Source: Roseobacter sp. SK209-2-6
GTDB lineage: Bacteria; Pseudomonadota; Alphaproteobacteria; Rhodobacterales; Rhodobacteraceae
Assembly (NCBI RefSeq): GCF_000169455.1
Contig: NZ_AAYC01000006.1
Location: forward strand, 62,001 to 126,000
DNA: 64,000 bases
Reading direction: 5' to 3'
In this document: positions 1 through 64,000 of the stretch, in pieces
How the letters are laid out: each line of letters begins with the position of its first letter
Numbering within the stretch: position 1 is the stretch's first letter
Notes under the pieces: model-generated
Database searches by the model: none
What the model was told of the DNA's origin: nothing
Seen by the model: only the letters and a program-made list of their open reading frames with translations
Made by a program: the position numbers and the translations under genes

Positions 1-118
1 GGCACTCTGAACAAAGCGAAATGTGGGCGGCAACAACCATGGCAAAAGGATGCGGCAGCGTACCAGTTGCATAGGCTGCCAACATGTCATCTGGAATGTG
101 ATGTGTGATTGCTGACAT
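1..118 (-). CDS. chrR: ChrR-family anti-sigma factor (N-terminal part, cut by window edge)
   Basis: Reading the minus strand from the ATG at 118 gives 39 codons before the window ends. The peptide has the N-terminal pattern of ChrR-type zinc anti-sigma factors: an Ile-Thr-His-His start, an AYATGTLP stretch, and HISLCSEC, an H-x3-C-x2-C zinc motif. The start codon directly abuts the TAA stop of the sigma gene (TAAATG), so the two are very probably co-transcribed and translationally coupled. In Rhodobacter sphaeroides ChrR holds RpoE inactive until singlet oxygen or related stress. That role here is inferred from family and arrangement. The C-terminal cupin-like domain lies outside the window. 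Confidence 0.85.
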   Translation of the reverse strand, partial: MSAITHHIPDDMLAAYATGTLPHPFAMVVAAHISLCSEC

Positions 119-748
119 TTATCGCAACCCCTCTAACTCTTTGCGCAAACGGTTAAGGCCAAGGCGAATACGTGACTTCACTGTGCCAAGTGGCAGTCCG
201 GTTTGAACGCTGATTTCCTTATGGGTGAGATCCCCCAAATAGGCTTTCTCGATCATCTTTTTCTGATCAGGCTGAAGCTGGTCCAGCGCTGTCTTTAGAT
301 GTTCAGCCTCCTGGTCGAAGGCCAGAATTTGGCTGGCATCGGGCTCAGAGCCCGGATCCTGAGCCAACTCATCTGGCACAGGGCGGTTCTCTTTCCGAAT
401 AATATCAATTTGCCGATTTCGAGCGATTTGATAGATCCAGGCAGAGGCCTGGGCGCGATGTGGATCAAACAGGGCAGCCTTGCGCCACACGGTCAGCATC
501 ACATCCTGAACGATCTCTTCGGCCTGAGCCCCGCCCATACCCGAGCGCATTATGAAGCCCTTTAGCCTGGGGGCAAAATACTCGAACAAAGCACCAAAGG
601 CATCCCGATCGCGCTGCTCGCGCACTGCGATCAACCAGACCGTCATCTGAGACATTTGCGGGGCTTGCTGCGGCACGGCACGTCCTGTTTTGGGCGGGCT
701 CTTTTGCGCCTTGCCTGCATGGATATGTTCTAGAACTGTGTCCATCAT
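119..748 (-). CDS. rpoE: ECF sigma factor, RpoE/ECF11 type
   Basis: The 209-residue product is an extracytoplasmic-function sigma factor. Region 2 runs from about residue 43 (DRDAFGALFEYFAPRLKGF) through EEIVQDVMLTVWRKA to the -10-binding segment near NRQIDIIRKENR. Region 4 is at about 150-205, with an HTH around LTHKEISVQTGLPLGTVKSR. The adjoining downstream ChrR-type gene identifies the pair with R. sphaeroides RpoE-ChrR (singlet-oxygen response). The start is uncertain. The longest frame begins ATGATG at 748, but residues 1-31 do not resemble the family, and Met32 (655) or Met35 (646) would begin close to conserved region 2. A matching promoter upstream would place transcription initiation almost on the 748 ATG, which also favours a leaderless or downstream start. 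Confidence 0.9.
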   Translation of the reverse strand: MMDTVLEHIHAGKAQKSPPKTGRAVPQQAPQMSQMTVWLIAVREQRDRDAFGALFEYFAPRLKGFIMRSGMGGAQAEEIVQDVMLTVWRKAALFDPHRAQASAWIYQIARNRQIDIIRKENRPVPDELAQDPGSEPDASQILAFDQEAEHLKTALDQLQPDQKKMIEKAYLGDLTHKEISVQTGLPLGTVKSRIRLGLNRLRKELEGLR

Positions 749-752
749 ACCA

Positions 753-782
753 AGAGTACGCAGTGGTGCAAATTTTGGATCA
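753..782 (-). promoter_or_regulatory. Putative RpoE-dependent autoregulatory promoter
   Basis: On the minus strand TGATCC lies at 782-777 and TACTCT at 758-753, 18 bp apart. TGATCC is the well-known -35 element of R. sphaeroides RpoE promoters, and rpoE-chrR operons of this family are commonly autoregulated. The -10 match is weaker. Initiation 6-7 bp beyond it falls at about 746, inside the first ATG. Confidence 0.55.
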
Positions 783-1725
783 CGTTAAAGGCAAAAAACT
801 TAAGTGGAAACATGCCAGGAGCCGGTTGAAAGGGAATAGCAGCCTAAGGAAGATAGCTAATCTCTGTATTCAGCTCAATCGACACCCCTCCTAACCTGCT
901 GCCGAACCCATCACCTGGATCAGAATGGTCTTTAGGAACCTGGCAGAAATTGCACGCATGACCCCACCCTCGTTTCATGAGACATTCAAATTTGTGACTG
1001 TCACCCAGCTAATGACGAACATGATAGCCCGTGTTTGGCTTGAGCTAGGGAAATCTGTTTAGGAGAGATCTTCCATCCCAATAGCGGGTTTTGAAATAGA
1101 CTAATAGAGCCTTGACATTCCAGCCATACTTATTTGCGGCACGAACGTCCGCTCTTGGGAAGCCACAGAGCAGTGCGCTGGGGGCAGCCTATGGCCATCT
1201 ATGACGTATCATGATCCTCTGGGATTTGAATTTGCAAAGGGCGCTTCCTGCGCATTGCGGTCCTCCTACCCAGCCTATGAGTGACCCCGCCGCTCAGTTG
1301 ACCGCTAGAGGTCAGCTACCAGCCCAAAGCAGACAGGGCGTCCTACACCTCGGGCGGATAGCTGTCATTGGCCGCGTCTGCGACGGTTCCGCGCCAGACA
1401 GGCAAAAGCGGTCATTCAACCCCTTGCTGGCCGAAGCCTACATACTGCACTACTCACCAAGGTCGGCTGAACGCAGATAGTGACCTTTGCAAGTCCGGCG
1501 ATCTCGCCTCCGCAGTCATTCAGAAAAGCCAATCTAGTAGCCTTGAGCACAAACCGAATAAAACGTCTCTTACCGTTTAGAGGAAAGAACCGCTTCCCTT
1601 GAAGGCCTTACACTATTGCTTCATGTGGGCTCTACTAAGTCTCCAAATCAAATATGCCAACAGGGTGTGGTTTTTCTGTCAAATTACCAGCGATAGGTCT
1701 CTCTGCAATTCATCCTACGCCCCCA
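783..1725. other. Gene-poor intergenic stretch with degenerate repeat
   Basis: No open frame here has a ribosome-binding site, family resemblance or coding-like composition. The two overlapping plus-strand frames at 1211-1580 read as low-quality shadows. The segment holds one copy of the degenerate dispersed repeat (1321-1494) and the upstream region of the sigma gene. Confidence 0.6.
1321..1494 (-). repeat. Degenerate dispersed intergenic repeat, copy 1
   Basis: On the minus strand 1494-1455 reads TTGCAAAGGTC, then a CTATCTGCG block, then GCCGAC and TTGGTG. These blocks occur in the same order at 7751-7790 and 11273-11315 on the plus strand. A second conserved block, AGCCCAAAGCAGAC, is at 1321-1334 and has counterparts at 7844-7857 and 22623-22636. 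No coding sense is apparent. Confidence 0.55.
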
Positions 1726-2445
1726 TCAGCTGGCAAAGAAATCCAAAAGAGTATTGTTGAAAAGAACTGGTTTTTCTAGATGCACAGCATGGGCACAACC
1801 CGGAATCACTGAAAGATTGGCTCCTTTGATAGATTGCCACAATTGTTCAGTCTGACACCATGGATAGGTACGATCATGATCTCCCCAAATCACCAAAGTT
1901 CTTGATTTGATTGCCTCCAAGTTTTTGAAACCACTCCACCCCTGCATCGCTTGCAGGCCTGTCTGGATCGCACCCAGGCTGCACTGTTCTGCGATCTCTG
2001 CACATTCCTCATAGGCTTCTGCGTGTTCTCGATCAAGAAACCAAGTTGCCGCAATGCGTCGCGCCGTAGCGCCTGGCCCGTCTACTTTGGCGCGACGTTT
2101 TGACGTGTCGATGGTTTCAAAACGGCCAGGTAGGATCCCTGTTGCGCCGGTGCCGTAAAGGACTAGCTGTTCGATACGTTCGGGCGCGCGTTTGACCATT
2201 TCCTGCACGATCATTCCACCCATCGAATGGCCAAGTAGCCCAAATTGTTCAATCCCGCGCGCACTCAACACATCCAAGGCCCAGACTGCATACTCCGCAA
2301 TACTATCCAAGGCTGGCAGCTGAGCATTGTCGCCAAAGCCGGGTAGGTCCAGTGTGACAACTTTAAAGCCTGAAAAGGCTTCAACTTGCGCCCGCCATTG
2401 CCGACTTCCACCTAGAAACCCGTGAACAAATACAACCGTGCTCAT
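1726..2445 (-). CDS. Alpha/beta-fold hydrolase
   Basis: A 239-residue alpha/beta hydrolase. The oxyanion loop is FVHGFLGG (residues 6-13), the nucleophile elbow is GHSMGG with Ser74, the acid is probably Asp in VIWGDHDR, and the catalytic His is in GCAHAVHLEKP near the C-terminus. Its ATG overlaps the permease stop by four bases (ATGA), so it is the last gene of the betaine-type transporter operon. Hydrolases of this kind include MhpC-like, BioH-like and ester/lactone hydrolases. Linkage to the importer suggests action on the imported compound or a derivative, but the substrate cannot be read from sequence. Confidence 0.85.
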   Translation of the reverse strand: MSTVVFVHGFLGGSRQWRAQVEAFSGFKVVTLDLPGFGDNAQLPALDSIAEYAVWALDVLSARGIEQFGLLGHSMGGMIVQEMVKRAPERIEQLVLYGTGATGILPGRFETIDTSKRRAKVDGPGATARRIAATWFLDREHAEAYEECAEIAEQCSLGAIQTGLQAMQGWSGFKNLEAIKSRTLVIWGDHDRTYPWCQTEQLWQSIKGANLSVIPGCAHAVHLEKPVLFNNTLLDFFAS

Positions 2446-3992
2446 TTGCGCCCGCCCTGAACGATGCGGTCGAGGATCATGGCGCAGAACAGGATAGAGA
2501 AACCGGCAAGGATACCCTGGCCGACATTGGCATATTGCAGTGCTTCCAGGACATCTTCACCCAGCCCCTTGGCCCCAATCAAGGAGGCCACAACAACCAT
2601 TGCCAGTGACAGCATGATTGTCTGATTGATCCCGGCGCGGATTGAAGGGCTTGCTAAAGGCAGGTCGACTTTTGTTAGCAGATACCACTTGTTGGCGCCA
2701 AAACTGATCGCAGCTTCGCGTACGCTTTCAGGAACACCACGCAGGCCTAGAACCGTCAACCTCACCACTGGTGTTCCACCAAAGATCATCGTGACGATCA
2801 CTGCCGCCGGTTTTCCAACTCCGAAAAATGCAATCACCGGCACCATGAACACGAAGGCAGGCATCGTTTGCATGAAGTCCATAATCGGTTGGATAACGGC
2901 ATAAAAGGTTGGGCGCCTTGCCGCAAACATGCCCAGTGGGATACCTATCACAATCGACAAGCAGGCTGCTGTTCCCAGCAAGGCAAGCGTTGTCATTGCG
3001 CCCTCCCAAAAGCCAAGAAAACCCATATAGGCGAGGAATGCCCCTGAGTAGATCGCCGCTCTGATACCTGCAGTAAGCCAGGTCAGCAGCACGATGAGAC
3101 TGGCGATGACGATCCACGGTGTCTGGACTAAAATCACTTCGAGAGTATCCAAAAGTCCTCGAATACCAAATGTCAGCCCGTCAAAAAACACCTCGCTGTT
3201 GCGAACACACCAGGCTATGAAGCTCTCCACCCAGGAAATGCTGGTCAAACGTATGTTTGGGTCCGTTGGGAAATGGCTCAGCAAGGTAAACCGCCCAGGG
3301 AAGCTGTAATGCAGCATTGCAGCGCTTGCGATCAGCAACATGAAAATCGCGCTCAACACAATGTGCACGACTGGCATCGCGGACCGGACAGAGCGGTCGG
3401 AAAGCCAATCAGAGAACCGTGCTTCGAGCGCCCAATTGGCCACCAAGCATTGAACTGCTTTGACGACCAGCAAGATGAGAACACCGGTCAGGACAATCGA
3501 GGGGCCTTCAGCCGCAAGGGCCTCGGCCTCGGCGCGGATGCCGCCAATGTTTTCTTCCAAGGAATCAACCGTACGGCGATAGACATCAACTTTGTCGGAG
3601 TTGTTCTCGATTGCGGCTGCCAGCTGTTGGCGGCGCAGTTCCAGGGTGCCTTCAATCGAGGAAATGCGTTTCATGGCGTCAGCCGCAAGATCCCCAAACA
3701 GACCACGTGCAATCTGTACAAAGCCTAGGGTTTCAAGGATCAGAAATGGCAGCGCCCAAGACCATAAGCCGCGGGCCCCAAACCAAACAGGGCCGAATAC
3801 CCCAGCCATCAGATTCAGGGTTGGGGTAAAACGGGATGAGGCACCAATTCTGTCAAAATTCCTGATGTAATAGTCCGGGTTTGTGCGCACGAAAGCACGA
3901 ATACTGGAGCGGCGCTCTTCGGCATAGGCCAGCGCGGCTTCGCTTTCGGTATCTTCCAGCGGGTTCACACCTAGATCATTGTGGTTGCTCAT
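2442..3992 (-). CDS. proW: Glycine betaine/proline-type ABC transporter permease (ProW family)
   Basis: A 516-residue inner-membrane permease. The C-terminal part (about 300-510) is the BPD-type permease domain with the EAA loop EAAISFGANKW before DLPLASPSIRAGI. E. coli ProW is about 354 residues. Here roughly 280 N-terminal residues come first: a cytoplasmic stretch, a hydrophobic region at about 62-98, a charged helical segment at 104-162 rich in Glu, Arg and Gln that looks coiled-coil forming, and further membrane spans. The gene overlaps the ATPase gene upstream and the hydrolase downstream by ATGA junctions, so translation is coupled. The substrate is probably a quaternary amine or proline-like osmolyte. 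Confidence 0.88.
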   Translation of the reverse strand: MSNHNDLGVNPLEDTESEAALAYAEERRSSIRAFVRTNPDYYIRNFDRIGASSRFTPTLNLMAGVFGPVWFGARGLWSWALPFLILETLGFVQIARGLFGDLAADAMKRISSIEGTLELRRQQLAAAIENNSDKVDVYRRTVDSLEENIGGIRAEAEALAAEGPSIVLTGVLILLVVKAVQCLVANWALEARFSDWLSDRSVRSAMPVVHIVLSAIFMLLIASAAMLHYSFPGRFTLLSHFPTDPNIRLTSISWVESFIAWCVRNSEVFFDGLTFGIRGLLDTLEVILVQTPWIVIASLIVLLTWLTAGIRAAIYSGAFLAYMGFLGFWEGAMTTLALLGTAACLSIVIGIPLGMFAARRPTFYAVIQPIMDFMQTMPAFVFMVPVIAFFGVGKPAAVIVTMIFGGTPVVRLTVLGLRGVPESVREAAISFGANKWYLLTKVDLPLASPSIRAGINQTIMLSLAMVVVASLIGAKGLGEDVLEALQYANVGQGILAGFSILFCAMILDRIVQGGRK

Positions 3993-5044
3993 GATACTTC
4001 CGTCCCTTCGATCACAGTGCGCAGAAGATCTGCCCGGGTGACAATCCCAATGTCCTTTCCCTCGTTCTGGACAATAATTGGCTTGTCCTCTTCGATTGCC
4101 ATATTGATAAGATTGCTAAGTGTTTCACTTGCCGCAACGCGAGGGAGGTCGGCAGCCAGAGGCCCGCTCTGTGCAACGAAGGTCTCCAACGGCTGCATCA
4201 CGGCATGTGCGTGAACTACCTTGAGGCGTGAGATGCCAGCGACAAAATCGGCTACATAGTCATCCGCAGGATGCATGACGATGTCTTCCGCGGTGCCCAT
4301 CTGCACCATTTTCCCGTCTCGCATAATGGCAATTCGGTCGCCGATACGGACCGCTTCATCAAGATCGTGAGTAATGAATATTGTGGTCTTTTTCAGGATC
4401 TTCGAAAGGCGAATGAACTCGTCCTGTAATTGTCGTCTGATTAGTGGGTCGAGAGCTGAAAAAGGCTCGTCCATCAGCAAGACATCAGGGTTGGCTGCAA
4501 GCGCCCGAGCCAATCCAACACGCTGCTGCATGCCCCCTGACAATTCATGGGCGAATTTTGCGCCCCAGGCCCCTAGCTCGACGATGTCTAGAATGGCCGC
4601 GGCTTGTCGCATCCGTTCATTCTTGGCGATTTGGCGAATTTCCAAAGGCATCGCCACATTGTCCAGGACCGAGCGATGTGGCATCAGAGCAAAGTTCTGA
4701 AAAACCATACCAATTTTTCGGTTCCGGAACTCCTGAAGCTCTTTTGGCGCTAGCGCCATGACATCAGTGCCTTCGATCTTGATGTTGCCAGCAGTGGGTT
4801 CAAGCAAGCGATTGAAATGGCGCACCAGGGTTGATTTTCCACTGCCGGAAAGACCCATGATGCAGAAAATCTCACCGCGGTTCACCGAAAGGCTGATGTC
4901 AGCAACCCCAACAACGGCGCCCAATTCGGCAAGAACTTCTGCCTTGCTCAAGCCCCTCTCGCGGATTGCTTGCAGTGCGGCCGGGGGGTTGGCACCAAAA
5001 ATCTTCCAGACATTCGAAATCTCGACAACAGTATCAGTGCTCAT
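3989..5044 (-). CDS. proV: Glycine betaine/proline-type ABC transporter ATP-binding protein (ProV family)
   Basis: A 351-residue ATPase. Walker A is GLSGSGKST (64-72), the signature is LSGGMQQRVGLARA, and Walker B is VLLMDEPFSALD. The C-terminal part carries a CBS-like regulatory segment (about 270-345, ending IVTRADLLRTV), as in ProV/OpuAA, where such domains sense ionic strength. The N-terminal insertion before Walker A (RERGLSKAEVLAELGAVVGV) is also typical of the ProV branch. It is the first gene after the binding protein, 110 bp downstream of it. Confidence 0.92.
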   Translation of the reverse strand: MSTDTVVEISNVWKIFGANPPAALQAIRERGLSKAEVLAELGAVVGVADISLSVNRGEIFCIMGLSGSGKSTLVRHFNRLLEPTAGNIKIEGTDVMALAPKELQEFRNRKIGMVFQNFALMPHRSVLDNVAMPLEIRQIAKNERMRQAAAILDIVELGAWGAKFAHELSGGMQQRVGLARALAANPDVLLMDEPFSALDPLIRRQLQDEFIRLSKILKKTTIFITHDLDEAVRIGDRIAIMRDGKMVQMGTAEDIVMHPADDYVADFVAGISRLKVVHAHAVMQPLETFVAQSGPLAADLPRVAASETLSNLINMAIEEDKPIIVQNEGKDIGIVTRADLLRTVIEGTEVS

Positions 5045-5154
5045 AGGTATCGGTGCTCATGTAGGGGTCCAAAGGCTCAGATGTTGTAAGAGGGGAATGA
5101 CGCGCCGACAGAGAGTTGCCGCCCTGTCGACGCCGATAGCAACGCTGAGCTCTG

Positions 5155-6120
5155 TTAGAGCCCGAGCCAGGCATCTACACGGTCAGGATTGGCTTCAACC
5201 CATTCACGCGCAACCTCTGAAGGTTCACGGCCTTTGCCACTGATTTCATAGGCAAAACCCGAGACATCATCAGCAGTCAGAGCAAAATTTGCAAAGAACT
5301 CCGCTATGGCGGGAGAGCGACCTTCAAGTGAGTTTGACCAGGCGATCTGAACATTCTTGAGCGCATCTTTGGTGGCGACAGAGGATTTTTCGTACCAATC
5401 AGGGTCGTCCGAGGGCTGAACCATGACATATTTTGCGGGGTCAAAGGTTGGTTCACTCAACATTTCTACGTCAAACATGAACCAGACTGCGTGAGGCTTG
5501 TAACAATAGAAAGCATAGCCTTCACCCTTGGCGATACTGTCTTTGATGCGAGCTGTCTTTACGCTCTCTTCCGCTCGGATGGGCTCGATAAAGTCAAGCA
5601 AGCCGTAATCGCGGGTCTTCACTTCGTTCACATTGGCCGAAGCCCATCCTGGCGCGCCAATCCACATCTCGCCTTTGCCGTTGCCATCGCTATCCATCAA
5701 AGTTGCCACGTCCGGACGGCCCAGATCCGCGATATCGGTAATGTTGTTCGCTTCTCCAAAAGCCTTGGAGACGCAAAATCCCTGATTGCCCTCATAGGGG
5801 TTAGACGACAGGGTCACTGTGCCGGCGCCATCAACGTATTTTTGAGTGAAGCTTTGCTGGTTGGGAAGCCAGACATCTGGATGGACATCAATGTCGCCCT
5901 TGCCCTGATCCATTGCTTGAAAAATCGTCGCGTTGTTGCCCGGCACATATTCGACCTTACCCCCGATGCGCATTTCAACAACCGCGCCAAGAAGATGCGC
6001 AATCGCCTGTGCGCCGGTCCAGGAAGGAACACCGATCTTGACCTCTTCTGCCGCAAAGGCAGGCGTCGCAAAAATGCTAACCGCAGCCGCCAGTCCCATC
6101 TTTCTTAACTTGTTTCCCAT
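5155..6120 (-). CDS. proX: Glycine betaine-type ABC transporter substrate-binding protein
   Basis: A 321-residue periplasmic OpuAC-type binding protein. The chosen start at 6120 follows an AGAGGAGAA ribosome-binding site and begins a signal peptide (MGNKLRKMGLAAAVSIFA, cleavage after AFA). A longer frame to 6300 lacks these traits. Aromatic positions suited to a cation-pi cage are visible: PSWTGAQ near the mature N-terminus, HPDVWLPNQ, GAPGWASANV and KPHAVWFMF. It leads the operon binding protein - ATPase - permease - hydrolase, and the divergent LysR gene is 262 bp away. Betaine, proline betaine, choline or a related amine are all possible ligands. Confidence 0.9.
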   Translation of the reverse strand: MGNKLRKMGLAAAVSIFATPAFAAEEVKIGVPSWTGAQAIAHLLGAVVEMRIGGKVEYVPGNNATIFQAMDQGKGDIDVHPDVWLPNQQSFTQKYVDGAGTVTLSSNPYEGNQGFCVSKAFGEANNITDIADLGRPDVATLMDSDGNGKGEMWIGAPGWASANVNEVKTRDYGLLDFIEPIRAEESVKTARIKDSIAKGEGYAFYCYKPHAVWFMFDVEMLSEPTFDPAKYVMVQPSDDPDWYEKSSVATKDALKNVQIAWSNSLEGRSPAIAEFFANFALTADDVSGFAYEISGKGREPSEVAREWVEANPDRVDAWLGL

Positions 6121-6382
6121 GGTCTTCTCCTCTGTTGAGATGCGCCGTGATCCGGCGTCAGATTCATTAATCGGAGCTCCACCTTGCGCGACGACCGTGA
6201 TGACCGGCCAATCAATCCGCGATGTGGACGAAGAACTGACCAGGAGCCAGGCCACCGTTTCCTTTGAGAAGTCTAAGTCAAAGTGTTTTTGGGAAGCCAA
6301 TTCGAAGATTTCATAAATCTATTCTGAATTTGCATAGTTTAGGCTAGGCTTTGCCTGCATTCCAGACCGGTAGGAACCCCTT

Positions 6383-7267
6383 ATGGACTTAAATTGGCTA
6401 CGTGACTTCGAATGCCTTGCCAGGACCTTGAGCTTCACTCGAGCTTCTGACGAGAGAAACATTACGCAATCGGCTTTCAGTCGAAGAATCAAAGCTCTGG
6501 AAAGCTGGGTCGGGCTACCTTTGGTCAACCGTGCCACCTATCCCGTGCAGATAACTGAAGCAGGGCAACAGTTCCTGCCAGTCGCATTGGCAGCGATTTC
6601 TCAGCTTTCTGAAACACGTCAATCGTTACGTGATGCTGATCGAGGTGACAGCCGTTTTATCCGGTTTTCAGTACTGCACACGATATCGATAAATTATCTC
6701 GCTTCCCGAATTGAAGAGATGCAGCTTCAGATTCCCGAACTGAGAACTCGTGTGAGATCAGATTCCCTCAGCACCTGTTGCGAACTCCTTGTCGAAGGCG
6801 CAGTGGATATAATGCTTTGCTATTATCATCACTCGGTTTCACCAAAGATCGACGAAGCTGCTTTTATCCGAAAGGACCTTTTGACAGATCGTCTCATTCC
6901 GGTCGCCGCCACAAAACAGGCTCGTGCCAACCTGTGGAACCTGAACAAGCAGAATGGCTCTCCGATCCCCTATCTTGCGTATGAACCTACGTCGTTCCTA
7001 GGTACGGTTGTCGAAAACACAGTGGAACGGCAATTGCTCAATGCTGAAGAAATCTATGTTGATGGCCTAGTGGAAACAATCAAACGGCGCCTTTTAAAGG
7101 GGAGCGGCTTTGCCTGGATGCCTGCAACAGCTATCGAGACAGAACTGAGCGAAGGGGTTTTGGTGCCGATCGGTGATGATTGTTGGCGCACTTCATTGAC
7201 TGTATCTGCTCTGTCAAATCCAGAAACGTTGGATCCAACAGCCCGAAGGTTGTGGGACCTACTGTAG
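6383..7267 (+). CDS. LysR-family transcriptional regulator (divergent to betaine transporter)
   Basis: A 294-residue LysR regulator. The N-terminal winged HTH occupies residues 1-60 (MDLNWLRDFECLARTLSFTR, then ITQSAFSRRIKALESWVG), followed by a two-lobed effector domain. It is transcribed away from the transporter operon across a 262-bp region, the usual arrangement for a LysR protein controlling its divergent neighbour. Effector unknown. Confidence 0.9.
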   Translation: MDLNWLRDFECLARTLSFTRASDERNITQSAFSRRIKALESWVGLPLVNRATYPVQITEAGQQFLPVALAAISQLSETRQSLRDADRGDSRFIRFSVLHTISINYLASRIEEMQLQIPELRTRVRSDSLSTCCELLVEGAVDIMLCYYHHSVSPKIDEAAFIRKDLLTDRLIPVAATKQARANLWNLNKQNGSPIPYLAYEPTSFLGTVVENTVERQLLNAEEIYVDGLVETIKRRLLKGSGFAWMPATAIETELSEGVLVPIGDDCWRTSLTVSALSNPETLDPTARRLWDLL

Positions 7268-7483
7268 CTAAAGCAGAACCATCTGGTCTGATACCCAAAG
7301 CGTGCTTCGGAAACGATTGTCATCATCTCCCTTTCTGTCTGGTCAATTCTATTTGTCGGTTCGAAAGTCCGCTCCCTCAAAACATGTTTGCGATTGCAGT
7401 TCCGCTGTGGGTTCGCCGTCAGAGATTTTGGTCCAGTTAGCAGCCTGAGCTAAGAGTGGGTCTGACGCATATGGTTTGTTTGG

Positions 7484-7563
7484 TTAAGCAGCGGATTTGC
7501 GGTGGAGCAAACGTCGCGTTTCGATGATTTTTCCATTGATCCTTTCTCGCTATTTCAGAACGA
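7484..7563 (-). pseudogene. 3'-terminal remnant of a DDE/integrase-type transposase
   Basis: Translating the minus strand toward the TAA at 7486-7484 gives EVVLK, an in-frame stop, then RERI followed by TRRLLHR and a short SAA end. The pattern LKxRERI...TRRLLHR at an extreme C-terminus resembles the tail of integrase-core IS transposases common in Rhodobacterales (IS3/IS481-like, recalled and not searched). The internal TAG and absence of upstream frame show it is dead. Confidence 0.45.
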
Positions 7564-7750
7564 CTTCACCGCGCCCCATAGCAGTTTCTTGGGAAGCGGC
7601 CATTCGCCAACGTTTTCTAGACGGCAGCAAAGTCCCGCACCGCTGACCTTGTACCGCCTAAAATGCTGCGTGACTGGTCAAACAGCTGCTTTCGAGATCT
7701 GCAGCGCAACGTTTCTTGCCCGGCAAATGTCGGCAATGGGCTGTTCACGT

Positions 7751-7857
7751 AACTTTGCAAACTACGCTTTCTGCGCATAGCCGACGTCGCGGGCTATCTG
7801 CGAGGGTAGTCCCTATTCCTTCAGGCTACGGATGACTGCTCTCAGCCCAAAGCGGAC
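7751..7857 (+). repeat. Degenerate dispersed intergenic repeat, copy 2
   Basis: Contains AACTTTGCAAA (7751-7761), CTTTCTGCGC (7767-7776), AGCCGACGT (7779-7787) and, further on, AGCCCAAAGCGGAC (7844-7857). Order and wording match the copies at 1321-1494 (inverted) and 11273-11315. Confidence 0.5.
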
Positions 7858-8006
7858 TCGATCTGCAAATCCCTTCGACCGTGCGGCATCCGCAGGTCGA
7901 GCGGAAAGCCGACTTTCGTTGTGCTAGTCACCAATGTCCGATGCGCGCGATATTGTAGCGATTGAGTGAACTGCATTGGGATGGAATAATCAGCATTTCC
8001 CTCTAG

Positions 8007-8906
8007 TCAATCGGTATCGATCTCGGAAAATCGATCTGCCAAGAAGTCAACCATGGTGCGCACCCGGCGCGGAAGGAATGCTGTTTCTGGACGCAGAATG
8101 AAGACACCTCCGCCCGCGTCTGATTCTGTGTAGTCCTCGAGCAAGGGCACCAATCTACCTTCGTGCACGCCATTTGAAACGAGGAACTCCGGCAGCCATG
8201 CAATACCGCGTTCCGCGCAACACGCCGCATGGAGTGCCTCGAGACTGTTGCATAAAAAACCTGGGCCTAGCCGTACGTTTCCACCTTGCCGTCCGTTAAA
8301 CCCCCAATCTGAAACCTGTCGTTCCTGCCCCAGGCGTAGGCATTTATGCGTCACGAGGTCTTCGGGCTTCTCAGGAACGCCATGCTGCTCAAGATAGGCT
8401 GGCGCAGCGAATGGCCTGCGTCGGTTGCTCATCAGCCTTCGCGACACAAGAGACGAGTCTGGCAAGATGCCGCTCCGGATCGCAAGATCGAAACCGTCAC
8501 TGATCAGGTCGATGATCTTGTCCGTCAAAATAAGCTCAATCTCGATATCCGGGTGGCGTTCCATGAACTCAATGACCAGGGGCACAACATGCAGTCGCCC
8601 AAGTGCTGCTGAACTTGTCAAACGTATCGTGCCGCGCAAGGTATCAGCATCATCAGTGATATCGTCTTCCAGCGCGGTCAAGCGGACGAAAAGCTCCCGT
8701 GCTTCCTCCACATATCGCCGACCTGCTCCTGTCAACGTCATGCGCCGGGTCGAGCGGACAAGTAGCGGCACCTTCAACCGTTGTTCCAGCTGATGCACCC
8801 GTTTCCCGACGGCAGAAGGTGTGTATCCCAACGCTCTGGCAGCGGCCGAGAAATTGCCGTGATCAACAACGGCCAAAAGGATTTCCAACTCGGTTTTTTG
8901 ACCCAT
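8007..8906 (-). CDS. LysR-family transcriptional regulator (divergent to OYE gene)
   Basis: A 299-residue LysR regulator of the CrgA/AaeR-like type: HTH at residues 1-60 (FSAAARALGYTPSAVGKRVHQLEQRLKV split across the motif) and an effector domain ending near residue 295. The ATG at 8906 is preferred to the in-frame TTG at 8915. It is divergent from the old-yellow-enzyme gene, with about 100 bp between starts. LysR genes in this position frequently control the adjacent reductase in response to electrophiles, but that is inference. Confidence 0.88.
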   Translation of the reverse strand: MGQKTELEILLAVVDHGNFSAAARALGYTPSAVGKRVHQLEQRLKVPLLVRSTRRMTLTGAGRRYVEEARELFVRLTALEDDITDDADTLRGTIRLTSSAALGRLHVVPLVIEFMERHPDIEIELILTDKIIDLISDGFDLAIRSGILPDSSLVSRRLMSNRRRPFAAPAYLEQHGVPEKPEDLVTHKCLRLGQERQVSDWGFNGRQGGNVRLGPGFLCNSLEALHAACCAERGIAWLPEFLVSNGVHEGRLVPLLEDYTESDAGGGVFILRPETAFLPRRVRTMVDFLADRFSEIDTD

Positions 8907-9007
8907 CTGTTCCAAATACTATCAAGATTTGATCCATGATACCCGATTATCATCACAAGTCATCCAAAGTATCACAGGCGACAACAGCAATACCGAGGAG
9001 ACCCGCC

Positions 9008-10204
9008 TTGCATACCGCATCGACGACAACTCTCTTCACGCCTCTGACCCTGCCGAACGGTCGTGTGCTGAAGAACAGGATCATCAAATCGGCCATGTCG
9101 GATTCACTGGGGGACGGCCAAGGCAACCCGACCCTAGCACAAATGCGACTGTATGAACGGTGGGCAGAAGGTGGGCTGGCAGCGTCGATCATCGGAGAGG
9201 TCCAGGGCGATCCACGATACCCCGAGAAACCGGGAAACTTGATTTTGGACGATAACGCTGACAAGTCGGCATTTCGCCAGCTTGCGCGGCAAGGTTCGAC
9301 GAATGGAGCACAGCTTTGGTTGCAGCTTGGACATGCCGGGGCATTGGCACATCTGCCAATCAGTAAACCCAAAGGGCCAAGCGAAATAGAGTTCCCTGAT
9401 TTCCGCAGCGAAGCCATGTCTCTTGCCGAGATACAGGCTGTTCCAGATTGTTTTGCGAAAACGGCATTGCGTGCGGCGGAGTTAGGGTTTGGAGGCGTGC
9501 AAATCCATGCCGCACACGGCTTTCTTCTAAGCCAGTTTCTGTCGCCACTCTTCAATCATCGAACGGATGCCTATGGTGGTTCAATAGAGGCTCGGATGAG
9601 ATTGCTTATCGAAACGGTAGAGACGGTTCGTGCGCTGGTACCATCTGATTTCGTGATGGCGGTTAAACTGAATGCCACTGATCAGCTTGATGGTGGTCTG
9701 GCGGAAGAAGACTCCCTCAAGGTCGTGGCTGAACTCGAAGGCAGGGGTGTTGACCTTCTGGACATCAGTGGAGGCACCTATTTTCCTGGTGCGTCGTCCA
9801 GCTCCGAGCGTGCAAGTATAGGTCCTTACTTTGTTGATTTCGCCCGTGCAGCCCGTCACATAACATCGATCCCTCTTATGGCGACCGGCGGTTTCAAGCG
9901 TCAGGAGGAGGCTGAAGCCGCCGTCCATTCGGGGACTGTGGATGCCGTGGGGCTGGCTCGTGGTTTTGTCCTTGATCCGTCCCTACCTGCAACATGGCAG
10001 ACGGATAAAAGTGCCCCCCTCTTCCCGCGCTTTGCCACATTGCCCCCCGGCGGCATGACGGCGTGGTTCACGATGCGAATGACCGATCTTGGAGAAGAAC
10101 GAGAGGGTCAAGTGGACAGGGAGATTGGTGAAGCTCTGGCCGAGTACGAAATACGCGATGCGCAGCGTGTTGGGATTTGGAGGAGAAGATCTTCAGGTCA
10201 GTAA
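9008..10204 (+). CDS. NADH:flavin oxidoreductase, old yellow enzyme family
   Basis: A TIM-barrel FMN enzyme that reduces activated alkenes or similar electrophiles using NAD(P)H. Visible family motifs: LFTPLTLPNGRVLKNRIIKSAM at the N-terminus (FMN phosphate side), LGHAGA, the catalytic region IHAAHGFLLSQFLSP with the H-x2-H pair, YGGS, and MATGGF near the C-terminal phosphate site. The start is probably the TTG at 9008: GAGGAG lies seven bases upstream and the product is then 398 residues, normal for the family. An in-frame ATG at 8936 would add 24 residues of non-family sequence. Cytosolic; physiological substrate unknown. Confidence 0.88.
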   Translation: MHTASTTTLFTPLTLPNGRVLKNRIIKSAMSDSLGDGQGNPTLAQMRLYERWAEGGLAASIIGEVQGDPRYPEKPGNLILDDNADKSAFRQLARQGSTNGAQLWLQLGHAGALAHLPISKPKGPSEIEFPDFRSEAMSLAEIQAVPDCFAKTALRAAELGFGGVQIHAAHGFLLSQFLSPLFNHRTDAYGGSIEARMRLLIETVETVRALVPSDFVMAVKLNATDQLDGGLAEEDSLKVVAELEGRGVDLLDISGGTYFPGASSSSERASIGPYFVDFARAARHITSIPLMATGGFKRQEEAEAAVHSGTVDAVGLARGFVLDPSLPATWQTDKSAPLFPRFATLPPGGMTAWFTMRMTDLGEEREGQVDREIGEALAEYEIRDAQRVGIWRRRSSGQ

Positions 10205-10371
10205 GGTGTTTTTCCCCAGGCCGCGGGCTTCACGACAGGGGCTGCTGGTTCAGGGGAGGGTGAAGGCCTGCTTTGGGCCGTTCTTGGCTATGGCACAGGA
10301 TGGCATGACACGAAAGACGCTAGTGATTGCACCGTTTCGATGGATTTCGCTTTCCCAAACAATTAGGAACC

Positions 10372-10995
10372 ATGGGCAGAACGTGCTTAAAGTCTGCCAA
10401 ACATGAAGGGATCCATTCTATCAAAACGCGCGAACCAAAGACATTATCAACAGCTCATCAAGACGTGGTGAAAAACACACGTCGATGGCTTGAACACATG
10501 GTGGTGGGGTTAAATCTATGCCCATTTTCCTCGAGCGTCATAGCCCGAGACCAAGTCCACTATGCCATATGTGACGCCACGACCGATACGCATCTAAAGC
10601 AGTTTTTTATGACGGAACTACAGCGCCTGCTCGTGACCAACGAAAATGACATCGCTACCAGCCTGCTCATGTTTACCCAAGGTCTAGAAGAGTTCGATGA
10701 TTACCTCGACTTACTCAATTGGTTTCAGCAACTCTTGGAGCAAGCAGAGTTGACAGAGGATGTGCAACTGGCATCCTTTCATCCTCAATACCAATTTGAC
10801 GGTGTGGCTCCGGACGATCTAAGTAATTTCACCAATCGCGCGCCCTATCCAACCATACACCTTCTGCGTCAAGACCAAATGACCAAAACCCTCGCGCACG
10901 TTTCGAACCCAGAGAAGATTTATTTGGATAACATAGAAACGTTGAATAAGCTTGGCCGCCGACAGGTCGAGGCACTCTGTCCCTGGGGAAAATAA
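10372..10995 (+). CDS. DUF1415 domain protein
   Basis: A 207-residue protein with the DUF1415 hallmark NTRRWLEHMVVGLNLCPFS about 35 residues from the N-terminus, followed by LQLASFHPQYQFDG-like and PYPTIHLLR blocks that are also typical. The function of the family is not established. The start is set at the ATG at 10372 (AGGAA shortly upstream). An in-frame TTG at 10327 would add 15 residues. It is isolated, with a gene-poor stretch on its right. Family members are more familiar from gammaproteobacteria and cyanobacteria, so transfer is possible but not demonstrated. Confidence 0.8.
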   Translation: MGRTCLKSAKHEGIHSIKTREPKTLSTAHQDVVKNTRRWLEHMVVGLNLCPFSSSVIARDQVHYAICDATTDTHLKQFFMTELQRLLVTNENDIATSLLMFTQGLEEFDDYLDLLNWFQQLLEQAELTEDVQLASFHPQYQFDGVAPDDLSNFTNRAPYPTIHLLRQDQMTKTLAHVSNPEKIYLDNIETLNKLGRRQVEALCPWGK

Positions 10996-11536
10996 GGCTG
11001 ATTGCGGTTGCCTGTAGTCGCGTCCGGCGTCAAAGCTCTTTGGACCAAAGGTCGATTAAACTAAGAGAGCATTTGGCTCATCGGGTTTGGGGCAGTGCTA
11101 TGGTCCAACTCTGTGGTACCTGGCAGCAAACTCGGCAGCGTAAACCTTGGACGAGTCACAGTGCAGCACCGCCCCCCATCGCCTGGTCTGGGGAAGTTGC
11201 ATCGCAGCGTTAGATGATCTGGCCAAAGTCAGCTGTGGGCCGGTCAGGAAAAAATTTTTGCCCGGTGGCCCCAACTTTGCAAAGGTCGCTCTCTGCGCTT
11301 CGCCGACATTGGTGCTGATCTCAGCATTGAGGAGCGCTCACCAAGGCCGACGAACGGCAACATTCGTGATGATCAGCTGATGGTTTCCTTACCCGGCATG
11401 GTCAACGCGCGCCCAATAGCGTCCTGTCGCGCTGGATGCCCCGTTCTTGCTCAAAGACAAGGCGGCAGCGGTCGGACTGAAGCAGCCGCTCTTCGGCGGC
11501 TACCCTGGCTCCGAACCGCGCAATAACGGGCCCGCA
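10996..11536. other. Gene-poor intergenic stretch
   Basis: I see no supported gene. The segment carries copy 3 of the degenerate repeat (11273-11370). The short plus-strand frame at 11147-11380 overlaps that repeat and has no ribosome-binding site. Confidence 0.55.
11273..11370 (+). repeat. Degenerate dispersed intergenic repeat, copy 3
   Basis: Best preserved copy: AACTTTGCAAAGGTCGCT at 11273, CTCTGCGCTTCGCCGACATT immediately after, then TTGGTGCTGATC and GCTCACCAAGGCCGAC. The last block is an imperfect inverted match to the GCCGACATTGGTG block, so the unit has some dyad symmetry. Confidence 0.55.
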
Positions 11537-11881
11537 ATGACCTCTTCCGACATGTCCCTTCCTAAACCAACCGCACAAGTCGAACCCTATTTCAACATCC
11601 TGGGCCTTGATGACACCCTGCGGTTTATCGAGGCCTTCGGCGGCACCGAGGTCTACATTGCGGACAACCCTCAGTCCCGCTCAAGTGACGTTGCGGTTTT
11701 GGGATATGACAAAGCCAAGGGATTGGCGGAAGTTTCTTACCTGTTGCAACGCCGTGTCCCCCTAGCAAAGAAGTGGCGGGCGCTCACTTACAAAGCGAGA
11801 GGCATGACAACGGTGCAAATTGCCCGAAAACTCTGCGTGACCGATGTTTCTGTGCGCAGTTGGCTAAGAGCTGGGCGCTGA
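11537..11881 (+). CDS. Small HTH protein, Mor-like (possible phage remnant)
   Basis: A product of 114 residues from the ATG at 11537 (109 from 11552). The longer TTG-initiated frame from 11447 is less likely. The N-terminal half has a LDDTLRFIEAFGGTEVYIAD segment resembling the helix-strand part of Mor/C activators of Mu-like phages. The C-terminal half has a classic HTH: ARGMTTVQIARKLCVTDVSVRSWLRAG. It stands alone between two gene-poor stretches, with no other phage gene nearby, so it is either a prophage remnant or an independent regulator. Family assignment is by eye. Confidence 0.5.
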   Translation: MTSSDMSLPKPTAQVEPYFNILGLDDTLRFIEAFGGTEVYIADNPQSRSSDVAVLGYDKAKGLAEVSYLLQRRVPLAKKWRALTYKARGMTTVQIARKLCVTDVSVRSWLRAGR

Positions 11882-12353
11882 TGCCAGCCAGGCCCCAGAC
11901 AGCTAAGACGACCACCCGGGCTCTTCTCCTTTCAATCGAGACTCCGCCCCACATTCAGCGCCTCCCGATAGCACGGTGCAAACTCCATTTGCCGACTGCG
12001 GGAAATGAGCATTCAGCGGGATTTCAAACAGTTCCTTCCGCAAATTCCACTTGCCTGCAAATAGATGTGCCCCACTTCAACGGTCGCAGCATGAGCCTGC
12101 GCATCAAGCGTCTAGACGAGACCTGACCCGTTTCCTCTCTATCGATTGGCCGATTTGAGCCTATAGCGCCAGATGCAGCGTCTGGGCCCTGGGACAGCAA
12201 TGCGCAGATAACAGAGTTTGCAAAGCCCGTCTTTAGGCCTAGGAACACAGACTGTGACCCCGCGATGCCGCGTGAAAAGCGGTCATCGATGAGAGTTGCT
12301 GCGAAATTTGAGGGTTGGAGGCCAGCAGTGCGGACAAATCTGCCGTTGCCCCA
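11882..12353. other. Intergenic stretch without recognised gene
   Basis: Between the Mor-like gene and the end of the cox operon. Short frames on both strands lack ribosome-binding sites and family resemblance. No clear terminator with a T-run is seen after coxI. Confidence 0.5.
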
Positions 12354-13331
12354 TTAAAAACCAATGGCAGTCTTGGTAATTCTGCCTGCTTTCAGCCCCG
12401 CATCTGTCCTCTGGAATGCCCCAACAATTTCGGCCAGGGCGGAAACTGCGATTGAAGAGGCGTCCCGCAGTGTTGGCACCAGACCAAGCGGGCCGTGTAA
12501 ACGGAAAAGGCTCGCCTCAGAAACGCCCATTTGCCGCAATGTTTCTTTACGTATTGCGTGAGTGCGGCGGCTTCCGAGGCAGCCAATAAATTGGGCGGGG
12601 GTATCGAGCGCGGCCCGCAGCAGGTTTGGTTCCCAATCATGGTCATGGAACAATGTCAGAAAGGCAGAATGTGCGTCCAACATATCAAGGGAAGGCTGCG
12701 CACGGGGGGATGTGAGATGCAGCGGTGTCTGGCTTGACAGGTGGCCAATTGCTTCCAGGTCCTCTGTCTCAGGGGACAGCAAATATAGGTCAAATCCCAT
12801 CGCTTGGCCAATCTGCGCCATGGACCGAAAAACTGCCCCGCGTCCGGACAACACAAGGCGATGCTGGGGGGCGTAGGTGAATGCCCGAGACACCAGTTTC
12901 GCCTCCTCTTGTCCCTCGAAGGTCAGTGTCACCGTCTGACGTGCGGTAAATGCTTTTGCGGCAGCTAGGATCGCTTCTGTGTCAGGCGTGGGGTCAATCA
13001 GGACCGTCAGAGCACCGCCGCAGGGGAGTTTGAGATCCACATAGCAGGATCCGTCGCCGTAGCGGATCGTTTTCTTCTGCCCTGAATGCAGGGCCTCCAC
13101 TGCGTGCAGCTGAATGTCGCGATCTATGCAGCCGTTTGACAGATACCCTGTCATCTGCCCGCTCTGGTCTACCAGCGCGAGGGAGCCAACCTCCCTCGCC
13201 GCCCCGCCTTCGATTGCAAGGGAGGTGATCAATGCAAAAGGTCGGGCAGCACGAATATGCGCCGCCCCTTTTGTAATGATGTCTGATGCGTGTTCAGCGT
13301 AGAGCAGACCGTTAAACGGTGGCATCTTCAT
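12354..13331 (-). CDS. coxI: XdhC-family protein, CoxI position in CO dehydrogenase operon
   Basis: A 325-residue XdhC-type maturation factor. The N-terminal XdhC/CoxI domain includes a SNGCIDRDIQLHAVEAL segment with the conserved Cys, and CYVDLKLPCGG. The C-terminal Rossmann-like domain includes FIGCLGSRRTHAIRKETLRQ. XdhC proteins bind and insert the sulfurated molybdenum cofactor into hydroxylases; in Oligotropha carboxidovorans two such genes (coxF, coxI) are in the cox cluster, as here. The start overlaps coxG by 20 bp (Met1 at 13331 or Met3 at 13325). Last gene of the operon. Confidence 0.82.
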   Translation of the reverse strand: MKMPPFNGLLYAEHASDIITKGAAHIRAARPFALITSLAIEGGAAREVGSLALVDQSGQMTGYLSNGCIDRDIQLHAVEALHSGQKKTIRYGDGSCYVDLKLPCGGALTVLIDPTPDTEAILAAAKAFTARQTVTLTFEGQEEAKLVSRAFTYAPQHRLVLSGRGAVFRSMAQIGQAMGFDLYLLSPETEDLEAIGHLSSQTPLHLTSPRAQPSLDMLDAHSAFLTLFHDHDWEPNLLRAALDTPAQFIGCLGSRRTHAIRKETLRQMGVSEASLFRLHGPLGLVPTLRDASSIAVSALAEIVGAFQRTDAGLKAGRITKTAIGF

Positions 13332-13767
13332 TCACGACGCTCGCAAAGGATTTGAAGAACTTTGCCGCCAGCTTTTTGGCAGTGCTTTGGATGAGACGGC
13401 TGCCCAATTGAGCCAGCTTGCCGCCAATGTCGGCCTTGGCCTCATAGCGGAGGATGGTCTTGTCTGGTCCATCTGCGGTCAGCGTGACATCGGCGCCGCC
13501 CTTGGCATGGCCTGCGGCACCACCATTACCCTGGCCGGTCAGTGAGAACGCATCTGGCGCGCCTGCTGTGTCCAATTGGACATCTCCGTTGAACTTGGCT
13601 TTCACGGGGCCGATTTTCAGCACGACTTTGGCCTCAAGCTCTGCGTCGGAATGTTTGATCAGTTCTTCGCAACCGGGGATGCACTGCTGCAGAATCTCCG
13701 GGTCATTCAGCGCGGCATAGACCACGTCTATAGGCGCGTTGATGGTGATTTCGTCTGTTAGTTCCAT
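13312..13767 (-). CDS. coxG: CoxG, SRPBCC-type CO dehydrogenase accessory protein
   Basis: A 151-residue CoxG/SRPBCC protein. It begins MELTDEITINAPIDVVYAAL, continues with DPEILQQCIPGCEEL (typical CoxG wording) and a beta-rich ligand-binding fold, and ends in a hydrophobic, Lys/Phe-rich C-terminal tail (about 125-145) of the kind that anchors CoxG at the membrane. In aerobic CO oxidisers CoxG recruits CO dehydrogenase to the membrane and is proposed to deliver or receive quinone. Its ribosome-binding site (AAGGACAT) overlaps the end of the 33-aa ORF upstream. Confidence 0.9.
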   Translation of the reverse strand: MELTDEITINAPIDVVYAALNDPEILQQCIPGCEELIKHSDAELEAKVVLKIGPVKAKFNGDVQLDTAGAPDAFSLTGQGNGGAAGHAKGGADVTLTADGPDKTILRYEAKADIGGKLAQLGSRLIQSTAKKLAAKFFKSFASVVNEDATV

Positions 13768-13779
13768 GAGATGTCCTTC

Positions 13780-13881
13780 TTAACAACAGGGAAATTTAAC
13801 TTGGGCCAATCGCTCGGCCTGTTCGGGTGTCAGGGCGAACATCCGACGCATGCGCGTGGCGATTTTACTGAGTGACTTCAT
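13780..13881 (-). CDS. Unrecognised 33-residue protein inside the cox operon
   Basis: ATG at 13881 to TAA at 13780, 33 residues. It has a strong AGGAGGAG ribosome-binding site, its ATG overlaps the stop of mocA (ATGA), and its stop lies 12 bp before the coxG start, so it sits exactly where a coupled operon gene would. The peptide starts MKSLSKIATRMRRMF (basic, amphipathic), continues ALTPEQAERLAQVKF, and ends PCC, i.e. with a vicinal Cys pair at the C-terminus. No family recognised. A metal- or cofactor-handling role is a guess from the cysteines and position. It may also simply couple mocA and coxG translation. Confidence 0.6.
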   Translation of the reverse strand: MKSLSKIATRMRRMFALTPEQAERLAQVKFPCC

Positions 13882-14486
13882 GAGATCTCCTCCTGGCGGG
13901 TTCGCAAAAGGGTGTCGTAGGCGTCTGGTGTATCGACGTCGGCATAAAATCCCGGAGCCGACAGTGCGTGAAACTGGACCTGGTCCGGATTGGCACGGGT
14001 GAATATTTTGCAGCCGGGCGACTGTGGATCGGCCAAGAGCCGTGGCCGCAGCCTGGCAGGCACCACAATGGGGTTGCCGCGTTTCTGGTCCTGAATGGGA
14101 ATGGAGATGCGCGCGGGATCCGCCGATGCATGGGCCGCAAGCAGAGCCCGCAGATCAGCGGTTGTCAAAAGCGGCTGGTCCCCCAGACCAATGAATATCA
14201 GCTCGCAGTCTTCTGCTGCCCGCAGCCCACAGGCTACGGATGTTTGCTGACCTTGGCTGTAGTCCGGGTTGACGACCGTCACGGCGGAGTTGCCCTCCAG
14301 CGCCGCTTCGATATGGTCTGCCTCATGTCCCGTAACCACCAGAACGGGCCGCGGTGTCACTTGGCTATAGAGATCTACCATATGCCGGATCATGGGGCGA
14401 CCATGGACTGGCAAGAGCAGCTTGTTGCGCTCCCCCATGCGACGCGACAGGCCGGCGGCCAATATGATCACGGCGACCTCAGACAT
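13878..14486 (-). CDS. mocA: MobA-like molybdenum cofactor cytidylyltransferase
   Basis: A 202-residue nucleotidyltransferase of the MobA/MocA type: IILAAGLSRRMGERNKLLLP (residues 7-26) is the nucleotide-binding signature and GLGDQPLL carries the metal-binding Asp. CO dehydrogenase uses molybdopterin cytosine dinucleotide, so a dedicated cytidylyltransferase in the operon makes sense. The gene overlaps coxF by 8 bp and the 33-aa ORF by ATGA. CTP specificity is inferred from context, not from residues. Confidence 0.82.
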   Translation of the reverse strand: MSEVAVIILAAGLSRRMGERNKLLLPVHGRPMIRHMVDLYSQVTPRPVLVVTGHEADHIEAALEGNSAVTVVNPDYSQGQQTSVACGLRAAEDCELIFIGLGDQPLLTTADLRALLAAHASADPARISIPIQDQKRGNPIVVPARLRPRLLADPQSPGCKIFTRANPDQVQFHALSAPGFYADVDTPDAYDTLLRTRQEEIS

Positions 14487-15258
14487 CGTTTTGGTTCGCA
14501 GTGGCTCGGCGCTCCTGCACCAGTTGCGCTAGGATCGAAAGGGCAATCTCCTCTGGTGTGATCGCCCCCAATTCCAGCCCGGCAGGGGCGTGAACGCCAT
14601 CGATTGCCGATTGATTCAGGCCGGCATCCCCAAGCTTTTTTGCAAGCGAGGCATATTTCCGGCGGCTTCCGACGAAGGCCACATAGCCCGATCCGACTTC
14701 AAGGGCGCTCTTCAGGGCATCCAGATCGCCTTGGCCTTGGGTGGCCACCACGATAAAGCGCTTCTTATGCGGTTTGTTCTTGTGCGGCGTTGCGGTGACG
14801 GACCAATGGAATGTGGGCGCAAGCTCGCTCAGAGCTCTGGCCACGGGTGACGACCCAATGACCACCAATTGGGGGATGGGCAGACAGGGTTCGATGAAAA
14901 TATCGACCGTCCCGCGCGACGGGCAGCCATTGCGAGCAAACTGGGTGCCATCCACTTCATCGCCTGCCGCTACGCCTTTCTCAGCCAGCAGATCCTCAGG
15001 CGCCACTGACACCAGCTGCGGCCGGCCCTCGTTCAACGCCTGAACGGCGGCGCGTTTAACCGCGCCGCGGGTGCATCCACCGCCAAGCCACCCCTGTAAA
15101 AGGGTGCCATCCGAACTCAGCAGCGCTTTTGCGCCGGGCTTGGCCGCCGTTGACCCGGCGGTACGCACGATAGTGGCAAAGGCAAAGGCTTCCTCCTTGG
15201 CGCGCAGCTCCTGCGCCGCCTCGGCCATATCGCTTGAAAGAAATTCAGCCGGTGTCAT
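14479..15258 (-). CDS. coxF: XdhC-family protein, CoxF
   Basis: A 259-residue XdhC-type protein in the coxF position directly after coxE, with an ATGA overlap. Motifs: TIVRTAGSTAAKPGAKALL at the N-terminus, GWLGGGCTRGAVKRAAVQAL with the conserved Cys, RGTVDIFIEPCLP, then the Rossmann-like half with VAFVGSRRKYASLAKKL and HAPAGLELGAITPEEIALSI. Role: handling and sulfuration or insertion of the Mo cofactor into CoxL. It is shorter than CoxI but has the same architecture. Confidence 0.85.
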   Translation of the reverse strand: MTPAEFLSSDMAEAAQELRAKEEAFAFATIVRTAGSTAAKPGAKALLSSDGTLLQGWLGGGCTRGAVKRAAVQALNEGRPQLVSVAPEDLLAEKGVAAGDEVDGTQFARNGCPSRGTVDIFIEPCLPIPQLVVIGSSPVARALSELAPTFHWSVTATPHKNKPHKKRFIVVATQGQGDLDALKSALEVGSGYVAFVGSRRKYASLAKKLGDAGLNQSAIDGVHAPAGLELGAITPEEIALSILAQLVQERRATANQNDV

Positions 15259-16436
15259 AATCTGGCAAGCTCCTTTTCCAAAGCCGCAAGATCAACAAGT
15301 GTATTGGCGGATTTGAATGCATCCAGATGCGGAAGGGCTGCGGCCATGCCCTCGGCCACCGGCGCGTAGTCTGCCCAACCTTTCAACGGGTTCAGCCAGA
15401 TTATCTTGCAGCCACGCTTGCGCAGCTTCTGCAGGGCCAAACCGGTCAGTTCCGGCGCCTCGGTGTCGTAGCCGTCCGACAGGATCAACACGACACTGCG
15501 CCCATCGACAAAACGTTTGGCATATGTATCGGCAAAGCGCATCAGGGACGGCCCGATCTTTGAGCCCCCGCCAAACCCATCCGCCATCAATGACATCCGC
15601 CCAATAGCACGCATCGCGTCCTTGTCGCGCAGCACATCGGTGATGCGCACAAGGCGAGTGTGAAACAGATAGGCATCCGCCGCGTTGTCCACCCGCATGA
15701 GCCCTGCAAGAAACGCCAGGAATACCTGCGCATAGACGGTCATCGACCCGGAGACATCACAAAGCGCCACGATCTTGCGGGTGCGGTCCGGGCGACGTTT
15801 GCGCAACAGGCGCAGGGGTTCGCCGCCGCTGGCAAGGCTATGACGGATGGTTTTGCGAAAGTGCAGCCGGTCACCTTTGCGCGCAGCAATCCGGCGGCGC
15901 GATCGTTTGTCAAAGAGCGCAGCGCCAATACGGCGAGCGACCTCCTCGGCTACGGCAATTTCATCGGGTCGCACCAAGTCGCGCAGATCGCGTCGGTTGA
16001 AATTTCGCAGTTCGGTCGCAATCAGTTTACCCGTGCCATCGCTTTCTGCCTCTCCGTCTTCACTGTCGGGCGCCGTGGCGGAGCCGGAAGCTCCGGCCTC
16101 CTTGCCCTTGGCATCACGCGAGGAATGCACATCGTCGTTCTGCGCGCTCGAAACGGTTGGGGTGACCCTTTGTTTAACCCGCCCCATATCCATCCAGTAG
16201 CTGTCAAACAGATCATCAAACCGCTCGATTTCTTCCTTGCACCCCGTGCACACGGCCCGCAGCACCCGGCGGCTATCATCAGGATGGACGGCATCAACAT
16301 GGGTCAAGGCAGCCAAGGCGATCTCGGCCTCGGCCACTCCAAGACGCAGCCCATTTTCGCGCAGATGGGCGATGAAACCCGCCATCCGAACAGAAGGTCC
16401 AGGATCACGGGCGGCAAATTTGGTCACACGGCTCAT
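15255..16436 (-). CDS. coxE: CoxE, VWA-domain CO dehydrogenase accessory protein
   Basis: A 393-residue VWA protein. The N-terminal helical part has MAGFIAHLRENGLRLGVAE, then an acidic Ser-rich linker (about 125-155). The C-terminal VWA domain has the metal-ion-dependent adhesion site CDVSGSMTVYAQ and LILSDGYDT. CoxD and CoxE act as a MoxR/VWA chaperone pair assembling the [CuSMoO2] site. The start at 16436 overlaps the coxD stop as ATGA. The much longer open frame to 16691 is only antisense-like read-through inside coxD. Confidence 0.9.
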   Translation of the reverse strand: MSRVTKFAARDPGPSVRMAGFIAHLRENGLRLGVAEAEIALAALTHVDAVHPDDSRRVLRAVCTGCKEEIERFDDLFDSYWMDMGRVKQRVTPTVSSAQNDDVHSSRDAKGKEAGASGSATAPDSEDGEAESDGTGKLIATELRNFNRRDLRDLVRPDEIAVAEEVARRIGAALFDKRSRRRIAARKGDRLHFRKTIRHSLASGGEPLRLLRKRRPDRTRKIVALCDVSGSMTVYAQVFLAFLAGLMRVDNAADAYLFHTRLVRITDVLRDKDAMRAIGRMSLMADGFGGGSKIGPSLMRFADTYAKRFVDGRSVVLILSDGYDTEAPELTGLALQKLRKRGCKIIWLNPLKGWADYAPVAEGMAAALPHLDAFKSANTLVDLAALEKELARL

Positions 16437-17308
16437 GCCGCCCGCCCCGCGATACGGCCTGCGACCTCTCGGGTGATCTGCGCCTGATCGCTTTGGGTTT
16501 TTAGCAAGGTGGTCAGCGTGGATTGCATCACGGCGGGATCCTCGGTGAGATCCGCAATGCCCAAGCCCATCAAAGCGGCGGCAAAATCCAGCATCTCGGC
16601 GATGCCCGGGGTCTTTTGCAACTCTTCTTGACGTAGTTTTTGCACAAAGCCGATGATCTGCTCGGCCAGACGCGCTTCGATGTCGGGGCATCGGGCCCTG
16701 AGAATGGCAAGCTCGGTCGCCCGATCAGGGTAGTCGACATAGGTGTAAAGACAGCGACGGCGCAATGCGTCCGAGAGATCACGGGTGCCGTTCGAGGTCA
16801 GGATTACGATGGGTCGGGTTACCGCTTTGATGGTGCCGAGTTCCGGAATGGAAATCTGAAAGTCGGATAGAATTTCCAATAGATAGGCCTCGAACTCCTC
16901 GTCCGCACGGTCGATTTCGTCAATCAGCAGAACCGGAGGGCTGTCCTGCGTGATCGCAGCAAGCAAGGGGCGCTCCAGCAGAAATTCCCGCGAGAAAATG
17001 CGCTGTTCGACCTCTTTTCCGGTTTCGCCATCTTCGGCTGCGGCGCGAATGGTCAGGAGTTGCCGCTGGTAATTCCATTCATAAATTGCCTGCGCTGCGT
17101 CCAGCCCTTCGTAGCATTGCAACCGGATGAGGCGCGTGTCTTCAACCTGCGACAGGGTGCGGGCGATTTCGGTTTTGCCGACGCCTGCAGCCCCTTCCAG
17201 CAACAGCGGTCGCCCAAGCGACAAGGCAAGTTGCAGGGCAACGGCAAGATCGTCAGAGGCTACATAGCCCTTTTCGGCAAGGCGGGATTTGAGATTGATC
17301 CAGGTCAT
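16433..17308 (-). CDS. coxD: CoxD, MoxR-type AAA+ ATPase
   Basis: A 291-residue MoxR-family AAA+ protein. Walker A is LLEGAAGVGKTEIA (35-48), Walker B is LLIDEIDRADEEFEAYLLE, sensor 1 is IVILTSNGTRDLSDALRRRC. In O. carboxidovorans CoxD is needed to convert inactive CO dehydrogenase into the sulfur- and copper-containing form. It lies 44 bp after coxL, separated by an 11-bp perfect stem-loop, and overlaps coxE. Confidence 0.92.
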   Translation of the reverse strand: MTWINLKSRLAEKGYVASDDLAVALQLALSLGRPLLLEGAAGVGKTEIARTLSQVEDTRLIRLQCYEGLDAAQAIYEWNYQRQLLTIRAAAEDGETGKEVEQRIFSREFLLERPLLAAITQDSPPVLLIDEIDRADEEFEAYLLEILSDFQISIPELGTIKAVTRPIVILTSNGTRDLSDALRRRCLYTYVDYPDRATELAILRARCPDIEARLAEQIIGFVQKLRQEELQKTPGIAEMLDFAAALMGLGIADLTEDPAVMQSTLTTLLKTQSDQAQITREVAGRIAGRAA

Positions 17309-17317
17309 GTCAATTGC

Positions 17318-17345
17318 AGCCAGGCGGGCAAAGCCCCGCCTGGCT
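17318..17345 (-). promoter_or_regulatory. Intercistronic stem-loop between coxL and coxD
   Basis: AGCCAGGCGGG (17318-17328) pairs perfectly with CCCGCCTGGCT (17335-17345) around a six-base loop, eight bases after the coxL stop. There is no T-run after it in the direction of transcription, so it reads as an RNA processing or stability element that may favour coxMSL over the accessory genes, not a full terminator. Confidence 0.6.
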
Positions 17346-17352
17346 ATTGTCC

Positions 17353-19779
17353 TTAGCCGTGCAAGCCGAGGTCACTGGCGGTCTTCCAGATGCGCCAATG
17401 ATCATGCGGCATATTGGTATGCGTATTGCCAAAGGCTCGGAAGGCATCCTGCACGGCATTGGAGAAACAGGGCACCCCCCCCACATGCGGGCTTTCACCA
17501 ACACCCTTGGCACCGATCGGGTGATGCGGGCTTGGGGTCACGGTATAGTCGGTCTCGTAGTTGGGAACCTCCCAGGCCGTTGGGAGGAAGAAATCCATCA
17601 AGGTGCCGGTCTTGCAATTGCCCATATCGTCATAGGCAATTTCCTGCCCCAATGCGACGGCCAGCGCCTCGGTCAGACCGCCATGCACCTGACCTTCGAT
17701 GATCATCGGATTGATCCGGGTGCCACAATCGTCCAGTGCATAGAAGCGACGGATTTCCGGCACACCGGTATCGACGTCAATATCCATCACACAGATATAG
17801 GCGCCAAAGGGATAAGTCATATTGGGCGGGTCGTAATAGCTAACCGCCTCCAGACCGGGCTCGACACCGGGAATTGCCTGATTGTAGGACGCAAAGGCGA
17901 TCTCTTTCATGGTCTTGAAGCGCTCGGGCGCGCCTTTCACCACAAAGCGATCAACATCGAACTCCACGTCATTGTCGTGCACTTCCAGCAGATAGGCCGC
18001 GATCATCTGCGCCTTGGCACGGATTTTGCGCCCCGCCATGGCTGTTGCGGCCCCCGCCACCGGTGTCGATCGGGAGCCGTATGTCCCCAGACCATAAGGC
18101 GCAGTGTCGGTATCGCCTTCTTCTATGGTGATGCTGTCCGCTGGCAGGCCGATCTCGGAGGCAAGAATTTGTGCGAAGGTTGTTGCGTGCCCCTGTCCTT
18201 GGGAAATGGTGCCAAGCCGCGCAATGGCCGAACCCGTCGGGTGAATGCGGATTTCGCAGCTGTCGAACATGCCCAGACCAAGGATATCGCAGTTCTTTAC
18301 CGGGCCGGCACCGACAATCTCGGTAAAGAACGACAGGCCGATCCCCATCAATTTGCGGGTCTTGCCAGCCTTGAAATCCTCAACCCGCTGCGCCTGTTCG
18401 GCACGCAGCCCTTTGTAGTCAACGGTGTCCAGCGCCTTGTCCCAGGCCGTGTGGTAGTCGCCTGAATCATATTCCCAGCCCAGCGCGGCGGTATAGGGGA
18501 ACTGCTCTTTCTTGATAAAGTTGATCCGGCGCAACTCAGCGGCGTCCATATTCAGCTTGATCGCCAGGACCTCGATCATCCGTTCAATAAAATAAACAGC
18601 CTCGGTCACCCGGAAGGAGCAGCGATAGGAAACACCGCCCGGAGCCTTGTTGGTATAGACACCATCGACCGCTAGATAGGCGGTTGGGATGTCATAAGAG
18701 CCGGTGCAGATATTCATGAAGCCGGCCGGGAACTTGGTGGGATCCGCACAGGCGTCGAAGCCGCCATGATCCGCGGTGACATGGCAATGCAGCCCGGTGA
18801 TCTTGCCGTCTCTGGTGGCAGAGATCTTTCCGGTCATGTGATAATCCCGCGCAAAGGCGGTTGTCATCAGATTGTCCATGCGGTCTTCGATCCACTTCAC
18901 CGGCTTGCCGGTGACAATGGAGGCCACAACCGAGCAGACATAGCCCGGATAGGCCCCCACCTTGTTGCCAAAGCCACCACCAATATCGGGCGAGATCACC
19001 CGGATATTGTGTTCTTCAATGCCGGAGATCAGCGACACGATAGTGCGGATCGCATGTGGCGCCTGGAAGGTGCCCCACAGGGTCAGCTTGCCGTTGACCT
19101 TGTCCATTGACGCCACAGAGCCGCAGGTTTCCAACGGGCATGGGTGGGTGCGATGATAATACATGGTCTCTTCGGCCACGACTTCGGCAGTGTCGATGAC
19201 CTGCTCTGTCGGTTCTTTGTCGCCAGCTTCCCATGTAAAGATATGGTTGTGATGCTTTCGGGGACCATGCGCCCCATCGGGGAGAGAGCCGTCTTCCGCC
19301 ACCAGATCTTCGCGCAGAACCACGTCTGATTGCAGCGCCGCGAATGGGTCAACAACAACGGGAAGCTCTTCGTATTCCACCTCAACCGCCTCGATACCAT
19401 CGGCAGCGGCATAGCGGTCTTCGGCGACGACAAAGGCGACTTCCTGACCCTGGAACAGTACTTTACCATCTGCCAGGACCATTTGCTTGTCGCCCGCCAA
19501 TGTCGGCATCCAATGCAGGCCTAGAGGTTCCAGATCTGCGGCCGTCAGCACCGCTATCACACCAGGAACTTCAAGGGCTGCGGCAGCGTCGATATTGGTA
19601 ATGCGCGCGTGCGCATAGGGCGAGCGGACAAAGTCGCCAAACAGCATCCCGTCCAGCTTGATGTCGTCAACATAGTTGCCCTTGCCCTGAGTGAAGCGGG
19701 CATCCTCAACCCGCTTGCGCGAACAGCCCATGCCTTTGAGATTTTCGACGCGCTCGTCGCGAGTGATATCGTCCTTCAT
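17353..19779 (-). CDS. coxL: Aerobic CO dehydrogenase large subunit, form I
   Basis: An 808-residue molybdenum subunit oxidising CO to CO2 at a [CuSMoO2] site. The active-site loop is SYRCSFR at 384-390, with the copper-ligand Cys387 (codon 18621-18619). This is the form I (bona fide CO dehydrogenase) signature AYxCSFR with Ser in place of Ala, and not the form II AYRGAGR. The catalytic Glu is Glu762 in [18 protein letters not shown] (267-273) and [10 protein letters not shown] are cofactor-binding. Both key residues are one lower than in O. carboxidovorans CoxL (Cys388, Glu763), so alignment is essentially colinear. The ATG at 19779 follows AAGGAGG and overlaps the coxS stop (ATGA). The longer frame to 19968 is rejected. 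Confidence 0.97.
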
Positions 19780-20270
19780 TCTGCCGCCTCCTTGGCTGCA
19801 TTCATTTCTGTGGCTGCGGCCTGAATGGATTTCACAATGTTCTGGTAACCCGTGCAGCGGCAGATATTGCCGGCCATGCCAAAGCGGATCTCTTCTTCGG
19901 TTGGGTTGGGGTTTTCTTCCAACAGATTGCTCGCGCGGGTGATCATACCTGGGGTGCAATAGCCGCATTGCAGTCCGTGATGCTCCTTGAAGGCCTCCTG
20001 CAGAGGGTGCAGATTGTCTGGCCCGCCAATGCCTTCAATTGTCGTCACCTCGGCACCATCCGCTTGGGCGGCAAACATGGTGCAAGACTTTACGGACTTT
20101 CCATTGATCGTGACGGTGCAGGCTCCGCAATGGGAGGTCTCGCAGCCAATATGCGGGCCGGTTATGTTCAGCCGTTCACGCAGCGTGTAGATCAGCAACT
20201 CACGCGGTTCAGCGAAGAACTCTTCGTCCTTGCCATTCACTTTCAGCTTGATGTGCATCTTCTTTGACAT
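19776..20270 (-). CDS. coxS: Aerobic CO dehydrogenase iron-sulfur (small) subunit
   Basis: A 164-residue two-[2Fe-2S] subunit. The N-terminal ferredoxin-like cluster has Cys43, 48, 51 and 63 ([10 protein letters not shown]...C). The C-terminal helical cluster has Cys102, 105, 137 and 139 (QCGYCTPGM and NICRCTGY). It passes electrons from the Mo site in CoxL to the FAD in CoxM. The ATG at 20270 with GGGAGAA upstream is preferred to the longer frame reaching 20297 inside coxM. Confidence 0.96.
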
Positions 20271-20281
20271 GCTGTTCTCCC

Positions 20282-21136
20282 TCAGGCCCGCGACCAAGCG
20301 CGTTCGATGGCGCGGCGCAGGATGATGCCCGCCACGTGGTTCTTGAATGCGACAGGGCCGCGATTGTCCTCGGTGGGATCAATGTCGCCCAGCATTGCAG
20401 CCACGGCGGCTGCCAGTGCTGCCTCGTCAACGGTCGTGCCGACAAGTGCGGCCCCTGCCGCCTCGGAATAGATCGGTGTATCGCTGAGGTTTGTCATTGC
20501 GATCGAGGCGCTGGCACAGGTGCCGCCATCTTTGACGATCTGCACCGCGGCTGCGGCTGTGGCGTAGTCCCCGATTTTGCGCTTTTGCTTTTCATAGGCA
20601 TAACCGCCTGCAGGCAGTGGGATGGAAACAGCTGTCAGTACTTCCTCATCCTCACGTGCGGTCATATAGGCGGCTTCGTAGAAGTCCCGCGCCGGGATCT
20701 CACGCTCACCGTCTAGGCCGATCACTCTGAAACTTGCGTCGAGGCATTGCATCAACCCCGGCATGTCATTGCCCGGATCGCCATTGGCGACATTGCCACC
20801 AACAGTCCCCATATAACGGACCTGTGGATCGGCAATCTGCAATGCTGCTTCGCGCAGGATTGGCGCGACCTTGGCCAGCTCTGGGTGATCAATAATGTCA
20901 GCCTGCGTGACCATGGCACCGATGCGGATGGCTTCGTTATCGATCTCGACACCGGACAGGCCATCGACATCTTGAAGGTCAATCAGGTGTGGCACATCCG
21001 CCATGCGCAGCTTCATCATGGGAATGAGGCTGTGGCCCCCCGCCATGACACGCGCGTCATCGCCATGTTCCTCCAGCAGGGATAAAACCCCCGCCATATC
21101 CTTGGGTCGATAATATTCGAACGCCGCTGGAATCAT
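20282..21136 (-). CDS. coxM: Aerobic CO dehydrogenase FAD (medium) subunit
   Basis: A 284-residue flavoprotein subunit. It has the two FAD pyrophosphate motifs of the family, AGGHS at 32-36 and TVGGN at 111-115, the latter in [14 protein letters not shown]. The C-terminal CO dehydrogenase flavoprotein domain follows. The start at 21136 has a strong GGAGGAG eight bases upstream, and an in-frame ATG at 21160 lacks it. First structural gene of the operon, 112 bp after coxC. Confidence 0.95.
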
Positions 21137-21233
21137 CGCCTTTCTCCTCCCTAAAAGCAAATGTTCTCGCTAGGGGGAGCCTGCATACGCCCACATACTG
21201 CAGCACTAGAAAATCAATGAAACACGGGTATTT

Positions 21234-21263
21234 TGCACGAAATGCGCGTTAGCCTGCACGAAC
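21234..21263 (-). promoter_or_regulatory. Direct repeats with LytTR-site geometry upstream of coxM
   Basis: On the minus strand GTTCGTGCA (21263-21255) and TTTCGTGCA (21242-21234) are 9-bp direct repeats with one mismatch, separated by exactly 12 bp (21 bp start to start, two helical turns). LytTR domains typically bind two 9-bp direct repeats with such spacing. The site lies 98-127 bp before the coxM start and overlaps the 3' end of coxC, whose product has a LytTR domain. Binding is inferred. Confidence 0.55.
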
Positions 21264-22442
21264 TGCACCGACCTGCGAAGCCAGAGCATTCTGAATGATC
21301 TTGAGCTTGGAGCGGCTGACGGGTGCTGGTGGCAAATCTGCCCCCCCAAAGATGCAGCGGCCCTTGTCCTTGGTCCGCTCAAAGCGAACCACGCGATCGG
21401 GATTGACCAGATAGCTGCGATGGGTCTGCATAAATCCGACCGTGATCAGCCGCTTGGTAGCATCGGTAATGGGCCAGGCGCAGAACAGATGCTCATCTGC
21501 TGTGTAGACCTGCGTGTAGTGCCCATCAGCGCGCACAAAGAGCACATCAGCGGAGCGGATAAAGACCTTACTCCCATCGCGCTCGCAGGGGATCTGCAAA
21601 CCAACCACGGCTTCCGGCGCCGATCTCGGCTCGGACCTCGAAGCGTGGCTTGGCTCTGTGGCGGCTTCGGGTTGGGCCGAGGGGGCTACGACCAGATAGG
21701 TGACGCTGACCCAAAGGCAGGTGCCAAAGATCACAAAGCTGAAAAAGATCACTCCTAGAGCAAGTGTCTCATTGCTCATCACCGGGCCGAATTCAGCCAG
21801 ACTGGGGACTGCCACGAAATTTGTTCCCGTCATGGCCAGGAAATGCACCGCGCAGACGGCAATTGCAAAGCAGAGCGTGCCCAGAAGGATATTGCGGTTT
21901 GTGCGCTGCCCATAGGCAATCCAGAAGGCCGCGATACAAAGGCCAACGGCCACGAAAGACGAGAAAGCAACACCTGAGACGGAAAAAACGGCGCGGCAGA
22001 GCTCGAGTCCAGCCATGCCGATGTAATGCATTGCTAGAATTCCGGCTCCGACAATGCCCCCGGCCAGCGTGATGATCACCGGTGTCCGATTGGCAAAATG
22101 CAGTATGATCAGCGCCGCACCGACAAGCAAAATCGCCGACAGGGCCGAAACCAGGGTGATCGCCGCGTCATAATAAAACAGAATAGGCAGTTGCAGCCCC
22201 AGCATGGCCACAAAATGCATCGCCCAAATGCCGCCCCCCAAGGCAACGGATGCAAGTGCGATAGAGGCCTTTTTCTGAAACATCGGCTTTTCTGCGAGAT
22301 CCCGCGTAAGTGAAAGCCCAGTGAACCCCGCCACAAGCGCAACAAGGCAGGACATCGCGACCAAAAAGCCGCTGTGACTGGTGTTTAAAAATTCCATGCC
22401 GAGCAAGATGACTAAGACAATGACATTTTGCAAATACTCCAC
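21249..22442 (-). CDS. coxC: CoxC-like MHYT membrane sensor with LytTR DNA-binding domain
   Basis: A 397-residue one-component regulator. The N-terminal seven-span MHYT domain shows the repeated motif as WAMHFVAM, LAMHYIGM and CAVHFLAM, with SHSGFLVA as the first copy. These His/Met residues were proposed to bind copper and sense a gas such as CO. After a linker comes a C-terminal LytTR domain (about 290-385: FIRSADVLFVRADGHYTQVY, MQTHRSYLVNPDRV). O. carboxidovorans CoxC and CoxH have the same architecture. The frame opens with GTG at 22442. The in-frame ATG at 22397 (MEFLNTSH) is an equally good or better start. Probable activator of coxMSL. Confidence 0.88.
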   Translation of the reverse strand: MEYLQNVIVLVILLGMEFLNTSHSGFLVAMSCLVALVAGFTGLSLTRDLAEKPMFQKKASIALASVALGGGIWAMHFVAMLGLQLPILFYYDAAITLVSALSAILLVGAALIILHFANRTPVIITLAGGIVGAGILAMHYIGMAGLELCRAVFSVSGVAFSSFVAVGLCIAAFWIAYGQRTNRNILLGTLCFAIAVCAVHFLAMTGTNFVAVPSLAEFGPVMSNETLALGVIFFSFVIFGTCLWVSVTYLVVAPSAQPEAATEPSHASRSEPRSAPEAVVGLQIPCERDGSKVFIRSADVLFVRADGHYTQVYTADEHLFCAWPITDATKRLITVGFMQTHRSYLVNPDRVVRFERTKDKGRCIFGGADLPPAPVSRSKLKIIQNALASQVGAVRAG

Positions 22443-22846
22443 ATCCCGCCACCAGCCAAACCGCTCATTCAGAGGTCAGATTTTTAAAGACCTCTGTGTC
22501 AATAATCTAAGTGGATGGAACACCTGAGGTTTGGGGCCAGGTCTTCAAAGTGGACGTTCGCCCAACTCGCAGCATATACAAAAATGGGCTCTAACAGGCC
22601 ATTCGTCGCAGGCTCAACGAATGACCGCTTCGGGCTGCCTGCGGTCCTTGATCCCAAACAGGTGAGTGACCGGATCTGTCCCGCATTGCTGCCCGACACT
22701 CACTCTGCTGCGACGGTCTGTGGTTCACAGGTCTACCTGGCCCAGACCTTGGCTAGGCCTAAAAGACCCTTTTCGCCCCCCTTTAAAGAACCCGCCGCCC
22801 GGCGATTTTAAACACTTCGGGCGGCGGAAAACTGGAGTTTGAAACC

Positions 22847-23018
22847 GGAAGTGTCCCAAAGCGGCGCCAGGTCAGCTTCAGGTCCGCTTCGCCGCGCGGC
22901 GCTCACTGGGGGAATTCCAGACGGGAATAGCGCCTGTTTTTATGCCAAAAACAGCTCAGACTTCGAAAAACAAGTTGCTGCAATGGGAAGTGTCCCGCAC
23001 TGCAACGCGAAGTGTCCC
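22847..23018 (+). repeat. Three GAAGTGTCCC repeats (possible IS-end remnant)
   Basis: GGAAGTGTCCC occurs at 22847-22857 and 22986-22996, and CGAAGTGTCCC at 23008-23018, all in the same orientation. Multiple short repeats with this wording are reminiscent of the terminal transposase-binding repeats of IS21-like elements, but no transposase sequence accompanies them here. Confidence 0.4.
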
Positions 23019-23090
23019 GCTACAGCTACAGCCGCCTCCTGGAGTCTGATAATGGCTTAATATGCACAATCTTTTGGCTTCGACAGTGTT

Positions 23091-23164
23091 AATGTAAAAA
23101 ACATTCACTTCCTCTCTTGAAACCCGCCCTCAGGCTTCCGATATGCTGTAATGTGAAGAGCATT
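23091..23164 (+). promoter_or_regulatory. Pair of 15-bp operator-like repeats upstream of DUF2852 gene
   Basis: AATGTAAAAAACATT (23091-23105) and AATGTGAAGAGCATT (23150-23164) differ only by three A/G transitions, are 59 bp apart, and each has inverted AATGT/ACATT-like arms. The second is extended by TACATT. They lie 52-125 bp before the start at 23216. The cognate regulator is unknown. Confidence 0.45.
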
Positions 23165-23215
23165 TACATTCACCAAAGCAATCGCGGATCTTGCCGCAGA
23201 ACCTGGAGACAAGAG

Positions 23216-23677
23216 ATGACAACCATGACCTCAACCGCCTCTGACCCTGGTCATCAGGGCTGGTTTTCCCGCAGCGAAGCCTGGCTGGACCAAAAAGGCA
23301 AAGGCGCTTGGATAGCCGCGATGGTTCTGGGCTTTGTCTTCTTCTGGCCCATTGGCCTCGCCCTTCTCTTTTACATGATCTGGAGCAAACGCATGTTCAG
23401 TAAATCCTGCCGCAGCCACAAACGCAATGCCTGGGCCCGCCATGGCATGTCCGCTATGAAGCCTTCTGGCAATAGTGCCTTTGATGCCTATAAAGCCGAA
23501 ACACTTCGCCGCCTAGAACAGGAGCAGCATGATTTTGAAGCCTTCATGCAGCGTCTGCGTGAAGCAAAGGACAAGGCTGAATTTGACCAGTTCATGGATG
23601 AGCGTGCCACTGCGCCAGAGACAGAAGCCGAACTGGACAACGACGAAGAGGTCACCCAGGCCAAGAAGGTCAACTAA
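23216..23677 (+). CDS. DUF2852 domain protein
   Basis: A 153-residue protein with the DUF2852 layout: one membrane span at about 31-53 (AWIAAMVLGFVFFWPIGLAL), then YMIWSKRMF, and a charged helical C-terminal half with the conserved SAFDAYKAETLRRLEQEQ segment and probable coiled coil. GGAG precedes the ATG at 23216. A function for the family is not known. Two operator-like repeats precede it, and an RDD-family gene follows 120 bp downstream on the same strand. Confidence 0.82.
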   Translation: MTTMTSTASDPGHQGWFSRSEAWLDQKGKGAWIAAMVLGFVFFWPIGLALLFYMIWSKRMFSKSCRSHKRNAWARHGMSAMKPSGNSAFDAYKAETLRRLEQEQHDFEAFMQRLREAKDKAEFDQFMDERATAPETEAELDNDEEVTQAKKVN

Positions 23678-23797
23678 GTACAACCTTCTCCTGACCTCTG
23701 GGCTGTGCCGCCGCCACGGTGCAGCCTAAAAGCGGGTGTTGGTTCGAGATGGTCCAGCGCCCCAAGGCACAAAACATTGCAACAAAGGACCCCTTCC

Positions 23798-24229
23798 ATG
23801 AGTGCCCTGCCCGACCCCGACTATCAGGCCGAATTCTACAGCGGCGTCGCCCCAAAGCGCCTGATTGCCTGGCTTGTGGACAGCCTGATCATCTTTACCC
23901 TCTGTCTCGTCACGGTTTTGCTGACGGCCTTTGTAGGGATCTTCATCTGGCCGCTGCTTTATCTGGTGATTGGTTTTGTCTACAGGACAGTGACAATTGC
24001 AAATGGTTCAGCGACCTGGGGGATGCGATTCACGGGATTGGAATTGCGTGACCTTAGTGGCAGACGCTTGGATGCGGGCCAAGCCGCCCTGCATACTGCG
24101 GGCTATAGTATTTCGCTCGCTATTCCTGTGCTGCAGGTGATCTCTGTAATCATGATGCTGACCACTGCGCGTGGCCAAGGTCTGAGTGACGCGCTTCTTG
24201 GTACGGTGATGCTGAACCGGCGTGGCTAG
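23798..24229 (+). CDS. RDD-family membrane protein
   Basis: A 143-residue RDD protein. It contains KRLIAWLVDSLIIFTL (the first RDD Arg/Asp helix), a second span LLYLVIGFVYRTV, then SATWGMRFTGLELRD, and a last hydrophobic segment. RDD proteins are poorly defined; some are Na+/H+ antiporters or small transporter components. The ATG at 23798 has AAAGGA upstream. Probably co-transcribed with the DUF2852 gene. Confidence 0.85.
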   Translation: MSALPDPDYQAEFYSGVAPKRLIAWLVDSLIIFTLCLVTVLLTAFVGIFIWPLLYLVIGFVYRTVTIANGSATWGMRFTGLELRDLSGRRLDAGQAALHTAGYSISLAIPVLQVISVIMMLTTARGQGLSDALLGTVMLNRRG

Positions 24230-24461
24230 GAAGGCATCGAGCCCATGTCTGCGAGTCGGTGACCAGCCTGCAGTACCAACCTTGGTTCGCAAATAGCCTC
24301 AGGTTATCAGAGTGATCCGAAGCGCTAGAAAAGACTCTGTCCTGACTGGGTGTGAATGGGCCAAGCCATCGCAAGAACATCCAGTCAAGATCATGCCCCT
24401 GGTCCTGAGCCCAAAAGCGGCAACAGCCACCACGACAAGTTTTAACCGATCAGGAGGCGAC

Positions 24462-25085
24462 TCAAGCTTTCTTGCGGCGGCGCATCCAAAACAATGCCCC
24501 GAGGCCAGTCACAACCAACGGCAAGCTTGCCGGCAGCGGCACTGGCGAAGGAGCTGCAACGCCGTAAAAATGAGTGATACTGTCAGTGCTCCAAGAATAG
24601 CTGACTGTAGCGGGGCCGGAGAGGCCCAATGTCGAAAGGCTCGCCCCAAGGGTGGTGGAACCGCCGCTAATGGCATCATTGTTGCTATAGCCAAAAGCGG
24701 TATAGACCGCGCCACCTCTGGATAGCCCCGAGGTATTTCCATAGCCAAATACGCTGCCATAGTAAGTCGTGTGTCCAATCACCGAAGGCGAAGGATTGGC
24801 AAGTACCGTTGAGCTCGCGCCACCGGTGACGGAAATACTCGCATCAAAGTGGCCCTGGTAATCGTCCATATTCCAGTAGAAATTTCGGTTCGGCTGGAAG
24901 CGGCGGTAATTCACGTTGGTTAAGCCTTGGGCAAAAGTCAGACCGGATAAGTCCAAAGAGCCCGAATACTCGGTAACAAGATTGCCGCCCTCTTCCCAAG
25001 TATATGCAATGACAGCGCCATGAGACGCAGATGCTAGTGCTGCAAATAGCCCTGACAGAGCGATTTCTCTAATTCCATTAAACAT
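24462..25085 (-). CDS. VPLPA-CTERM sorting domain protein
   Basis: A 207-residue secreted protein. The N-terminal signal peptide ends near SASHG-A. The C-terminus is VPLPASLPLVVTGLGALF followed by a basic MRRRKK end, i.e. the VPLPA-CTERM tripartite signal (motif, single span, basic tail) processed by exosortase-type systems in Rhodobacterales. The central region is Gly/Ser/Thr-rich and beta-like with no recognised domain, as usual for such extracellular-matrix proteins. GGGGAG precedes the ATG. No exosortase is encoded in the window. Apparently monocistronic. Confidence 0.85.
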   Translation of the reverse strand: MFNGIREIALSGLFAALASASHGAVIAYTWEEGGNLVTEYSGSLDLSGLTFAQGLTNVNYRRFQPNRNFYWNMDDYQGHFDASISVTGGASSTVLANPSPSVIGHTTYYGSVFGYGNTSGLSRGGAVYTAFGYSNNDAISGGSTTLGASLSTLGLSGPATVSYSWSTDSITHFYGVAAPSPVPLPASLPLVVTGLGALFWMRRRKKA

Positions 25086-25495
25086 TGTGAACTCCCCTTG
25101 AGACTGACTAAGTCAAACTTTTCACTTTGTGTCAAATTTGAGGCAAATTTTACTTCCATGCTCTCCACAGTGGAAACAGTGAATTCCATTCGGGCGCATT
25201 GGTCCCGAAAAGACGCCAGTAGGCCCGCGAAAGCGTCAAAAGCACAATGACAAAGGTTGTTCAAAGCAAGCCGCGACCGCACGTTGGGAAAGTCATTCTC
25301 ATGCCAAGCGTCGCTGCAGTTGAGATGGTCAGATCTGTTTTTCAGGTTTGAGCCCCTGCCGTGACGGCCAGTCAGAGATGTCGACCACATATTAACCAAA
25401 ACCCCTACCGTGGTTTGCGCTTTGAAAGGACGTTGCTATCTTCTGGGCGCCATCTATTATCAAAACATCTGCCCTTAAACGGTTTTCGGATTTTC
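25086..25495. other. Intergenic promoter region between VPLPA-CTERM and bpt genes
   Basis: Divergent-gene spacer with no supported ORF. It contains a perfect 10-bp palindrome TCAAATTTGA at 25132-25141 near the VPLPA-CTERM start and a CTCCA/TGGA dyad about 30 bp beyond, either of which could be operator-like. I see no further structure. Confidence 0.5.
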
Positions 25496-26317
25496 ATGCG
25501 CCACACGCTTCCCATAGCACCGCAATTCTATGTAACTGCTCCGCAGCCCTGCCCCTATCTGGAGGGGCGGATGGAACGGAAGCTGTTTACAGCACTGCAG
25601 GGGTCCACGGCAGAGCAACTAAATAATTCGCTTTCACATCAGGGCTTTAGGAGGTCACAGAATGTTCTCTACCGGCCCAGTTGTTCTGATTGCGCTGCCT
25701 GCATGTCCGCCCGTATTGATGTCACCGCCTTTGAGCAGAGCCGCAGCCAGAAACGCATCCTGAAGCGAAACGACTATCTGGTACGCCGCGCAACCTCTCC
25801 CTGGGCCACCGAAGATCAATTTGATCTGTTCCGGACCTATCTCGACAGCCGCCATGCGGATGGTGGAATGGCAGATATGGATGTCTTTGAATATGCCGCC
25901 ATGATCGAGGAAACCCCGATCCGCAGCCGGGTGGTGGAATATACCGAACCGCAGTTCAGCAAGCTGATAGCGGTTTCGCTGACCGATGTGCTGGAGGATG
26001 GGTTGAGCATGGTCTATTCCTTCTACAACCCGGACCTGCCCAAGCAATCCATCGGCACCTTCATGATCCTGGATCACATTGAAATAGCTCGCGAAGCAGG
26101 GCTACCCTATGTCTACCTTGGCTATTGGGTGCCTGGCAGCGCCAAGATGAGCTACAAGGAGAAGTTCTCGGGGCTTGAGGTCTATCACCAGGGCCGTTGG
26201 AAGAAGATGGAAGATCCAGAGGAGTTTTTGGACAGCGCCCATCCCCTGGCGACAGAGCCAATCTCGGAACAGGTGGCAAGCATTCAACTGCCGCAACAAC
26301 CCGAGCACCGACGATAA
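25496..26317 (+). CDS. bpt: Aspartate/glutamate leucyltransferase (N-end rule)
   Basis: A 273-residue ATE-family aminoacyl-tRNA-protein transferase. The N-terminal half has [20 protein letters not shown] and the Cys cluster CSDCAAC (63-69) of the ATE N-domain. The C-terminal half has [37 protein letters not shown], the GNAT-like catalytic fold. Bacterial Bpt attaches Leu to N-terminal Asp/Glu, marking proteins for ClpAP/ClpS. The start at 25496 matches the family N-terminus, and 45 extra upstream residues in frame are rejected. The stop overlaps the VOC gene start by one base (TAATG). Confidence 0.92.
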
Positions 26318-26712
26318 TGCAACAATTCCTCCATGCTTTTTCGCTTGTCGTACCGAGCTACGATGAGGCGATAGCCTTTTACTGCGGCACTTTGGGCTGG
26401 CAATTGGCCGAAGATGTCGACCAAGGCGATAAACGCTGGGTCCGCATTTTACCGCCAGGTTCCAGCCAGGGCAGCATAATCCTGGCCCAGGCCGCGAATG
26501 ACCAGCAAAGAGCGATAATCGGTGATCAATTTGGTGGCCGTATCGGCCTGTTTCTGGTCACGGATGACTTTGTCAGAGACCATGCTGCAATGCGCGCGGT
26601 CGGAATACACTTCGAAGAAGAACCGCGCTATGAACCCTATGGCACGGTCGCTGTCTGGCAAGATCCCTTTGGCAACCGCTGGGATCTGTTGCAAATGGCC
26701 TGTGAAAGCTGA
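26317..26712 (+). CDS. VOC-family (glyoxalase/bleomycin-resistance type) protein
   Basis: A 131-residue vicinal-oxygen-chelate fold protein with two beta-alpha-beta-beta-beta modules. It starts QFLHAFSLVVPSYDEAIAFY, with CGTLGW, and ends with VAVWQDPFGNRWDLLQM, where the Glu/Gln metal position is less clear. Translationally coupled to bpt through TAATG. Substrate unknown. Cytosolic. Confidence 0.85.
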   Translation: MQQFLHAFSLVVPSYDEAIAFYCGTLGWQLAEDVDQGDKRWVRILPPGSSQGSIILAQAANDQQRAIIGDQFGGRIGLFLVTDDFVRDHAAMRAVGIHFEEEPRYEPYGTVAVWQDPFGNRWDLLQMACES

Positions 26713-26732
26713 AAAACCACCCTGCCCGGTTT

Positions 26733-27296
26733 CTAACCCCGAATGCCATGATCCTGTAGAAACTGGTGAATCTGGCGACCGCGTTGTCCCGCCTGCGCCA
26801 GCAAGGAAGCATGTGCCTCCCGTAGTTTTTGCTTTGGCTTCAGATGCGCGTTTTTGCAAAGAAACCCTTCGATGATGTCATTTGCAGACATCAAACGATG
26901 GGTACAGGTTTCGTGTACCTCATGGAAATGGTCCCAACGATCAGGACAGCTTTCCCCTTTGGCGATGAGAGATTCAGCAACGGCTAGGATTTTCTCCAGA
27001 TCGCGAATGGCCTGTGCAATCCCCGTATTCGGTCTGGGGCAAAGCGCTTCCAGATCCCTCTGTTCCTGCTCCAGATCACGGCAGATCTGATTGATAGTTT
27101 GGGGTGAAAACCGGGGCAGATAGTCTTTGATCTTCTGCATATGGCTGTTGTCCCGTAGCAGCCCCGCCTGCAGAGCATTGCGGTAGAATTGGGCAGCTTC
27201 CAGATCTGGCTTCAACTTCCGGATATGGAAATTTGCCTGTTTTTGCACCTCATCATAGGCCTTTTTGGCCTTCTGCCATTCGCTAACCAAGGACAT
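26733..27296 (-). CDS. Unrecognised helical protein (187 aa)
   Basis: I do not recognise this gene. The 187-residue product is hydrophilic and almost entirely helical, with heptad-like stretches at about 1-40 (WQKAKKAYDEVQKQANFHIRK) and 70-115 (CRDLEQEQRDLEAL, IRDLEKILAVAESL). It has a His/Cys-containing segment (DHFHEVHETCTHR) at about 125-137. No signal peptide or membrane span is seen. AGGGATGA precedes the ATG. It converges with the VOC gene 20 bp away and is isolated from the TRAP operon by a terminator, so it is probably monocistronic. Confidence 0.7.
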   Translation of the reverse strand: MSLVSEWQKAKKAYDEVQKQANFHIRKLKPDLEAAQFYRNALQAGLLRDNSHMQKIKDYLPRFSPQTINQICRDLEQEQRDLEALCPRPNTGIAQAIRDLEKILAVAESLIAKGESCPDRWDHFHEVHETCTHRLMSANDIIEGFLCKNAHLKPKQKLREAHASLLAQAGQRGRQIHQFLQDHGIRG

Positions 27297-27440
27297 GAAA
27301 AATCATCCCTTTCTTGCGCCGCTGCTCACTCCCTTAGCGACCCGGTTCAGAAAATAGCTGAAACTCCTTAATAATTTCACCCATTATTAAATCTTCGTCT
27401 CTAGGAGCCCAAACCACTGTAGATTCTGCCCCCATCCCAA

Positions 27441-27464
27441 AGAAAAAGGGGGCCAAAAGCCCCC
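27441..27464 (-). terminator. Rho-independent terminator of the TRAP operon
   Basis: GGGGGC (27448-27453) pairs with GCCCCC (27459-27464) around a five-base loop. On the minus strand the stem is followed by TTTTTCTTT. It lies just beyond the stop of the large TRAP permease at 27490. Confidence 0.8.
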
Positions 27465-27489
27465 CTTTCCCCAGCTCTTTTCGATCCGA

Positions 27490-29844
27490 TCAATTCGGGA
27501 TCAGATTTGGCACGATCGTGACAATGGCCGGGAACAGCCAAAGGATGCCAAGACCCACCACTTGGATCAGCACAAAGGGCAGAATCCCGCGGTAGATATG
27601 CCCGGTTGTTACTTCTTTGGGAGCAACCCCGCGCAGGTAGAACAGGGCAAATCCAAAGGGCGGTGTCAGGAAGGAGGTCTGCAGGTTCACCGCAACCATG
27701 ATGGTGACCCATTTGGGGTCAAACGACCCGCCATAGATCACCGGACCAACGATTGGGATCACAATGTAGATAATCTCCAGGAAATCGAGCACAAAGCCCA
27801 GGAAGAACAGGACAAGCATCACGATCAGGAAGACCGTCATCTCATTGTCAAAGCTCTTCAGGAACTGCTGGATATAGTGCTCGCCTCCAAAGGAAATCAC
27901 CACGAGGTTGAGCAGCTGAGAGCCGATCAGGATGGTGAAAACCATGGAGGTCACCTTGGCCGTTTCGCGCACCACCGGAGTCAGGACCCCGCCTTTGAAC
28001 AGTACCCAGCACCCATAGAGCAGGCCAAAGAGTGCATAGAGATAGGCGCCATAGGCAAAGAAGAAGGCGATCCAGCTTTCAGCACTCACGTTGTCCTGGT
28101 TGATGCGTAGATCAAAGTTCACCCCAATGAGGATCGAGATGATCACCGCAAAGGTCGCCCAGATGATGATCTTGCCGGAACGTCCTTCATCCTGAAGCCT
28201 GCGATAAGCCGCCAGCATGATCGCACCACCCGCCCCTAGCGCCGCAGCGGGCGTCGGGTTGGTAATGCCACCCAGGATTGACCCCAGCACCGCAACGATC
28301 AGAACCAGCGGTGGAAAGACCACCCGGATCAGATCGTTTTTGGCACAACGGGCTGCAGCCTCTTTGCAGCCGTAAAGCGCCAGAACCACAGGCAAAGCGA
28401 TCAGCAGGACCGTCACCCCAGCCGAAGTGGTTGGAGCAATAGCGATCACATCTATCAACAGAACCAGCAGCAGACCAATCGCCCCAAGGATCAAAGGTTT
28501 GGCATCCCGCGAAGGCGCCACACCGCGTCCGACCGCCAGGACCAGGCCCAGCAGGATGATCAGCACAGTCAGACCCGTGCCAATTGGTGCAGCCGCCGCG
28601 ATCTTGGCCTCACGGGCAGCAACCAGTTCCTCTTCGGAGAGTTTCACCGCCTGGGCCACGCCACCTGCAGCATCAATCTCCTGCTGCTCGGCAACCGCTG
28701 CGTCCCAGGCTTCCTGCCCATGCAGATCAATCATCGAGGCCTGGCAGTCCGCGCCAACATTGGTGCGCAGGCTGGCGGTTTGACCCGCATCAGAAAAACC
28801 AGAGACTGTTACATTCTGTGAACCAATCACACCAAAGGTGCTCAGCAGCATTGCGCCACCAATCAGAGCAGCAGGCACGCCTAGGAACCAGGTCAGGGCT
28901 TCGTTGCGCGTTACGGGCTCATTGCTGCTGGCTTCCAGTGCGACGGCCGGGGCCTTCTCTGGATTCAGCAGCGCGTAGCCAAAGGCGTAAAGCGCATAGA
29001 GCAGTGCCAGCATGATACCGGGCAGCAGAGCCGCCTGGAACAATGTCCCCACCGAGACAACCGCCGGTTCCCCGAGATAAGTGAGCGCATCAGAGCAGCC
29101 CGCCTCTTGCGCGCGGTTTTCCTGCGCGGTCGAGTAGAGGTCCCCTGCGAGGGTTCCCAGAAGAACGATCACAATCGAAGGCGGGATAATCTGCCCCAGA
29201 GTACCCGAAGCTGCAATGACACCCGTCGCCAATTCCGGGCTGTAGTTGTTGCGCAGCATGGTCGGCAGGGCCAAAAGCCCCATCGTGACCACGGTTGCAC
29301 CTACGATACCGGTGGAAGCCGCCAGGAAGGCGCCGACAACCACGATGGAAACCGCAAGCCCCCCGGGCAATGGGCCAAAGACCCGCGCCATAGTTGTCAG
29401 AAGATCATTGGCGATCTTTGAACGTTCCAGGGTGATCCCCATCAGAACAAACATCAGAACCGCCAGAAGTGTCTCGATCGAGGCACCGGCCAGAACGCGC
29501 TCGTTCATGCGGTTCACGATGAAAGAAACGTTACGGTCCAACGCCACTTCCCACCCGCGGGTAAAGACCGGTTCGGCCACTCTGGGCAGATCCGGATAGC
29601 GGAAGACCGAAATCACATCGGCCTTGACGCCGCTGTCCACCAATGTGCGATAGGCCTGGGAAGAGGTGTCTATAGCCTGGTGGATCAGGAGACCTGCGCT
29701 ATCAAGCGAGGCGATGATTCCGAAGGAGATGATACCAGCCCCGCCAATGGCAAAGGCCACTGGAAAGCCGGAGAGAATGCCTCCAAAGAGGCAGAAGAAT
29801 ACGATGAGCAAGCCGATTTCGACGCCATCAAGACCAAAAAGCAT
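27490..29844 (-). CDS. dctM: TRAP transporter large permease (DctM family), oversized
   Basis: A 784-residue DctM-type permease. Family sequence is visible at the N-terminus (FPVAFAIGGAG, then VFVLMGITLERSKIANDLL, PGGLAVSIVVVGAFLAASTGIVGATVVTMG, GTLGQIIPPSIVIVLLG) and at the C-terminus (GFVLDFLEIIYIVIPIVGPV, NLQTSFLTPPFGFALFYLRGVAP). Canonical DctM proteins are about 430 residues. Here a middle region of roughly 350 residues (about 270-620) is inserted, with a periplasmic-looking charged loop and five or more extra spans. Long forms are known among TRAP permeases of the keto-acid/mannitol-type group. Operon with dctQ and dctP. Confidence 0.9.
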   Translation of the reverse strand: MLFGLDGVEIGLLIVFFCLFGGILSGFPVAFAIGGAGIISFGIIASLDSAGLLIHQAIDTSSQAYRTLVDSGVKADVISVFRYPDLPRVAEPVFTRGWEVALDRNVSFIVNRMNERVLAGASIETLLAVLMFVLMGITLERSKIANDLLTTMARVFGPLPGGLAVSIVVVGAFLAASTGIVGATVVTMGLLALPTMLRNNYSPELATGVIAASGTLGQIIPPSIVIVLLGTLAGDLYSTAQENRAQEAGCSDALTYLGEPAVVSVGTLFQAALLPGIMLALLYALYAFGYALLNPEKAPAVALEASSNEPVTRNEALTWFLGVPAALIGGAMLLSTFGVIGSQNVTVSGFSDAGQTASLRTNVGADCQASMIDLHGQEAWDAAVAEQQEIDAAGGVAQAVKLSEEELVAAREAKIAAAAPIGTGLTVLIILLGLVLAVGRGVAPSRDAKPLILGAIGLLLVLLIDVIAIAPTTSAGVTVLLIALPVVLALYGCKEAAARCAKNDLIRVVFPPLVLIVAVLGSILGGITNPTPAAALGAGGAIMLAAYRRLQDEGRSGKIIIWATFAVIISILIGVNFDLRINQDNVSAESWIAFFFAYGAYLYALFGLLYGCWVLFKGGVLTPVVRETAKVTSMVFTILIGSQLLNLVVISFGGEHYIQQFLKSFDNEMTVFLIVMLVLFFLGFVLDFLEIIYIVIPIVGPVIYGGSFDPKWVTIMVAVNLQTSFLTPPFGFALFYLRGVAPKEVTTGHIYRGILPFVLIQVVGLGILWLFPAIVTIVPNLIPN

Positions 29845-29861
29845 ATCCGCTGTCCCTTAGG

Positions 29862-30788
29862 TTAATGCGCGCCTTCATAGGCTTCTTCACCTTCGCCAAG
29901 GGTATCCTTGTCGAGGTATTTGTTTTCGCTGGCCTGGCCTTCGATGAACTCCAGCAGCGAGCGGTAGAAGAAACAGATCGCATGCAGGAAGACGATGCCG
30001 GCGAAACTCACCAAAAGGATCTTGAACAGGAAATACCCGTTGAATCCATTGGGGCTGAAACCGATCGTCTCAATGTTCCAGCGCAGAGCGCGTGACTTCA
30101 TCACCAGACGTTCCAAAGTATCAGAGGCTGAGGGCTTCGGCACGATCAGATGACGCCAAAGGAAGTACCAGCCATACATCCAGGTCAGTACGGCGGCAGG
30201 CATCATGAAGATCAGTGAACCGACCATATCCACTACCCGTTTGGCGCGGAAACTGATGCCGGAATAGATCAGGTCTACGCGCACATGGCCGCCCTGCACG
30301 AATGTATAGGTTACACACATGCAAACCACCAAAGCGTTGTAGAGCTTCAATTCCTCGGCAAACCAGGAGATATCTTTCTCAAGCGCTATGCCAAGACCAA
30401 AGCTCATATCCGGGCGCGCAAAGATCCGTTGCATGAAGACGATAATGATCTGTTGGATCACCATGAGCAGACCGGCCCAGGCAAAGATACGCCCGATACC
30501 ATTGGCAAAGAACTCCAGCCCGCGCACCATGCCCCACATGACCTGGCGACGGTAAAGGCCGATTGCGGTCAGGACCAGGAACAGGGTGAAAACGACAAAG
30601 AAGAACTCAACAGAGCCGCCGTAGTAGACAAAGCGCATGATCGCCGCTTTGTCGGACCAGTCCAACCAGAGTTCGGGATGGGTTACGGCATAGCCGAAAT
30701 TGTAAAAGGCACCTGCGATATTCTGCACCAGCCACCATAGGCCGGCCAGCAGGGCCCCGAAAAAGGAAATGCCAGTTTCTTCCTGCAT
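29862..30788 (-). CDS. dctQ: TRAP transporter small permease (DctQ family), oversized
   Basis: A 308-residue small TRAP permease, where typical DctQ is about 160-180 residues. It begins with several membrane spans (LLAGLWWLVQNIAGAFYNFG, YYGGSVEFFFVVFTLFLVLTAIG). The DctQ core is in the middle: CMCVTYTFVQGGHVRVDLIYSGIS (the conserved HVRVD) and SLIFMMPAAVLTWMYGWYFLW. The extra N-terminal spans parallel the enlarged DctM partner, suggesting co-evolved subunits. CCGGAGGAAAA ribosome-binding site. 140 bp from dctP, separated by a strong hairpin. Confidence 0.88.
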   Translation of the reverse strand: MQEETGISFFGALLAGLWWLVQNIAGAFYNFGYAVTHPELWLDWSDKAAIMRFVYYGGSVEFFFVVFTLFLVLTAIGLYRRQVMWGMVRGLEFFANGIGRIFAWAGLLMVIQQIIIVFMQRIFARPDMSFGLGIALEKDISWFAEELKLYNALVVCMCVTYTFVQGGHVRVDLIYSGISFRAKRVVDMVGSLIFMMPAAVLTWMYGWYFLWRHLIVPKPSASDTLERLVMKSRALRWNIETIGFSPNGFNGYFLFKILLVSFAGIVFLHAICFFYRSLLEFIEGQASENKYLDKDTLGEGEEAYEGAH

Positions 30789-30881
30789 TTTTCCTCCGGA
30801 TGATTGCTTGCAACAGGGGGCTTTGGGCTTGGCTCACCAAGCAACACCAGTAGGGCATTCCACCTGCAACAATTAAACAGA

Positions 30882-30907
30882 GGTCCCCCGCACTCAGGCG
30901 GGGGACC
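30882..30907 (-). promoter_or_regulatory. Intercistronic hairpin between dctP and dctQM
   Basis: GGTCCCCCGC (30882-30891) and GCGGGGGACC (30898-30907) form a perfect ten-base stem with a six-base loop, 20 bp after the dctP stop. No T-run follows in the minus direction. It probably stabilises the dctP message or partially terminates, giving the excess of binding protein usual in TRAP systems. Confidence 0.6.
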
Positions 30908-30928
30908 CGTTTTCTCACCTAGCTGAGT

Positions 30929-32011
30929 TTAGCCCAGAACGCGGTCGCGCTGTGCGGTGTAAACACCGGAGGACAGGTTCTGCCAGTTGGAGGAGGCTTT
31001 CATCGAAGCGTTGTAGCTGTCGTAGATTTTCGCGAACAGCTCATCGCCCATGTTCTCTGACATCACATCCTTGGAGGCACTACCAAAGGCATCCCAAACG
31101 CTGTCAGGGAATTCCATGACCTTCACGCCACCGGCCTGCAGACGCTGCAGCGCTGCGCCGTTGTTGTTGAGGAACTGTGCCAGGCTCCACTGATGCGCTT
31201 CGCCCGCTGCGATCTCGATGATCTTCTGGTGCGCAGGTGACAGGCTGTCAAAGACGTCGCGGTTGGTTGCCAGCGACAGAGCCGCGCCTGGCTCGTGGAA
31301 GCCCGCAGTGTAGTAGGTCTTGGTGATTTCCTGGAAACCAGCCTTTTCGTCCGCCCAAGGACCGATCCACTCGGTGCCGTCGATCGCGCCGGAAGACAGG
31401 GCCTGATAAACTTCGGAACCAGGAATGTTCTGAACGGATGCGCCCAGTTTGCCCAGCGCCTTGCCACCCAAACCCGGCATACGGAACTTCAGACCGTTGA
31501 AGTCTTCGGGGCTGTTGATCTCTTTGGAGTACCAGCCGCCGGCCTGTGCGCCGGTGTTACCTGCGATGAAGGACTTCAGACCAAAGATCTGACCCAACTC
31601 GTCATGCAGCGCATGACCTTCGCCATGGTGGTACCAGTTCAGCAGTTCCTGTGCAGTCATACCAAAAGGCACGGAGGTGAAGAAGGCATAGCCTGGGTGC
31701 TGACCTACAAAGTAGTAGTCAGCCGCGTGATACATATCCGCCTGACCGGAGGACACCGCATCAAATACTTCGAATGCGCCAACCAGCTCACCGGCTGCTT
31801 TGATTTCGACGGTCAGGTTGCCGTCGGACATTGCAGTAATGCTGTCCGCTGCGCGCTGAGCGGAATCAAACACGCCTGCCAGGCCGCGGCCCCAGGATGT
31901 CACCATGGTCAGGGTGCGTTTGCCCTGTGCATAGGCTGGTGCAGCCAGAGTTGCCGCAGCAGCGGCGGTTCCGCCCATTGCGGATGTTTTCAAAAAAGAA
32001 CGACGATCCAT
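30929..32011 (-). CDS. dctP: TRAP transporter substrate-binding protein (DctP/TakP type, Tat signal)
   Basis: A 360-residue periplasmic binding protein. The start at 32011 follows GGGAGGAGC and begins with a twin-arginine signal, DRRSFLK, ending APAYAQ. The mature part has TMVTSWGRGLAGVF, AVSSGQADMYHAADYYF, WYSKEINSPEDFNGLKFRMPG and EWIGPWADEKAGF, the features of the DctP7/TakP branch that binds alpha-keto acids or related monocarboxylates (TakP of R. sphaeroides). The ligand here is inferred only. Tat export means it folds in the cytosol first, which is common in this branch. Confidence 0.88.
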   Translation of the reverse strand: MDRRSFLKTSAMGGTAAAAATLAAPAYAQGKRTLTMVTSWGRGLAGVFDSAQRAADSITAMSDGNLTVEIKAAGELVGAFEVFDAVSSGQADMYHAADYYFVGQHPGYAFFTSVPFGMTAQELLNWYHHGEGHALHDELGQIFGLKSFIAGNTGAQAGGWYSKEINSPEDFNGLKFRMPGLGGKALGKLGASVQNIPGSEVYQALSSGAIDGTEWIGPWADEKAGFQEITKTYYTAGFHEPGAALSLATNRDVFDSLSPAHQKIIEIAAGEAHQWSLAQFLNNNGAALQRLQAGGVKVMEFPDSVWDAFGSASKDVMSENMGDELFAKIYDSYNASMKASSNWQNLSSGVYTAQRDRVLG

Positions 32012-32262
32012 TAGAGTAGCTCCTCCCATAAGTAGTCTCTCCGCCCGGTTGTCCCGGGCCGATCTTCTATCGAGTGGCGCTAGCCTAGCGACGTCACAGA
32101 ACATGTGAATACCAAGTACTGCGTATATCACGTTGAATAGCCGATAATGCGTTGAAACTTTGCGTCATTTTCCGCGTGCCCTGGCCATTCTTGTTCCTTG
32201 GCCAGCGAAAAACACGCTTCAACACTTTGATTCGCCCGCCGGATTGCGTAACGATTCGCCCC

Positions 32263-33783
32263 ATGGCCTCATTCCGCTCCCTCTTTCGTCCGAATTACGC
32301 ACAGAAAATCTCTATTCTCGCGACCCTTCCGCTGGTGGTTGCTGTGGCCGCGATTGCCCTTTTGGTGGCCTATCAATCTCGCGCCTCCGCAGAGCGCGAG
32401 ATACAAGCGCTAGAGCTGCAATTGCTTGAGGCCAAGAAAGCCGAATTAAGAAACTATGTGACCCAGGCGCGCAACGGATTTTCCCATATCTATGGGCGCG
32501 CCTCGCCAGATGATGCGGTGGCGAAGGAACGGGTACGCCAGATCCTCAGCGCGATGATCTACGGCAAGGATGGGTTCTTCTTTGTCTATGACTATGACGG
32601 CACCAATCTGGTCAGTCCCAGACAGACGGATTTCATCAATCAGAACTGGGCGGGCCTGACGGACAGCGGTGGAGTGCCCGTGGTGGATGAATTCCTGCGC
32701 CTCGCACGACAGGGCGCGGGCTGGCATACATTCATGTGGCAAAAGCCATCGACCGGCGAAGAGGCCCGGATGATCGCTTATGTGGTCGGATTGCAGGATT
32801 GGCAGTGGGCCGTTGGCACCGGCGTCTTCATCGATGATGTTCTGGCCTCCGTCGCGGCTGCGCGTGCCGAAGTGGAGACCCGTGTGCGGCGTACTTTCCT
32901 CTATATTGGCGCGATTGCTCTGGTTTCACTCATCCTGGTTTTTGCCTCGGGCATGTTTCTGAACCTGCGCGAACGCAGATTGGCGGATGCCAAGCTGAAA
33001 GAACTGACCCAGCGCGTTTTGGATGCGCAGGAAGAGGAGCGCGGCCGGGTTGCCCGAGAGTTGCATGACAGTATCAGCCAGCTCTTGGTTGGCGTGCGAT
33101 TTGCTCTGGACAATGCCAGCCGCCGCTTCAAACGCGGAGAATTGGATCGCGCCATCCCCCCCCTGGACAGGGGTATCGAAAACCTTGCAACTGCCATCAC
33201 TGAGGTCCGTCGCATCAGCCGGGACCTGCGGCCCGGTGTGCTTGATGATCTTGGCCTGGGCCCTGCCCTGAAAACTCTGACCGACGAATTTGCCGCGCGA
33301 ACTGGCATTGTTTCCAGTTTTTCTACTGTGGTGTTTCGCAACCGCCTGGATCAGGACGCCAAGATTGCACTCTATCGGATCGCGCAAGAGGCCCTGATGA
33401 ATATCGAGCGACACTCCAATGCCACCCATATGACAATGGACCTGCGCGGACATGCCAAAGGCGCCACCATGCGGATTACCGACAATGGCTGCGGCCTGCC
33501 CCCAGAGCAGGAGCGCGCAGGCCCGGGCATTGGGCTACGCAATATGCAGGAACGTATCGAGCAACTTGACGGCACCCTGCGCATTCTGTCATCACGTGGC
33601 ACCCAAAGCGGCACCGTTATCGAGGTCACCCTGCCCCTTAGCCATTTGCTACCGCCAAGTGGCAGCACCGGTACAGAAATCACAGTCGAGGGTCCGTCAA
33701 CGAAACTCACTGTTGCGAACGTCAACATGGGTGAGGCGCAGAGCCAAGGGGTAGAGAGCCCAAGGACAGAGGATAAGACATGA
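32263..33783 (+). CDS. NarL-type sensor histidine kinase with Cache domain
   Basis: A 506-residue membrane kinase. There is one N-terminal span at about 18-36 and a periplasmic single-Cache (sCache-like) sensor at about 40-215 (YGKDGFFFVYDYDGTNLVSP, AYVVGLQDWQWAVGTGVFID). A second span at about 235-255 follows, then HisKA_3 with the phospho-acceptor in RVARELHDSISQLLVGVRFA, and a HATPase domain with DNGCGLP and GIGLRNMQERI. The start ATG at 32263 avoids a non-family extension. It is divergent from dctP across 251 bp and overlaps its response regulator by ATGA, so it probably controls the TRAP operon by sensing the same class of ligand. Confidence 0.9.
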   Translation: MASFRSLFRPNYAQKISILATLPLVVAVAAIALLVAYQSRASAEREIQALELQLLEAKKAELRNYVTQARNGFSHIYGRASPDDAVAKERVRQILSAMIYGKDGFFFVYDYDGTNLVSPRQTDFINQNWAGLTDSGGVPVVDEFLRLARQGAGWHTFMWQKPSTGEEARMIAYVVGLQDWQWAVGTGVFIDDVLASVAAARAEVETRVRRTFLYIGAIALVSLILVFASGMFLNLRERRLADAKLKELTQRVLDAQEEERGRVARELHDSISQLLVGVRFALDNASRRFKRGELDRAIPPLDRGIENLATAITEVRRISRDLRPGVLDDLGLGPALKTLTDEFAARTGIVSSFSTVVFRNRLDQDAKIALYRIAQEALMNIERHSNATHMTMDLRGHAKGATMRITDNGCGLPPEQERAGPGIGLRNMQERIEQLDGTLRILSSRGTQSGTVIEVTLPLSHLLPPSGSTGTEITVEGPSTKLTVANVNMGEAQSQGVESPRTEDKT

Positions 33784-34424
33784 GCGATATGATCCGGGTC
33801 CTGATCGTGGATGACCACCCCATGGTGGCTGAAGGCATCCAATCCATTCTCGAAAGCTATGACGATATAGAGGTTCTCGCATCGCTTACCGATGGCAGCG
33901 AAGCGGTGGCGCAGGCCCAGACGCTAGGACCTGATGTGATCCTGATGGATCTCAACATGCCCAAGCTTGGCGGCCTCAGCGCGACCGAGATGATCCTGGA
34001 GAACCACCCGGAGACACGTATCCTGATCCTGTCGATGCACGATAGCCCCGAGTATATCTCAACTGCTCTCAGCCATGGCGCCATGGGCTATGTCCTCAAG
34101 GATGTGCCAACCGAAGAAATCAAACTGGCCATTGATACAGTAATGCGCGGGGAGCGCTATCTTTGCACTGGCGCACAGGGCGCGATGGCACCCAAAGAGG
34201 GTGAAACGCGCGAAGCGCTAACCGGGCGCGAACAGACTATTCTGCTGGAGCTGGCACAGGGGAAATCAAACAAAGAAGTCGCGCTGCATCTGGACATCTC
34301 GGTGCGCACCGTTGAGACCCATCGCAAGAATATCAAACGCAAGCTTGGCATTTCTTCGACTGCGGGCCTCACACGCTACGCATTGGAGCATGGCGTGTTG
34401 CAGGGCACCGGCCACGATTTCTAG
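33780..34424 (+). CDS. NarL/FixJ-family response regulator
   Basis: A 214-residue response regulator. Receiver domain at 1-120 with phospho-acceptor Asp in DVILMDLNMPKLGG and acidic pocket in LIVDDHPM. LuxR-type HTH at about 148-205: LTGREQTILLELAQGKSNKEV, ISVRTVETHRKNIKRKL. Coupled to the kinase gene by the ATGA overlap. Likely target is the divergent dctPQM promoter region (32012-32262), by position. Confidence 0.93.
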   Translation: MSDMIRVLIVDDHPMVAEGIQSILESYDDIEVLASLTDGSEAVAQAQTLGPDVILMDLNMPKLGGLSATEMILENHPETRILILSMHDSPEYISTALSHGAMGYVLKDVPTEEIKLAIDTVMRGERYLCTGAQGAMAPKEGETREALTGREQTILLELAQGKSNKEVALHLDISVRTVETHRKNIKRKLGISSTAGLTRYALEHGVLQGTGHDF

Positions 34425-34500
34425 AACCCAGCCTCAGGGTTCCCCAGAAAGCCCTTCTCCTCGCAATTGCATTGGCTTACCAAGTTGACGCCGCCCCTGA

Positions 34501-35397
34501 TCAATCCACCAATTGATCCGAGCGTCGCCCCTCTCTGTTGTGATGAATTGGCAGCGTCCGCCCATAGAGCTGACGCGTGCGCTCTACCCCGCCACACATG
34601 CCTTCGGTTTCCACAAAAGAGAAAATCCCCACATAGCGCCGCCGCGTACCCCGCATGGGAGCAACCCTGTGCAAAGAATAGCGCCCTTTGAAGATCTGCA
34701 AATCACCGGGTTGCAGCTCCAAACGCCTGACCTGGGGGTTCTGCCCCGCCAGAACCCTGGCGACCGCTTCGAAATTCTCATTGGTGGCAGTGCGCAAGTT
34801 CGGTGCGTATTCAAACTCGCCGCCCTCCTCCGGGTTCTGGATCGCAAGGGTCACCGTAAAATTGTTGGTGTCGAAATGCCAGGGAAAGCCATCGCCTTCC
34901 TCCACCATATTGATGATCACATCGGCCAGTGGGTCGTCGTAGCGAAAGAAGTGCTCTTGCGGCTGTCCCAGCGCCTCCCGGATGAAGGGCATGAAAGATG
35001 GGGCCTCATAGATGCTGCGCAGCGGGCTGGCCGCTCCAAAATTGTCGGCCGGGATAAAACCGTTTGAGCGATCATAAAACTGTCGCAAGGGGTGTTCCGG
35101 AGGCAGACTGGGATCATCTTTGGTGAAATAGGCATTGGTGCGGGAAAAGGAATGATGCGCTTTTTCAGCGACGCTATCCCCTTCTTGGGCCAAACGCTCC
35201 ACCCCTTCTTCGTGGACAAAACCGGGCAATACGGCGCAGCCATCTGTCGCTAGATCCCGGCACAGATCCGCAAGCAATTTGCGATAGGCTGGCGAGGACG
35301 GAAGATCGATCGGGTATCGTCCTAGATCCACCAAATCGCCGAGTTCTGGTTTTTGCGCCGCAGCATTACCCCTTGCCCCGCTCTGCCTCCCGCCCAT
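34501..35397 (-). CDS. Putative Fe(II)/2-oxoglutarate-type dioxygenase
   Basis: A 298-residue protein with a double-stranded beta-helix pattern and an HxD...H triad. His-x-Asp is in FPWHFDTNNFTVTLAIQ, the distal His in GRYSLHRVAP, followed by an Arg-rich strand (GTRRRYVG) suited to binding 2-oxoglutarate. The N-terminal part is helical. It resembles ArpA/HalD-like or phytanoyl-like oxygenases by eye. Substrate unknown. GAGGTGAGAC precedes the ATG. It stands alone, convergent with the response regulator and divergent from ilvB. Confidence 0.78.
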   Translation of the reverse strand: MGGRQSGARGNAAAQKPELGDLVDLGRYPIDLPSSPAYRKLLADLCRDLATDGCAVLPGFVHEEGVERLAQEGDSVAEKAHHSFSRTNAYFTKDDPSLPPEHPLRQFYDRSNGFIPADNFGAASPLRSIYEAPSFMPFIREALGQPQEHFFRYDDPLADVIINMVEEGDGFPWHFDTNNFTVTLAIQNPEEGGEFEYAPNLRTATNENFEAVARVLAGQNPQVRRLELQPGDLQIFKGRYSLHRVAPMRGTRRRYVGIFSFVETEGMCGGVERTRQLYGRTLPIHHNREGRRSDQLVD

Positions 35398-35660
35398 GTC
35401 TCACCTCACTGCTGAGTATCTGTATGAGGGAAAGATTGTGCTCTCCTTCTGCCTAGATCTGTTTCAAAAAGGACACCAGAGTGACGATTTTGAATGATTT
35501 GGGTCAGAAATCACGCCTCAAATTTGCAAAAATGTCGCCTCCACTAGAGTGGGCGCAAGAAAATGTCCCAAATCAGGTGATTTTCATCCTCTTTGCCTGT
35601 TGACGCCCCCCGCTGACAGACATAATGTCCGCTGCAACGCAGTAAACGGAGCCAGTGGCA

Positions 35661-35708
35661 ATGAAAGCCCTAGTCGTAATCGTAGGAACCAAGCGCATGG
35701 GCCGGTAA
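35661..35708 (+). CDS. ilvBN leader peptide
   Basis: A 15-codon ORF, MKALVVIVGTKRMGR. Codons 4-8 are Leu-Val-Val-Ile-Val, all products of the pathway that the downstream genes serve. It ends 96 bp before ilvB and overlaps segment 2 of an antiterminator/terminator pair. Ribosome stalling at these codons when branched-chain aminoacyl-tRNAs are scarce would free segment 2 and prevent termination. Too short for ordinary gene calling. Confidence 0.85.
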   Translation: MKALVVIVGTKRMGR

Positions 35709-35763
35709 CGGTAGACCACAATCGAACCCATGCGCCTCCCCTGACAAAGCGGAGGCTTTTTTT
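35693..35763 (+). promoter_or_regulatory. ilvBN transcription attenuator (antiterminator and terminator)
   Basis: GCGCATGGG (35693-35701, within the leader-peptide end) is perfectly complementary to CCCATGCGC (35727-35735). That second segment overlaps the 5' arm of the terminator GCCTCC (35734-35739), which pairs with GGAGGC (35751-35756) followed by seven T (35757-35763). The two structures are mutually exclusive, as in classical ilv/leu attenuators. Confidence 0.85.
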
Positions 35764-35803
35764 ATGCGTAACAGACGATGTCGCCAATTGGAGCAAAAAG
35801 CAG

Positions 35804-37555
35804 ATGACACGTGAAATGACCGGCGCGAAAATGGTGGTTCAAGCCCTGAAGGATCAGGGTGTAGACACAGTATTCGGATACCCAGGCGGCGCCGTGCTTC
35901 CGATCTATGACGAAATCTTTTTGCAGAATGACATTCGCCACATTCTAGTGCGTCACGAACAGGGCGCCGTCCATGCGGCCGAGGGCTATGCCCGCTCCAC
36001 CGGCAAGCCCGGTGTTGTTCTGGTGACCTCTGGCCCCGGGGCCACCAATGCGGTGACCGGTCTGACCGATGCTTTGTTGGACTCGATCCCTCTGGTGGTT
36101 CTGACCGGCCAGGTTCCGACCTTCATGATTGGTTCCGATGCCTTCCAGGAGGCGGACACCGTTGGCATTACCCGCCCCTGCACCAAGCACAACTGGCTGG
36201 TGAAAGACACCGACAAGCTGGCCGGCACCCTGCATGAGGCCTTCCATGTCGCCACCTCTGGCCGTCCTGGTCCGGTTTTGATCGACATTCCCAAAGACGT
36301 TCAATTCGCCACCGGCACCTATGAACCTGCAAAACCCAGCGCCTCCCATTACCAGCCCGTGGTCAAGGGCGACATGGAAGAGATCACTGAACTGGTTGCG
36401 GCACTGGAAACAGCAGAACGCCCCGTGTTCTACACAGGCGGCGGGGTGATCAACTCTGGCCCCGCAGCCAGCCAACTCCTGCGCGAACTGGTTGATGCCA
36501 CCGGTATTCCGATCACCTCCACCCTGATGGGTCTTGGCGCCTATCCAGCCTCTGGCGAGAACTGGATCGGCATGCTGGGCATGCACGGGCTCTATGAGGC
36601 CAATATGGCCATGCATGGTTGCGATCTGATGATCAATATCGGCGCGCGCTTTGACGACCGGATCACCGGCCGCTTGGATGCATTCAGCCCCAATTCGATC
36701 AAAGCCCATATCGATATCGACCCCTCCTCGATCAACAAGGTGATCAAGGCCGATATTCCGATTGTCGGCGATGTTGGCCATGTGCTGGAAGACATTTTGA
36801 AAGTCTGGAAATCCCGTGGCCGCAAGGTGAACCGGGAGGCTATTGCCAAATGGCAGGAGCAGGTCAGTGAATGGCGCAAGATCAACTGCCTGGCCTTCAC
36901 CGGCAGCGAAAAGACTATCAAACCGCAGCACGCGCTGCAGCGTCTTGAAGAGCTGACCAAGAAATATGACCGCTATGTCACCACCGAAGTGGGCCAGCAT
37001 CAGATGTGGGCGGCGCAATACCTGGGCTTTGAGGATCCGAACCGTTGGATGACCTCCGGCGGGCTCGGCACTATGGGCTATGGTTTCCCAGCCTCCATTG
37101 GCGCACAGATTGCCCATCCGGATGCCTTGGTCATCAATGTGGCCGGTGAAGCCTCATGGCTGATGAACATGCAGGAGATGGGCACTGCGGCGCAGTACCG
37201 CCTGCCGGTGAAGCAGTTCATCCTCAACAATGAACGCCTGGGCATGGTGCGCCAGTGGCAGGAACTCTTGCACGGTGAGCGCTACAGCCACTCCTGGTCC
37301 GAAGCCCTGCCCGATTTTGTCAAACTCGCCGAAGCCTTTGGCGCCAAGGGTATCTGCATCAGCGATCCGGCGGAACTGGATGATGCGATCATGGAAATGA
37401 TCGAATATGACGGACCGGTGATCTTTGACTGCCTGGTGGAAAAGCACGAGAACTGCTTCCCGATGATCCCCTCGGGCAAGGCGCATAACGAAATGCTGCT
37501 GGGCGAGGCCGAAACCCAAGGTGTCATCCAGGCCGGCGGCGCCGTGCTGGTTTAA
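35804..37555 (+). CDS. ilvB: Acetolactate synthase large subunit
   Basis: A 583-residue ThDP/FAD/Mg enzyme condensing pyruvate with pyruvate or 2-oxobutyrate, the first common step of Val/Ile/Leu synthesis. The N-terminal ThDP domain has the catalytic Glu52 in VRHEQGAVHAAEGYARSTG. The middle FAD-associated domain and the C-terminal ThDP domain ending in QFILNNERLGMVRQW follow. The metal-binding GDG-type motif reads GEAS (Glu449 in place of the usual Asp), with the canonical spacing to Asn-Asn. GGAGC precedes the ATG at 35804. The longer frame from 35549 covers the attenuator and is rejected. Operon with ilvN. Confidence 0.95.
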   Translation: MTREMTGAKMVVQALKDQGVDTVFGYPGGAVLPIYDEIFLQNDIRHILVRHEQGAVHAAEGYARSTGKPGVVLVTSGPGATNAVTGLTDALLDSIPLVVLTGQVPTFMIGSDAFQEADTVGITRPCTKHNWLVKDTDKLAGTLHEAFHVATSGRPGPVLIDIPKDVQFATGTYEPAKPSASHYQPVVKGDMEEITELVAALETAERPVFYTGGGVINSGPAASQLLRELVDATGIPITSTLMGLGAYPASGENWIGMLGMHGLYEANMAMHGCDLMINIGARFDDRITGRLDAFSPNSIKAHIDIDPSSINKVIKADIPIVGDVGHVLEDILKVWKSRGRKVNREAIAKWQEQVSEWRKINCLAFTGSEKTIKPQHALQRLEELTKKYDRYVTTEVGQHQMWAAQYLGFEDPNRWMTSGGLGTMGYGFPASIGAQIAHPDALVINVAGEASWLMNMQEMGTAAQYRLPVKQFILNNERLGMVRQWQELLHGERYSHSWSEALPDFVKLAEAFGAKGICISDPAELDDAIMEMIEYDGPVIFDCLVEKHENCFPMIPSGKAHNEMLLGEAETQGVIQAGGAVLV

Positions 37556-37576
37556 GCCCCCTCAAGGAAAGATTTT

Positions 37577-37596
37577 GCAGGGCAGCACTGCCCTGC
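37577..37596 (+). promoter_or_regulatory. Intercistronic stem-loop between ilvB and ilvN
   Basis: GCAGGGCA (37577-37584) pairs with TGCCCTGC (37589-37596) around four bases, 21 bp after the ilvB stop. No T-run, so it is not a strong terminator. It probably affects message stability. Confidence 0.5.
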
Positions 37597-37620
37597 CCCG
37601 AATTCAGGAAAGGGACTTAA

Positions 37621-38184
37621 ATGTCTGCCCTACACATCAAAAAAGGCTCCACCCGCCATTCCGCCTATAACCTGCGCCCCACATTCTCGGATGTTCAGGA
37701 ACAGCACACCCTAGCCGTTCTGGTCGAGAACGAGCCCGGCGTTCTGGCCCGCGTCATCGGGTTGTTCTCGGGCCGCGGCTACAACATCGAAAGCCTGACC
37801 GTGGCCGAGGTGGACCACACCGGCCACCTCAGCCGTATCACTGTGGTGACCAAAGGCACGCCGCAGGTGATCGAGCAGATCAAGGCCCAGCTGGGCCGGA
37901 TCGTCTCTGTACGCGATGTGCATGACCTCACCGTCGAAGGCGCTTCGGTTGAGCGTGAGCTGGCGATCTTCAAAGTGGTTGGCGACGGTGAAAAACGCGT
38001 TGAAGCCCTGCGTCTTGCGGATATCTTCCGCGCCAATGTGGTCGATAGCACCCTCAACAGCTTCATCTTTGAGATCACCGGTGCCCCTGAAAAGATCGAC
38101 GCCTTTGCCGATCTCATGCGGCCTCTCGGTCTTTTGGAAGTTGCTCGCACCGGGGTTGCCGCCCTGTTGCGCGGAGCGGAGTAA
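37621..38184 (+). CDS. ilvN: Acetolactate synthase small (regulatory) subunit
   Basis: A 187-residue regulatory subunit. The N-terminal ACT domain is at about 25-100, with HTLAVLVENEPGVLARVIGLFSGRG and IESLTVAEVD, the valine-binding region. The C-terminal ALS_ss_C domain contains RELAIFKVVGDGEKR. It binds IlvB, raises its activity and confers feedback inhibition. AGGAAAGGGACTT precedes the ATG. A strong bidirectional terminator follows. Confidence 0.95.
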   Translation: MSALHIKKGSTRHSAYNLRPTFSDVQEQHTLAVLVENEPGVLARVIGLFSGRGYNIESLTVAEVDHTGHLSRITVVTKGTPQVIEQIKAQLGRIVSVRDVHDLTVEGASVERELAIFKVVGDGEKRVEALRLADIFRANVVDSTLNSFIFEITGAPEKIDAFADLMRPLGLLEVARTGVAALLRGAE

Positions 38185-38247
38185 CAAAGATATCTGGGTC
38201 TCGTCCATAGATGGGCACCCAGCGGATCTTTGCGATGAGTCTACATG

Positions 38248-38286
38248 AAAAAACAGGCCCTTCTGCTGAAGGGCCTGTTTTTTTGT
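38248..38286 (+). terminator. Bidirectional terminator after ilvN
   Basis: AAACAGGCCCTT (38251-38262) pairs with AAGGGCCTGTTT (38269-38280), flanked by A-run and T-run. It serves ilvBN from the left and the convergent minus-strand gene from the right. Confidence 0.9.
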
Positions 38287-38328
38287 TCCGTGCCCCGATT
38301 GCAGGGAAGATTGGTGTCTTCAGGGCCG

Positions 38329-38790
38329 TTAGCGGCTTCGGCGCCGTGTTGACACGAGGGAAGATGAACAGCATGGCCGCCCCTCATCCCCGAAGAGAGA
38401 CACAACTTTCCTATCGTCCTGATCAGCAGCCACCTGCGCTCGGCTCTGAACCAATTGTTTTACCGTTTTCCGTTCTCGCTGGCGCTGCTCAAGCAGGCCG
38501 CTGAACTTGACCACTTCGGAGATCTCAGTGTCCTGCGCCGCTGGAGCGGCAGTGGCAGCAACCAGATCGCCAACCAGATCCGGGCAGCCCTCTTCCGCGA
38601 GCAGGATAACATCCTCCGCCAGTCGAATATTCCCACTCAAGGTCACACCAAAAGAAACCCAATCGCCCACCCGCAGCTCCACAAACTGCTCAGCGCCGAC
38701 GCCGGTTGCAAAGGCCAGATCTCCCTGATCTTCGCACCAGATCACCGATTTTCCAGCCGTCTCATCGCGCCAAAGGACAATTCCAATCAT
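38329..38790 (-). CDS. Unrecognised small protein, possible OB-fold
   Basis: A 153-residue product from the ATG at 38790, which begins MIGIVLWRDETAGKSVIWCE; the frame extends to 38874 without better support. The N-terminal 70 residues alternate short strands (GIVLWRDETAGKSVIWCEDQ, VELRVGDWVSFGVTL), recalling small OB-fold/cold-shock-like proteins. The rest is polar. No family is named with confidence. It is convergent with ilvN through the shared terminator and divergent from the HTH gene at 38991. Confidence 0.6.
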   Translation of the reverse strand: MIGIVLWRDETAGKSVIWCEDQGDLAFATGVGAEQFVELRVGDWVSFGVTLSGNIRLAEDVILLAEEGCPDLVGDLVAATAAPAAQDTEISEVVKFSGLLEQRQRERKTVKQLVQSRAQVAADQDDRKVVSLFGDEGRPCCSSSLVSTRRRSR

Positions 38791-38990
38791 AGCAGGCCTC
38801 GCAACTTGGATAGCCCAAGTGTGATGCAAATTGTTCAGTATCAAAATCGATAATGCTGCGCCCGATCCTTGCAATTTGTGTCTGGTTTATTAGTGTCCTG
38901 ACGTGGTTGAGGTTCGACATGATGCTATCCAGCGTCAAACTATAAAAAATGTATTTATCTCTTCTCTTTTGACAACAGGATCTTAGGCTT

Positions 38991-39824
38991 TTGAAGACGT
39001 CAGCAAAAAGAAATACTGAACCGCGAATCAACAAGCGCATTCGTACGCCTTCCGAACTCCGAAACATGTTTGGTACGAACTTGCGCAAATTGGCGCAGCT
39101 TTACCCATCGGTATCCGAACTCTCTCGACAACTCGGCATAAACAGAACCCAGTTCAACCGCTACATGTCCGGGGAGAGTTTCCCCCGACCGGATGTCCTG
39201 GATCGGATCTGCTCCTTTTTTGACGTTGATGCGCGCATCCTACTCGAACCAGTTGACACAATTGGGAGTCAGGGGCAGATCCTAAATAGCCCGTTTTTAA
39301 CAGACTTCCTTGGCCATGGGGTCAGGCAGCTCAGCGAACCCTTTTTCCCCTCGGGCTTCTATCGCTTTACGCGCCGCAGCTTTATCAGCAATGGTCAGTT
39401 CATCGTCGGCCTGGTGCAGGTTTTTCGGGGCCAAGATGGGATTACCTTTGTCAAAGGCTTCGAAGCCCGCGAAGCGATGCGCTTTCAGGGGCTCAGCGAA
39501 AGCCCCCGCTCACGCGAATTCCGTGGCCTCGTCTCCGCGCATGAAGATGGGGTTGCTTTCATGATCTCCCGACGTCGCGCCATGACCTATTCCTTCAATT
39601 ATCTGGCCCGGATTGGTTCGATGGAGAACAACTTCTGGCTTGGATATGTTGCACGCACGGTTCGCGACGGCAGTGGAGAACGGGTGACGCGCATGGTCTA
39701 TGAGCACCTTGGCCGCGAATTCGGCCCCGCCTTGGCAGCCGCCCGCAGCTCTGGCTTTGCTGAAGAGGCCGATTTGATGCCCTATCACCGACATCTTCTC
39801 CGCCCTGACGTTCCCTTTCGCTAA
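38991..39824 (+). CDS. XRE-type HTH regulator with C-terminal sensor region
   Basis: A 277-residue protein. The N-terminal HTH is at about 22-80: ELRNMFGTNLRKLAQL, then VSELSRQLGINRTQFNRYMSGESFPRP, a helix-turn-helix of the Cro/XRE fold with the FPRPDVLDRIC segment. The remainder (about 100-275) is a mixed alpha/beta region without a family I recognise. The start is TTG at 38991 with AGGATCTTAGG-like sequence upstream; the next ATG at 39066 would cut into the HTH. Target unknown. Confidence 0.75.
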   Translation: MKTSAKRNTEPRINKRIRTPSELRNMFGTNLRKLAQLYPSVSELSRQLGINRTQFNRYMSGESFPRPDVLDRICSFFDVDARILLEPVDTIGSQGQILNSPFLTDFLGHGVRQLSEPFFPSGFYRFTRRSFISNGQFIVGLVQVFRGQDGITFVKGFEAREAMRFQGLSESPRSREFRGLVSAHEDGVAFMISRRRAMTYSFNYLARIGSMENNFWLGYVARTVRDGSGERVTRMVYEHLGREFGPALAAARSSGFAEEADLMPYHRHLLRPDVPFR

Positions 39825-39845
39825 AAGCCACCGGTAAGAGTGGGA

Positions 39846-40610
39846 TCAATGCGCGATCAGGCGATACACATGCCAAGAGGCATGGCCAAGCAATGGCATG
39901 ACCAGAAACAGCCCTGCAAACCCCGGCACAAGCGCCGCAAAGGTTAGGCCAGCGATCACGACGGCCCAGACCATCATCAGAAAGAAATTCTGCTGAACAT
40001 AGGTAAAACTCGCGATCATGGCGGTGACAAAATCCAACTCCCGGTCCAGCAGAAGCGGCAGGGAAAGAACCGTGATCATATAGAGCAACAGCGCAAACAA
40101 TGCGCCAACCAGCGTCCCGGCGACCAGCATCGTCATGCCGTTGGGTGTTAAGAACACCTCCAGAGAGCTGGAGATATTCGTCATGGTTGAAAGCCCCAGG
40201 AAAAGCGCAAAAATCATGTGACCCAGGAAAAACCAAAACAGAAACACAACGATGATGATCGCACAGATAGAGGGCAGCTGGCGGCGGCCCTGTTGCAGGA
40301 TTACCCCCAGAATATCAGACGGCTGCATGGCCTCTTCCTGCTCTAGACGATGGGAGACCTCGTAGAGGCCAACAGCCACAAAAGGTCCCAAAAGCGGAAA
40401 TCCAATCGCTGCAAGGACCAACCAGAAGGTGGTTCCGGTCGACAGGGTTATCCAGCTCATCATCCAGCCGGCAAGAACATAGAACCCTGCAAAGAACAGG
40501 CCATATCCAGGTTTGCGGCAGAAATCCTGCCAGCCGCACCGGAGTGCTTCCTTCAATGTCGCAACCTGCATGGGTCGCAACTCTGGCAAGCCAAATGCCT
40601 TATTTGTCAC
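39846..40610 (-). CDS. DUF2189 membrane protein
   Basis: A 254-residue protein with about six membrane spans and the DUF2189 signature near the N-terminus ([30 protein letters not shown]). Short charged loops connect the spans, e.g. [18 protein letters not shown]. The family function is unknown. GTG start at 40610 with GAGGTCCAGG upstream. It follows the amidase gene by 41 bp on the same strand, so the two may be co-transcribed. Confidence 0.85.
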
Positions 40611-40651
40611 CCTGGACCTCCTCCCTCATGTTCCGAAAATGCGGTAAATTC

Positions 40652-42061
40652 CTAAACTGTCTGTGGTGGGTGTTTCTGCGGAAACTCTGTTGCCTGATGA
40701 TAGGCTTGCCCCAGGGACAGCAACATACGGTCGCTGCCATGTGGGCCAAAAATCTGCAGCCCCATCGGCAGCCCCTGCGTTCCGAAACCGGCGGGCGCCC
40801 CTAGACAGGGCAGCCCCAGCAAGCTGACAGGAGTCACCACCTGCATCCAACGGTGATAAGTATCCATCTGTGTTCCGGAAATGGCCGTGGGGTATTCGCT
40901 TTCCACCGAGAATGGCCAGCACTGCGCAGTCGGCAAAACCAGTGCATCAAAGCTGTCAAACAGCTCTCCCACCCGGCGCTGCCAATCAGAGCGGATGTCG
41001 GAAGCCGCCTGAATTTGCGGCCCAGTCAGCGACAACCCGCGCTCCAACTCCCAAACGGCGGTTGCCTTTAGCGACGCCCTATTGCTGTCGAGGGATCGCA
41101 AACCGCTCGCCACTGCAAAAGAGCGCAGGCATGTCCAGGCCTCCCAGATGTCTTCGGCAGGAAAAGGAGGTGGCAGTTCTTCAACCACGTGGCCCAAATC
41201 GCGAACCACTTCCAGCGCATTTTGGCAGAGGTCGAGGATCCCGGCCTCCATCGGGAAACTTCCCCCCCAATTGCCAAGCCAGCCGATACGCATGCGTCGT
41301 GTTGGCGGCAGGGGCGCACAGAGTTCCGCCCCCCTGGCAAGTGGCTGACGTGGGTCCGGGCCAGCCATGACATCCAGGAGGAGCGCCAGATCTTCGGGGC
41401 TTCTGCCCATCGGTCCTAGGGTTGAGAGCTGGTGCAGAAACAGGTCCCCTTGAGGTTCTGCCGGGACCCAGCCCCAGGTGGGACGAAATCCATAGACATT
41501 GTTCCAGCCGGCGGGATTTCGCAGCGACCCCATCATGTCAGACCCATCCGCCAGCGCCAGCATACCCGCCGAGAGCGCCACCGCTGCACCTCCAGAAGAG
41601 CCACCACAGCTGCGGCTTGCATCAAAGGGATTGCGGGTCGCACCATAGACCGGATTGAAGGTATGCGACCCCAAACCGAACTCGGGCGAGTTGGTCTTAC
41701 CGATCAGGATGGCCCCCGCAGCCCGCAAACGGGAGACGAAAAGCTCATCTTGTTTGGGCACAAAATCCTGAAACAGGGGCGAACCCTGGGTCGAGGGGAT
41801 CCCCGCCACATTGGCCAAATCCTTCACAGCCATCGGCAGCCCATGGAGTGCCTCGGGGTGATGCCCGCTTTCACGACGGCGATCGGCCTCTCGGGCCTCT
41901 TCCATCAATTCCTCTGCTGGTCTGAGGGCCACAATCGCATTCAGGGTCGGGTTCACCGCTTCAATTCTGCTCAGCGTGTCCCGCATCAATTCCTCTGCGG
42001 TCAGGCTCCCCTCTCGCAATTGCCGCAGCAGATCAGCCGCAGAGAGATATGGGTCATGCAT
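40652..42061 (-). CDS. Amidase-signature family amidase
   Basis: A 469-residue amidase with the Ser-cisSer-Lys triad: Lys80 in GLPMAVKDLANVAG, cis-Ser155 in SCGGSSGGAAVALSAG, nucleophile Ser179 in DGSDMMGSLRNPAG. These hydrolyse carboxamides, including aryl and aliphatic amides. The substrate is not predictable. It is too distant from GatA (no tRNA-amidotransferase partner present) to be that. Cytosolic, no signal peptide. Confidence 0.9.
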   Translation of the reverse strand: MHDPYLSAADLLRQLREGSLTAEELMRDTLSRIEAVNPTLNAIVALRPAEELMEEAREADRRRESGHHPEALHGLPMAVKDLANVAGIPSTQGSPLFQDFVPKQDELFVSRLRAAGAILIGKTNSPEFGLGSHTFNPVYGATRNPFDASRSCGGSSGGAAVALSAGMLALADGSDMMGSLRNPAGWNNVYGFRPTWGWVPAEPQGDLFLHQLSTLGPMGRSPEDLALLLDVMAGPDPRQPLARGAELCAPLPPTRRMRIGWLGNWGGSFPMEAGILDLCQNALEVVRDLGHVVEELPPPFPAEDIWEAWTCLRSFAVASGLRSLDSNRASLKATAVWELERGLSLTGPQIQAASDIRSDWQRRVGELFDSFDALVLPTAQCWPFSVESEYPTAISGTQMDTYHRWMQVVTPVSLLGLPCLGAPAGFGTQGLPMGLQIFGPHGSDRMLLSLGQAYHQATEFPQKHPPQTV

Positions 42062-42238
42062 TGGCTAGGGCTCCTGCGGAAATTCAACCTCCACAATAGC
42101 CTAGCGTCGGATTTGGAGCCTGAAAAGACGCACCAAGACCTAACCTTTGCAAACGCGACGGAAAATTCCGCTTTGCCAAAAATCCGCAGCGTTTTTGAGC
42201 GCTCTTCTGTGCCGGCTCAAACATCCTGCCCATTGACC

Positions 42239-42265
42239 AAAAAAGAGCGCCTCAAAGGGCGCTCT
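42239..42265 (-). terminator. Rho-independent terminator of prfB
   Basis: AGAGCGCC (42244-42251) pairs with GGCGCTCT (42258-42265) around six bases. On the minus strand the stem is followed by a run of T (the A-run at 42239-42244). It lies 72 bp beyond the prfB stop. Confidence 0.8.
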
Positions 42266-42337
42266 CATCACTTTGCAGCTAAAAAACGATCAGACGAAAA
42301 CAAAGCTGTCTCCAGTCCAGCCGATTGGCGCGACCGC

Positions 42338-43462
42338 TTATTCGCCCTGGGCTTCCGAGCGGCTTTTGCCAGAAACATTCAATGCCAGAGTGGCCGCCAT
42401 GAACCCATCCAGGTCACCGTCCAGAACTCCTTTGGTATCGGAGGTTTCATGGCTGGTGCGCAGGTCTTTTACCATCTGGTAGGGCTGCAACACATAGGAG
42501 CGGATCTGGTTGCCCCAGCCCGCATCCCCTGCACTTTCATGGACCTCGTTCACCAGCGCGCTGCGCTTGTCCAGTTCGATCTGGTAGAGGCGCGATTTCA
42601 GGGCTTTCATTGCGATGTCGCGGTTCTGGTGCTGTGATTTCTCAGAGGAGGTCACCACGATCCCGGTTGGATTATGCGTGATCCGTACCGCGGAATCTGT
42701 TGTGTTCACGTGCTGACCACCAGCCCCGGAGGAGCGATAGGTATCGATGCGGATATCCGCCGGATTCACTTCGATTTCGATGTTGTCGTCAACAACCGGA
42801 TAGACCTTGACCGAGGTAAAGGATGTGTGACGCTTGGCCGCCGAGTCAAAGGGCGAAATACGCACCAGCCGGTGCACACCGCTTTCGGATTTCAACCAGC
42901 CATAGGCATTGTGACCCGAAATCTTATAGGCTGCGGATTTGATCCCCGCTTCTTCGCCCGCGGTCTCTGACTGCAGCTCGACTTTGTAGCCCTTCTTTTC
43001 GGCCCATCGCACATACATACGCGCCAGCATGGAGGCCCAGTCGCAACTTTCGGTTCCACCGGCCCCCGAGTTGATCTCAAGGAAGGTATCGTTGCTGTCG
43101 GCTTCACCGTCCAGCAGGGCCTCCAGCTCTTTCTCTGCCGCCTTTTGCTGCAGCGCCTTCAGCGCCTCCTCCGCATCCGCGACGACCTCTTCGTCCTCTT
43201 CCATCTCCCCCAGCTCGATGAGTTCGATGTTATCAGCGAGGTCTTGCTTGATACCCTTGTAGGTATCCATTGCATCCACCAGGGTCTGACGCTCGCGCAT
43301 TAGCTTTTGCGCCGCTTCCGGGTCATCCCAGAGGTTCGGATCTTCAACGCGAGCGTTAAACTCCTCCAACCGGTACTCAGCGGTTTCCCAATTCAGCCGC
43401 TGGGCCAGAAGCTCCAGAGACTTCTCGATCTCGGCCACGGTATTTTGGGTTTCAGCGCGCAT
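42338..43462 (-). CDS. prfB: Peptide chain release factor 2
   Basis: A 374-residue RF2. The codon-recognition SPF motif is in [12 protein letters not shown], and the GGQ peptidyl-hydrolysis motif is in [16 protein letters not shown]. It terminates translation at UGA and UAA. The frame is continuous from ATG at 43462, so there is no programmed +1 frameshift as in E. coli prfB, as is usual in part of the alphaproteobacteria. Confidence 0.97.
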
Positions 43463-43705
43463 TTTATGTCCTTGAACCTTGGTTTCAGACTTGGGTGATA
43501 AACCAGTCCAGCGTCACGGGCAAGCAGCGCTGAAGCAAAGCAGGGCCAAGCCGATATAGTTAAAATCCTAGCTATTTTCCCTGTTCTGAGAACCTGACGT
43601 AAATTCGCTCTTGGTAAACAAAAGGTACCCTGCCTCTAATGGCAGGCCAATTCAATCGCGCGACTTCAAAGCTGCGTGCAAAGCTGATGACAAACGGACA
43701 AACCA

Positions 43706-45784
43706 ATGCCTAGTGGTTACCTGGTCACACTCGGGGACAGTACGCTCGACACCGGAGATGTTATCTCGGGTGGCTACACTGCCTTTACGACGGATACCGT
43801 AATAGGCAGCGGCGACTGGACCTGGAGTGGCACAGTTGGCGGCTTTCCCTATACTGATGAGGTTGAGCCAGGGACTTATTATCTGGCGACCGATGGGAAT
43901 GTCTATTTCACTCCGGACCTTGGACCAGTCGATACGCTGACCAGCGCGACCGCAACCAATCCACCTGCCTATACGGATCTTGATGGCACCATTGATGGAA
44001 CCGCTGGAGCAGATCTCATCGATTCCGGTTATTCCGATGCTGAGGGGGATCAGGTCGATAATGGGCTTGGGGGCGGGGCCGGGAATGACGACACCATCGA
44101 GGCCGGAGCCGGAAATGACACCATTGATGCTGGCAGTGGTGCTGACAGTATCTTTGGCGGGGCTGGTGCAGACAGCATCGAGGGCGGTAGCGGCGCTGAT
44201 CTAATCCATGGCGATACGGAAGCAGAACAGGATCTGACCCCAACGCCGACCACGATCACCGACACAAATGTTGCTGATACCGGCAGCGGCTATACGGTGA
44301 CGGCAACGCCTATTGGTGGCAGCCCAAGTGCTGCCAATATCGCCACCTGGAGCGGTGGGTTTGGTGTTGCAGGTGCGATCTCTGACTCTGACAGCGCGGT
44401 GACGGAGCAAATTGGCTACGACCTTGCAACAGGGCAAAGTGAGGCCTTGATCGTAGATCTCGATAGCCCTGTTGATGAGCTGTCCTTCTCGTATGACTAT
44501 CTCTTTACCGATACCTACGGGGAAGAGGGGCACTGGGCCGTCTATGACGGAGGAGTGCTGGTCGCCGAGGGTGATTTTACCGAGGACACTATTGGATCCG
44601 GTTCTGGGTCAGTGACCATCAATGGGGTTGGAAACTTCGACCAATTGGTGCTGACCGCAAATATTCAAACCGACCTTACCGATGGCTCTGATTATATGGT
44701 CTCGGATATTTCCTTCACCCTCCCCGTTGTTGAGGCAGATCCCTATGCCGATTCCATCTCGGGCGGAGCCGGAGATGACACCATTTTTGGCGAGGGTGGT
44801 GATGACACGCTTTTAGGTGGCGATGACAATGACAGTATTGATGGGGGCGAAGGTGCCGATAGCCTAGAGGGGGGCAGCGGCGATGATACCCTGATCGGTG
44901 GCGCTGGTGTGGACACGCTGGTCGGCGGCACGGGCAGTGATTCCATCACTGGTGGAAGTGGCGATGACAGCATCAAGCTTTCCGAAGGAGATACCGCAAC
45001 CGGTGGCGACGATCGCGACACCTTCACTCTCATTGACCGTGGTGAGACCGGAAGCGCCAGCATCACCATAGATGGCAATGAGGGCGGGGATGATTGGGAT
45101 ACTCTTGATCTGAATGGCGTGGCTGACAGAAGCACCCTCAGCTTTACAGATTCAGGTGATGGAACCCTCAGCGGAACGGTTTCTCTGCTGGATGGCAGCC
45201 TGGTCACTTTTTCAAATATCGAGCAAATCATCTGTTTCGCCTCGGGCACAAGGATCACCACATTGGCGGGTGCCGTTCCGGTAGAGGAGCTGCAGATTGG
45301 CGATATGGTCTTGACCCGCGACAATGGCTACCAGCCGGTACGTTGGATCGGTAAGACTACGGTCCCCGCTCTTGGTGAATTTGCCCCAATCCGCATTTCA
45401 GCGGGCACCCTTGGGTGCAGCCGCGATCTGCTGGTTTCGCCACAACATCGCCTATTGATAAGGGGAACCGCAGCCCGCATGCTCTATGGCAGTGACGAAG
45501 TTCTGACAGTGGCCAGACATCTATTGAACGACCACAGCATTTGTCGCCAGCCTGGAGGTGCGGTCACCTATGTCCATCTTCTCCTGGATCAGCATGAGGT
45601 GATCTTTGCGGAAAACTGCCCAACAGAGAGTTTCTTTCCCGGAGATCAAGCGCTGGAAGCCCTTTGCCCCAGCGCCCTCCACTCTCTCTTTGACTGTCTG
45701 CCTGATCTGAGGAGCAATCCCGGCAGCTATGGCCCAACCGCCCGCCTATGCCTGACCCGCAGCGAAACTAGGGCGCTGATCTGA
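43706..45784 (+). CDS. Secreted RTX-repeat protein with C-terminal Hint domain
   Basis: A 692-residue protein. The N-terminal part (1-90) is beta-like. RTX Ca-binding nonapeptides form two blocks, at about 95-170 (GGAGNDDTIEAG, GSGADSIFGGAGADSIEGG) and 350-430 (GGAGDDTIFGEGGDDTLLGG and on). Between them is a beta-sandwich-like stretch. A Hint (Hedgehog/intein) domain starts at Cys510: CFASGTRITTLAGAVPVEEL, IGDMVLTRDNGYQPVRWIG, SPQHRLLIRG. RTX plus Hint proteins in Rhodobacterales are type I secretion substrates; the Hint domain may cleave or ligate autocatalytically. No T1SS genes are adjacent. It lies alone between prfB and mrcA on the opposite strand. Confidence 0.88.
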   Translation: MPSGYLVTLGDSTLDTGDVISGGYTAFTTDTVIGSGDWTWSGTVGGFPYTDEVEPGTYYLATDGNVYFTPDLGPVDTLTSATATNPPAYTDLDGTIDGTAGADLIDSGYSDAEGDQVDNGLGGGAGNDDTIEAGAGNDTIDAGSGADSIFGGAGADSIEGGSGADLIHGDTEAEQDLTPTPTTITDTNVADTGSGYTVTATPIGGSPSAANIATWSGGFGVAGAISDSDSAVTEQIGYDLATGQSEALIVDLDSPVDELSFSYDYLFTDTYGEEGHWAVYDGGVLVAEGDFTEDTIGSGSGSVTINGVGNFDQLVLTANIQTDLTDGSDYMVSDISFTLPVVEADPYADSISGGAGDDTIFGEGGDDTLLGGDDNDSIDGGEGADSLEGGSGDDTLIGGAGVDTLVGGTGSDSITGGSGDDSIKLSEGDTATGGDDRDTFTLIDRGETGSASITIDGNEGGDDWDTLDLNGVADRSTLSFTDSGDGTLSGTVSLLDGSLVTFSNIEQIICFASGTRITTLAGAVPVEELQIGDMVLTRDNGYQPVRWIGKTTVPALGEFAPIRISAGTLGCSRDLLVSPQHRLLIRGTAARMLYGSDEVLTVARHLLNDHSICRQPGGAVTYVHLLLDQHEVIFAENCPTESFFPGDQALEALCPSALHSLFDCLPDLRSNPGSYGPTARLCLTRSETRALI

Positions 45785-45883
45785 CGTGGAACAGTCTCAA
45801 TGCGCCTATTACAGATCACCCGTTTGGAACGCCGCAAAACAAGCGGCTTCGGCAAAACCCTTCACCACATTCAGAAAAAGGCG

Positions 45884-48388
45884 CTAGTACTGCCCGCCTG
45901 AACTGATAGTGCCAAAAGTCGCCTTTGGCCCCAAAATTGCAGTTCCCCCGCTGGATGTTGTGACTTGACGACCAGAGGATTGCGCCTCTTCAAAAAGCGG
46001 CAGGTCAGACCCCATTGCAAAACCGCCATCAAAGGCCAGACCAAAAATGGGCTCAAAGCCATCCCGGAAATACTCTGCCACGACATAGCTGCCAGAGGCA
46101 CTGTCAGGCAGGCGCGCGCCTGTAAAACGGTCAATCTTGATGAAATGGCCACCTTCCGGAACATCAAAGCGACCGCCACCAAATTTCTCCGTCGCGACCT
46201 TCATGAACTTCTGGAAGACCGGGCCACACATGGTCCCGCCATAGGCGCCGCGCCCCATTGGGCGCGGTTGATCGAACCCCATGTAGCACCCGGCAACAAT
46301 GTTCGAAGTGAAGCCCACAAACCAGACATCGCGGCTGTCATTTGTGGTGCCAGTCTTACCAGCGGTTGGCACTGGCAAGTTGATCACACTGGAGGCGGTC
46401 CCGCGATCAACAACACCGCGCATCATCGAGGTGAGCTGATAGGCGGTGATCGGGTCCATCACCTGTTCGCGATCGGTGACGATGCGGGGCGATTGACCAA
46501 GTGCGAGATCCTGTGCCGAACAATCAATACAGTCACGGTCATCATGGCGATAAATCGTGCGCCCATAGCGGTCCTGCACCCGGTCCACCAGGGTTGGCCG
46601 GACGCGTTCACCGCCATTTGCAAACATCGCATAGGCCGCAACCATCTTATAAAGCGTGGTCTCTTCCGCGCCCAGTGAGTTGGCCAGGAAGGTACCCATA
46701 TTGTCGTAGACCCCAAAACGCTCTGCGTAGCCTGCAACAACCGGCATGCCGACCTCTTGTGCCAGGCGGATGGTCATCAGGTTACGGCTCATCTCGATCC
46801 CGGTCCGAAGCGGCGTGGGGCCGTAGAACTTATTGGTCGAGTTCTTAGGCCGCCAGAGCCCCTGAGGTGTATTGATCTCAATCGGGGCGTCGACCACAAC
46901 TGTCGCCGGGCTATAGCCGCTATCAAGTGCTGCTGCATAGACAAAGGGCTTAAAACTGGAACCCGGCTGGCGTTGTGCCTGGGTGGCGCGGTTGAACACC
47001 GAATGCTGGTAAGAAAAGCCACCCTGCATCGCCAGAACACGACCAGAGTTTACATCCATCGCAACAAAGCCGCCTTGCACTTCCGGCACCTGACGCAATG
47101 ACCAGTGTTTGAATGTGCCGTCCTTGTTCAGCTCTGCACGAACCAGAACCACATCACCGCGGGTGAAATTATCCTTGAAGTTGCCCTTCATCCATTTGAT
47201 GTCCGCACGCGGAACAGAGCCAGCCGCATCTTCGCCTTCGATACCAATGGAAAGGCTCTTGTCACCAACCTCAAAGACGACCGCTGGCAGCCATTTCCCA
47301 CCAAGATCAATGTCGCGGGGAACTTCTGTTGCAGCCAGCGCGTCGCGCCATTCGGCTTCTCCGTCAAGCACGGCCTCTTCGAGCGTGACCCCAGTGCCAA
47401 TCCAGATACCGCGGGAGCGGTCGTATTTTTGCAAACCTTCGCGCAGCGCTTCAGCAGCTACCATCTGCATCTCAGCATCAATGGTAGCGCGTACTGAAAG
47501 ACCACCGGTAAAAAACTCACCTTCGCCAAAATCCACGGACAATTGGCGGCGGATCTCATCGGTGAAGTAATCGCGTGGTGGCAGGCCGGTGCGGAAGCTT
47601 TCAAAATCACCATTTTGCACCGACCGCAGGGGTTGCTCCACCTCGACCTCATAGACGTCTTCGGAGATGTAACCGTTTTCTTTCATCTCCCGCAGGACGT
47701 AGTTACGGCGCTCTGTCAGACGCTCCTTGCCGCGCACCGGGTGAAACTTGCCTGGCGCTTTTGGCATTGAGGCCAAGGTCGCCGCTTCATGTGGGGCCAG
47801 TTCGCCAAGCGTCTTGTTGAAGTAACTCTGCGCCGCAGCTGTCACCCCATAGGAATTCTGCCCCAGAAAGATTTCATTAAGGTAGAGCTCCAGAATTTGA
47901 TCCTTGTCCAGGGTCTCTTCCAAGCGGGTCGCCAGGATGATTTCCTTGATCTTACGCGCGGCCTTACGATCCCCGGACAACAGGAAGTTCTTCATCACCT
48001 GCTGGGTAATCGTCGAGGCGCCGCGCACATTGCTCCCACGTGAACGCACAGCCTCAACAAAAGCGGCGGCGATACCGCGCGCGTCATAGCCCTTATGCGA
48101 ATAGAAGTTCTTATCCTCCGCAGAAATAAAGGCCTGTTTCACCAGATCCGGAACTTCTTCTGATGGGGTAAAGAGTCGCCGTTCTTTGGCGAATTCATCG
48201 ATCAGACGCCCTTCGCCGGAATAGATCCGGCTGATTGTCGGAGGCTGATACTGAGCCAGAGATTCATGGCTTGGCAGGTCACGACCATAGATCCAAAACA
48301 CAGCGCCAATGGTCAGAGCAACCATAGCAACACCCAAGGTGATGGTGCTGAAGATGGAACCAAAGAAGGAAAAGATGAACCGCAGCAC
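45884..48388 (-). CDS. mrcA: Penicillin-binding protein 1A
   Basis: An 834-residue bifunctional class A PBP. There is an N-terminal membrane anchor (FSFFGSIFSTITLGVAMVAL). The GT51 glycosyltransferase has ISAEDKNFYSHKGYDARG and RGASTITQQVMKNFLLSGDR. An OB-like insertion follows. The transpeptidase has the active-site Ser in QRQPGSSFKPFVYAAALDSG, SRN in GIEMSRNLM and KTGTTNDSRDVWFVG. It polymerises and cross-links peptidoglycan in the periplasm. GTG start at 48388 with GAGAGG eight bases upstream. It lies downstream of the AmiC-type amidase and phosphoesterase genes on the same strand. Confidence 0.96.
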   Translation of the reverse strand: MLRFIFSFFGSIFSTITLGVAMVALTIGAVFWIYGRDLPSHESLAQYQPPTISRIYSGEGRLIDEFAKERRLFTPSEEVPDLVKQAFISAEDKNFYSHKGYDARGIAAAFVEAVRSRGSNVRGASTITQQVMKNFLLSGDRKAARKIKEIILATRLEETLDKDQILELYLNEIFLGQNSYGVTAAAQSYFNKTLGELAPHEAATLASMPKAPGKFHPVRGKERLTERRNYVLREMKENGYISEDVYEVEVEQPLRSVQNGDFESFRTGLPPRDYFTDEIRRQLSVDFGEGEFFTGGLSVRATIDAEMQMVAAEALREGLQKYDRSRGIWIGTGVTLEEAVLDGEAEWRDALAATEVPRDIDLGGKWLPAVVFEVGDKSLSIGIEGEDAAGSVPRADIKWMKGNFKDNFTRGDVVLVRAELNKDGTFKHWSLRQVPEVQGGFVAMDVNSGRVLAMQGGFSYQHSVFNRATQAQRQPGSSFKPFVYAAALDSGYSPATVVVDAPIEINTPQGLWRPKNSTNKFYGPTPLRTGIEMSRNLMTIRLAQEVGMPVVAGYAERFGVYDNMGTFLANSLGAEETTLYKMVAAYAMFANGGERVRPTLVDRVQDRYGRTIYRHDDRDCIDCSAQDLALGQSPRIVTDREQVMDPITAYQLTSMMRGVVDRGTASSVINLPVPTAGKTGTTNDSRDVWFVGFTSNIVAGCYMGFDQPRPMGRGAYGGTMCGPVFQKFMKVATEKFGGGRFDVPEGGHFIKIDRFTGARLPDSASGSYVVAEYFRDGFEPIFGLAFDGGFAMGSDLPLFEEAQSSGRQVTTSSGGTAILGPKATFGTISSGGQY

Positions 48389-48537
48389 GTATTGAGCCTC
48401 TCTCGCAGGATTCTGCTTATATAAGAGCCCAAGACAGTGGCGTCAAAACAGGAAACAGCGGTTCTTTGCCTGAAAAGACGGGAAAAATGCGGCAGTTTTC
48501 CCGCTGATGCAATCGCAGCAATTGACCGCTCCCATTC

Positions 48538-49338
48538 CTACTGCGCCACGATACCCAATTCATAAGGACAAAAACACATCTCCTGCAGGGTCACACCTGT
48601 CTCTGTCACTTCGATCACGGTATAAGCTGGCGCTTCCGGCGCGGGTGAAAAGCTCTCCCAATCCCAAGCGGGGACCGCAGGAGGAGCCTGATAGAGTATT
48701 GATTTTGAAGTCTTAAAAGGGATCCCCGCAGTCAGGCCTGCGACAGGTCGGTGAACATGCCCTAGCAACAGATGCTGAATGTTGTTCCGTCCTTTGAGCA
48801 GTTCTAGCAGCTCTTGGCCGTTTCTTAGGTTGTCCTCATCCAAAATCGGCAGTCCCAGTTTCATCGGCGGGTGGTGCATCGCCAGCAAAAGAGGTCCGTC
48901 ACGACAGTCATCCAATGTTTGCTGCAACCACTCCAATCGCTGCGCGCAGAGGAAACCGTAGCCTTGCCCGGAAACCAGTGTATCCAAAGCGACCACCGAG
49001 AGACGCGGGAAATCCACCCGGTACTGAACAAATTCAGCCATAGCAACATTGGGCAGCGAAAAGACTTGCCGCAAAAGGTCTCGGTCGTCGTGGTTGCCCG
49101 TCAAGGGCAGCAATTGTCCAGGCAAGTTGGATAGCTGCGTCTGCAGCGCCTCATAGTGCTCGGGCTCTGCACTCTCAACAAGATCGCCGGTTATGATGCA
49201 AGCCGCTGCTTCCGGATAGCAGGCAGAGATGTGAGAAATCGCAGCCTCTAACCGCAGACGTGGATCATGTCCCAGAACATTACCAGTCGCCAGAAAGTGT
49301 AAATCCGAAAGCCAAATCAGTTTCAATGCGAGGTCCAA
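48538..49338 (-). CDS. Metallophosphoesterase, CpdA/Icc-like
   Basis: A 266-residue calcineurin-like phosphoesterase. Metal-binding blocks in order: WLSDLHFLATG, IITGDLVESAEP, LPLTGNHDDRD, LLAMHHPPMKLG, LLLGHVHRPVAG. This is the class III cyclic-nucleotide phosphodiesterase pattern, so cAMP hydrolysis is plausible but UDP- or lipid-pyrophosphatase activity cannot be excluded. The frame begins with TTG at 49338, and the in-frame TTG at 49326 is a near-equal alternative. Located between amiC and mrcA. Confidence 0.85.
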   Translation of the reverse strand: MDLALKLIWLSDLHFLATGNVLGHDPRLRLEAAISHISACYPEAAACIITGDLVESAEPEHYEALQTQLSNLPGQLLPLTGNHDDRDLLRQVFSLPNVAMAEFVQYRVDFPRLSVVALDTLVSGQGYGFLCAQRLEWLQQTLDDCRDGPLLLAMHHPPMKLGLPILDEDNLRNGQELLELLKGRNNIQHLLLGHVHRPVAGLTAGIPFKTSKSILYQAPPAVPAWDWESFSPAPEAPAYTVIEVTETGVTLQEMCFCPYELGIVAQ

Positions 49339-49355
49339 TCCTATTTCGCTGCCAA

Positions 49356-50594
49356 TTATTGCCGGACAAGATCCTTTTGCGCCTCATCCAGAATGCGCCA
49401 TTCGATCAGTCCGGCCAGAATTGAGCGGGCGATCTGGTTCCGCCAGGCTGGATCCAACAGGTTTTTCAGGTCCCGCTCACTCGACATAAAGCCGATCTCG
49501 ATGAGGATTGAGGGAATGTCTGCGGATTTTAACACCGAAAATCCCGCTGACCGCAAAGGCTTGCGATTGACCGGCCCGCCATGTGTTTGCAACGCGGAAA
49601 CAACTGATCGCGCCAAAGCCTTGCTGCGTGGCCGTGTTTCCTGCCGGGCCAGATCCAGCATGACCCCCGCCACCAGATCGTCTGTCTGGCTCAGGTCCGT
49701 TCCCGCCAAGAGGTCGCCCCGGTCATGTCGTTCTGCCAGACTGGAAGAGGCCGCATCCGAGGCCTCATCGGAGAGAATATAGACCGTCGACCCATGTGCA
49801 TGCCCCTGAGCGATGGAATCCGCATGCAGCGAGATAAAAAGATCCGCACCGGCCTGATGCGCAAGGGCTGTCCGTCTTTCGAGCGAGACAAAATAGTCAT
49901 CATCGCGGGTCACTTGAACCCGGAACTGTCCGGAGCGGATCAGGACCTCCCCCAGCTCCAAGGCAAAGCGCAGCATAAGATCCTTCTCGACCACGCCCCC
50001 CTCAGCCTTTGCGCCTGGGTCTATGCCCCCGTGCCCCGGATCTAAAACTACCAAGAGCGGGGCGTTTTCATCCCGTTGCTTTGGGCGTTTGAGTGGTGCA
50101 GGCACGGGCAGATCCCAGTGACTGTCCTGCGGGGCGCCGGTGTTTTCAGCAAAAGATTCCGGAGTGGCGTCCTGCAACTGGACCTTCAGCTCTGCGGCCG
50201 CGGTGACGGAATCGATTGCCATGGAGGCGGCTGAAACCGTCATAGGCCCCGCCAGTTCCAGCACCATACGCGACCAGCCCGGCACATAGGTCCCAAACCG
50301 CGCAGACAAGACGCCCTCCCCCTGCAAGAACTCTTCTTCACGCAACCCGGTCCAATCCACCTCTTGGAAGTCCAGCACCAGGCGCGGCGGCTCATCCAAG
50401 AGGAACATCCGGTAGGGCACTCCCTGGCTGAGAGAGAGGTCAATCAGCACCTCTTCGACGGTCCCCTTGGCGGCACTCTGCGAAGCTTCAACCCGGGCGA
50501 GACCACTAAACCCCTGGGCAGAGGCCAAGCTGGAAAACAGGTAAAGCAACCCGAACAGCAGTGAAAACGACCTTACCAAGTTCTTGCCTCTCAT
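49356..50594 (-). CDS. amiC: N-acetylmuramoyl-L-alanine amidase, AmiC type
   Basis: A 412-residue secreted amidase. The signal peptide follows the ATG at 50594 (MRGKNLVRSFSLLFGLLYLF, cleavage near ASA-Q). An AMIN domain is at about 30-150 and targets peptidoglycan or septum. Amidase_3 is at about 185-400: VVLDPGHGGIDPGA with Zn-His, GVVEKDL with Zn-Glu, FISLHADSIAQGHAHG with Zn-His, and IPSILIEIGFMSS carrying the catalytic Glu. It cleaves the amide bond between MurNAc and Ala during cell separation. Confidence 0.93.
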   Translation of the reverse strand: MRGKNLVRSFSLLFGLLYLFSSLASAQGFSGLARVEASQSAAKGTVEEVLIDLSLSQGVPYRMFLLDEPPRLVLDFQEVDWTGLREEEFLQGEGVLSARFGTYVPGWSRMVLELAGPMTVSAASMAIDSVTAAAELKVQLQDATPESFAENTGAPQDSHWDLPVPAPLKRPKQRDENAPLLVVLDPGHGGIDPGAKAEGGVVEKDLMLRFALELGEVLIRSGQFRVQVTRDDDYFVSLERRTALAHQAGADLFISLHADSIAQGHAHGSTVYILSDEASDAASSSLAERHDRGDLLAGTDLSQTDDLVAGVMLDLARQETRPRSKALARSVVSALQTHGGPVNRKPLRSAGFSVLKSADIPSILIEIGFMSSERDLKNLLDPAWRNQIARSILAGLIEWRILDEAQKDLVRQ

Positions 50595-50730
50595 ATCGCT
50601 GCCCTGCTTCTTTCTCGTTTTTTTCTCTCTCAGCACCACAACACTGACTTATGCTCCCAGCCCTGCCAGAACCAGCGATACTCGCCTTCGGGTGCGCTCA
50701 CTCTAGAAGCCACTTAGGGTAGCAAGCTCA

Positions 50731-51885
50731 CTAATCGGTCTGACCGCGCTCACGCATGAACTGCTCTAGTCGCAACAGCCCCTCTTGGATGTCTTCGGTT
50801 GACCGCGCATAGGAGAAGCGCAGGGTTGTTGCGCCGCGCACCGGGTCGAAATCCAGCCCAGGTGTCACCGCAACACCCGCCTTTTCCAGGATCTCAGCCG
50901 CAAAACTGCGACTGTCCTGTGTCAGAGCCGAAACATCCGCGTAGACATAAAAGGCGCCATCTGGTGGAGCAAAAGACGTAAACCCCGCCTTGGGCAGACC
51001 TTCGATCATCAGCTGGCGGTTTCGGGTGTAAACTTTCAGGTTCTCCCGCAGCTCTTCCTCACAATCCATCGCAGCCAAGGCCGCCACCTGACTGGCATGC
51101 GGCGCGCAGATGAACATGTTTTGGGCCAGCCTTTCGACAACGCGTACATGATCCTCTGGCACAATCATCCAGCCAACCCGCCAGCCTGTCATCGAAAAGA
51201 ACTTTGAGAAGGAGTTGATCACATAACAGTCGTCGGTCAATTCCAATGCGGAAACTGCTTTGGCCTCATATTCCAACCCATGGTAAATCTCATCCGAAAT
51301 GAAGGAAATATCTGCCTCTGATGCGGCCTCGATCAACCCTCCCAGCGCAGCGTGGTCCAGCATGGTGCCTGTTGGGTTGTTCGGTGAGGCCACCATAAGA
51401 CCTGCCAGATCCAGGCCCTGAAGATCAGCTGGAACCGGTTGCAGCCGGTTCTCGGGCGCGGTTTGAATATCAACCGGTGTGAGGCCAAGTGCCTTTAGGA
51501 TTTGCCGATATGAGGGATAGCCCGGCGCGCCAATCCCGACCCGATCACCACTGCCGAAGAGCGCTGAAAAGCTGAGAAGAAAAGCCCCGGAGGATCCCGG
51601 AGTAACCACGACCCGGTCAGGATTGAGATCGACATTATACCATTCACCATAGAGCTGCGCGATACGGCGACGCAGCTCCGGCAGCCCCAGTGCAACTGTA
51701 TAGCCGAGAGAATTGCTCTCCAAAACATCCGCCAGCGCCCGCCGGGCGGCAGAGGGCGCCCCGGTAGAGGGTTGGCCCACCTCCATATGAATAATCCGGC
51801 GTCCTGCTTCTTCCGCTTTGCGGGCGGCTTCCATCACATCCATCACAATGAAGGGATCGACGTTGGACCTGCTTGAGTTTCGCAT
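50731..51885 (-). CDS. Class I/II PLP-dependent aminotransferase
   Basis: A 384-residue fold-type I aminotransferase. The PLP lysine is in INSFSKFFSMTGWRVGW, the Asn/Pro motif in SPNNPTGT, Tyr/Asp in ISDEIYHGLEY, and the C-terminal Arg in TTLRFSYARS. Substrate class (aspartate, alanine, aromatic or valine-pyruvate type) is unresolved. The ATG at 51885 follows GGGAGA, whereas the 84-residue longer frame to 52137 is antisense read-through. Divergent from the M48 gene with only about 22 bp between starts. Confidence 0.9.
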   Translation of the reverse strand: MRNSSRSNVDPFIVMDVMEAARKAEEAGRRIIHMEVGQPSTGAPSAARRALADVLESNSLGYTVALGLPELRRRIAQLYGEWYNVDLNPDRVVVTPGSSGAFLLSFSALFGSGDRVGIGAPGYPSYRQILKALGLTPVDIQTAPENRLQPVPADLQGLDLAGLMVASPNNPTGTMLDHAALGGLIEAASEADISFISDEIYHGLEYEAKAVSALELTDDCYVINSFSKFFSMTGWRVGWMIVPEDHVRVVERLAQNMFICAPHASQVAALAAMDCEEELRENLKVYTRNRQLMIEGLPKAGFTSFAPPDGAFYVYADVSALTQDSRSFAAEILEKAGVAVTPGLDFDPVRGATTLRFSYARSTEDIQEGLLRLEQFMRERGQTD

Positions 51886-51907
51886 GCTGATCTCCCATGG
51901 TGCGCGC

Positions 51908-53263
51908 ATGATCTTTGACCGTTTCTCTCGGCTGGCGTCAATCCCGGCACTGGTTTTTTGCTTATGCTGCCTGATTGCAGGCCAGTTGCAGGCCGCCTCG
52001 ATTTCACTTCTGCGGGATCCTGATATCGAATATGGTCTGCGCCGCTTGGCCGAACCAGTGCTGCGTGCAACGGGTCTGAATGCGAAAAGGATGCGTATCC
52101 TTGTCGTCAACGACCCCAGCCTCAATGCCTTTGTCATTGATCCAAATACTATTTTCCTGCATCACGGCTTGATCCTTAAGGTAACAAGCCGCGAGATGCT
52201 GCAAGCCGTTATCGCCCATGAAGCCGCGCATATCGCCAATGGGCACCTGGCGCGCAGGATGCAAAACATGCGCTCAGCGCGCAATGCAGCTGGCCTTGGT
52301 GCTGCTTTGGCTGTTTTGGCTGCCGCAGCCGGAGGTGGAGAAGCTGCAGCGGGTGTTGCATTTGGTACGCAATCTTCTGCTTTGCGCAGTTTTCTATCCC
52401 ACACCCGCGCCGAAGAATCCGCTGCGGATCGCGCTGCATCCGCGGCGCTGAATGCGGCAGGGATCAGCCCCAAGGGCCTTGTAGATATTCATCGTCTTTT
52501 TGCCGGTCAGGAGGTCCTCAGCTCGGCCGATCAGGACCCCTATATGCGCTCGCACCCGTTGTCGCGGGATAGATCCCGCGCTGCCGAGGCCTACCTGGCG
52601 CAATATGGAGACAGAGGAAAACCCGCGCCCGAGGCAGATTACTGGTTTGCCCGGCTGAAAGGAAAGCTCTCTGCTTTTACCCGTGCGCCAAAATGGACCT
52701 TTCGCCGGGCCAATGAGGAAAACCACAAAGATATCCGCCTGATGCGTGAAGCAATTGCACACCATCGTCGTCGGGACATGAAAAAGGCCTTATCGGCCCT
52801 TAGTCGCGCGCAACAAATCCGGCCCAATGATGCCTATTTCTACGAGTTAAAGGGGCAAATCCTGATGGAAAACAGGCGATGGGCCGCTGCCAAATCCGCC
52901 TATGGCCGTGCGGTCCAGTTGGCGCCCTCAAATGCCTTATTGCTGGCCAGTTATGGTCGGGCCCAGTTGGCATCTGGGCAGCCCAGGGCCGCGCTGAAGT
53001 CTATGGAGCGCTCTCGTAGCCTGGACTTTCGAAATGCTCTACTGCTGCGAGATATGTCACAGGCCTACGCCAAGACCGGGCAGATGGGTCAGGCCGCCCT
53101 GGTGACCGCAGAACGCTACGCCCTGGCTGGACGCCTGGATGATGCCGGGCTACATGCAAAACGTGCCAGCGCCCTTTTGCCTCGCGGCTCTGCCGCCTGG
53201 CAACGGGCGCAGGATGTGCTGGTAGCCTTTGAACAGAATGAAAAGAGGAAGAGAAGACGATGA
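51908..53263 (+). CDS. M48-family metalloprotease with TPR repeats (BepA/YfgC-like)
   Basis: A 451-residue periplasmic zinc protease. Signal peptide at 1-30 (LVFCLCCLIAGQLQAA). HEAAH zinc motif at 104-108, with the third ligand region near SHTRAEESAADRAA. The C-terminal TPR-like region is at about 290-440 (ALSRAQQIRPNDAYFYELKG, AVQLAPSNALLLASYGRAQL). The layout matches BepA/YfgC, which degrade misassembled outer-membrane proteins. The start at 51908 avoids overlap with the divergent aminotransferase. Coupled to the DsbA-like gene by ATGA. Confidence 0.9.
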   Translation: MIFDRFSRLASIPALVFCLCCLIAGQLQAASISLLRDPDIEYGLRRLAEPVLRATGLNAKRMRILVVNDPSLNAFVIDPNTIFLHHGLILKVTSREMLQAVIAHEAAHIANGHLARRMQNMRSARNAAGLGAALAVLAAAAGGGEAAAGVAFGTQSSALRSFLSHTRAEESAADRAASAALNAAGISPKGLVDIHRLFAGQEVLSSADQDPYMRSHPLSRDRSRAAEAYLAQYGDRGKPAPEADYWFARLKGKLSAFTRAPKWTFRRANEENHKDIRLMREAIAHHRRRDMKKALSALSRAQQIRPNDAYFYELKGQILMENRRWAAAKSAYGRAVQLAPSNALLLASYGRAQLASGQPRAALKSMERSRSLDFRNALLLRDMSQAYAKTGQMGQAALVTAERYALAGRLDDAGLHAKRASALLPRGSAAWQRAQDVLVAFEQNEKRKRRR

Positions 53264-54030
53264 CCTTGTTTTCGCGCATGCTCTGTGGAGCAGCAACCGC
53301 CGCTACGCTGATGTTTACGGGCCCTGCAGCACAGGCTTTTGATATCGGTGCGATGTCAGATGCTGAGCGCGCCGCCTTTGGTGCGGAAGTGCGCAACTAT
53401 ATCTTGAAGAACCCTGAACTCATTCTGGAAGCCGTCAATCTTCTGGAAGAGCGCCAGGCAGCGGCAGAGGCCAATCGCGATGTCGCCCTGGTCGCGAATA
53501 ACCTGCAAGAAATTCAGAACGATGGCTATTCTTGGGTCGGTGGCAATCCCGATGGGGACATCACCCTTGTTGAGTTCATGGACTACCGATGCGGCTATTG
53601 TCGTCGCGCCGCACCGGAGGTCGAAAAACTTCTGGCAGCAGATGGCAATATTCGGTTTGTGATCAAGGAGTTCCCAATCCTTGGTGAGGCTTCTGTTCTT
53701 GCCTCTCGCTTTGCCGTGGCCACCAAACAGCTAGCGGGCGACGATGCCTATAAACAGGTTCATGACGCGTTGATTGCCCTGGGCAGTGAGCCGAATGAGG
53801 TTACTCTCCGTCGTTTGGGCGAAGGCTTGTCATTGGATGCAGGGGCGATCATTGCCCATATGGACAGTAATGAGGTCACCGAAGAGCTGCGCCGCACCCG
53901 TGCCCTGGCGCAGGCGATGGCGATCTCTGGCACCCCTAGCTTTGTTCTGGGCAATGAGTTGCTGCGCGGATACCTGCCCGCAGATCAATTGCAACTCATC
54001 GTGGAAGAGCAGCGCCGCGACAACAGCTAG
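53260..54030 (+). CDS. DsbA-family thiol-disulfide oxidoreductase
   Basis: A 256-residue periplasmic protein with a signal peptide (ending AQA). It has a helical N-terminal segment with FGAEVRNYILKNPELILEAV, as in ScsC/Com1-type proteins. A thioredoxin fold follows with CGYC at 111-114 and a cis-Pro loop SGTPSFVLGN. It probably oxidises or isomerises disulfides. The start overlaps the M48 gene stop (ATGA), suggesting joint envelope quality control. Confidence 0.92.
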   Translation: MTLFSRMLCGAATAATLMFTGPAAQAFDIGAMSDAERAAFGAEVRNYILKNPELILEAVNLLEERQAAAEANRDVALVANNLQEIQNDGYSWVGGNPDGDITLVEFMDYRCGYCRRAAPEVEKLLAADGNIRFVIKEFPILGEASVLASRFAVATKQLAGDDAYKQVHDALIALGSEPNEVTLRRLGEGLSLDAGAIIAHMDSNEVTEELRRTRALAQAMAISGTPSFVLGNELLRGYLPADQLQLIVEEQRRDNS

Positions 54031-54080
54031 GTTCAGGCTGTTGCATTAGTAGCCTACGCAAAAGTCGCATCCCAAAAATT

Positions 54081-54105
54081 AAGGGCGCCTTTCAGGCGCC
54101 CTTTT
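54081..54105 (+). terminator. Rho-independent terminator after dsbA-like gene
   Basis: AAGGGCGCC (54081-54089) and GGCGCCCTT (54095-54103) form a nine-base stem with a five-base loop and a short T-run. Also usable from the convergent ispG side. Confidence 0.85.
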
Positions 54106-54164
54106 ACATTATACCACTGATCGCAGATGAGCGCGGCCCTTGCGCGATAAGCGCAGGTGCTTCG

Positions 54165-55286
54165 CTACTCTGCCGCCTCCTTGGAGGCTTCGATTTCAGC
54201 GGCCTTTTTCTCCACTTCTTCTACGATATGGTCCACCATGGCCTCATTGCTCATCTTATGGCTGGCCTTGCCCGCCAGATAAACCATGCCAGAGCCGGCA
54301 CCGCCGCCGGTGAAGCCCACATCGGTCATCAGCGCCTCCCCAGGTCCATTCACTACACAGCCGATGATCGAGAGGCTGAGTGGCGTGTGGATATGGGCCA
54401 GACGCTCTTCCAGTGTTTCCACTGTCTTGATCACGTTGAAACCCTGCCGCGCGCAGGAGGGGCAGGAAATGATATTGACGCCGCGATGGCGCAGACCCAG
54501 GGATTTGAGGATTTCAAAACCGACTTTCACCTCTTCCACCGGATCCGCAGAGAGGCTGACACGTAGAGTATCGCCAATGCCCATCCAGAGGAGCTGACCC
54601 AGACCAATGGCGGACTTGATCGTTCCAGACACAAAGCCGCCTGCTTCGGTGATGCCAAGGTGGATCGGCGCATCCGTCGCCTCCGCCAACTGCTGATAAG
54701 CAGCCGCTGACATGAAGACATCAGAGGCTTTCACCGAGATTTTGAACTCATGAAAATCGTGATCCTGCAGGATCTTGATGTGGTCCAACCCGGATTCAAC
54801 CATGGCATCTGGGCATGGCTCACCATATTTGTCCAAGAGGTGCTTTTCCAGCGACCCGGCATTCACGCCAATTCGAATGGAACAATTGTGGTCGCGCGCC
54901 GCCTTGATGACCTCGGCGACACGTTTTTCATCGCCAATATTGCCTGGATTGATGCGCAGACAGGCTGCACCTGCCTCAGCCGCCTCAATGCCGCGCTTGT
55001 AGTGGAAATGGATATCCGCAACGATCGGCACCGGGCTTTCGCGCACAATCTCTTTCAGAGCCTTGGCAGAGGCTTCATCCGGGACGGAAATCCGTACAAG
55101 ATCAGCGCCGGCTTCGGCTGCGGCCTGCACCTGCGCAATGGTCGCCGGAACATCCGTGGTCAGGGTATTGGTCATGGTTTGGACAGCGATAGGAGCATCG
55201 CCGCCAACAGGCACATTTCCAACCATGATCTGACGGCTTTTGCGGCGCTCAATGTTGCGCCAGGGGCGAATGTGGTTGATAGACAT
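54165..55286 (-). CDS. ispG: 4-hydroxy-3-methylbut-2-enyl-diphosphate synthase
   Basis: A 373-residue iron-sulfur enzyme of the MEP isoprenoid pathway converting MEcPP to HMBPP. An N-terminal TIM barrel ([38 protein letters not shown]) and a C-terminal cluster domain with Cys in [13 protein letters not shown] and [10 protein letters not shown] (with the catalytic Glu). ATG at 55286 matches the family start ([20 protein letters not shown]). The extra 45 residues upstream in frame are rejected. The RodZ-like gene lies upstream on the same strand. Confidence 0.96.
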
Positions 55287-55509
55287 GCAACTCTGTCCCG
55301 GTTGACCAAGGTTGCCTGTTAGATACGTCTTCGGTGCTGGCGCTGCAATGGGGACAACAGCAGAAACGGGGAGTGAGACAAAGAATGCTGCAAAAGGAAA
55401 AGCGATCCTGACGAGAACCACCTTTGAAGGTCAACCGAGCGTTTTCAGACAGGAGACCTGCACCAAATGCCCTATTTCAAGACTTTGGGTGCCTAGCTGA
55501 GCGCAGAAA

Positions 55510-56718
55510 CTACTCTGAAACCGGTGTCTCTTTCAGCTCTGCCACCATTGTGGCCAAGGCCTGATTGCGGCCATCTGTGAGGTCCGCCAGCTGGAATCGG
55601 CCTTTCAGACCATCCACCGAGAGGTCGATATTCTTGCTCACCTGACCACGATCACCAACAGGGCCATAATGGGCGCCATTGACCGCAAAATAGATCGCGC
55701 TGCTCTCGCCTGTGCGCAGACGCGGCGCCTCTTCGGTCAAAGGCACGGTAAAGCTCTGCCCTGCGTTCATGATCGCTTCGAAGATGACGGATCCGTCAGC
55801 CGCGGTGACCTGCACCCAAGAAGGCCGCACCGCCAACATTTCCACGCCCTTTGCCAGCTCTTCGACAACCTGCGGTACCGCAGCCTGCAGAGACGCACCG
55901 GAATCAGGTATACTCGCTTCAGCGAGAGTAAAGCTGGGAAGTTCAGGAACCGCAAAATTGCCCAGACTGCTTGGGTCCAAGGTCGCAATTGGTGCATCCC
56001 GTGCGGTCAACACCGGAACATCCAGCGCTTGCGGACGATAGAGCCGATCCAGCGCCTCAAGCGCAGGGTTTGCGGTAAGCGCTCCTTCCTCACCCAATTG
56101 GGCAGAGTTCAAGGGATCGACATCAGCAAGAACCAGTGGCGTCTGCTCAACCGGAGCAAATTGCACCTGCTGCACTTCTTTCAGAACACTCCATCCGCCC
56201 CAGCCAATACCCGCAATCAAAGCGGCCAAAACGGCAAGTGAGCCAATAGCGCGCGGGTCTATCTGGCTAAAGATACTACCTGCAGCTGGTGCAAAGGGGA
56301 CATTGCTACCATTGAAAGCCCCGCTACCAAGGCCTGCACCACCGGAAGAAATGGGGCCGGGCTCAGGGCGGCGTGAGGAGGCCTCTGCGGACATGCCATG
56401 CGCCACTTCAAATCCGCTCTCGCGGCAGAAGGTGTCAAAGGCCGCTTCCGGATCCATATTGAGATAACGCGCATAAGAGCGCACGTAACCCGCGATGAAG
56501 CCAGGCGTATCAAAGGCGGTAGGATCAGCGTTTTCGATGGCGGCAATATAGGAGGCTTTGATGCGCAGCTCTCGTTGCACGTCCAATAGGGATTTCCCCA
56601 TGGTCGCGCGCTCGCCCCGCATCACATCGCCGAGGCGAAGTTCATAGTCATCAAAGCTCTTGGGGGCAGGAGCCGCATCATGCTCCTTGGCCTTGCGCAG
56701 AGTGAGGCGCCTAATCAT
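55510..56718 (-). CDS. RodZ-like HTH membrane protein (DUF4115)
   Basis: A 402-residue protein. An HTH_25 domain is at about 27-95 (YELRLGDVMRGERATMGKSL, LDVQRELRIKASYIAAIENA), then a linker and a single membrane span at about 162-182 (AIGSLAVLAALIAGIGWGGW). A long periplasmic region ends in a DUF4115-type beta domain (WVQVTAADGSVIFEAIMNAG). RodZ links MreB to the wall-elongation machinery, and this is the usual alphaproteobacterial form. Located between hemA and ispG, all on the minus strand. Confidence 0.88.
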   Translation of the reverse strand: MIRRLTLRKAKEHDAAPAPKSFDDYELRLGDVMRGERATMGKSLLDVQRELRIKASYIAAIENADPTAFDTPGFIAGYVRSYARYLNMDPEAAFDTFCRESGFEVAHGMSAEASSRRPEPGPISSGGAGLGSGAFNGSNVPFAPAAGSIFSQIDPRAIGSLAVLAALIAGIGWGGWSVLKEVQQVQFAPVEQTPLVLADVDPLNSAQLGEEGALTANPALEALDRLYRPQALDVPVLTARDAPIATLDPSSLGNFAVPELPSFTLAEASIPDSGASLQAAVPQVVEELAKGVEMLAVRPSWVQVTAADGSVIFEAIMNAGQSFTVPLTEEAPRLRTGESSAIYFAVNGAHYGPVGDRGQVSKNIDLSVDGLKGRFQLADLTDGRNQALATMVAELKETPVSE

Positions 56719-56847
56719 GCCTGTGTCCCATCTTAGCCTGCCGTATTCGACATCTTTGGCAAAAGACGAATCACCCCAGTGATCCGTTTGTGCCTTTTAT
56801 TGATGGAATGATAACACACTCAACTGTTTTGAACACAAAACAGTGTG

Positions 56848-58083
56848 TTAGCCCGCCATTTCGGCACGATTTAGCGCACAATGCGACCAGAGGCTATCCA
56901 TCGCCTTGATCAAACGATCGATCTCTTCGGGGCCATGCACCGGAGACGGGGTAAACCGGAGCCGTTCTGTCCCACGCGGCACTGTTGGGAAATTGATCGG
57001 CTGCACATAAAGCCCGAACTCGGACAACAGCATATCGCTCAACTTCTTGGTATGGACAGGATCTCCGACCATGACCGGAACGATATGGCTGCCATGATCG
57101 ATGATCGGCAAGCCCAACCCCTTGAGACGAAGCTTGAGGACCTTGGCCAGTTCCTGGTGCTTCTCGCGCAGTTCCGGTGCCTTTTTTAGGTAAGCAACTG
57201 ACGCAGCCGCCCCTGCAGCAACCGCAGGCGACAGCGAAGTGGTGAAGATAAAGCCAGGTGCATAAGAGCGGATCGCATCGCACATCTTCGCGGAAGCAGC
57301 GATATAGCCGCCCATCACGCCATAGGCCTTGGCCAGTGTTCCATTGATGATGTCGATCCGATGGGCCAGATTATCGCGCTCAGTCACACCACCACCGCGC
57401 GGACCATAGAGGCCAACCGCGTGCACCTCATCGATGTAAGTGAGGGCGCCGAATTCATCTGCAAGATCACAGATCTCTTCGATTGGACCAAAATCGCCAT
57501 CCATTGAATAGACGGATTCAAATGCGATCAGTTTGGGCGCTTTGGGGTCATCCGCCTCCAGCAGCTCGCGCAGATGCGCCACATCATTGTGGCGGAAAAT
57601 ACGCTTAGCACCACCATTGCGACGCACGCCTTCGATCATCGAAGCATGGTTCAGAGCATCCGAGTAAATGATCAGACCGGGGAACAGCTTGGGCAAGGTC
57701 GAAAGCGTTGCATCATTGGCGATATAGGCTGAGGTGAACAGAAGTGCAGCCTCTTTGCGGTGGAGATCCGAAAGCTCTGCCTCAAGACGCTTGTGATAGA
57801 CAGTTGTGCCGGAGATGTTGCGCGTTCCACCGGATCCCGCACCAGTGGCATCAATCGCTTCATGCATGGCTTTCAGAACTTCGGGATTTTGTCCCATGCC
57901 CAGATAGTCATTGCCGCACCAGACGGTGATGTCCTGCTGCTCGCCATCCGGACGGGTCCAGACCGCATGGGGAAACTGGCCGTTTTGACGTTCGATATCA
58001 ATGAAGGTGCGGTACCGGCCCTCGTCATGCAGACGATCAATGGCAGCATCAAGTTTCGCGGTATAGTCCACCGGCTTCTCCAT
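56848..58083 (-). CDS. hemA: 5-aminolevulinate synthase
   Basis: A 411-residue PLP enzyme making ALA from glycine and succinyl-CoA (C4 pathway), the first step of tetrapyrrole synthesis. Family sequence: [58 protein letters not shown] and the PLP lysine in [12 protein letters not shown]. An FNR-type sequence is about 145 bp upstream. The C-terminus ([20 protein letters not shown]) is also typical of Rhodobacterales HemA. Confidence 0.97.
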
Positions 58084-58534
58084 AGCTATCTGAGGCGCAA
58101 TTTGGCGCAGGCTGTGTTAGTTGGCGCAGAAGGGCGCTTTGGCAAATAGATACCCATTCGTCTGACTTGAATGAGTATCAAAGATGTTCGTTTCCATATC
58201 GGATACGCCCATAGCCCCCAAGCAACTTTGATACAGGTCAAATAAACCTATACTTCGCCCCCGGCAAGGACCCTCGCGCCATCCTCTCGCCCATTTGCGG
58301 CATCCGGGCTGCGACAAATGCACGTCTGCGCAGCCCTTTGGAAACAGAAGGCCCGAATTCGGGAAAAGTGTTTCAAACCGCTTTTGAGATCGAGTCACCC
58401 CACCCGGGCCGACAGAAGCAGCCCGTCGCAAAGTCCCAAGTATTTTCTGCGCCTTGATCTGGCCCCTCGGAAAACCCGCTGCTAGGGTCCGGCAAAACCT
58501 TCACAAGGCAACTTTAGACACCGGGAGAACAGCC
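58084..58534. other. Divergent regulatory region between hemA and M20 peptidase
   Basis: No gene supported. It holds the FNR-type box at 58228-58241 and a spacing-altered second dyad TTGA...ATCAA at 58167-58181 nearer to hemA. The minus-strand frame at 58117-58431 has no ribosome-binding site and is rejected. Confidence 0.6.
58228..58241. promoter_or_regulatory. FNR/FnrL-type binding site upstream of hemA
   Basis: TTGATACAGGTCAA matches the palindrome TTGAT-N4-ATCAA with one mismatch. It lies 145-158 bp before the hemA ATG. FnrL control of hemA is established in Rhodobacter sphaeroides, where such sites lie near hemA promoters. Function here is inferred. Confidence 0.6.
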
Positions 58535-59926
58535 ATGCAGCTTGATGATGTGCTAAATCGTATCGACTATGACCTCGAGACAGCAACGGAGCGCTTGCTG
58601 GAGCTGCTACGCATTCAGTCGATTTCCACTGACCCTGCCTTTAAGGCTGATTGTGACAAGGCTGCAGACTGGCTGGTCGCAGACCTCAACAGCATTGGTA
58701 TTAAGGCCGAGAAACGCGTGACCCCCGGCCACCCCATGGTGGTTGGCCACATCGGCGAAGAAAACAGCGACGCCCCCCATGTCCTGTTCTACGGTCACTA
58801 CGACGTGCAGCCTGTTGATCCGCTGAACCTCTGGACCACACCACCGTTTGAACCACAACTAGAGGAAACCGAAAACGGCACCGTTATCCGTGGCCGTGGC
58901 TCTTCCGACGACAAGGGCCAGCTGATGACCTTTGTTGAGGCCTGCCGCGCCTGGAAGGCCATTCACGGCTCCCTGCCCTGCCGCATCACCTTCTTCTTTG
59001 AGGGCGAAGAGGAAAGTGGTTCCCCCTCCTTGGTGCCCTTCATGGAAGAGCACGCCGAAGAGCTGAAGGCGGATTTCGCCCTGATCTGTGACACCTCTAT
59101 GGTTTCGCGTGGCGTCCCCTCCATTGCGTCACAGCTGCGCGGCATGCTGAAGGAAGAGTTCACTCTGGTTGGCCCCAAGATCGACCTGCACTCCGGTCAC
59201 TATGGCGGCCCCGGCCTCAACCCGCTGCGGGAACTCTCCCGCATTGTTGCCTCCCTCTATGACGAAGAGAGCGGCGCGGTTGCGGTTGAAGGCTTCTATG
59301 AGGGTGTAAGTGAGGTTCCTGCCGAACTACTGCGCCAATGGGAAGCTTCTGGCTTTGACGAAAAGGACTATCTCGACACCGCTGGATACACCCAAGCCCA
59401 TGGGGAAAAGAAATACTCCATTCTTGAACAGCAATGGGCGCGCCCAACCTTGGAGATCAATGGCCTCTGGGGAGGCTACAACGGAGCCGGTTCCAAGACC
59501 GTCATCCCGTCGGAAGCGCATTGCAAGATCACCTGCCGTCTGGTGGGCGACATGGACCCCGATGCGCTGCAGGCCAAGATCCGCGCCCATATCGAGGCCC
59601 AGCTGAAGCCGGACTGCAAAATCGTTTGGGACAATGACAAGGAAGGGTCCAAAGCCTCGGTCATGGACATCACCCGCCCAGAATTCGAAAAAGCCCGTAG
59701 CGCCTTGAGCGATGAATGGAACCGCGAAGCGGTCTTCTGTGGCATGGGCGGTTCGATCCCTATTGCCGGCTTCTTCAAATCCATTCTGGGGATGGAATCG
59801 ATGCTGATCGGCTACGCCAATGATGACGATGCCATCCATTCCCCGAATGAGAAATATGACCTCAAAAGCTTCCACAAGGGGATCCGCTCCTGGGCTCGCA
59901 TCCTAGAGGCCCTCACCCGCAAATAA
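58535..59926 (+). CDS. M20-family dipeptidase/carboxypeptidase
   Basis: A 463-residue metallopeptidase. Metal-binding residues: His in FYGHYDVQPVDPL, Asp in RGSSDDKGQLM, acidic pair in FFEGEEESGSPSL, Asp in ICDTSM, and a C-terminal His in DDAIHSPNEKY. The lid/dimerisation domain carries HSGHYGGPGLNP. The layout matches the PepV/carnosinase-like M20 dipeptidases. The ATG at 58535 follows CGGGAGAAC. A longer frame to 58454 is not supported. Confidence 0.92.
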   Translation: MQLDDVLNRIDYDLETATERLLELLRIQSISTDPAFKADCDKAADWLVADLNSIGIKAEKRVTPGHPMVVGHIGEENSDAPHVLFYGHYDVQPVDPLNLWTTPPFEPQLEETENGTVIRGRGSSDDKGQLMTFVEACRAWKAIHGSLPCRITFFFEGEEESGSPSLVPFMEEHAEELKADFALICDTSMVSRGVPSIASQLRGMLKEEFTLVGPKIDLHSGHYGGPGLNPLRELSRIVASLYDEESGAVAVEGFYEGVSEVPAELLRQWEASGFDEKDYLDTAGYTQAHGEKKYSILEQQWARPTLEINGLWGGYNGAGSKTVIPSEAHCKITCRLVGDMDPDALQAKIRAHIEAQLKPDCKIVWDNDKEGSKASVMDITRPEFEKARSALSDEWNREAVFCGMGGSIPIAGFFKSILGMESMLIGYANDDDAIHSPNEKYDLKSFHKGIRSWARILEALTRK

Positions 59927-60125
59927 GAATCGGAACGGGTGGGGAGGCCCTCCCTGCCCGACCTTCGATGTTCACTCTAGCTCTACGGTTTTGCAGCAAG
60001 CCGAATTGCTCTCGTGCGCATAGCAAACTTTCTGCCTGCACAGAGCAAAGATCTTAAGCTTTGATTATCCAATCGCTCCAATACTGACGAGGTTACACAC
60101 GCAAACTCGCAACTGGAGACGAGGA

Positions 60126-60347
60126 ATGTCACAAAGCAAGTACAAGCGCCCGCCGGGTTTTGAAGGTACTCAAAGCGACCCGGAAGAAAGTTACCGTGCG
60201 GGCTATCAACATAGCGTCAGGGTAATGATGCGCTATCTTGAAGCAAACAAAACGCCAGACATGGAACGTCTAAAGGCTTGGATTGATACCGATCTAACTC
60301 AATGGCGCCACGACATCGAAGCCGACCCGGTCGCCCCCTCCCCATAA
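60126..60347 (+). CDS. Unrecognised 73-residue protein
   Basis: A small soluble protein, hydrophilic and largely helical. It starts MSQSKYKRPPGFEGTQSDPE and has YRAGYQHSVRVMMRYLEA in the middle and a Trp-containing KAWIDTDLTQWRHDIEADP end. A GGAGACGAGGA ribosome-binding site precedes the ATG, which favours a true gene. No family recognised. Isolated, about 330 bp before the tRNA cluster. Confidence 0.6.
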   Translation: MSQSKYKRPPGFEGTQSDPEESYRAGYQHSVRVMMRYLEANKTPDMERLKAWIDTDLTQWRHDIEADPVAPSP

Positions 60348-60675
60348 CGGCTTCGCCGGCGGACCACGAACCTTGCCCTCAAGCCTTGCTTGATCCTTTT
60401 TGCGTGAATGGATCAAAAAACCAGCTGCGCCAGCCTGCCAGGTCAGAGAATCCTTTGCAAAGATGAGCTACTGAACTGGCGCTGCGCAGCCTAGGTTGTG
60501 GCAACCCACATCTCATCAGATACCTTGCAGAGCATTTTCGAGCGTGAAAGCCCCCCCCATCGCCTCACAAGTGGGAGTCTCTCCAGAGGGCTACCCGCCA
60601 TCTCATAAGCAGCACGACAACAAGAAGTCGTTGCCTAGCCTGACCATATCGACAAACAATTGGAAAACGCGAAAG
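60348..60675. other. Intergenic spacer downstream of tRNA-Asp cluster
   Basis: No coding evidence. On the minus strand it is the region just past the tRNA genes. No clear terminator hairpin was seen. Confidence 0.5.
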
Positions 60676-60752
60676 TGGCGCGGTTGACGGGGCTCGAACC
60701 CGCGACCCCCGGCGTGACAGGCCGGTACTCTAACCAGCTGAGCTACAACCGC
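60676..60752 (-). tRNA. tRNA-Asp (GTC), copy 1
   Basis: 77-nt cloverleaf with encoded CCA (complement of TGG at 60676-60678), a seven-base acceptor stem GCGGTTG/CAACCGC, GTC anticodon in CCTGTCACG and a T-arm GGGTTCGAGCCC. It differs from the other two copies by one base in the D-loop (tRNA position 16, C in place of T). Confidence 0.97.
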
Positions 60753-60789
60753 GCATCTTACCCCTAAGGGCAATATAGTAAAAAGAAAG

Positions 60790-60866
60790 TGGCGCGGTTG
60801 ACGGGGCTCGAACCCGCGACCCCCGGCGTGACAGGCCGGTACTCTAACCAACTGAGCTACAACCGC
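60790..60866 (-). tRNA. tRNA-Asp (GTC), copy 2
   Basis: Same 77-nt structure as copy 1 with encoded CCA, GTC anticodon and TTCGA T-loop. Separated from copy 1 by 37 bp. Identical to copy 3. Confidence 0.97.
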
Positions 60867-60945
60867 GCATTTTTCTCTTCATCGTGCCTTGCGACACATC
60901 CCCTCCGGGGCGGGATTTGAACTGCTCAAATCAAACAGACAGCAA

Positions 60946-61022
60946 TGGCGCGGTTGACGGGGCTCGAACCCGCGACCCCCGGCGTGACAGGCCGGTACTC
61001 TAACCAACTGAGCTACAACCGC
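60946..61022 (-). tRNA. tRNA-Asp (GTC), copy 3
   Basis: Promoter-proximal copy, identical to copy 2 over all 77 nt, 79 bp away. Three copies in tandem on the minus strand probably form one transcription unit. Confidence 0.97.
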
Positions 61023-61409
61023 TCGCTGCCCATTCAGCGTCGCTGCTGAATGTTGGGCTGTAATATTCTCAGGGCTCAGGGATCGTCAAGCGGTGAAATA
61101 GCTTTTTCTCACCTTTCCTTCAAAAAAACCTCCATATTCGCTCTAACTCTTTGTTTTTTCCGCTGTTCCTTCTGGCCAACTGCATAGAATTTCGACTGCC
61201 CCGCCTCTTGTCCGCCGTTTGACGCCCTTAAGGCGGGCGCAAGCACATCAATTCCCGGCCCAATAAGGCCCATCGACCGAGTTGCCCCTCTTGTTGCCTT
61301 TGCCGGGCTTCACACATCCACCTCAGGATTCTCACCCGCTCTGTCAAAAACTTGCGTGAAAGCCTCACTCAATCTACCCTTTGGTTGCAGATCAACGACG
61401 GACTAAAGA
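61023..61409. other. Divergent region between tRNA-Asp cluster and HTH gene
   Basis: No gene is supported. It must hold the promoter of the tRNA unit (minus) and of the HTH gene (plus). I could not fix core elements with confidence. Confidence 0.5.
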
Positions 61410-61739
61410 ATGAACGACGACGCCCGGACCAGATTGAAACAAGCCCTGGCCGAAAGCAAATGGAGCGCGGATGCGCTCAGCAAGCACCTTGGCTGGCCAG
61501 CAACTTATATTTCCAGAGTCACCACTGGCCGGATCAATGCCCCCAGCGACGAACGCCTGGATGCCATTTGTGCTGTCTTAATGGTCGACCGCGCCTACCT
61601 TATTGAAGGTTCGACCGGCACCCATCAGTCAAACAGCACAAAACCGCTCCCAAAAGAAGTCACACAAGATCAAATTAACCAAATCGCTGATTTTGTACGT
61701 CAGCACGGGCTAACGGACCAAAGAAAACAAGAAAAGTAG
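61410..61739 (+). CDS. Small HTH (XRE-like) protein
   Basis: A 109-residue protein. An N-terminal HTH of the Cro/XRE fold spans about 1-66 (RLKQALAESKWSADALSKHL, WPATYISRVTTGRINAPSDE, LDAICAVLMVDRAYLIEG). The C-terminal tail is polar. No ribosome-binding site better than AAAGA is seen. It lies 152 bp before luxR on the same strand and may be an independent regulator. Whether it affects the luxRI pair is unknown. Confidence 0.75.
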   Translation: MNDDARTRLKQALAESKWSADALSKHLGWPATYISRVTTGRINAPSDERLDAICAVLMVDRAYLIEGSTGTHQSNSTKPLPKEVTQDQINQIADFVRQHGLTDQRKQEK

Positions 61740-61891
61740 CTTCCGCCCCCCCCTGAAAAGACAAGACAATCGCCAGCAAATAAAGGGGGGCTGGCCCTGT
61801 TTTGGCACCTTTATGCGCATCTATCAAAATTGCCATTGATTTATACATGGCCACTTACTACTTTGGCGCGAACCTTTAAGAGGAGCCTGGG

Positions 61892-62530
61892 ATGAATCCC
61901 CATGTCAAAATGGCTTTTGATACTCTAAGCCACTTTTCTGAATTTGGATGCGCCATCGGCATCGCTTTTGACAATGGGCATCCGAAGTATTCTCACTTCA
62001 CCTATCCCGCTGCGTTTCTGGAAGCCTACTATGATGCAGATCTCGCACTCCGCGATTCGACACTGCAATTCGGGTTAACCCAAAACGGTGTTACCAGCTG
62101 GATCGAACTTGAAGAGCAAGGCTGGGATAACACCACATTCCTTTTGGCCAAGCAGTTTGGGATTGAAGACGGCACCTGCTTTGCCATTGAAGTTGAAGGC
62201 CGCAAATCGATAGCCAGCATTTCCCACAAGACGGGGCAACAGCCGCCACAATCAGTGCTGGATCGCTGTATGGATGCCCTCAAGCTCGCGACTTTGAGCG
62301 TGGCACAGGAACGACGCACTCCCTCCTACTCACAATGCACGATGGAGTATCTTGAAGCTGTTGCTGCGGGTGGATCTCTCAATGAGGTCGCCGAGACTTT
62401 GGGATTAAGTTACCATGGCGCCAGGGCAAGGCGGATCAATGCACATAAAGAAATTGGTGCTAAGAATGATGCCCATGCCATTGTGATTTCAATCCGGGAG
62501 GGTGTGTTCAGCCCCTATCGAACAGTATAG
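61892..62530 (+). CDS. luxR: LuxR-family autoinducer-responsive regulator
   Basis: A 212-residue regulator. The N-terminal autoinducer-binding-like domain is at about 1-140. The AHL-binding landmarks are partly kept (Tyr in AYYDADLALRDST, Trp in TSWIELEEQGW, GIEDGTCF). The C-terminal GerE-type HTH is at about 150-205: MEYLEAVAAGGSLNEVAETL, GLSYHGARARRINAHKEIGA. Its recognition helix lacks the common TVxxH wording. It is shorter than typical LuxR (about 240). GAGGAG precedes the ATG. luxI follows 58 bp downstream. Confidence 0.88.
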   Translation: MNPHVKMAFDTLSHFSEFGCAIGIAFDNGHPKYSHFTYPAAFLEAYYDADLALRDSTLQFGLTQNGVTSWIELEEQGWDNTTFLLAKQFGIEDGTCFAIEVEGRKSIASISHKTGQQPPQSVLDRCMDALKLATLSVAQERRTPSYSQCTMEYLEAVAAGGSLNEVAETLGLSYHGARARRINAHKEIGAKNDAHAIVISIREGVFSPYRTV

Positions 62531-62588
62531 ATAGCCTACCACACCCCTAAAGGTATTCTGCTCCTACTACTCAATTTAGGAGCGAACC

Positions 62589-63254
62589 ATGATTTCGATA
62601 GTCGGCCCCAATCCACACCAGGTTAGTTACCAGAATTTGTTGGATTTTTCCCGCCTGCGCAAGCAGGAGTTTGTTGATCGGCTTGGCTGGGATCTCACCC
62701 ATACAGAATCAGCCGAATGGGACGAGTACGACAACCCTAATGCCCTCTATGCCATCGCTTATGAAAACGGCAAATGTGTTGGTGGTGCTCGTTTGCTACG
62801 CACGGACAAGAATACGCCTCGCAAAGGTTCCAGTGATCTGACCTTCATGCTGGCGGATTTTCTGGCTGGTCGCCTTTCGACCAGCATGTCCGATGAGGAT
62901 ATGAAAGCGACAATTTCGCCAAGTCCGGAAATCTGGGAAATGACCCGATTTGTTGGCAGCCCCAAAGTAACCAAAGCCCTGCTTGGGCATGTAAATGGCT
63001 ACCTGGCACTTCTTGGGGCTCATTCGGTCCTGACACTATCCCCACGATTGATGCCGATCGCGCTAAAACGACTGGGCTATTCTGTGAACGTGTTGAGCAA
63101 ACCCATCGAATTTGATGGCAAGGAATATGTGGCCCTGCAAACGCTGATCCAGCAGCGCTCCGTCCGGAACACACGTATTACAGCCAAAGTGCCGACCAAA
63201 CGTCTCCCAGCGGAGCATCTTCAGGCTCCTGCTGAAATCGCGGCTGTCTTATAG
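62589..63254 (+). CDS. luxI: LuxI-family acyl-homoserine-lactone synthase
   Basis: A 221-residue AHL synthase. Conserved residues are visible: Arg and Phe in SRLRKQEFVDRLGWDL with Trp, Asp-x2-Asp-like WDEYDN, the Arg of GGARLLRT, and Glu/Arg in EIWEMTRF. It joins SAM and an acyl-ACP to make a diffusible signal. Acyl chain length is not predictable. TTTAGGAG precedes the ATG. It forms a compact pair with luxR. Confidence 0.94.
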   Translation: MISIVGPNPHQVSYQNLLDFSRLRKQEFVDRLGWDLTHTESAEWDEYDNPNALYAIAYENGKCVGGARLLRTDKNTPRKGSSDLTFMLADFLAGRLSTSMSDEDMKATISPSPEIWEMTRFVGSPKVTKALLGHVNGYLALLGAHSVLTLSPRLMPIALKRLGYSVNVLSKPIEFDGKEYVALQTLIQQRSVRNTRITAKVPTKRLPAEHLQAPAEIAAVL

Positions 63255-63776
63255 CTGAAAAGCTCTCTTTCCTGGCCGTCATCTTTGCAGGTCGGCCAGG
63301 CGTATTCCCCACCCAGTAGGATATCGATCGCATTGGCAATGCCTCTACCGAGTGATGCTTCAAAGGCGACCCAGACCGCCAAAATCCACATGCCTAAAGC
63401 TCTCATGAACCGCGTCAACGAACCCGGAATGGCCAAGGTCGAACGCGTGGCCTGAACGCAATGGGAAAGGGAAAACTCGCTCAGTTTCTGGGTTCTGCAA
63501 CAAGGTCCTGCATAGCCATCTTGAGCTACAAATTTGCCGTTCAGCACAACCATAACCGTCCCTCACTTTGGCTTGTTCGCTTGCCCGCCAAGAGCGACTG
63601 CATCGACTTTTAGCCGCACTCGTGAATCAAGCCGCCAGAGGAAGTGACTGCGATAATTTTGGCTTACGCAAGACCTTCAGGGAAGCCACAGAGGCGCCCC
63701 TCAAACAGTCTAACTAACCCCGCAAATTTGCCCCGAAACGGGAACCTCCGTTTCGCCCAGCGCATCCGGAGGCCCC
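63255..63776. other. Intergenic stretch after luxI
   Basis: No gene is supported on either strand. A minus-strand frame (63221-63553) with a hydrophobic segment MRALGMWILAVWVAFEAS overlaps the luxI end and lacks a ribosome-binding site, so it is not called. Confidence 0.45.
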
Positions 63777-64000
63777 ATGACCTTAGCTCACATTCCAGCA
63801 GGAGCAAAGTTTGTCACCAGCGTTCAGGCTATTCGGTCACCGCCCAGCCCTTTGGGCGGGGAATTTTTTTACAAGATGGTTCGCGAAGGCCGGATAGCTC
63901 AGCAACACCCCTATCCTGGCTCACGCCCTGCGTATTCCGTCGCTCAAATCGATGGCTTGTACGTGAATCCCAGTGACGATCAGAGTGGAGCCCAAAAAGG
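63777..64000 (+). CDS. Unrecognised gene truncated by right edge of window
   Basis: ATG at 63777 preceded by CGGAGG (63767-63772), open to the end of the window (74 codons). The start reads MTLAHIPAGAKFVTSVQAIR, followed by GGEFFYKMVREGRIAQQHPY. No family recognised. Because it has no stop inside the window it is missed by complete-ORF listings. Confidence 0.6.
   Translation, partial: MTLAHIPAGAKFVTSVQAIRSPPSPLGGEFFYKMVREGRIAQQHPYPGSRPAYSVAQIDGLYVNPSDDQSGAQK

Follow-up and report, generated by a model that had tools for sequence, protein, structure and literature searches.

A conserved, mostly unannotated microprotein gene directly upstream of coxG in form I CO dehydrogenase operons of Rhodobacteraceae

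The CoxG protein of CO dehydrogenase (CODH) gene clusters is reportedly the subject of a 2025 study by Kropp et al. A 2026 survey, in its accessible portions, cites CoxG as a menaquinone-binding protein that hands electrons on, and states that microbes with CO dehydrogenase consume the greater part of the CO produced in the ocean (PMC13240472). According to the accessible portions of PMC4240915, coxG mutants of Oligotropha use CO and grow much more slowly, and their CODH is described as copper-deficient, with 51% activity, in one place and as complete in others; its authors consider CoxG dispensable for cluster assembly and name CoxF as the copper supplier. Cysteine-bearing ORFs directly upstream of a partner gene are known from the copper-responsive uORFs CutF and CruR (DUF2946), which, as far as the excerpts of the sources go, have CxxxC or CxxC motifs and a Pro-rich or RAPP end, CutF also having a signal peptide and a stem-loop (PMC9973294). 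Both are far longer (90 residues in the mature part of CutF, 145 in CruR) than the peptide that we describe here in a cox operon. We found no earlier description of such a peptide in the open-licence literature, the accessible portions of PMC5036791, PMC13203968, PMC4240915 and PMC13240472 included.

The window analysed here, the whole stretch of 64,000 nucleotides from Roseobacter sp. SK209-2-6, contains a form I cox operon on the minus strand with the transcription order coxM, coxS, coxL, coxD, coxE, coxF, mocA, microprotein ORF, coxG and a second XdhC-family gene. The coordinates of coxM (20282..21160) and coxS (19776..20297) are those of mechanical ORFs, as are those of coxE (VWA_CoxE, 15255..16691), whose real start is probably more internal; the start of coxL (17353..19779, form I, motif SYRCSFR) was chosen by us, and the window's CoxL is 96% identical to the CoxL of a Rhodobacteraceae record. 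Family matches identified coxD (AAA+ ATPase, 16433..17308), coxF (XdhC/CoxI family, 14479..15258) and the second XdhC/CoxI-family gene (12354..13331), which overlaps the end of coxG. The mocA-like molybdenum cofactor nucleotidyltransferase gene (13878..14486) matched PF12804, its best NCBIfam match, TIGR03310, lying below that family's cut-off, and coxG (13312..13767, PF06240) encodes a 151-residue protein without a C-terminal tail. In one operon, mocA, the microprotein gene and coxG lie between two different XdhC/CoxI-family genes, at 12354-13331 and 14479-15258 on the minus strand. Just upstream of coxM, a gene on the same strand (21249-22442) encodes a protein with MHYT and LytTR domains, which we take to regulate the cox cluster from the membrane in the manner of CoxC/CoxH. 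Elsewhere in the window, the product of a plus-strand gene (43706-45784) combines RTX calcium-binding repeats with a Hint domain at its C-terminus.

An earlier note on this DNA had described a complete 33-residue ORF between mocA and coxG with its own ribosome-binding site, an ATGA overlap with mocA and a 12-bp gap to coxG, and all of these features were present. In the ORF list of the window, and by comparison with orthologues, the microprotein gene (MKSLSKIATRMRRMFALTPEQAERLAQVKFPCC) occupies 13780..13881 of the minus strand, stop included, begins with ATG and ends in KFPCC. Its Shine-Dalgarno site, AGGAGGAG, lies within the 3' end of mocA (13887..13894, minus strand), 5 nt upstream of the ATG; the mocA stop and the microprotein start overlap by the 4 nt ATGA; and the 12 nt between the microprotein TAA and the coxG ATG hold an AAGGA string (13774..13778, minus strand) resembling a Shine-Dalgarno site for coxG.

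We searched 198 Rhodobacteraceae genomes with the microprotein and obtained 53 matches at E <= 1. Thirty of these loci were fetched, of which 26 (L001-L025 and L029, the window's own counted) were cox loci with a Cys-Cys-ended frame and four (L026, L027, L028 and L030) were unrelated. In 25 of the 26, coxG lay directly downstream, the exception being L021. Two of the 26 frames, in L011 (also L224, genome G055) and L021 (genome G035), lack an intact start, which may reflect decay or sequencing error; in L021 a stop lies close to the start and no coxG follows.

A second sample was drawn through CoxL and comprised the best 80 of at least 519 CoxL matches in Rhodobacteraceae, among which coxG follows in 66 loci, no coxG is present after coxF in 11, and the contig ends too early in three (L074, L094 and L138). 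The frame and its Cys-Cys end, on whose conservation the earlier note had staked its proposal, were kept directly upstream of coxG in 60 of the 66 coxG-bearing form I cox loci of this best-80 sample; the ORF of L091 is present and ends in Ser-Cys, and in five loci (L076, L082, L121, L136 and L144) it is absent or decayed. In every one of the 60 Cys-Cys-ended cases the stop was located 11-39 nt upstream of the coxG ATG, and in 58 of them a Shine-Dalgarno-like string for coxG followed the stop directly. The motif [FLHP][PS](x)CC-stop occurred 58 times at the microprotein site and 10 times elsewhere on both strands of the 80 loci (1.38 Mb), one of these off-site matches being the copy of the ORF in L146. 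The commonest end was K-F-P-C-C, and a second form, [FY]-P-[KR]-C-C, was seen in L104, L129, L139, L142, L145, L146 and L148. Lengths ranged from 26 to 50 aa, and among 59 peptides with a usable start 55 began with ATG and 4 with TTG, as chosen by a score that prefers ATG and a Shine-Dalgarno site. An orthologue at the equivalent place in Marivivens is annotated as a 'hypothetical protein' of 40 aa (WP_301547026.1) without a name, and the ORF is not listed as a gene in two other plasmid records, although the PLSDB gene tables are incomplete. Because the ORF is conserved, we regard it as protein-coding. The proposal of a coupled, conserved small protein was thus borne out: the ORF at 13780-13881 is a true microprotein gene that belongs to Rhodobacteraceae form I cox operons and is translationally coupled, and its product is a real, conserved and mostly unannotated component of the CO-oxidation operons of many members of this family.

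Purifying selection acts on the microprotein. Across six close pairs, defined by a CoxG pN below 0.04, a limit set after the other four pairs proved distant, dN/dS was 0.21 (pS 0.251, pN 0.062, Fisher p 6e-9), far from the ratio near 1 that the earlier note had named as grounds for abandoning the gene; over all ten pairs it was 0.42. With all ten pairs, the N-terminal part gave 0.62 (p 0.015) and the last 17 codons 0.27, and these last 17 residues, anchored on the stop, were more conserved than the N-terminus. Codons varied at conserved residues (CAG/CAA, TTC/TTT, CCC/CCT/CCA and TGT/TGC), and all three types of stop were used. As the 45 rows of the codon table were chosen by a pattern requiring Q, K and PCC, and alignments A1 and A4 were built from rows picked for a Cys-Cys end, invariance at those positions is no evidence of conservation, but the variation of codons is. 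These results bear on the option, kept in the earlier note, that the ORF is only a translational spacer between mocA and coxG. The ATGA overlap and the short gap would suit a spacer, but amino acids were kept while synonymous sites changed freely, and the gene is also kept where mocA is absent (e.g. L009 and L012); contradicted by the selection on the peptide, a pure spacer is hardly credible.

The basic start and Pro-Cys-Cys end noted earlier proved typical of the peptide. Over 58 peptides the N-terminal part had a mean net charge of +4.4 (range 0 to 7), and in 93% of them its hydrophobic moment exceeded the shuffled mean, describing a basic, amphipathic stretch; the rows are related and so do not amount to 58 independent tests. 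For this set, L113, one of the 60 Cys-Cys-ended loci, lacked a usable start, and two peptides whose N-terminal part fell short of 10 residues were left out. The microprotein has no transmembrane helix, and none of its sequences, judged by eye, has a hydrophobic helix before the Cys pair. In Pfam and NCBIfam nothing exceeded its cut-off (the best was RHH_3, with 12.6 bits against 21.6) and no PF06240/SRPBCC domain was found, and among solved structures no relative was found (best profile match E 0.058).

The stop-anchored conservation of the last 17 residues, the length of 26-50 aa and the coxG Shine-Dalgarno-like string that directly follows the stop in 58 of 60 loci would also fit a regulatory leader peptide, in which coxG output would be set by translating the ORF or by pausing at its conserved end, as CutF and CruR do for copper genes. 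Like these uORFs, the microprotein is a Cys-bearing ORF directly upstream of its partner gene. However, alignments A1 and A4 contain no CxxC or CxxxC motif, only the adjacent C-terminal Cys pair being conserved; there is no Pro-rich or RAPP arrest-like end, a single conserved Pro preceding the Cys pair; there is no signal peptide such as that of CutF; and the microprotein/coxG junction lacks a stem-loop shielding the downstream Shine-Dalgarno site of the kind shown for CutF in the accessible part of PMC9973294. Predicted junction structure was absent altogether (mean z +0.42, with 1 of 60 loci below -2), and alifold found no pairs across 20 loci with a 13-nt gap. Furthermore, coxG persists beside a decayed ORF, and the Cys pair, being translated last, could hardly sense copper outside the ribosome. 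A leader function is therefore quite improbable in our judgement. Two related candidates were considered: an RNA attenuator or Shine-Dalgarno-shielding hairpin was ruled out by the lack of junction structure, and attenuation at the Cys codons is not favoured, because residues distant from these codons appear to be conserved.

We addressed the relation of the microprotein to coxG by turning to the 11 loci of the best-80 sample (of at least 519 CoxL matches) that keep coxL and lack coxG. The microprotein ORF was present in only one of them (L146). In the same loci coxD was open in all 11 and coxF in 10, that of L073 being cut short, and the Cu-ligand motif [SA]YRCSFR was found in CoxL of all 80 loci sampled. 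The genomes of the coxG-less loci have CoxG paralogues elsewhere only, 43-53% identical, and no Cys-Cys-ended ORF lies upstream of these paralogues, where L157 showed one unrelated Cys-Cys frame on the opposite strand. In a CoxL tree with 81 rows, made by a quick method, eight independent pairs on supported branches differed in coxG; on average the ORF differed in the same way in 5.7 of these, in the opposite way in 0 and not at all in 2.3 (sign test, median p 0.031, range 0.016-0.25). Since a single deletion can take out adjoining genes, the joint loss of ORF and coxG is weaker evidence than it appears. Form I cox operons without an adjoining coxG were seen in L188 (genome G448), L073, L075, L095, L108, L119, L122, L125, L135, L137, L140, L146 and L189; on the CoxL tree coxG was lost repeatedly and the structural cox genes stayed.

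These losses also bear on the earlier suggestion that the peptide handles copper or the sulfurated cofactor, as a carrier bringing Cu(I) or sulfur to the Mo-S-Cu site of CODH. Such a role would be consistent with the terminal vicinal cysteines, with a gene located downstream of coxF, the copper supplier according to the available text of PMC4240915, and with the copper-deficient CODH that the same text reports in one place for a coxG mutant. On the other hand, the peptide has no CxxC-type motif, and its ORF is absent from 10 of the 11 coxG-less loci that keep coxL, coxD and mostly coxF, a pattern of loss that speaks against a copper or cofactor role. In addition, the peptide was not found in 18 of 19 genomes outside the family that encode CoxL (four of them covered in part), so form I CODH commonly matures without it. 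The one genome of the 19 that does encode a comparable peptide, in genus g306, has it beside coxF with no coxG and counts in favour of a carrier. The suggestion was weakened overall, and we consider a carrier function unlikely.

A comparison of CoxG proteins brought out a further feature of the family. CoxG encoded in the cox operon measured 149-154 aa in all 66 coxG-bearing Rhodobacteraceae loci among the best 80 of at least 519 CoxL matches, whereas 13 of 17 cox-cluster CoxGs from outside the family exceeded 160 aa and had a basic and/or hydrophobic tail, the four without a tail being L037 (Shinella), L246, L247 and L248. The tail contained Cys-Cys in 5 of these 17 (Afipia, Bradyrhizobium betae, Rhizobium sp. 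SL42, G459 and G596), a count to be read with the facts that the search which turned up the Bradyrhizobium and Rhizobium proteins used the tail itself as query and that G459 and G596 (L192 and L201) belong to one genus. Among 41 CoxGs not encoded beside coxF, none had a Cys-Cys tail and 36 were longer than 165 aa. In the tails of L036, L192, L201, L231 and L232 the Cys-Cys follows a hydrophobic helix and a third Cys stands near the end (I-C-[ST]); we found no mention of this Cys-Cys in the accessible portions of PMC4240915, PMC13240472, PMC5036791 and PMC13203968. The CoxG tails of Afipia carboxidovorans, Bradyrhizobium betae and Rhizobium sp. SL42 resemble the microprotein in combining a basic/aromatic membrane-type segment with vicinal cysteines, and by charge and moment the microprotein has such a basic segment. 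They differ from it in being a covalent part of CoxG, in the hydrophobic helix before the Cys pair and in the residues after that pair; the microprotein is a separate peptide that has no such helix and ends at the Cys pair. A separate observation concerned a CoxG paralogue on a Sulfitobacter plasmid (L035), located beside a cytochrome c gene and a pqqABCDE cluster with no CODH gene within the 12 kb examined, hinting that CoxG-like proteins may serve other quinone-linked enzymes.

The resemblance, one of features, raises the possibility that the microprotein substitutes for the missing CoxG tail. However, CoxGs without a tail also occur without the microprotein, in 5 of the 66 family loci (L076, L082, L121, L136 and L144), in G907 (L250) and in L037, L246, L247 and L248, which means that a missing tail is not regularly compensated by the peptide, and the substitute role, while possible, is weakened.

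Outside Rhodobacteraceae, profile searches that scored the best 19-20 candidates per genome gave three matches below E 1e-10 in 385 genomes of the class and six at E <= 0.001 in 398 genomes of the phylum, all of them Rhodobacteraceae. Taking CoxL at E <= 1e-250 as form I, 17 of the 385 class genomes (13 outside the family) and 18 of the 398 phylum genomes (10 outside) qualified. Within the family part of the phylum search, six of the eight genomes with CoxL had the microprotein; G448 had neither microprotein nor coxG nearby, and G907 had coxG without the microprotein. We inspected the neighbourhood after coxL in 19 non-family genomes, made up of 11 of the 13 from the class search and 8 more, with partial coverage in four (L194 and L198 end in coxE; L197 and L199 have no recognised coxF). 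One of the 19, G304 (L193), encodes a comparable peptide, MKKRLLGSAVGRIRALLRRVIEQASDTTPVCC, directly after coxF at 5424-5519 of the reverse complement of the locus. A search of 36 genomes of its family, f107, added G979, G980 and G982 (L234, L235 and L236) with 57-80% identity and E values of 1e-7 to 1e-9, so that four of five genomes of genus g306 have the peptide, G981 being without it. As the profile searches had missed this peptide, other diverged forms may exist.

The g306 peptides have 31-32 aa, a net charge of +6 to +8, a moment z of 1.9-2.3 and the end P[VI]CC, and pairwise dN/dS was 1.08 (with few changes), 0.40 and 0.33, a further pair being saturated. They share with the microprotein the basic amphipathic N-terminal part, a Pro near the terminal Cys-Cys and the setting in a form I cox operon; they differ in ending P[VI]CC rather than FPCC, in being encoded last in the operon and in lying below the reach of the family profile. 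This likeness of features makes the two similar, with homology a candidate interpretation only. In g306 no coxG lies beside the gene, and the nearest CoxG of G304 is encoded elsewhere and has a long tail. In the mechanical ORF lists of L234-L236, the gene-like long ORFs beyond the peptide are on the opposite strand, and overlapping long frames on the same strand were taken for shadows; as a candidate homologue without coxG or an evident same-strand gene downstream, the g306 peptide tells against the leader function. Because it stands without an adjoining coxG, CoxG cannot be the whole story. Together with the further CoxGs lacking a tail, this find lowered our estimate for a detached tail and for a leader, and raised it for roles that do not run through CoxG. 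One such role would be another small accessory function, such as keeping CODH or CoxF stable at the membrane. The selection on the peptide, its lack of a recognised domain and the g306 copies without coxG are consistent with this, but the joint loss with coxG in Rhodobacteraceae counts against it, and we regard such a function as rather doubtful, though worth keeping in mind.

The explanation that we prefer, tentatively and at somewhat less than an even chance, is that the microprotein is a dithiol-bearing accessory peptide that acts on the membrane side of form I CODH and, in Rhodobacteraceae, works with CoxG, as its sequence and gene neighbourhood suggest. The basic amphipathic stretch would place it on the inner face of the cytoplasmic membrane, where it may serve the membrane side of the CODH system, in Rhodobacteraceae with the quinone-linked partner CoxG. 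More speculatively, it might do in trans part of the job of the C-terminal membrane tail present in many other CoxGs, and its vicinal dithiol could be a redox, Cu(I)-binding or contact site. Two loci depart from the general pattern, L091 with its Ser-Cys end and L146, which keeps the ORF without coxG. A broader possibility, which we think unlikely as it stands, is that form I CODH has a membrane dithiol element which can move between carriers: a separate peptide encoded before coxG in Rhodobacteraceae, a stand-alone peptide encoded after coxF in a second family, and the tail of CoxG itself in some Hyphomicrobiales. The Cys-Cys of this element would be a working redox or Cu(I) site, either in the passage of electrons from CODH to quinone or in preparing the enzyme at the membrane.

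The passage of electrons from CODH to quinone has been tied to CoxG only recently. A conserved accessory peptide at this quinone step, nameless in or missing from the annotations that we saw, would add a part to aerobic CO oxidation.
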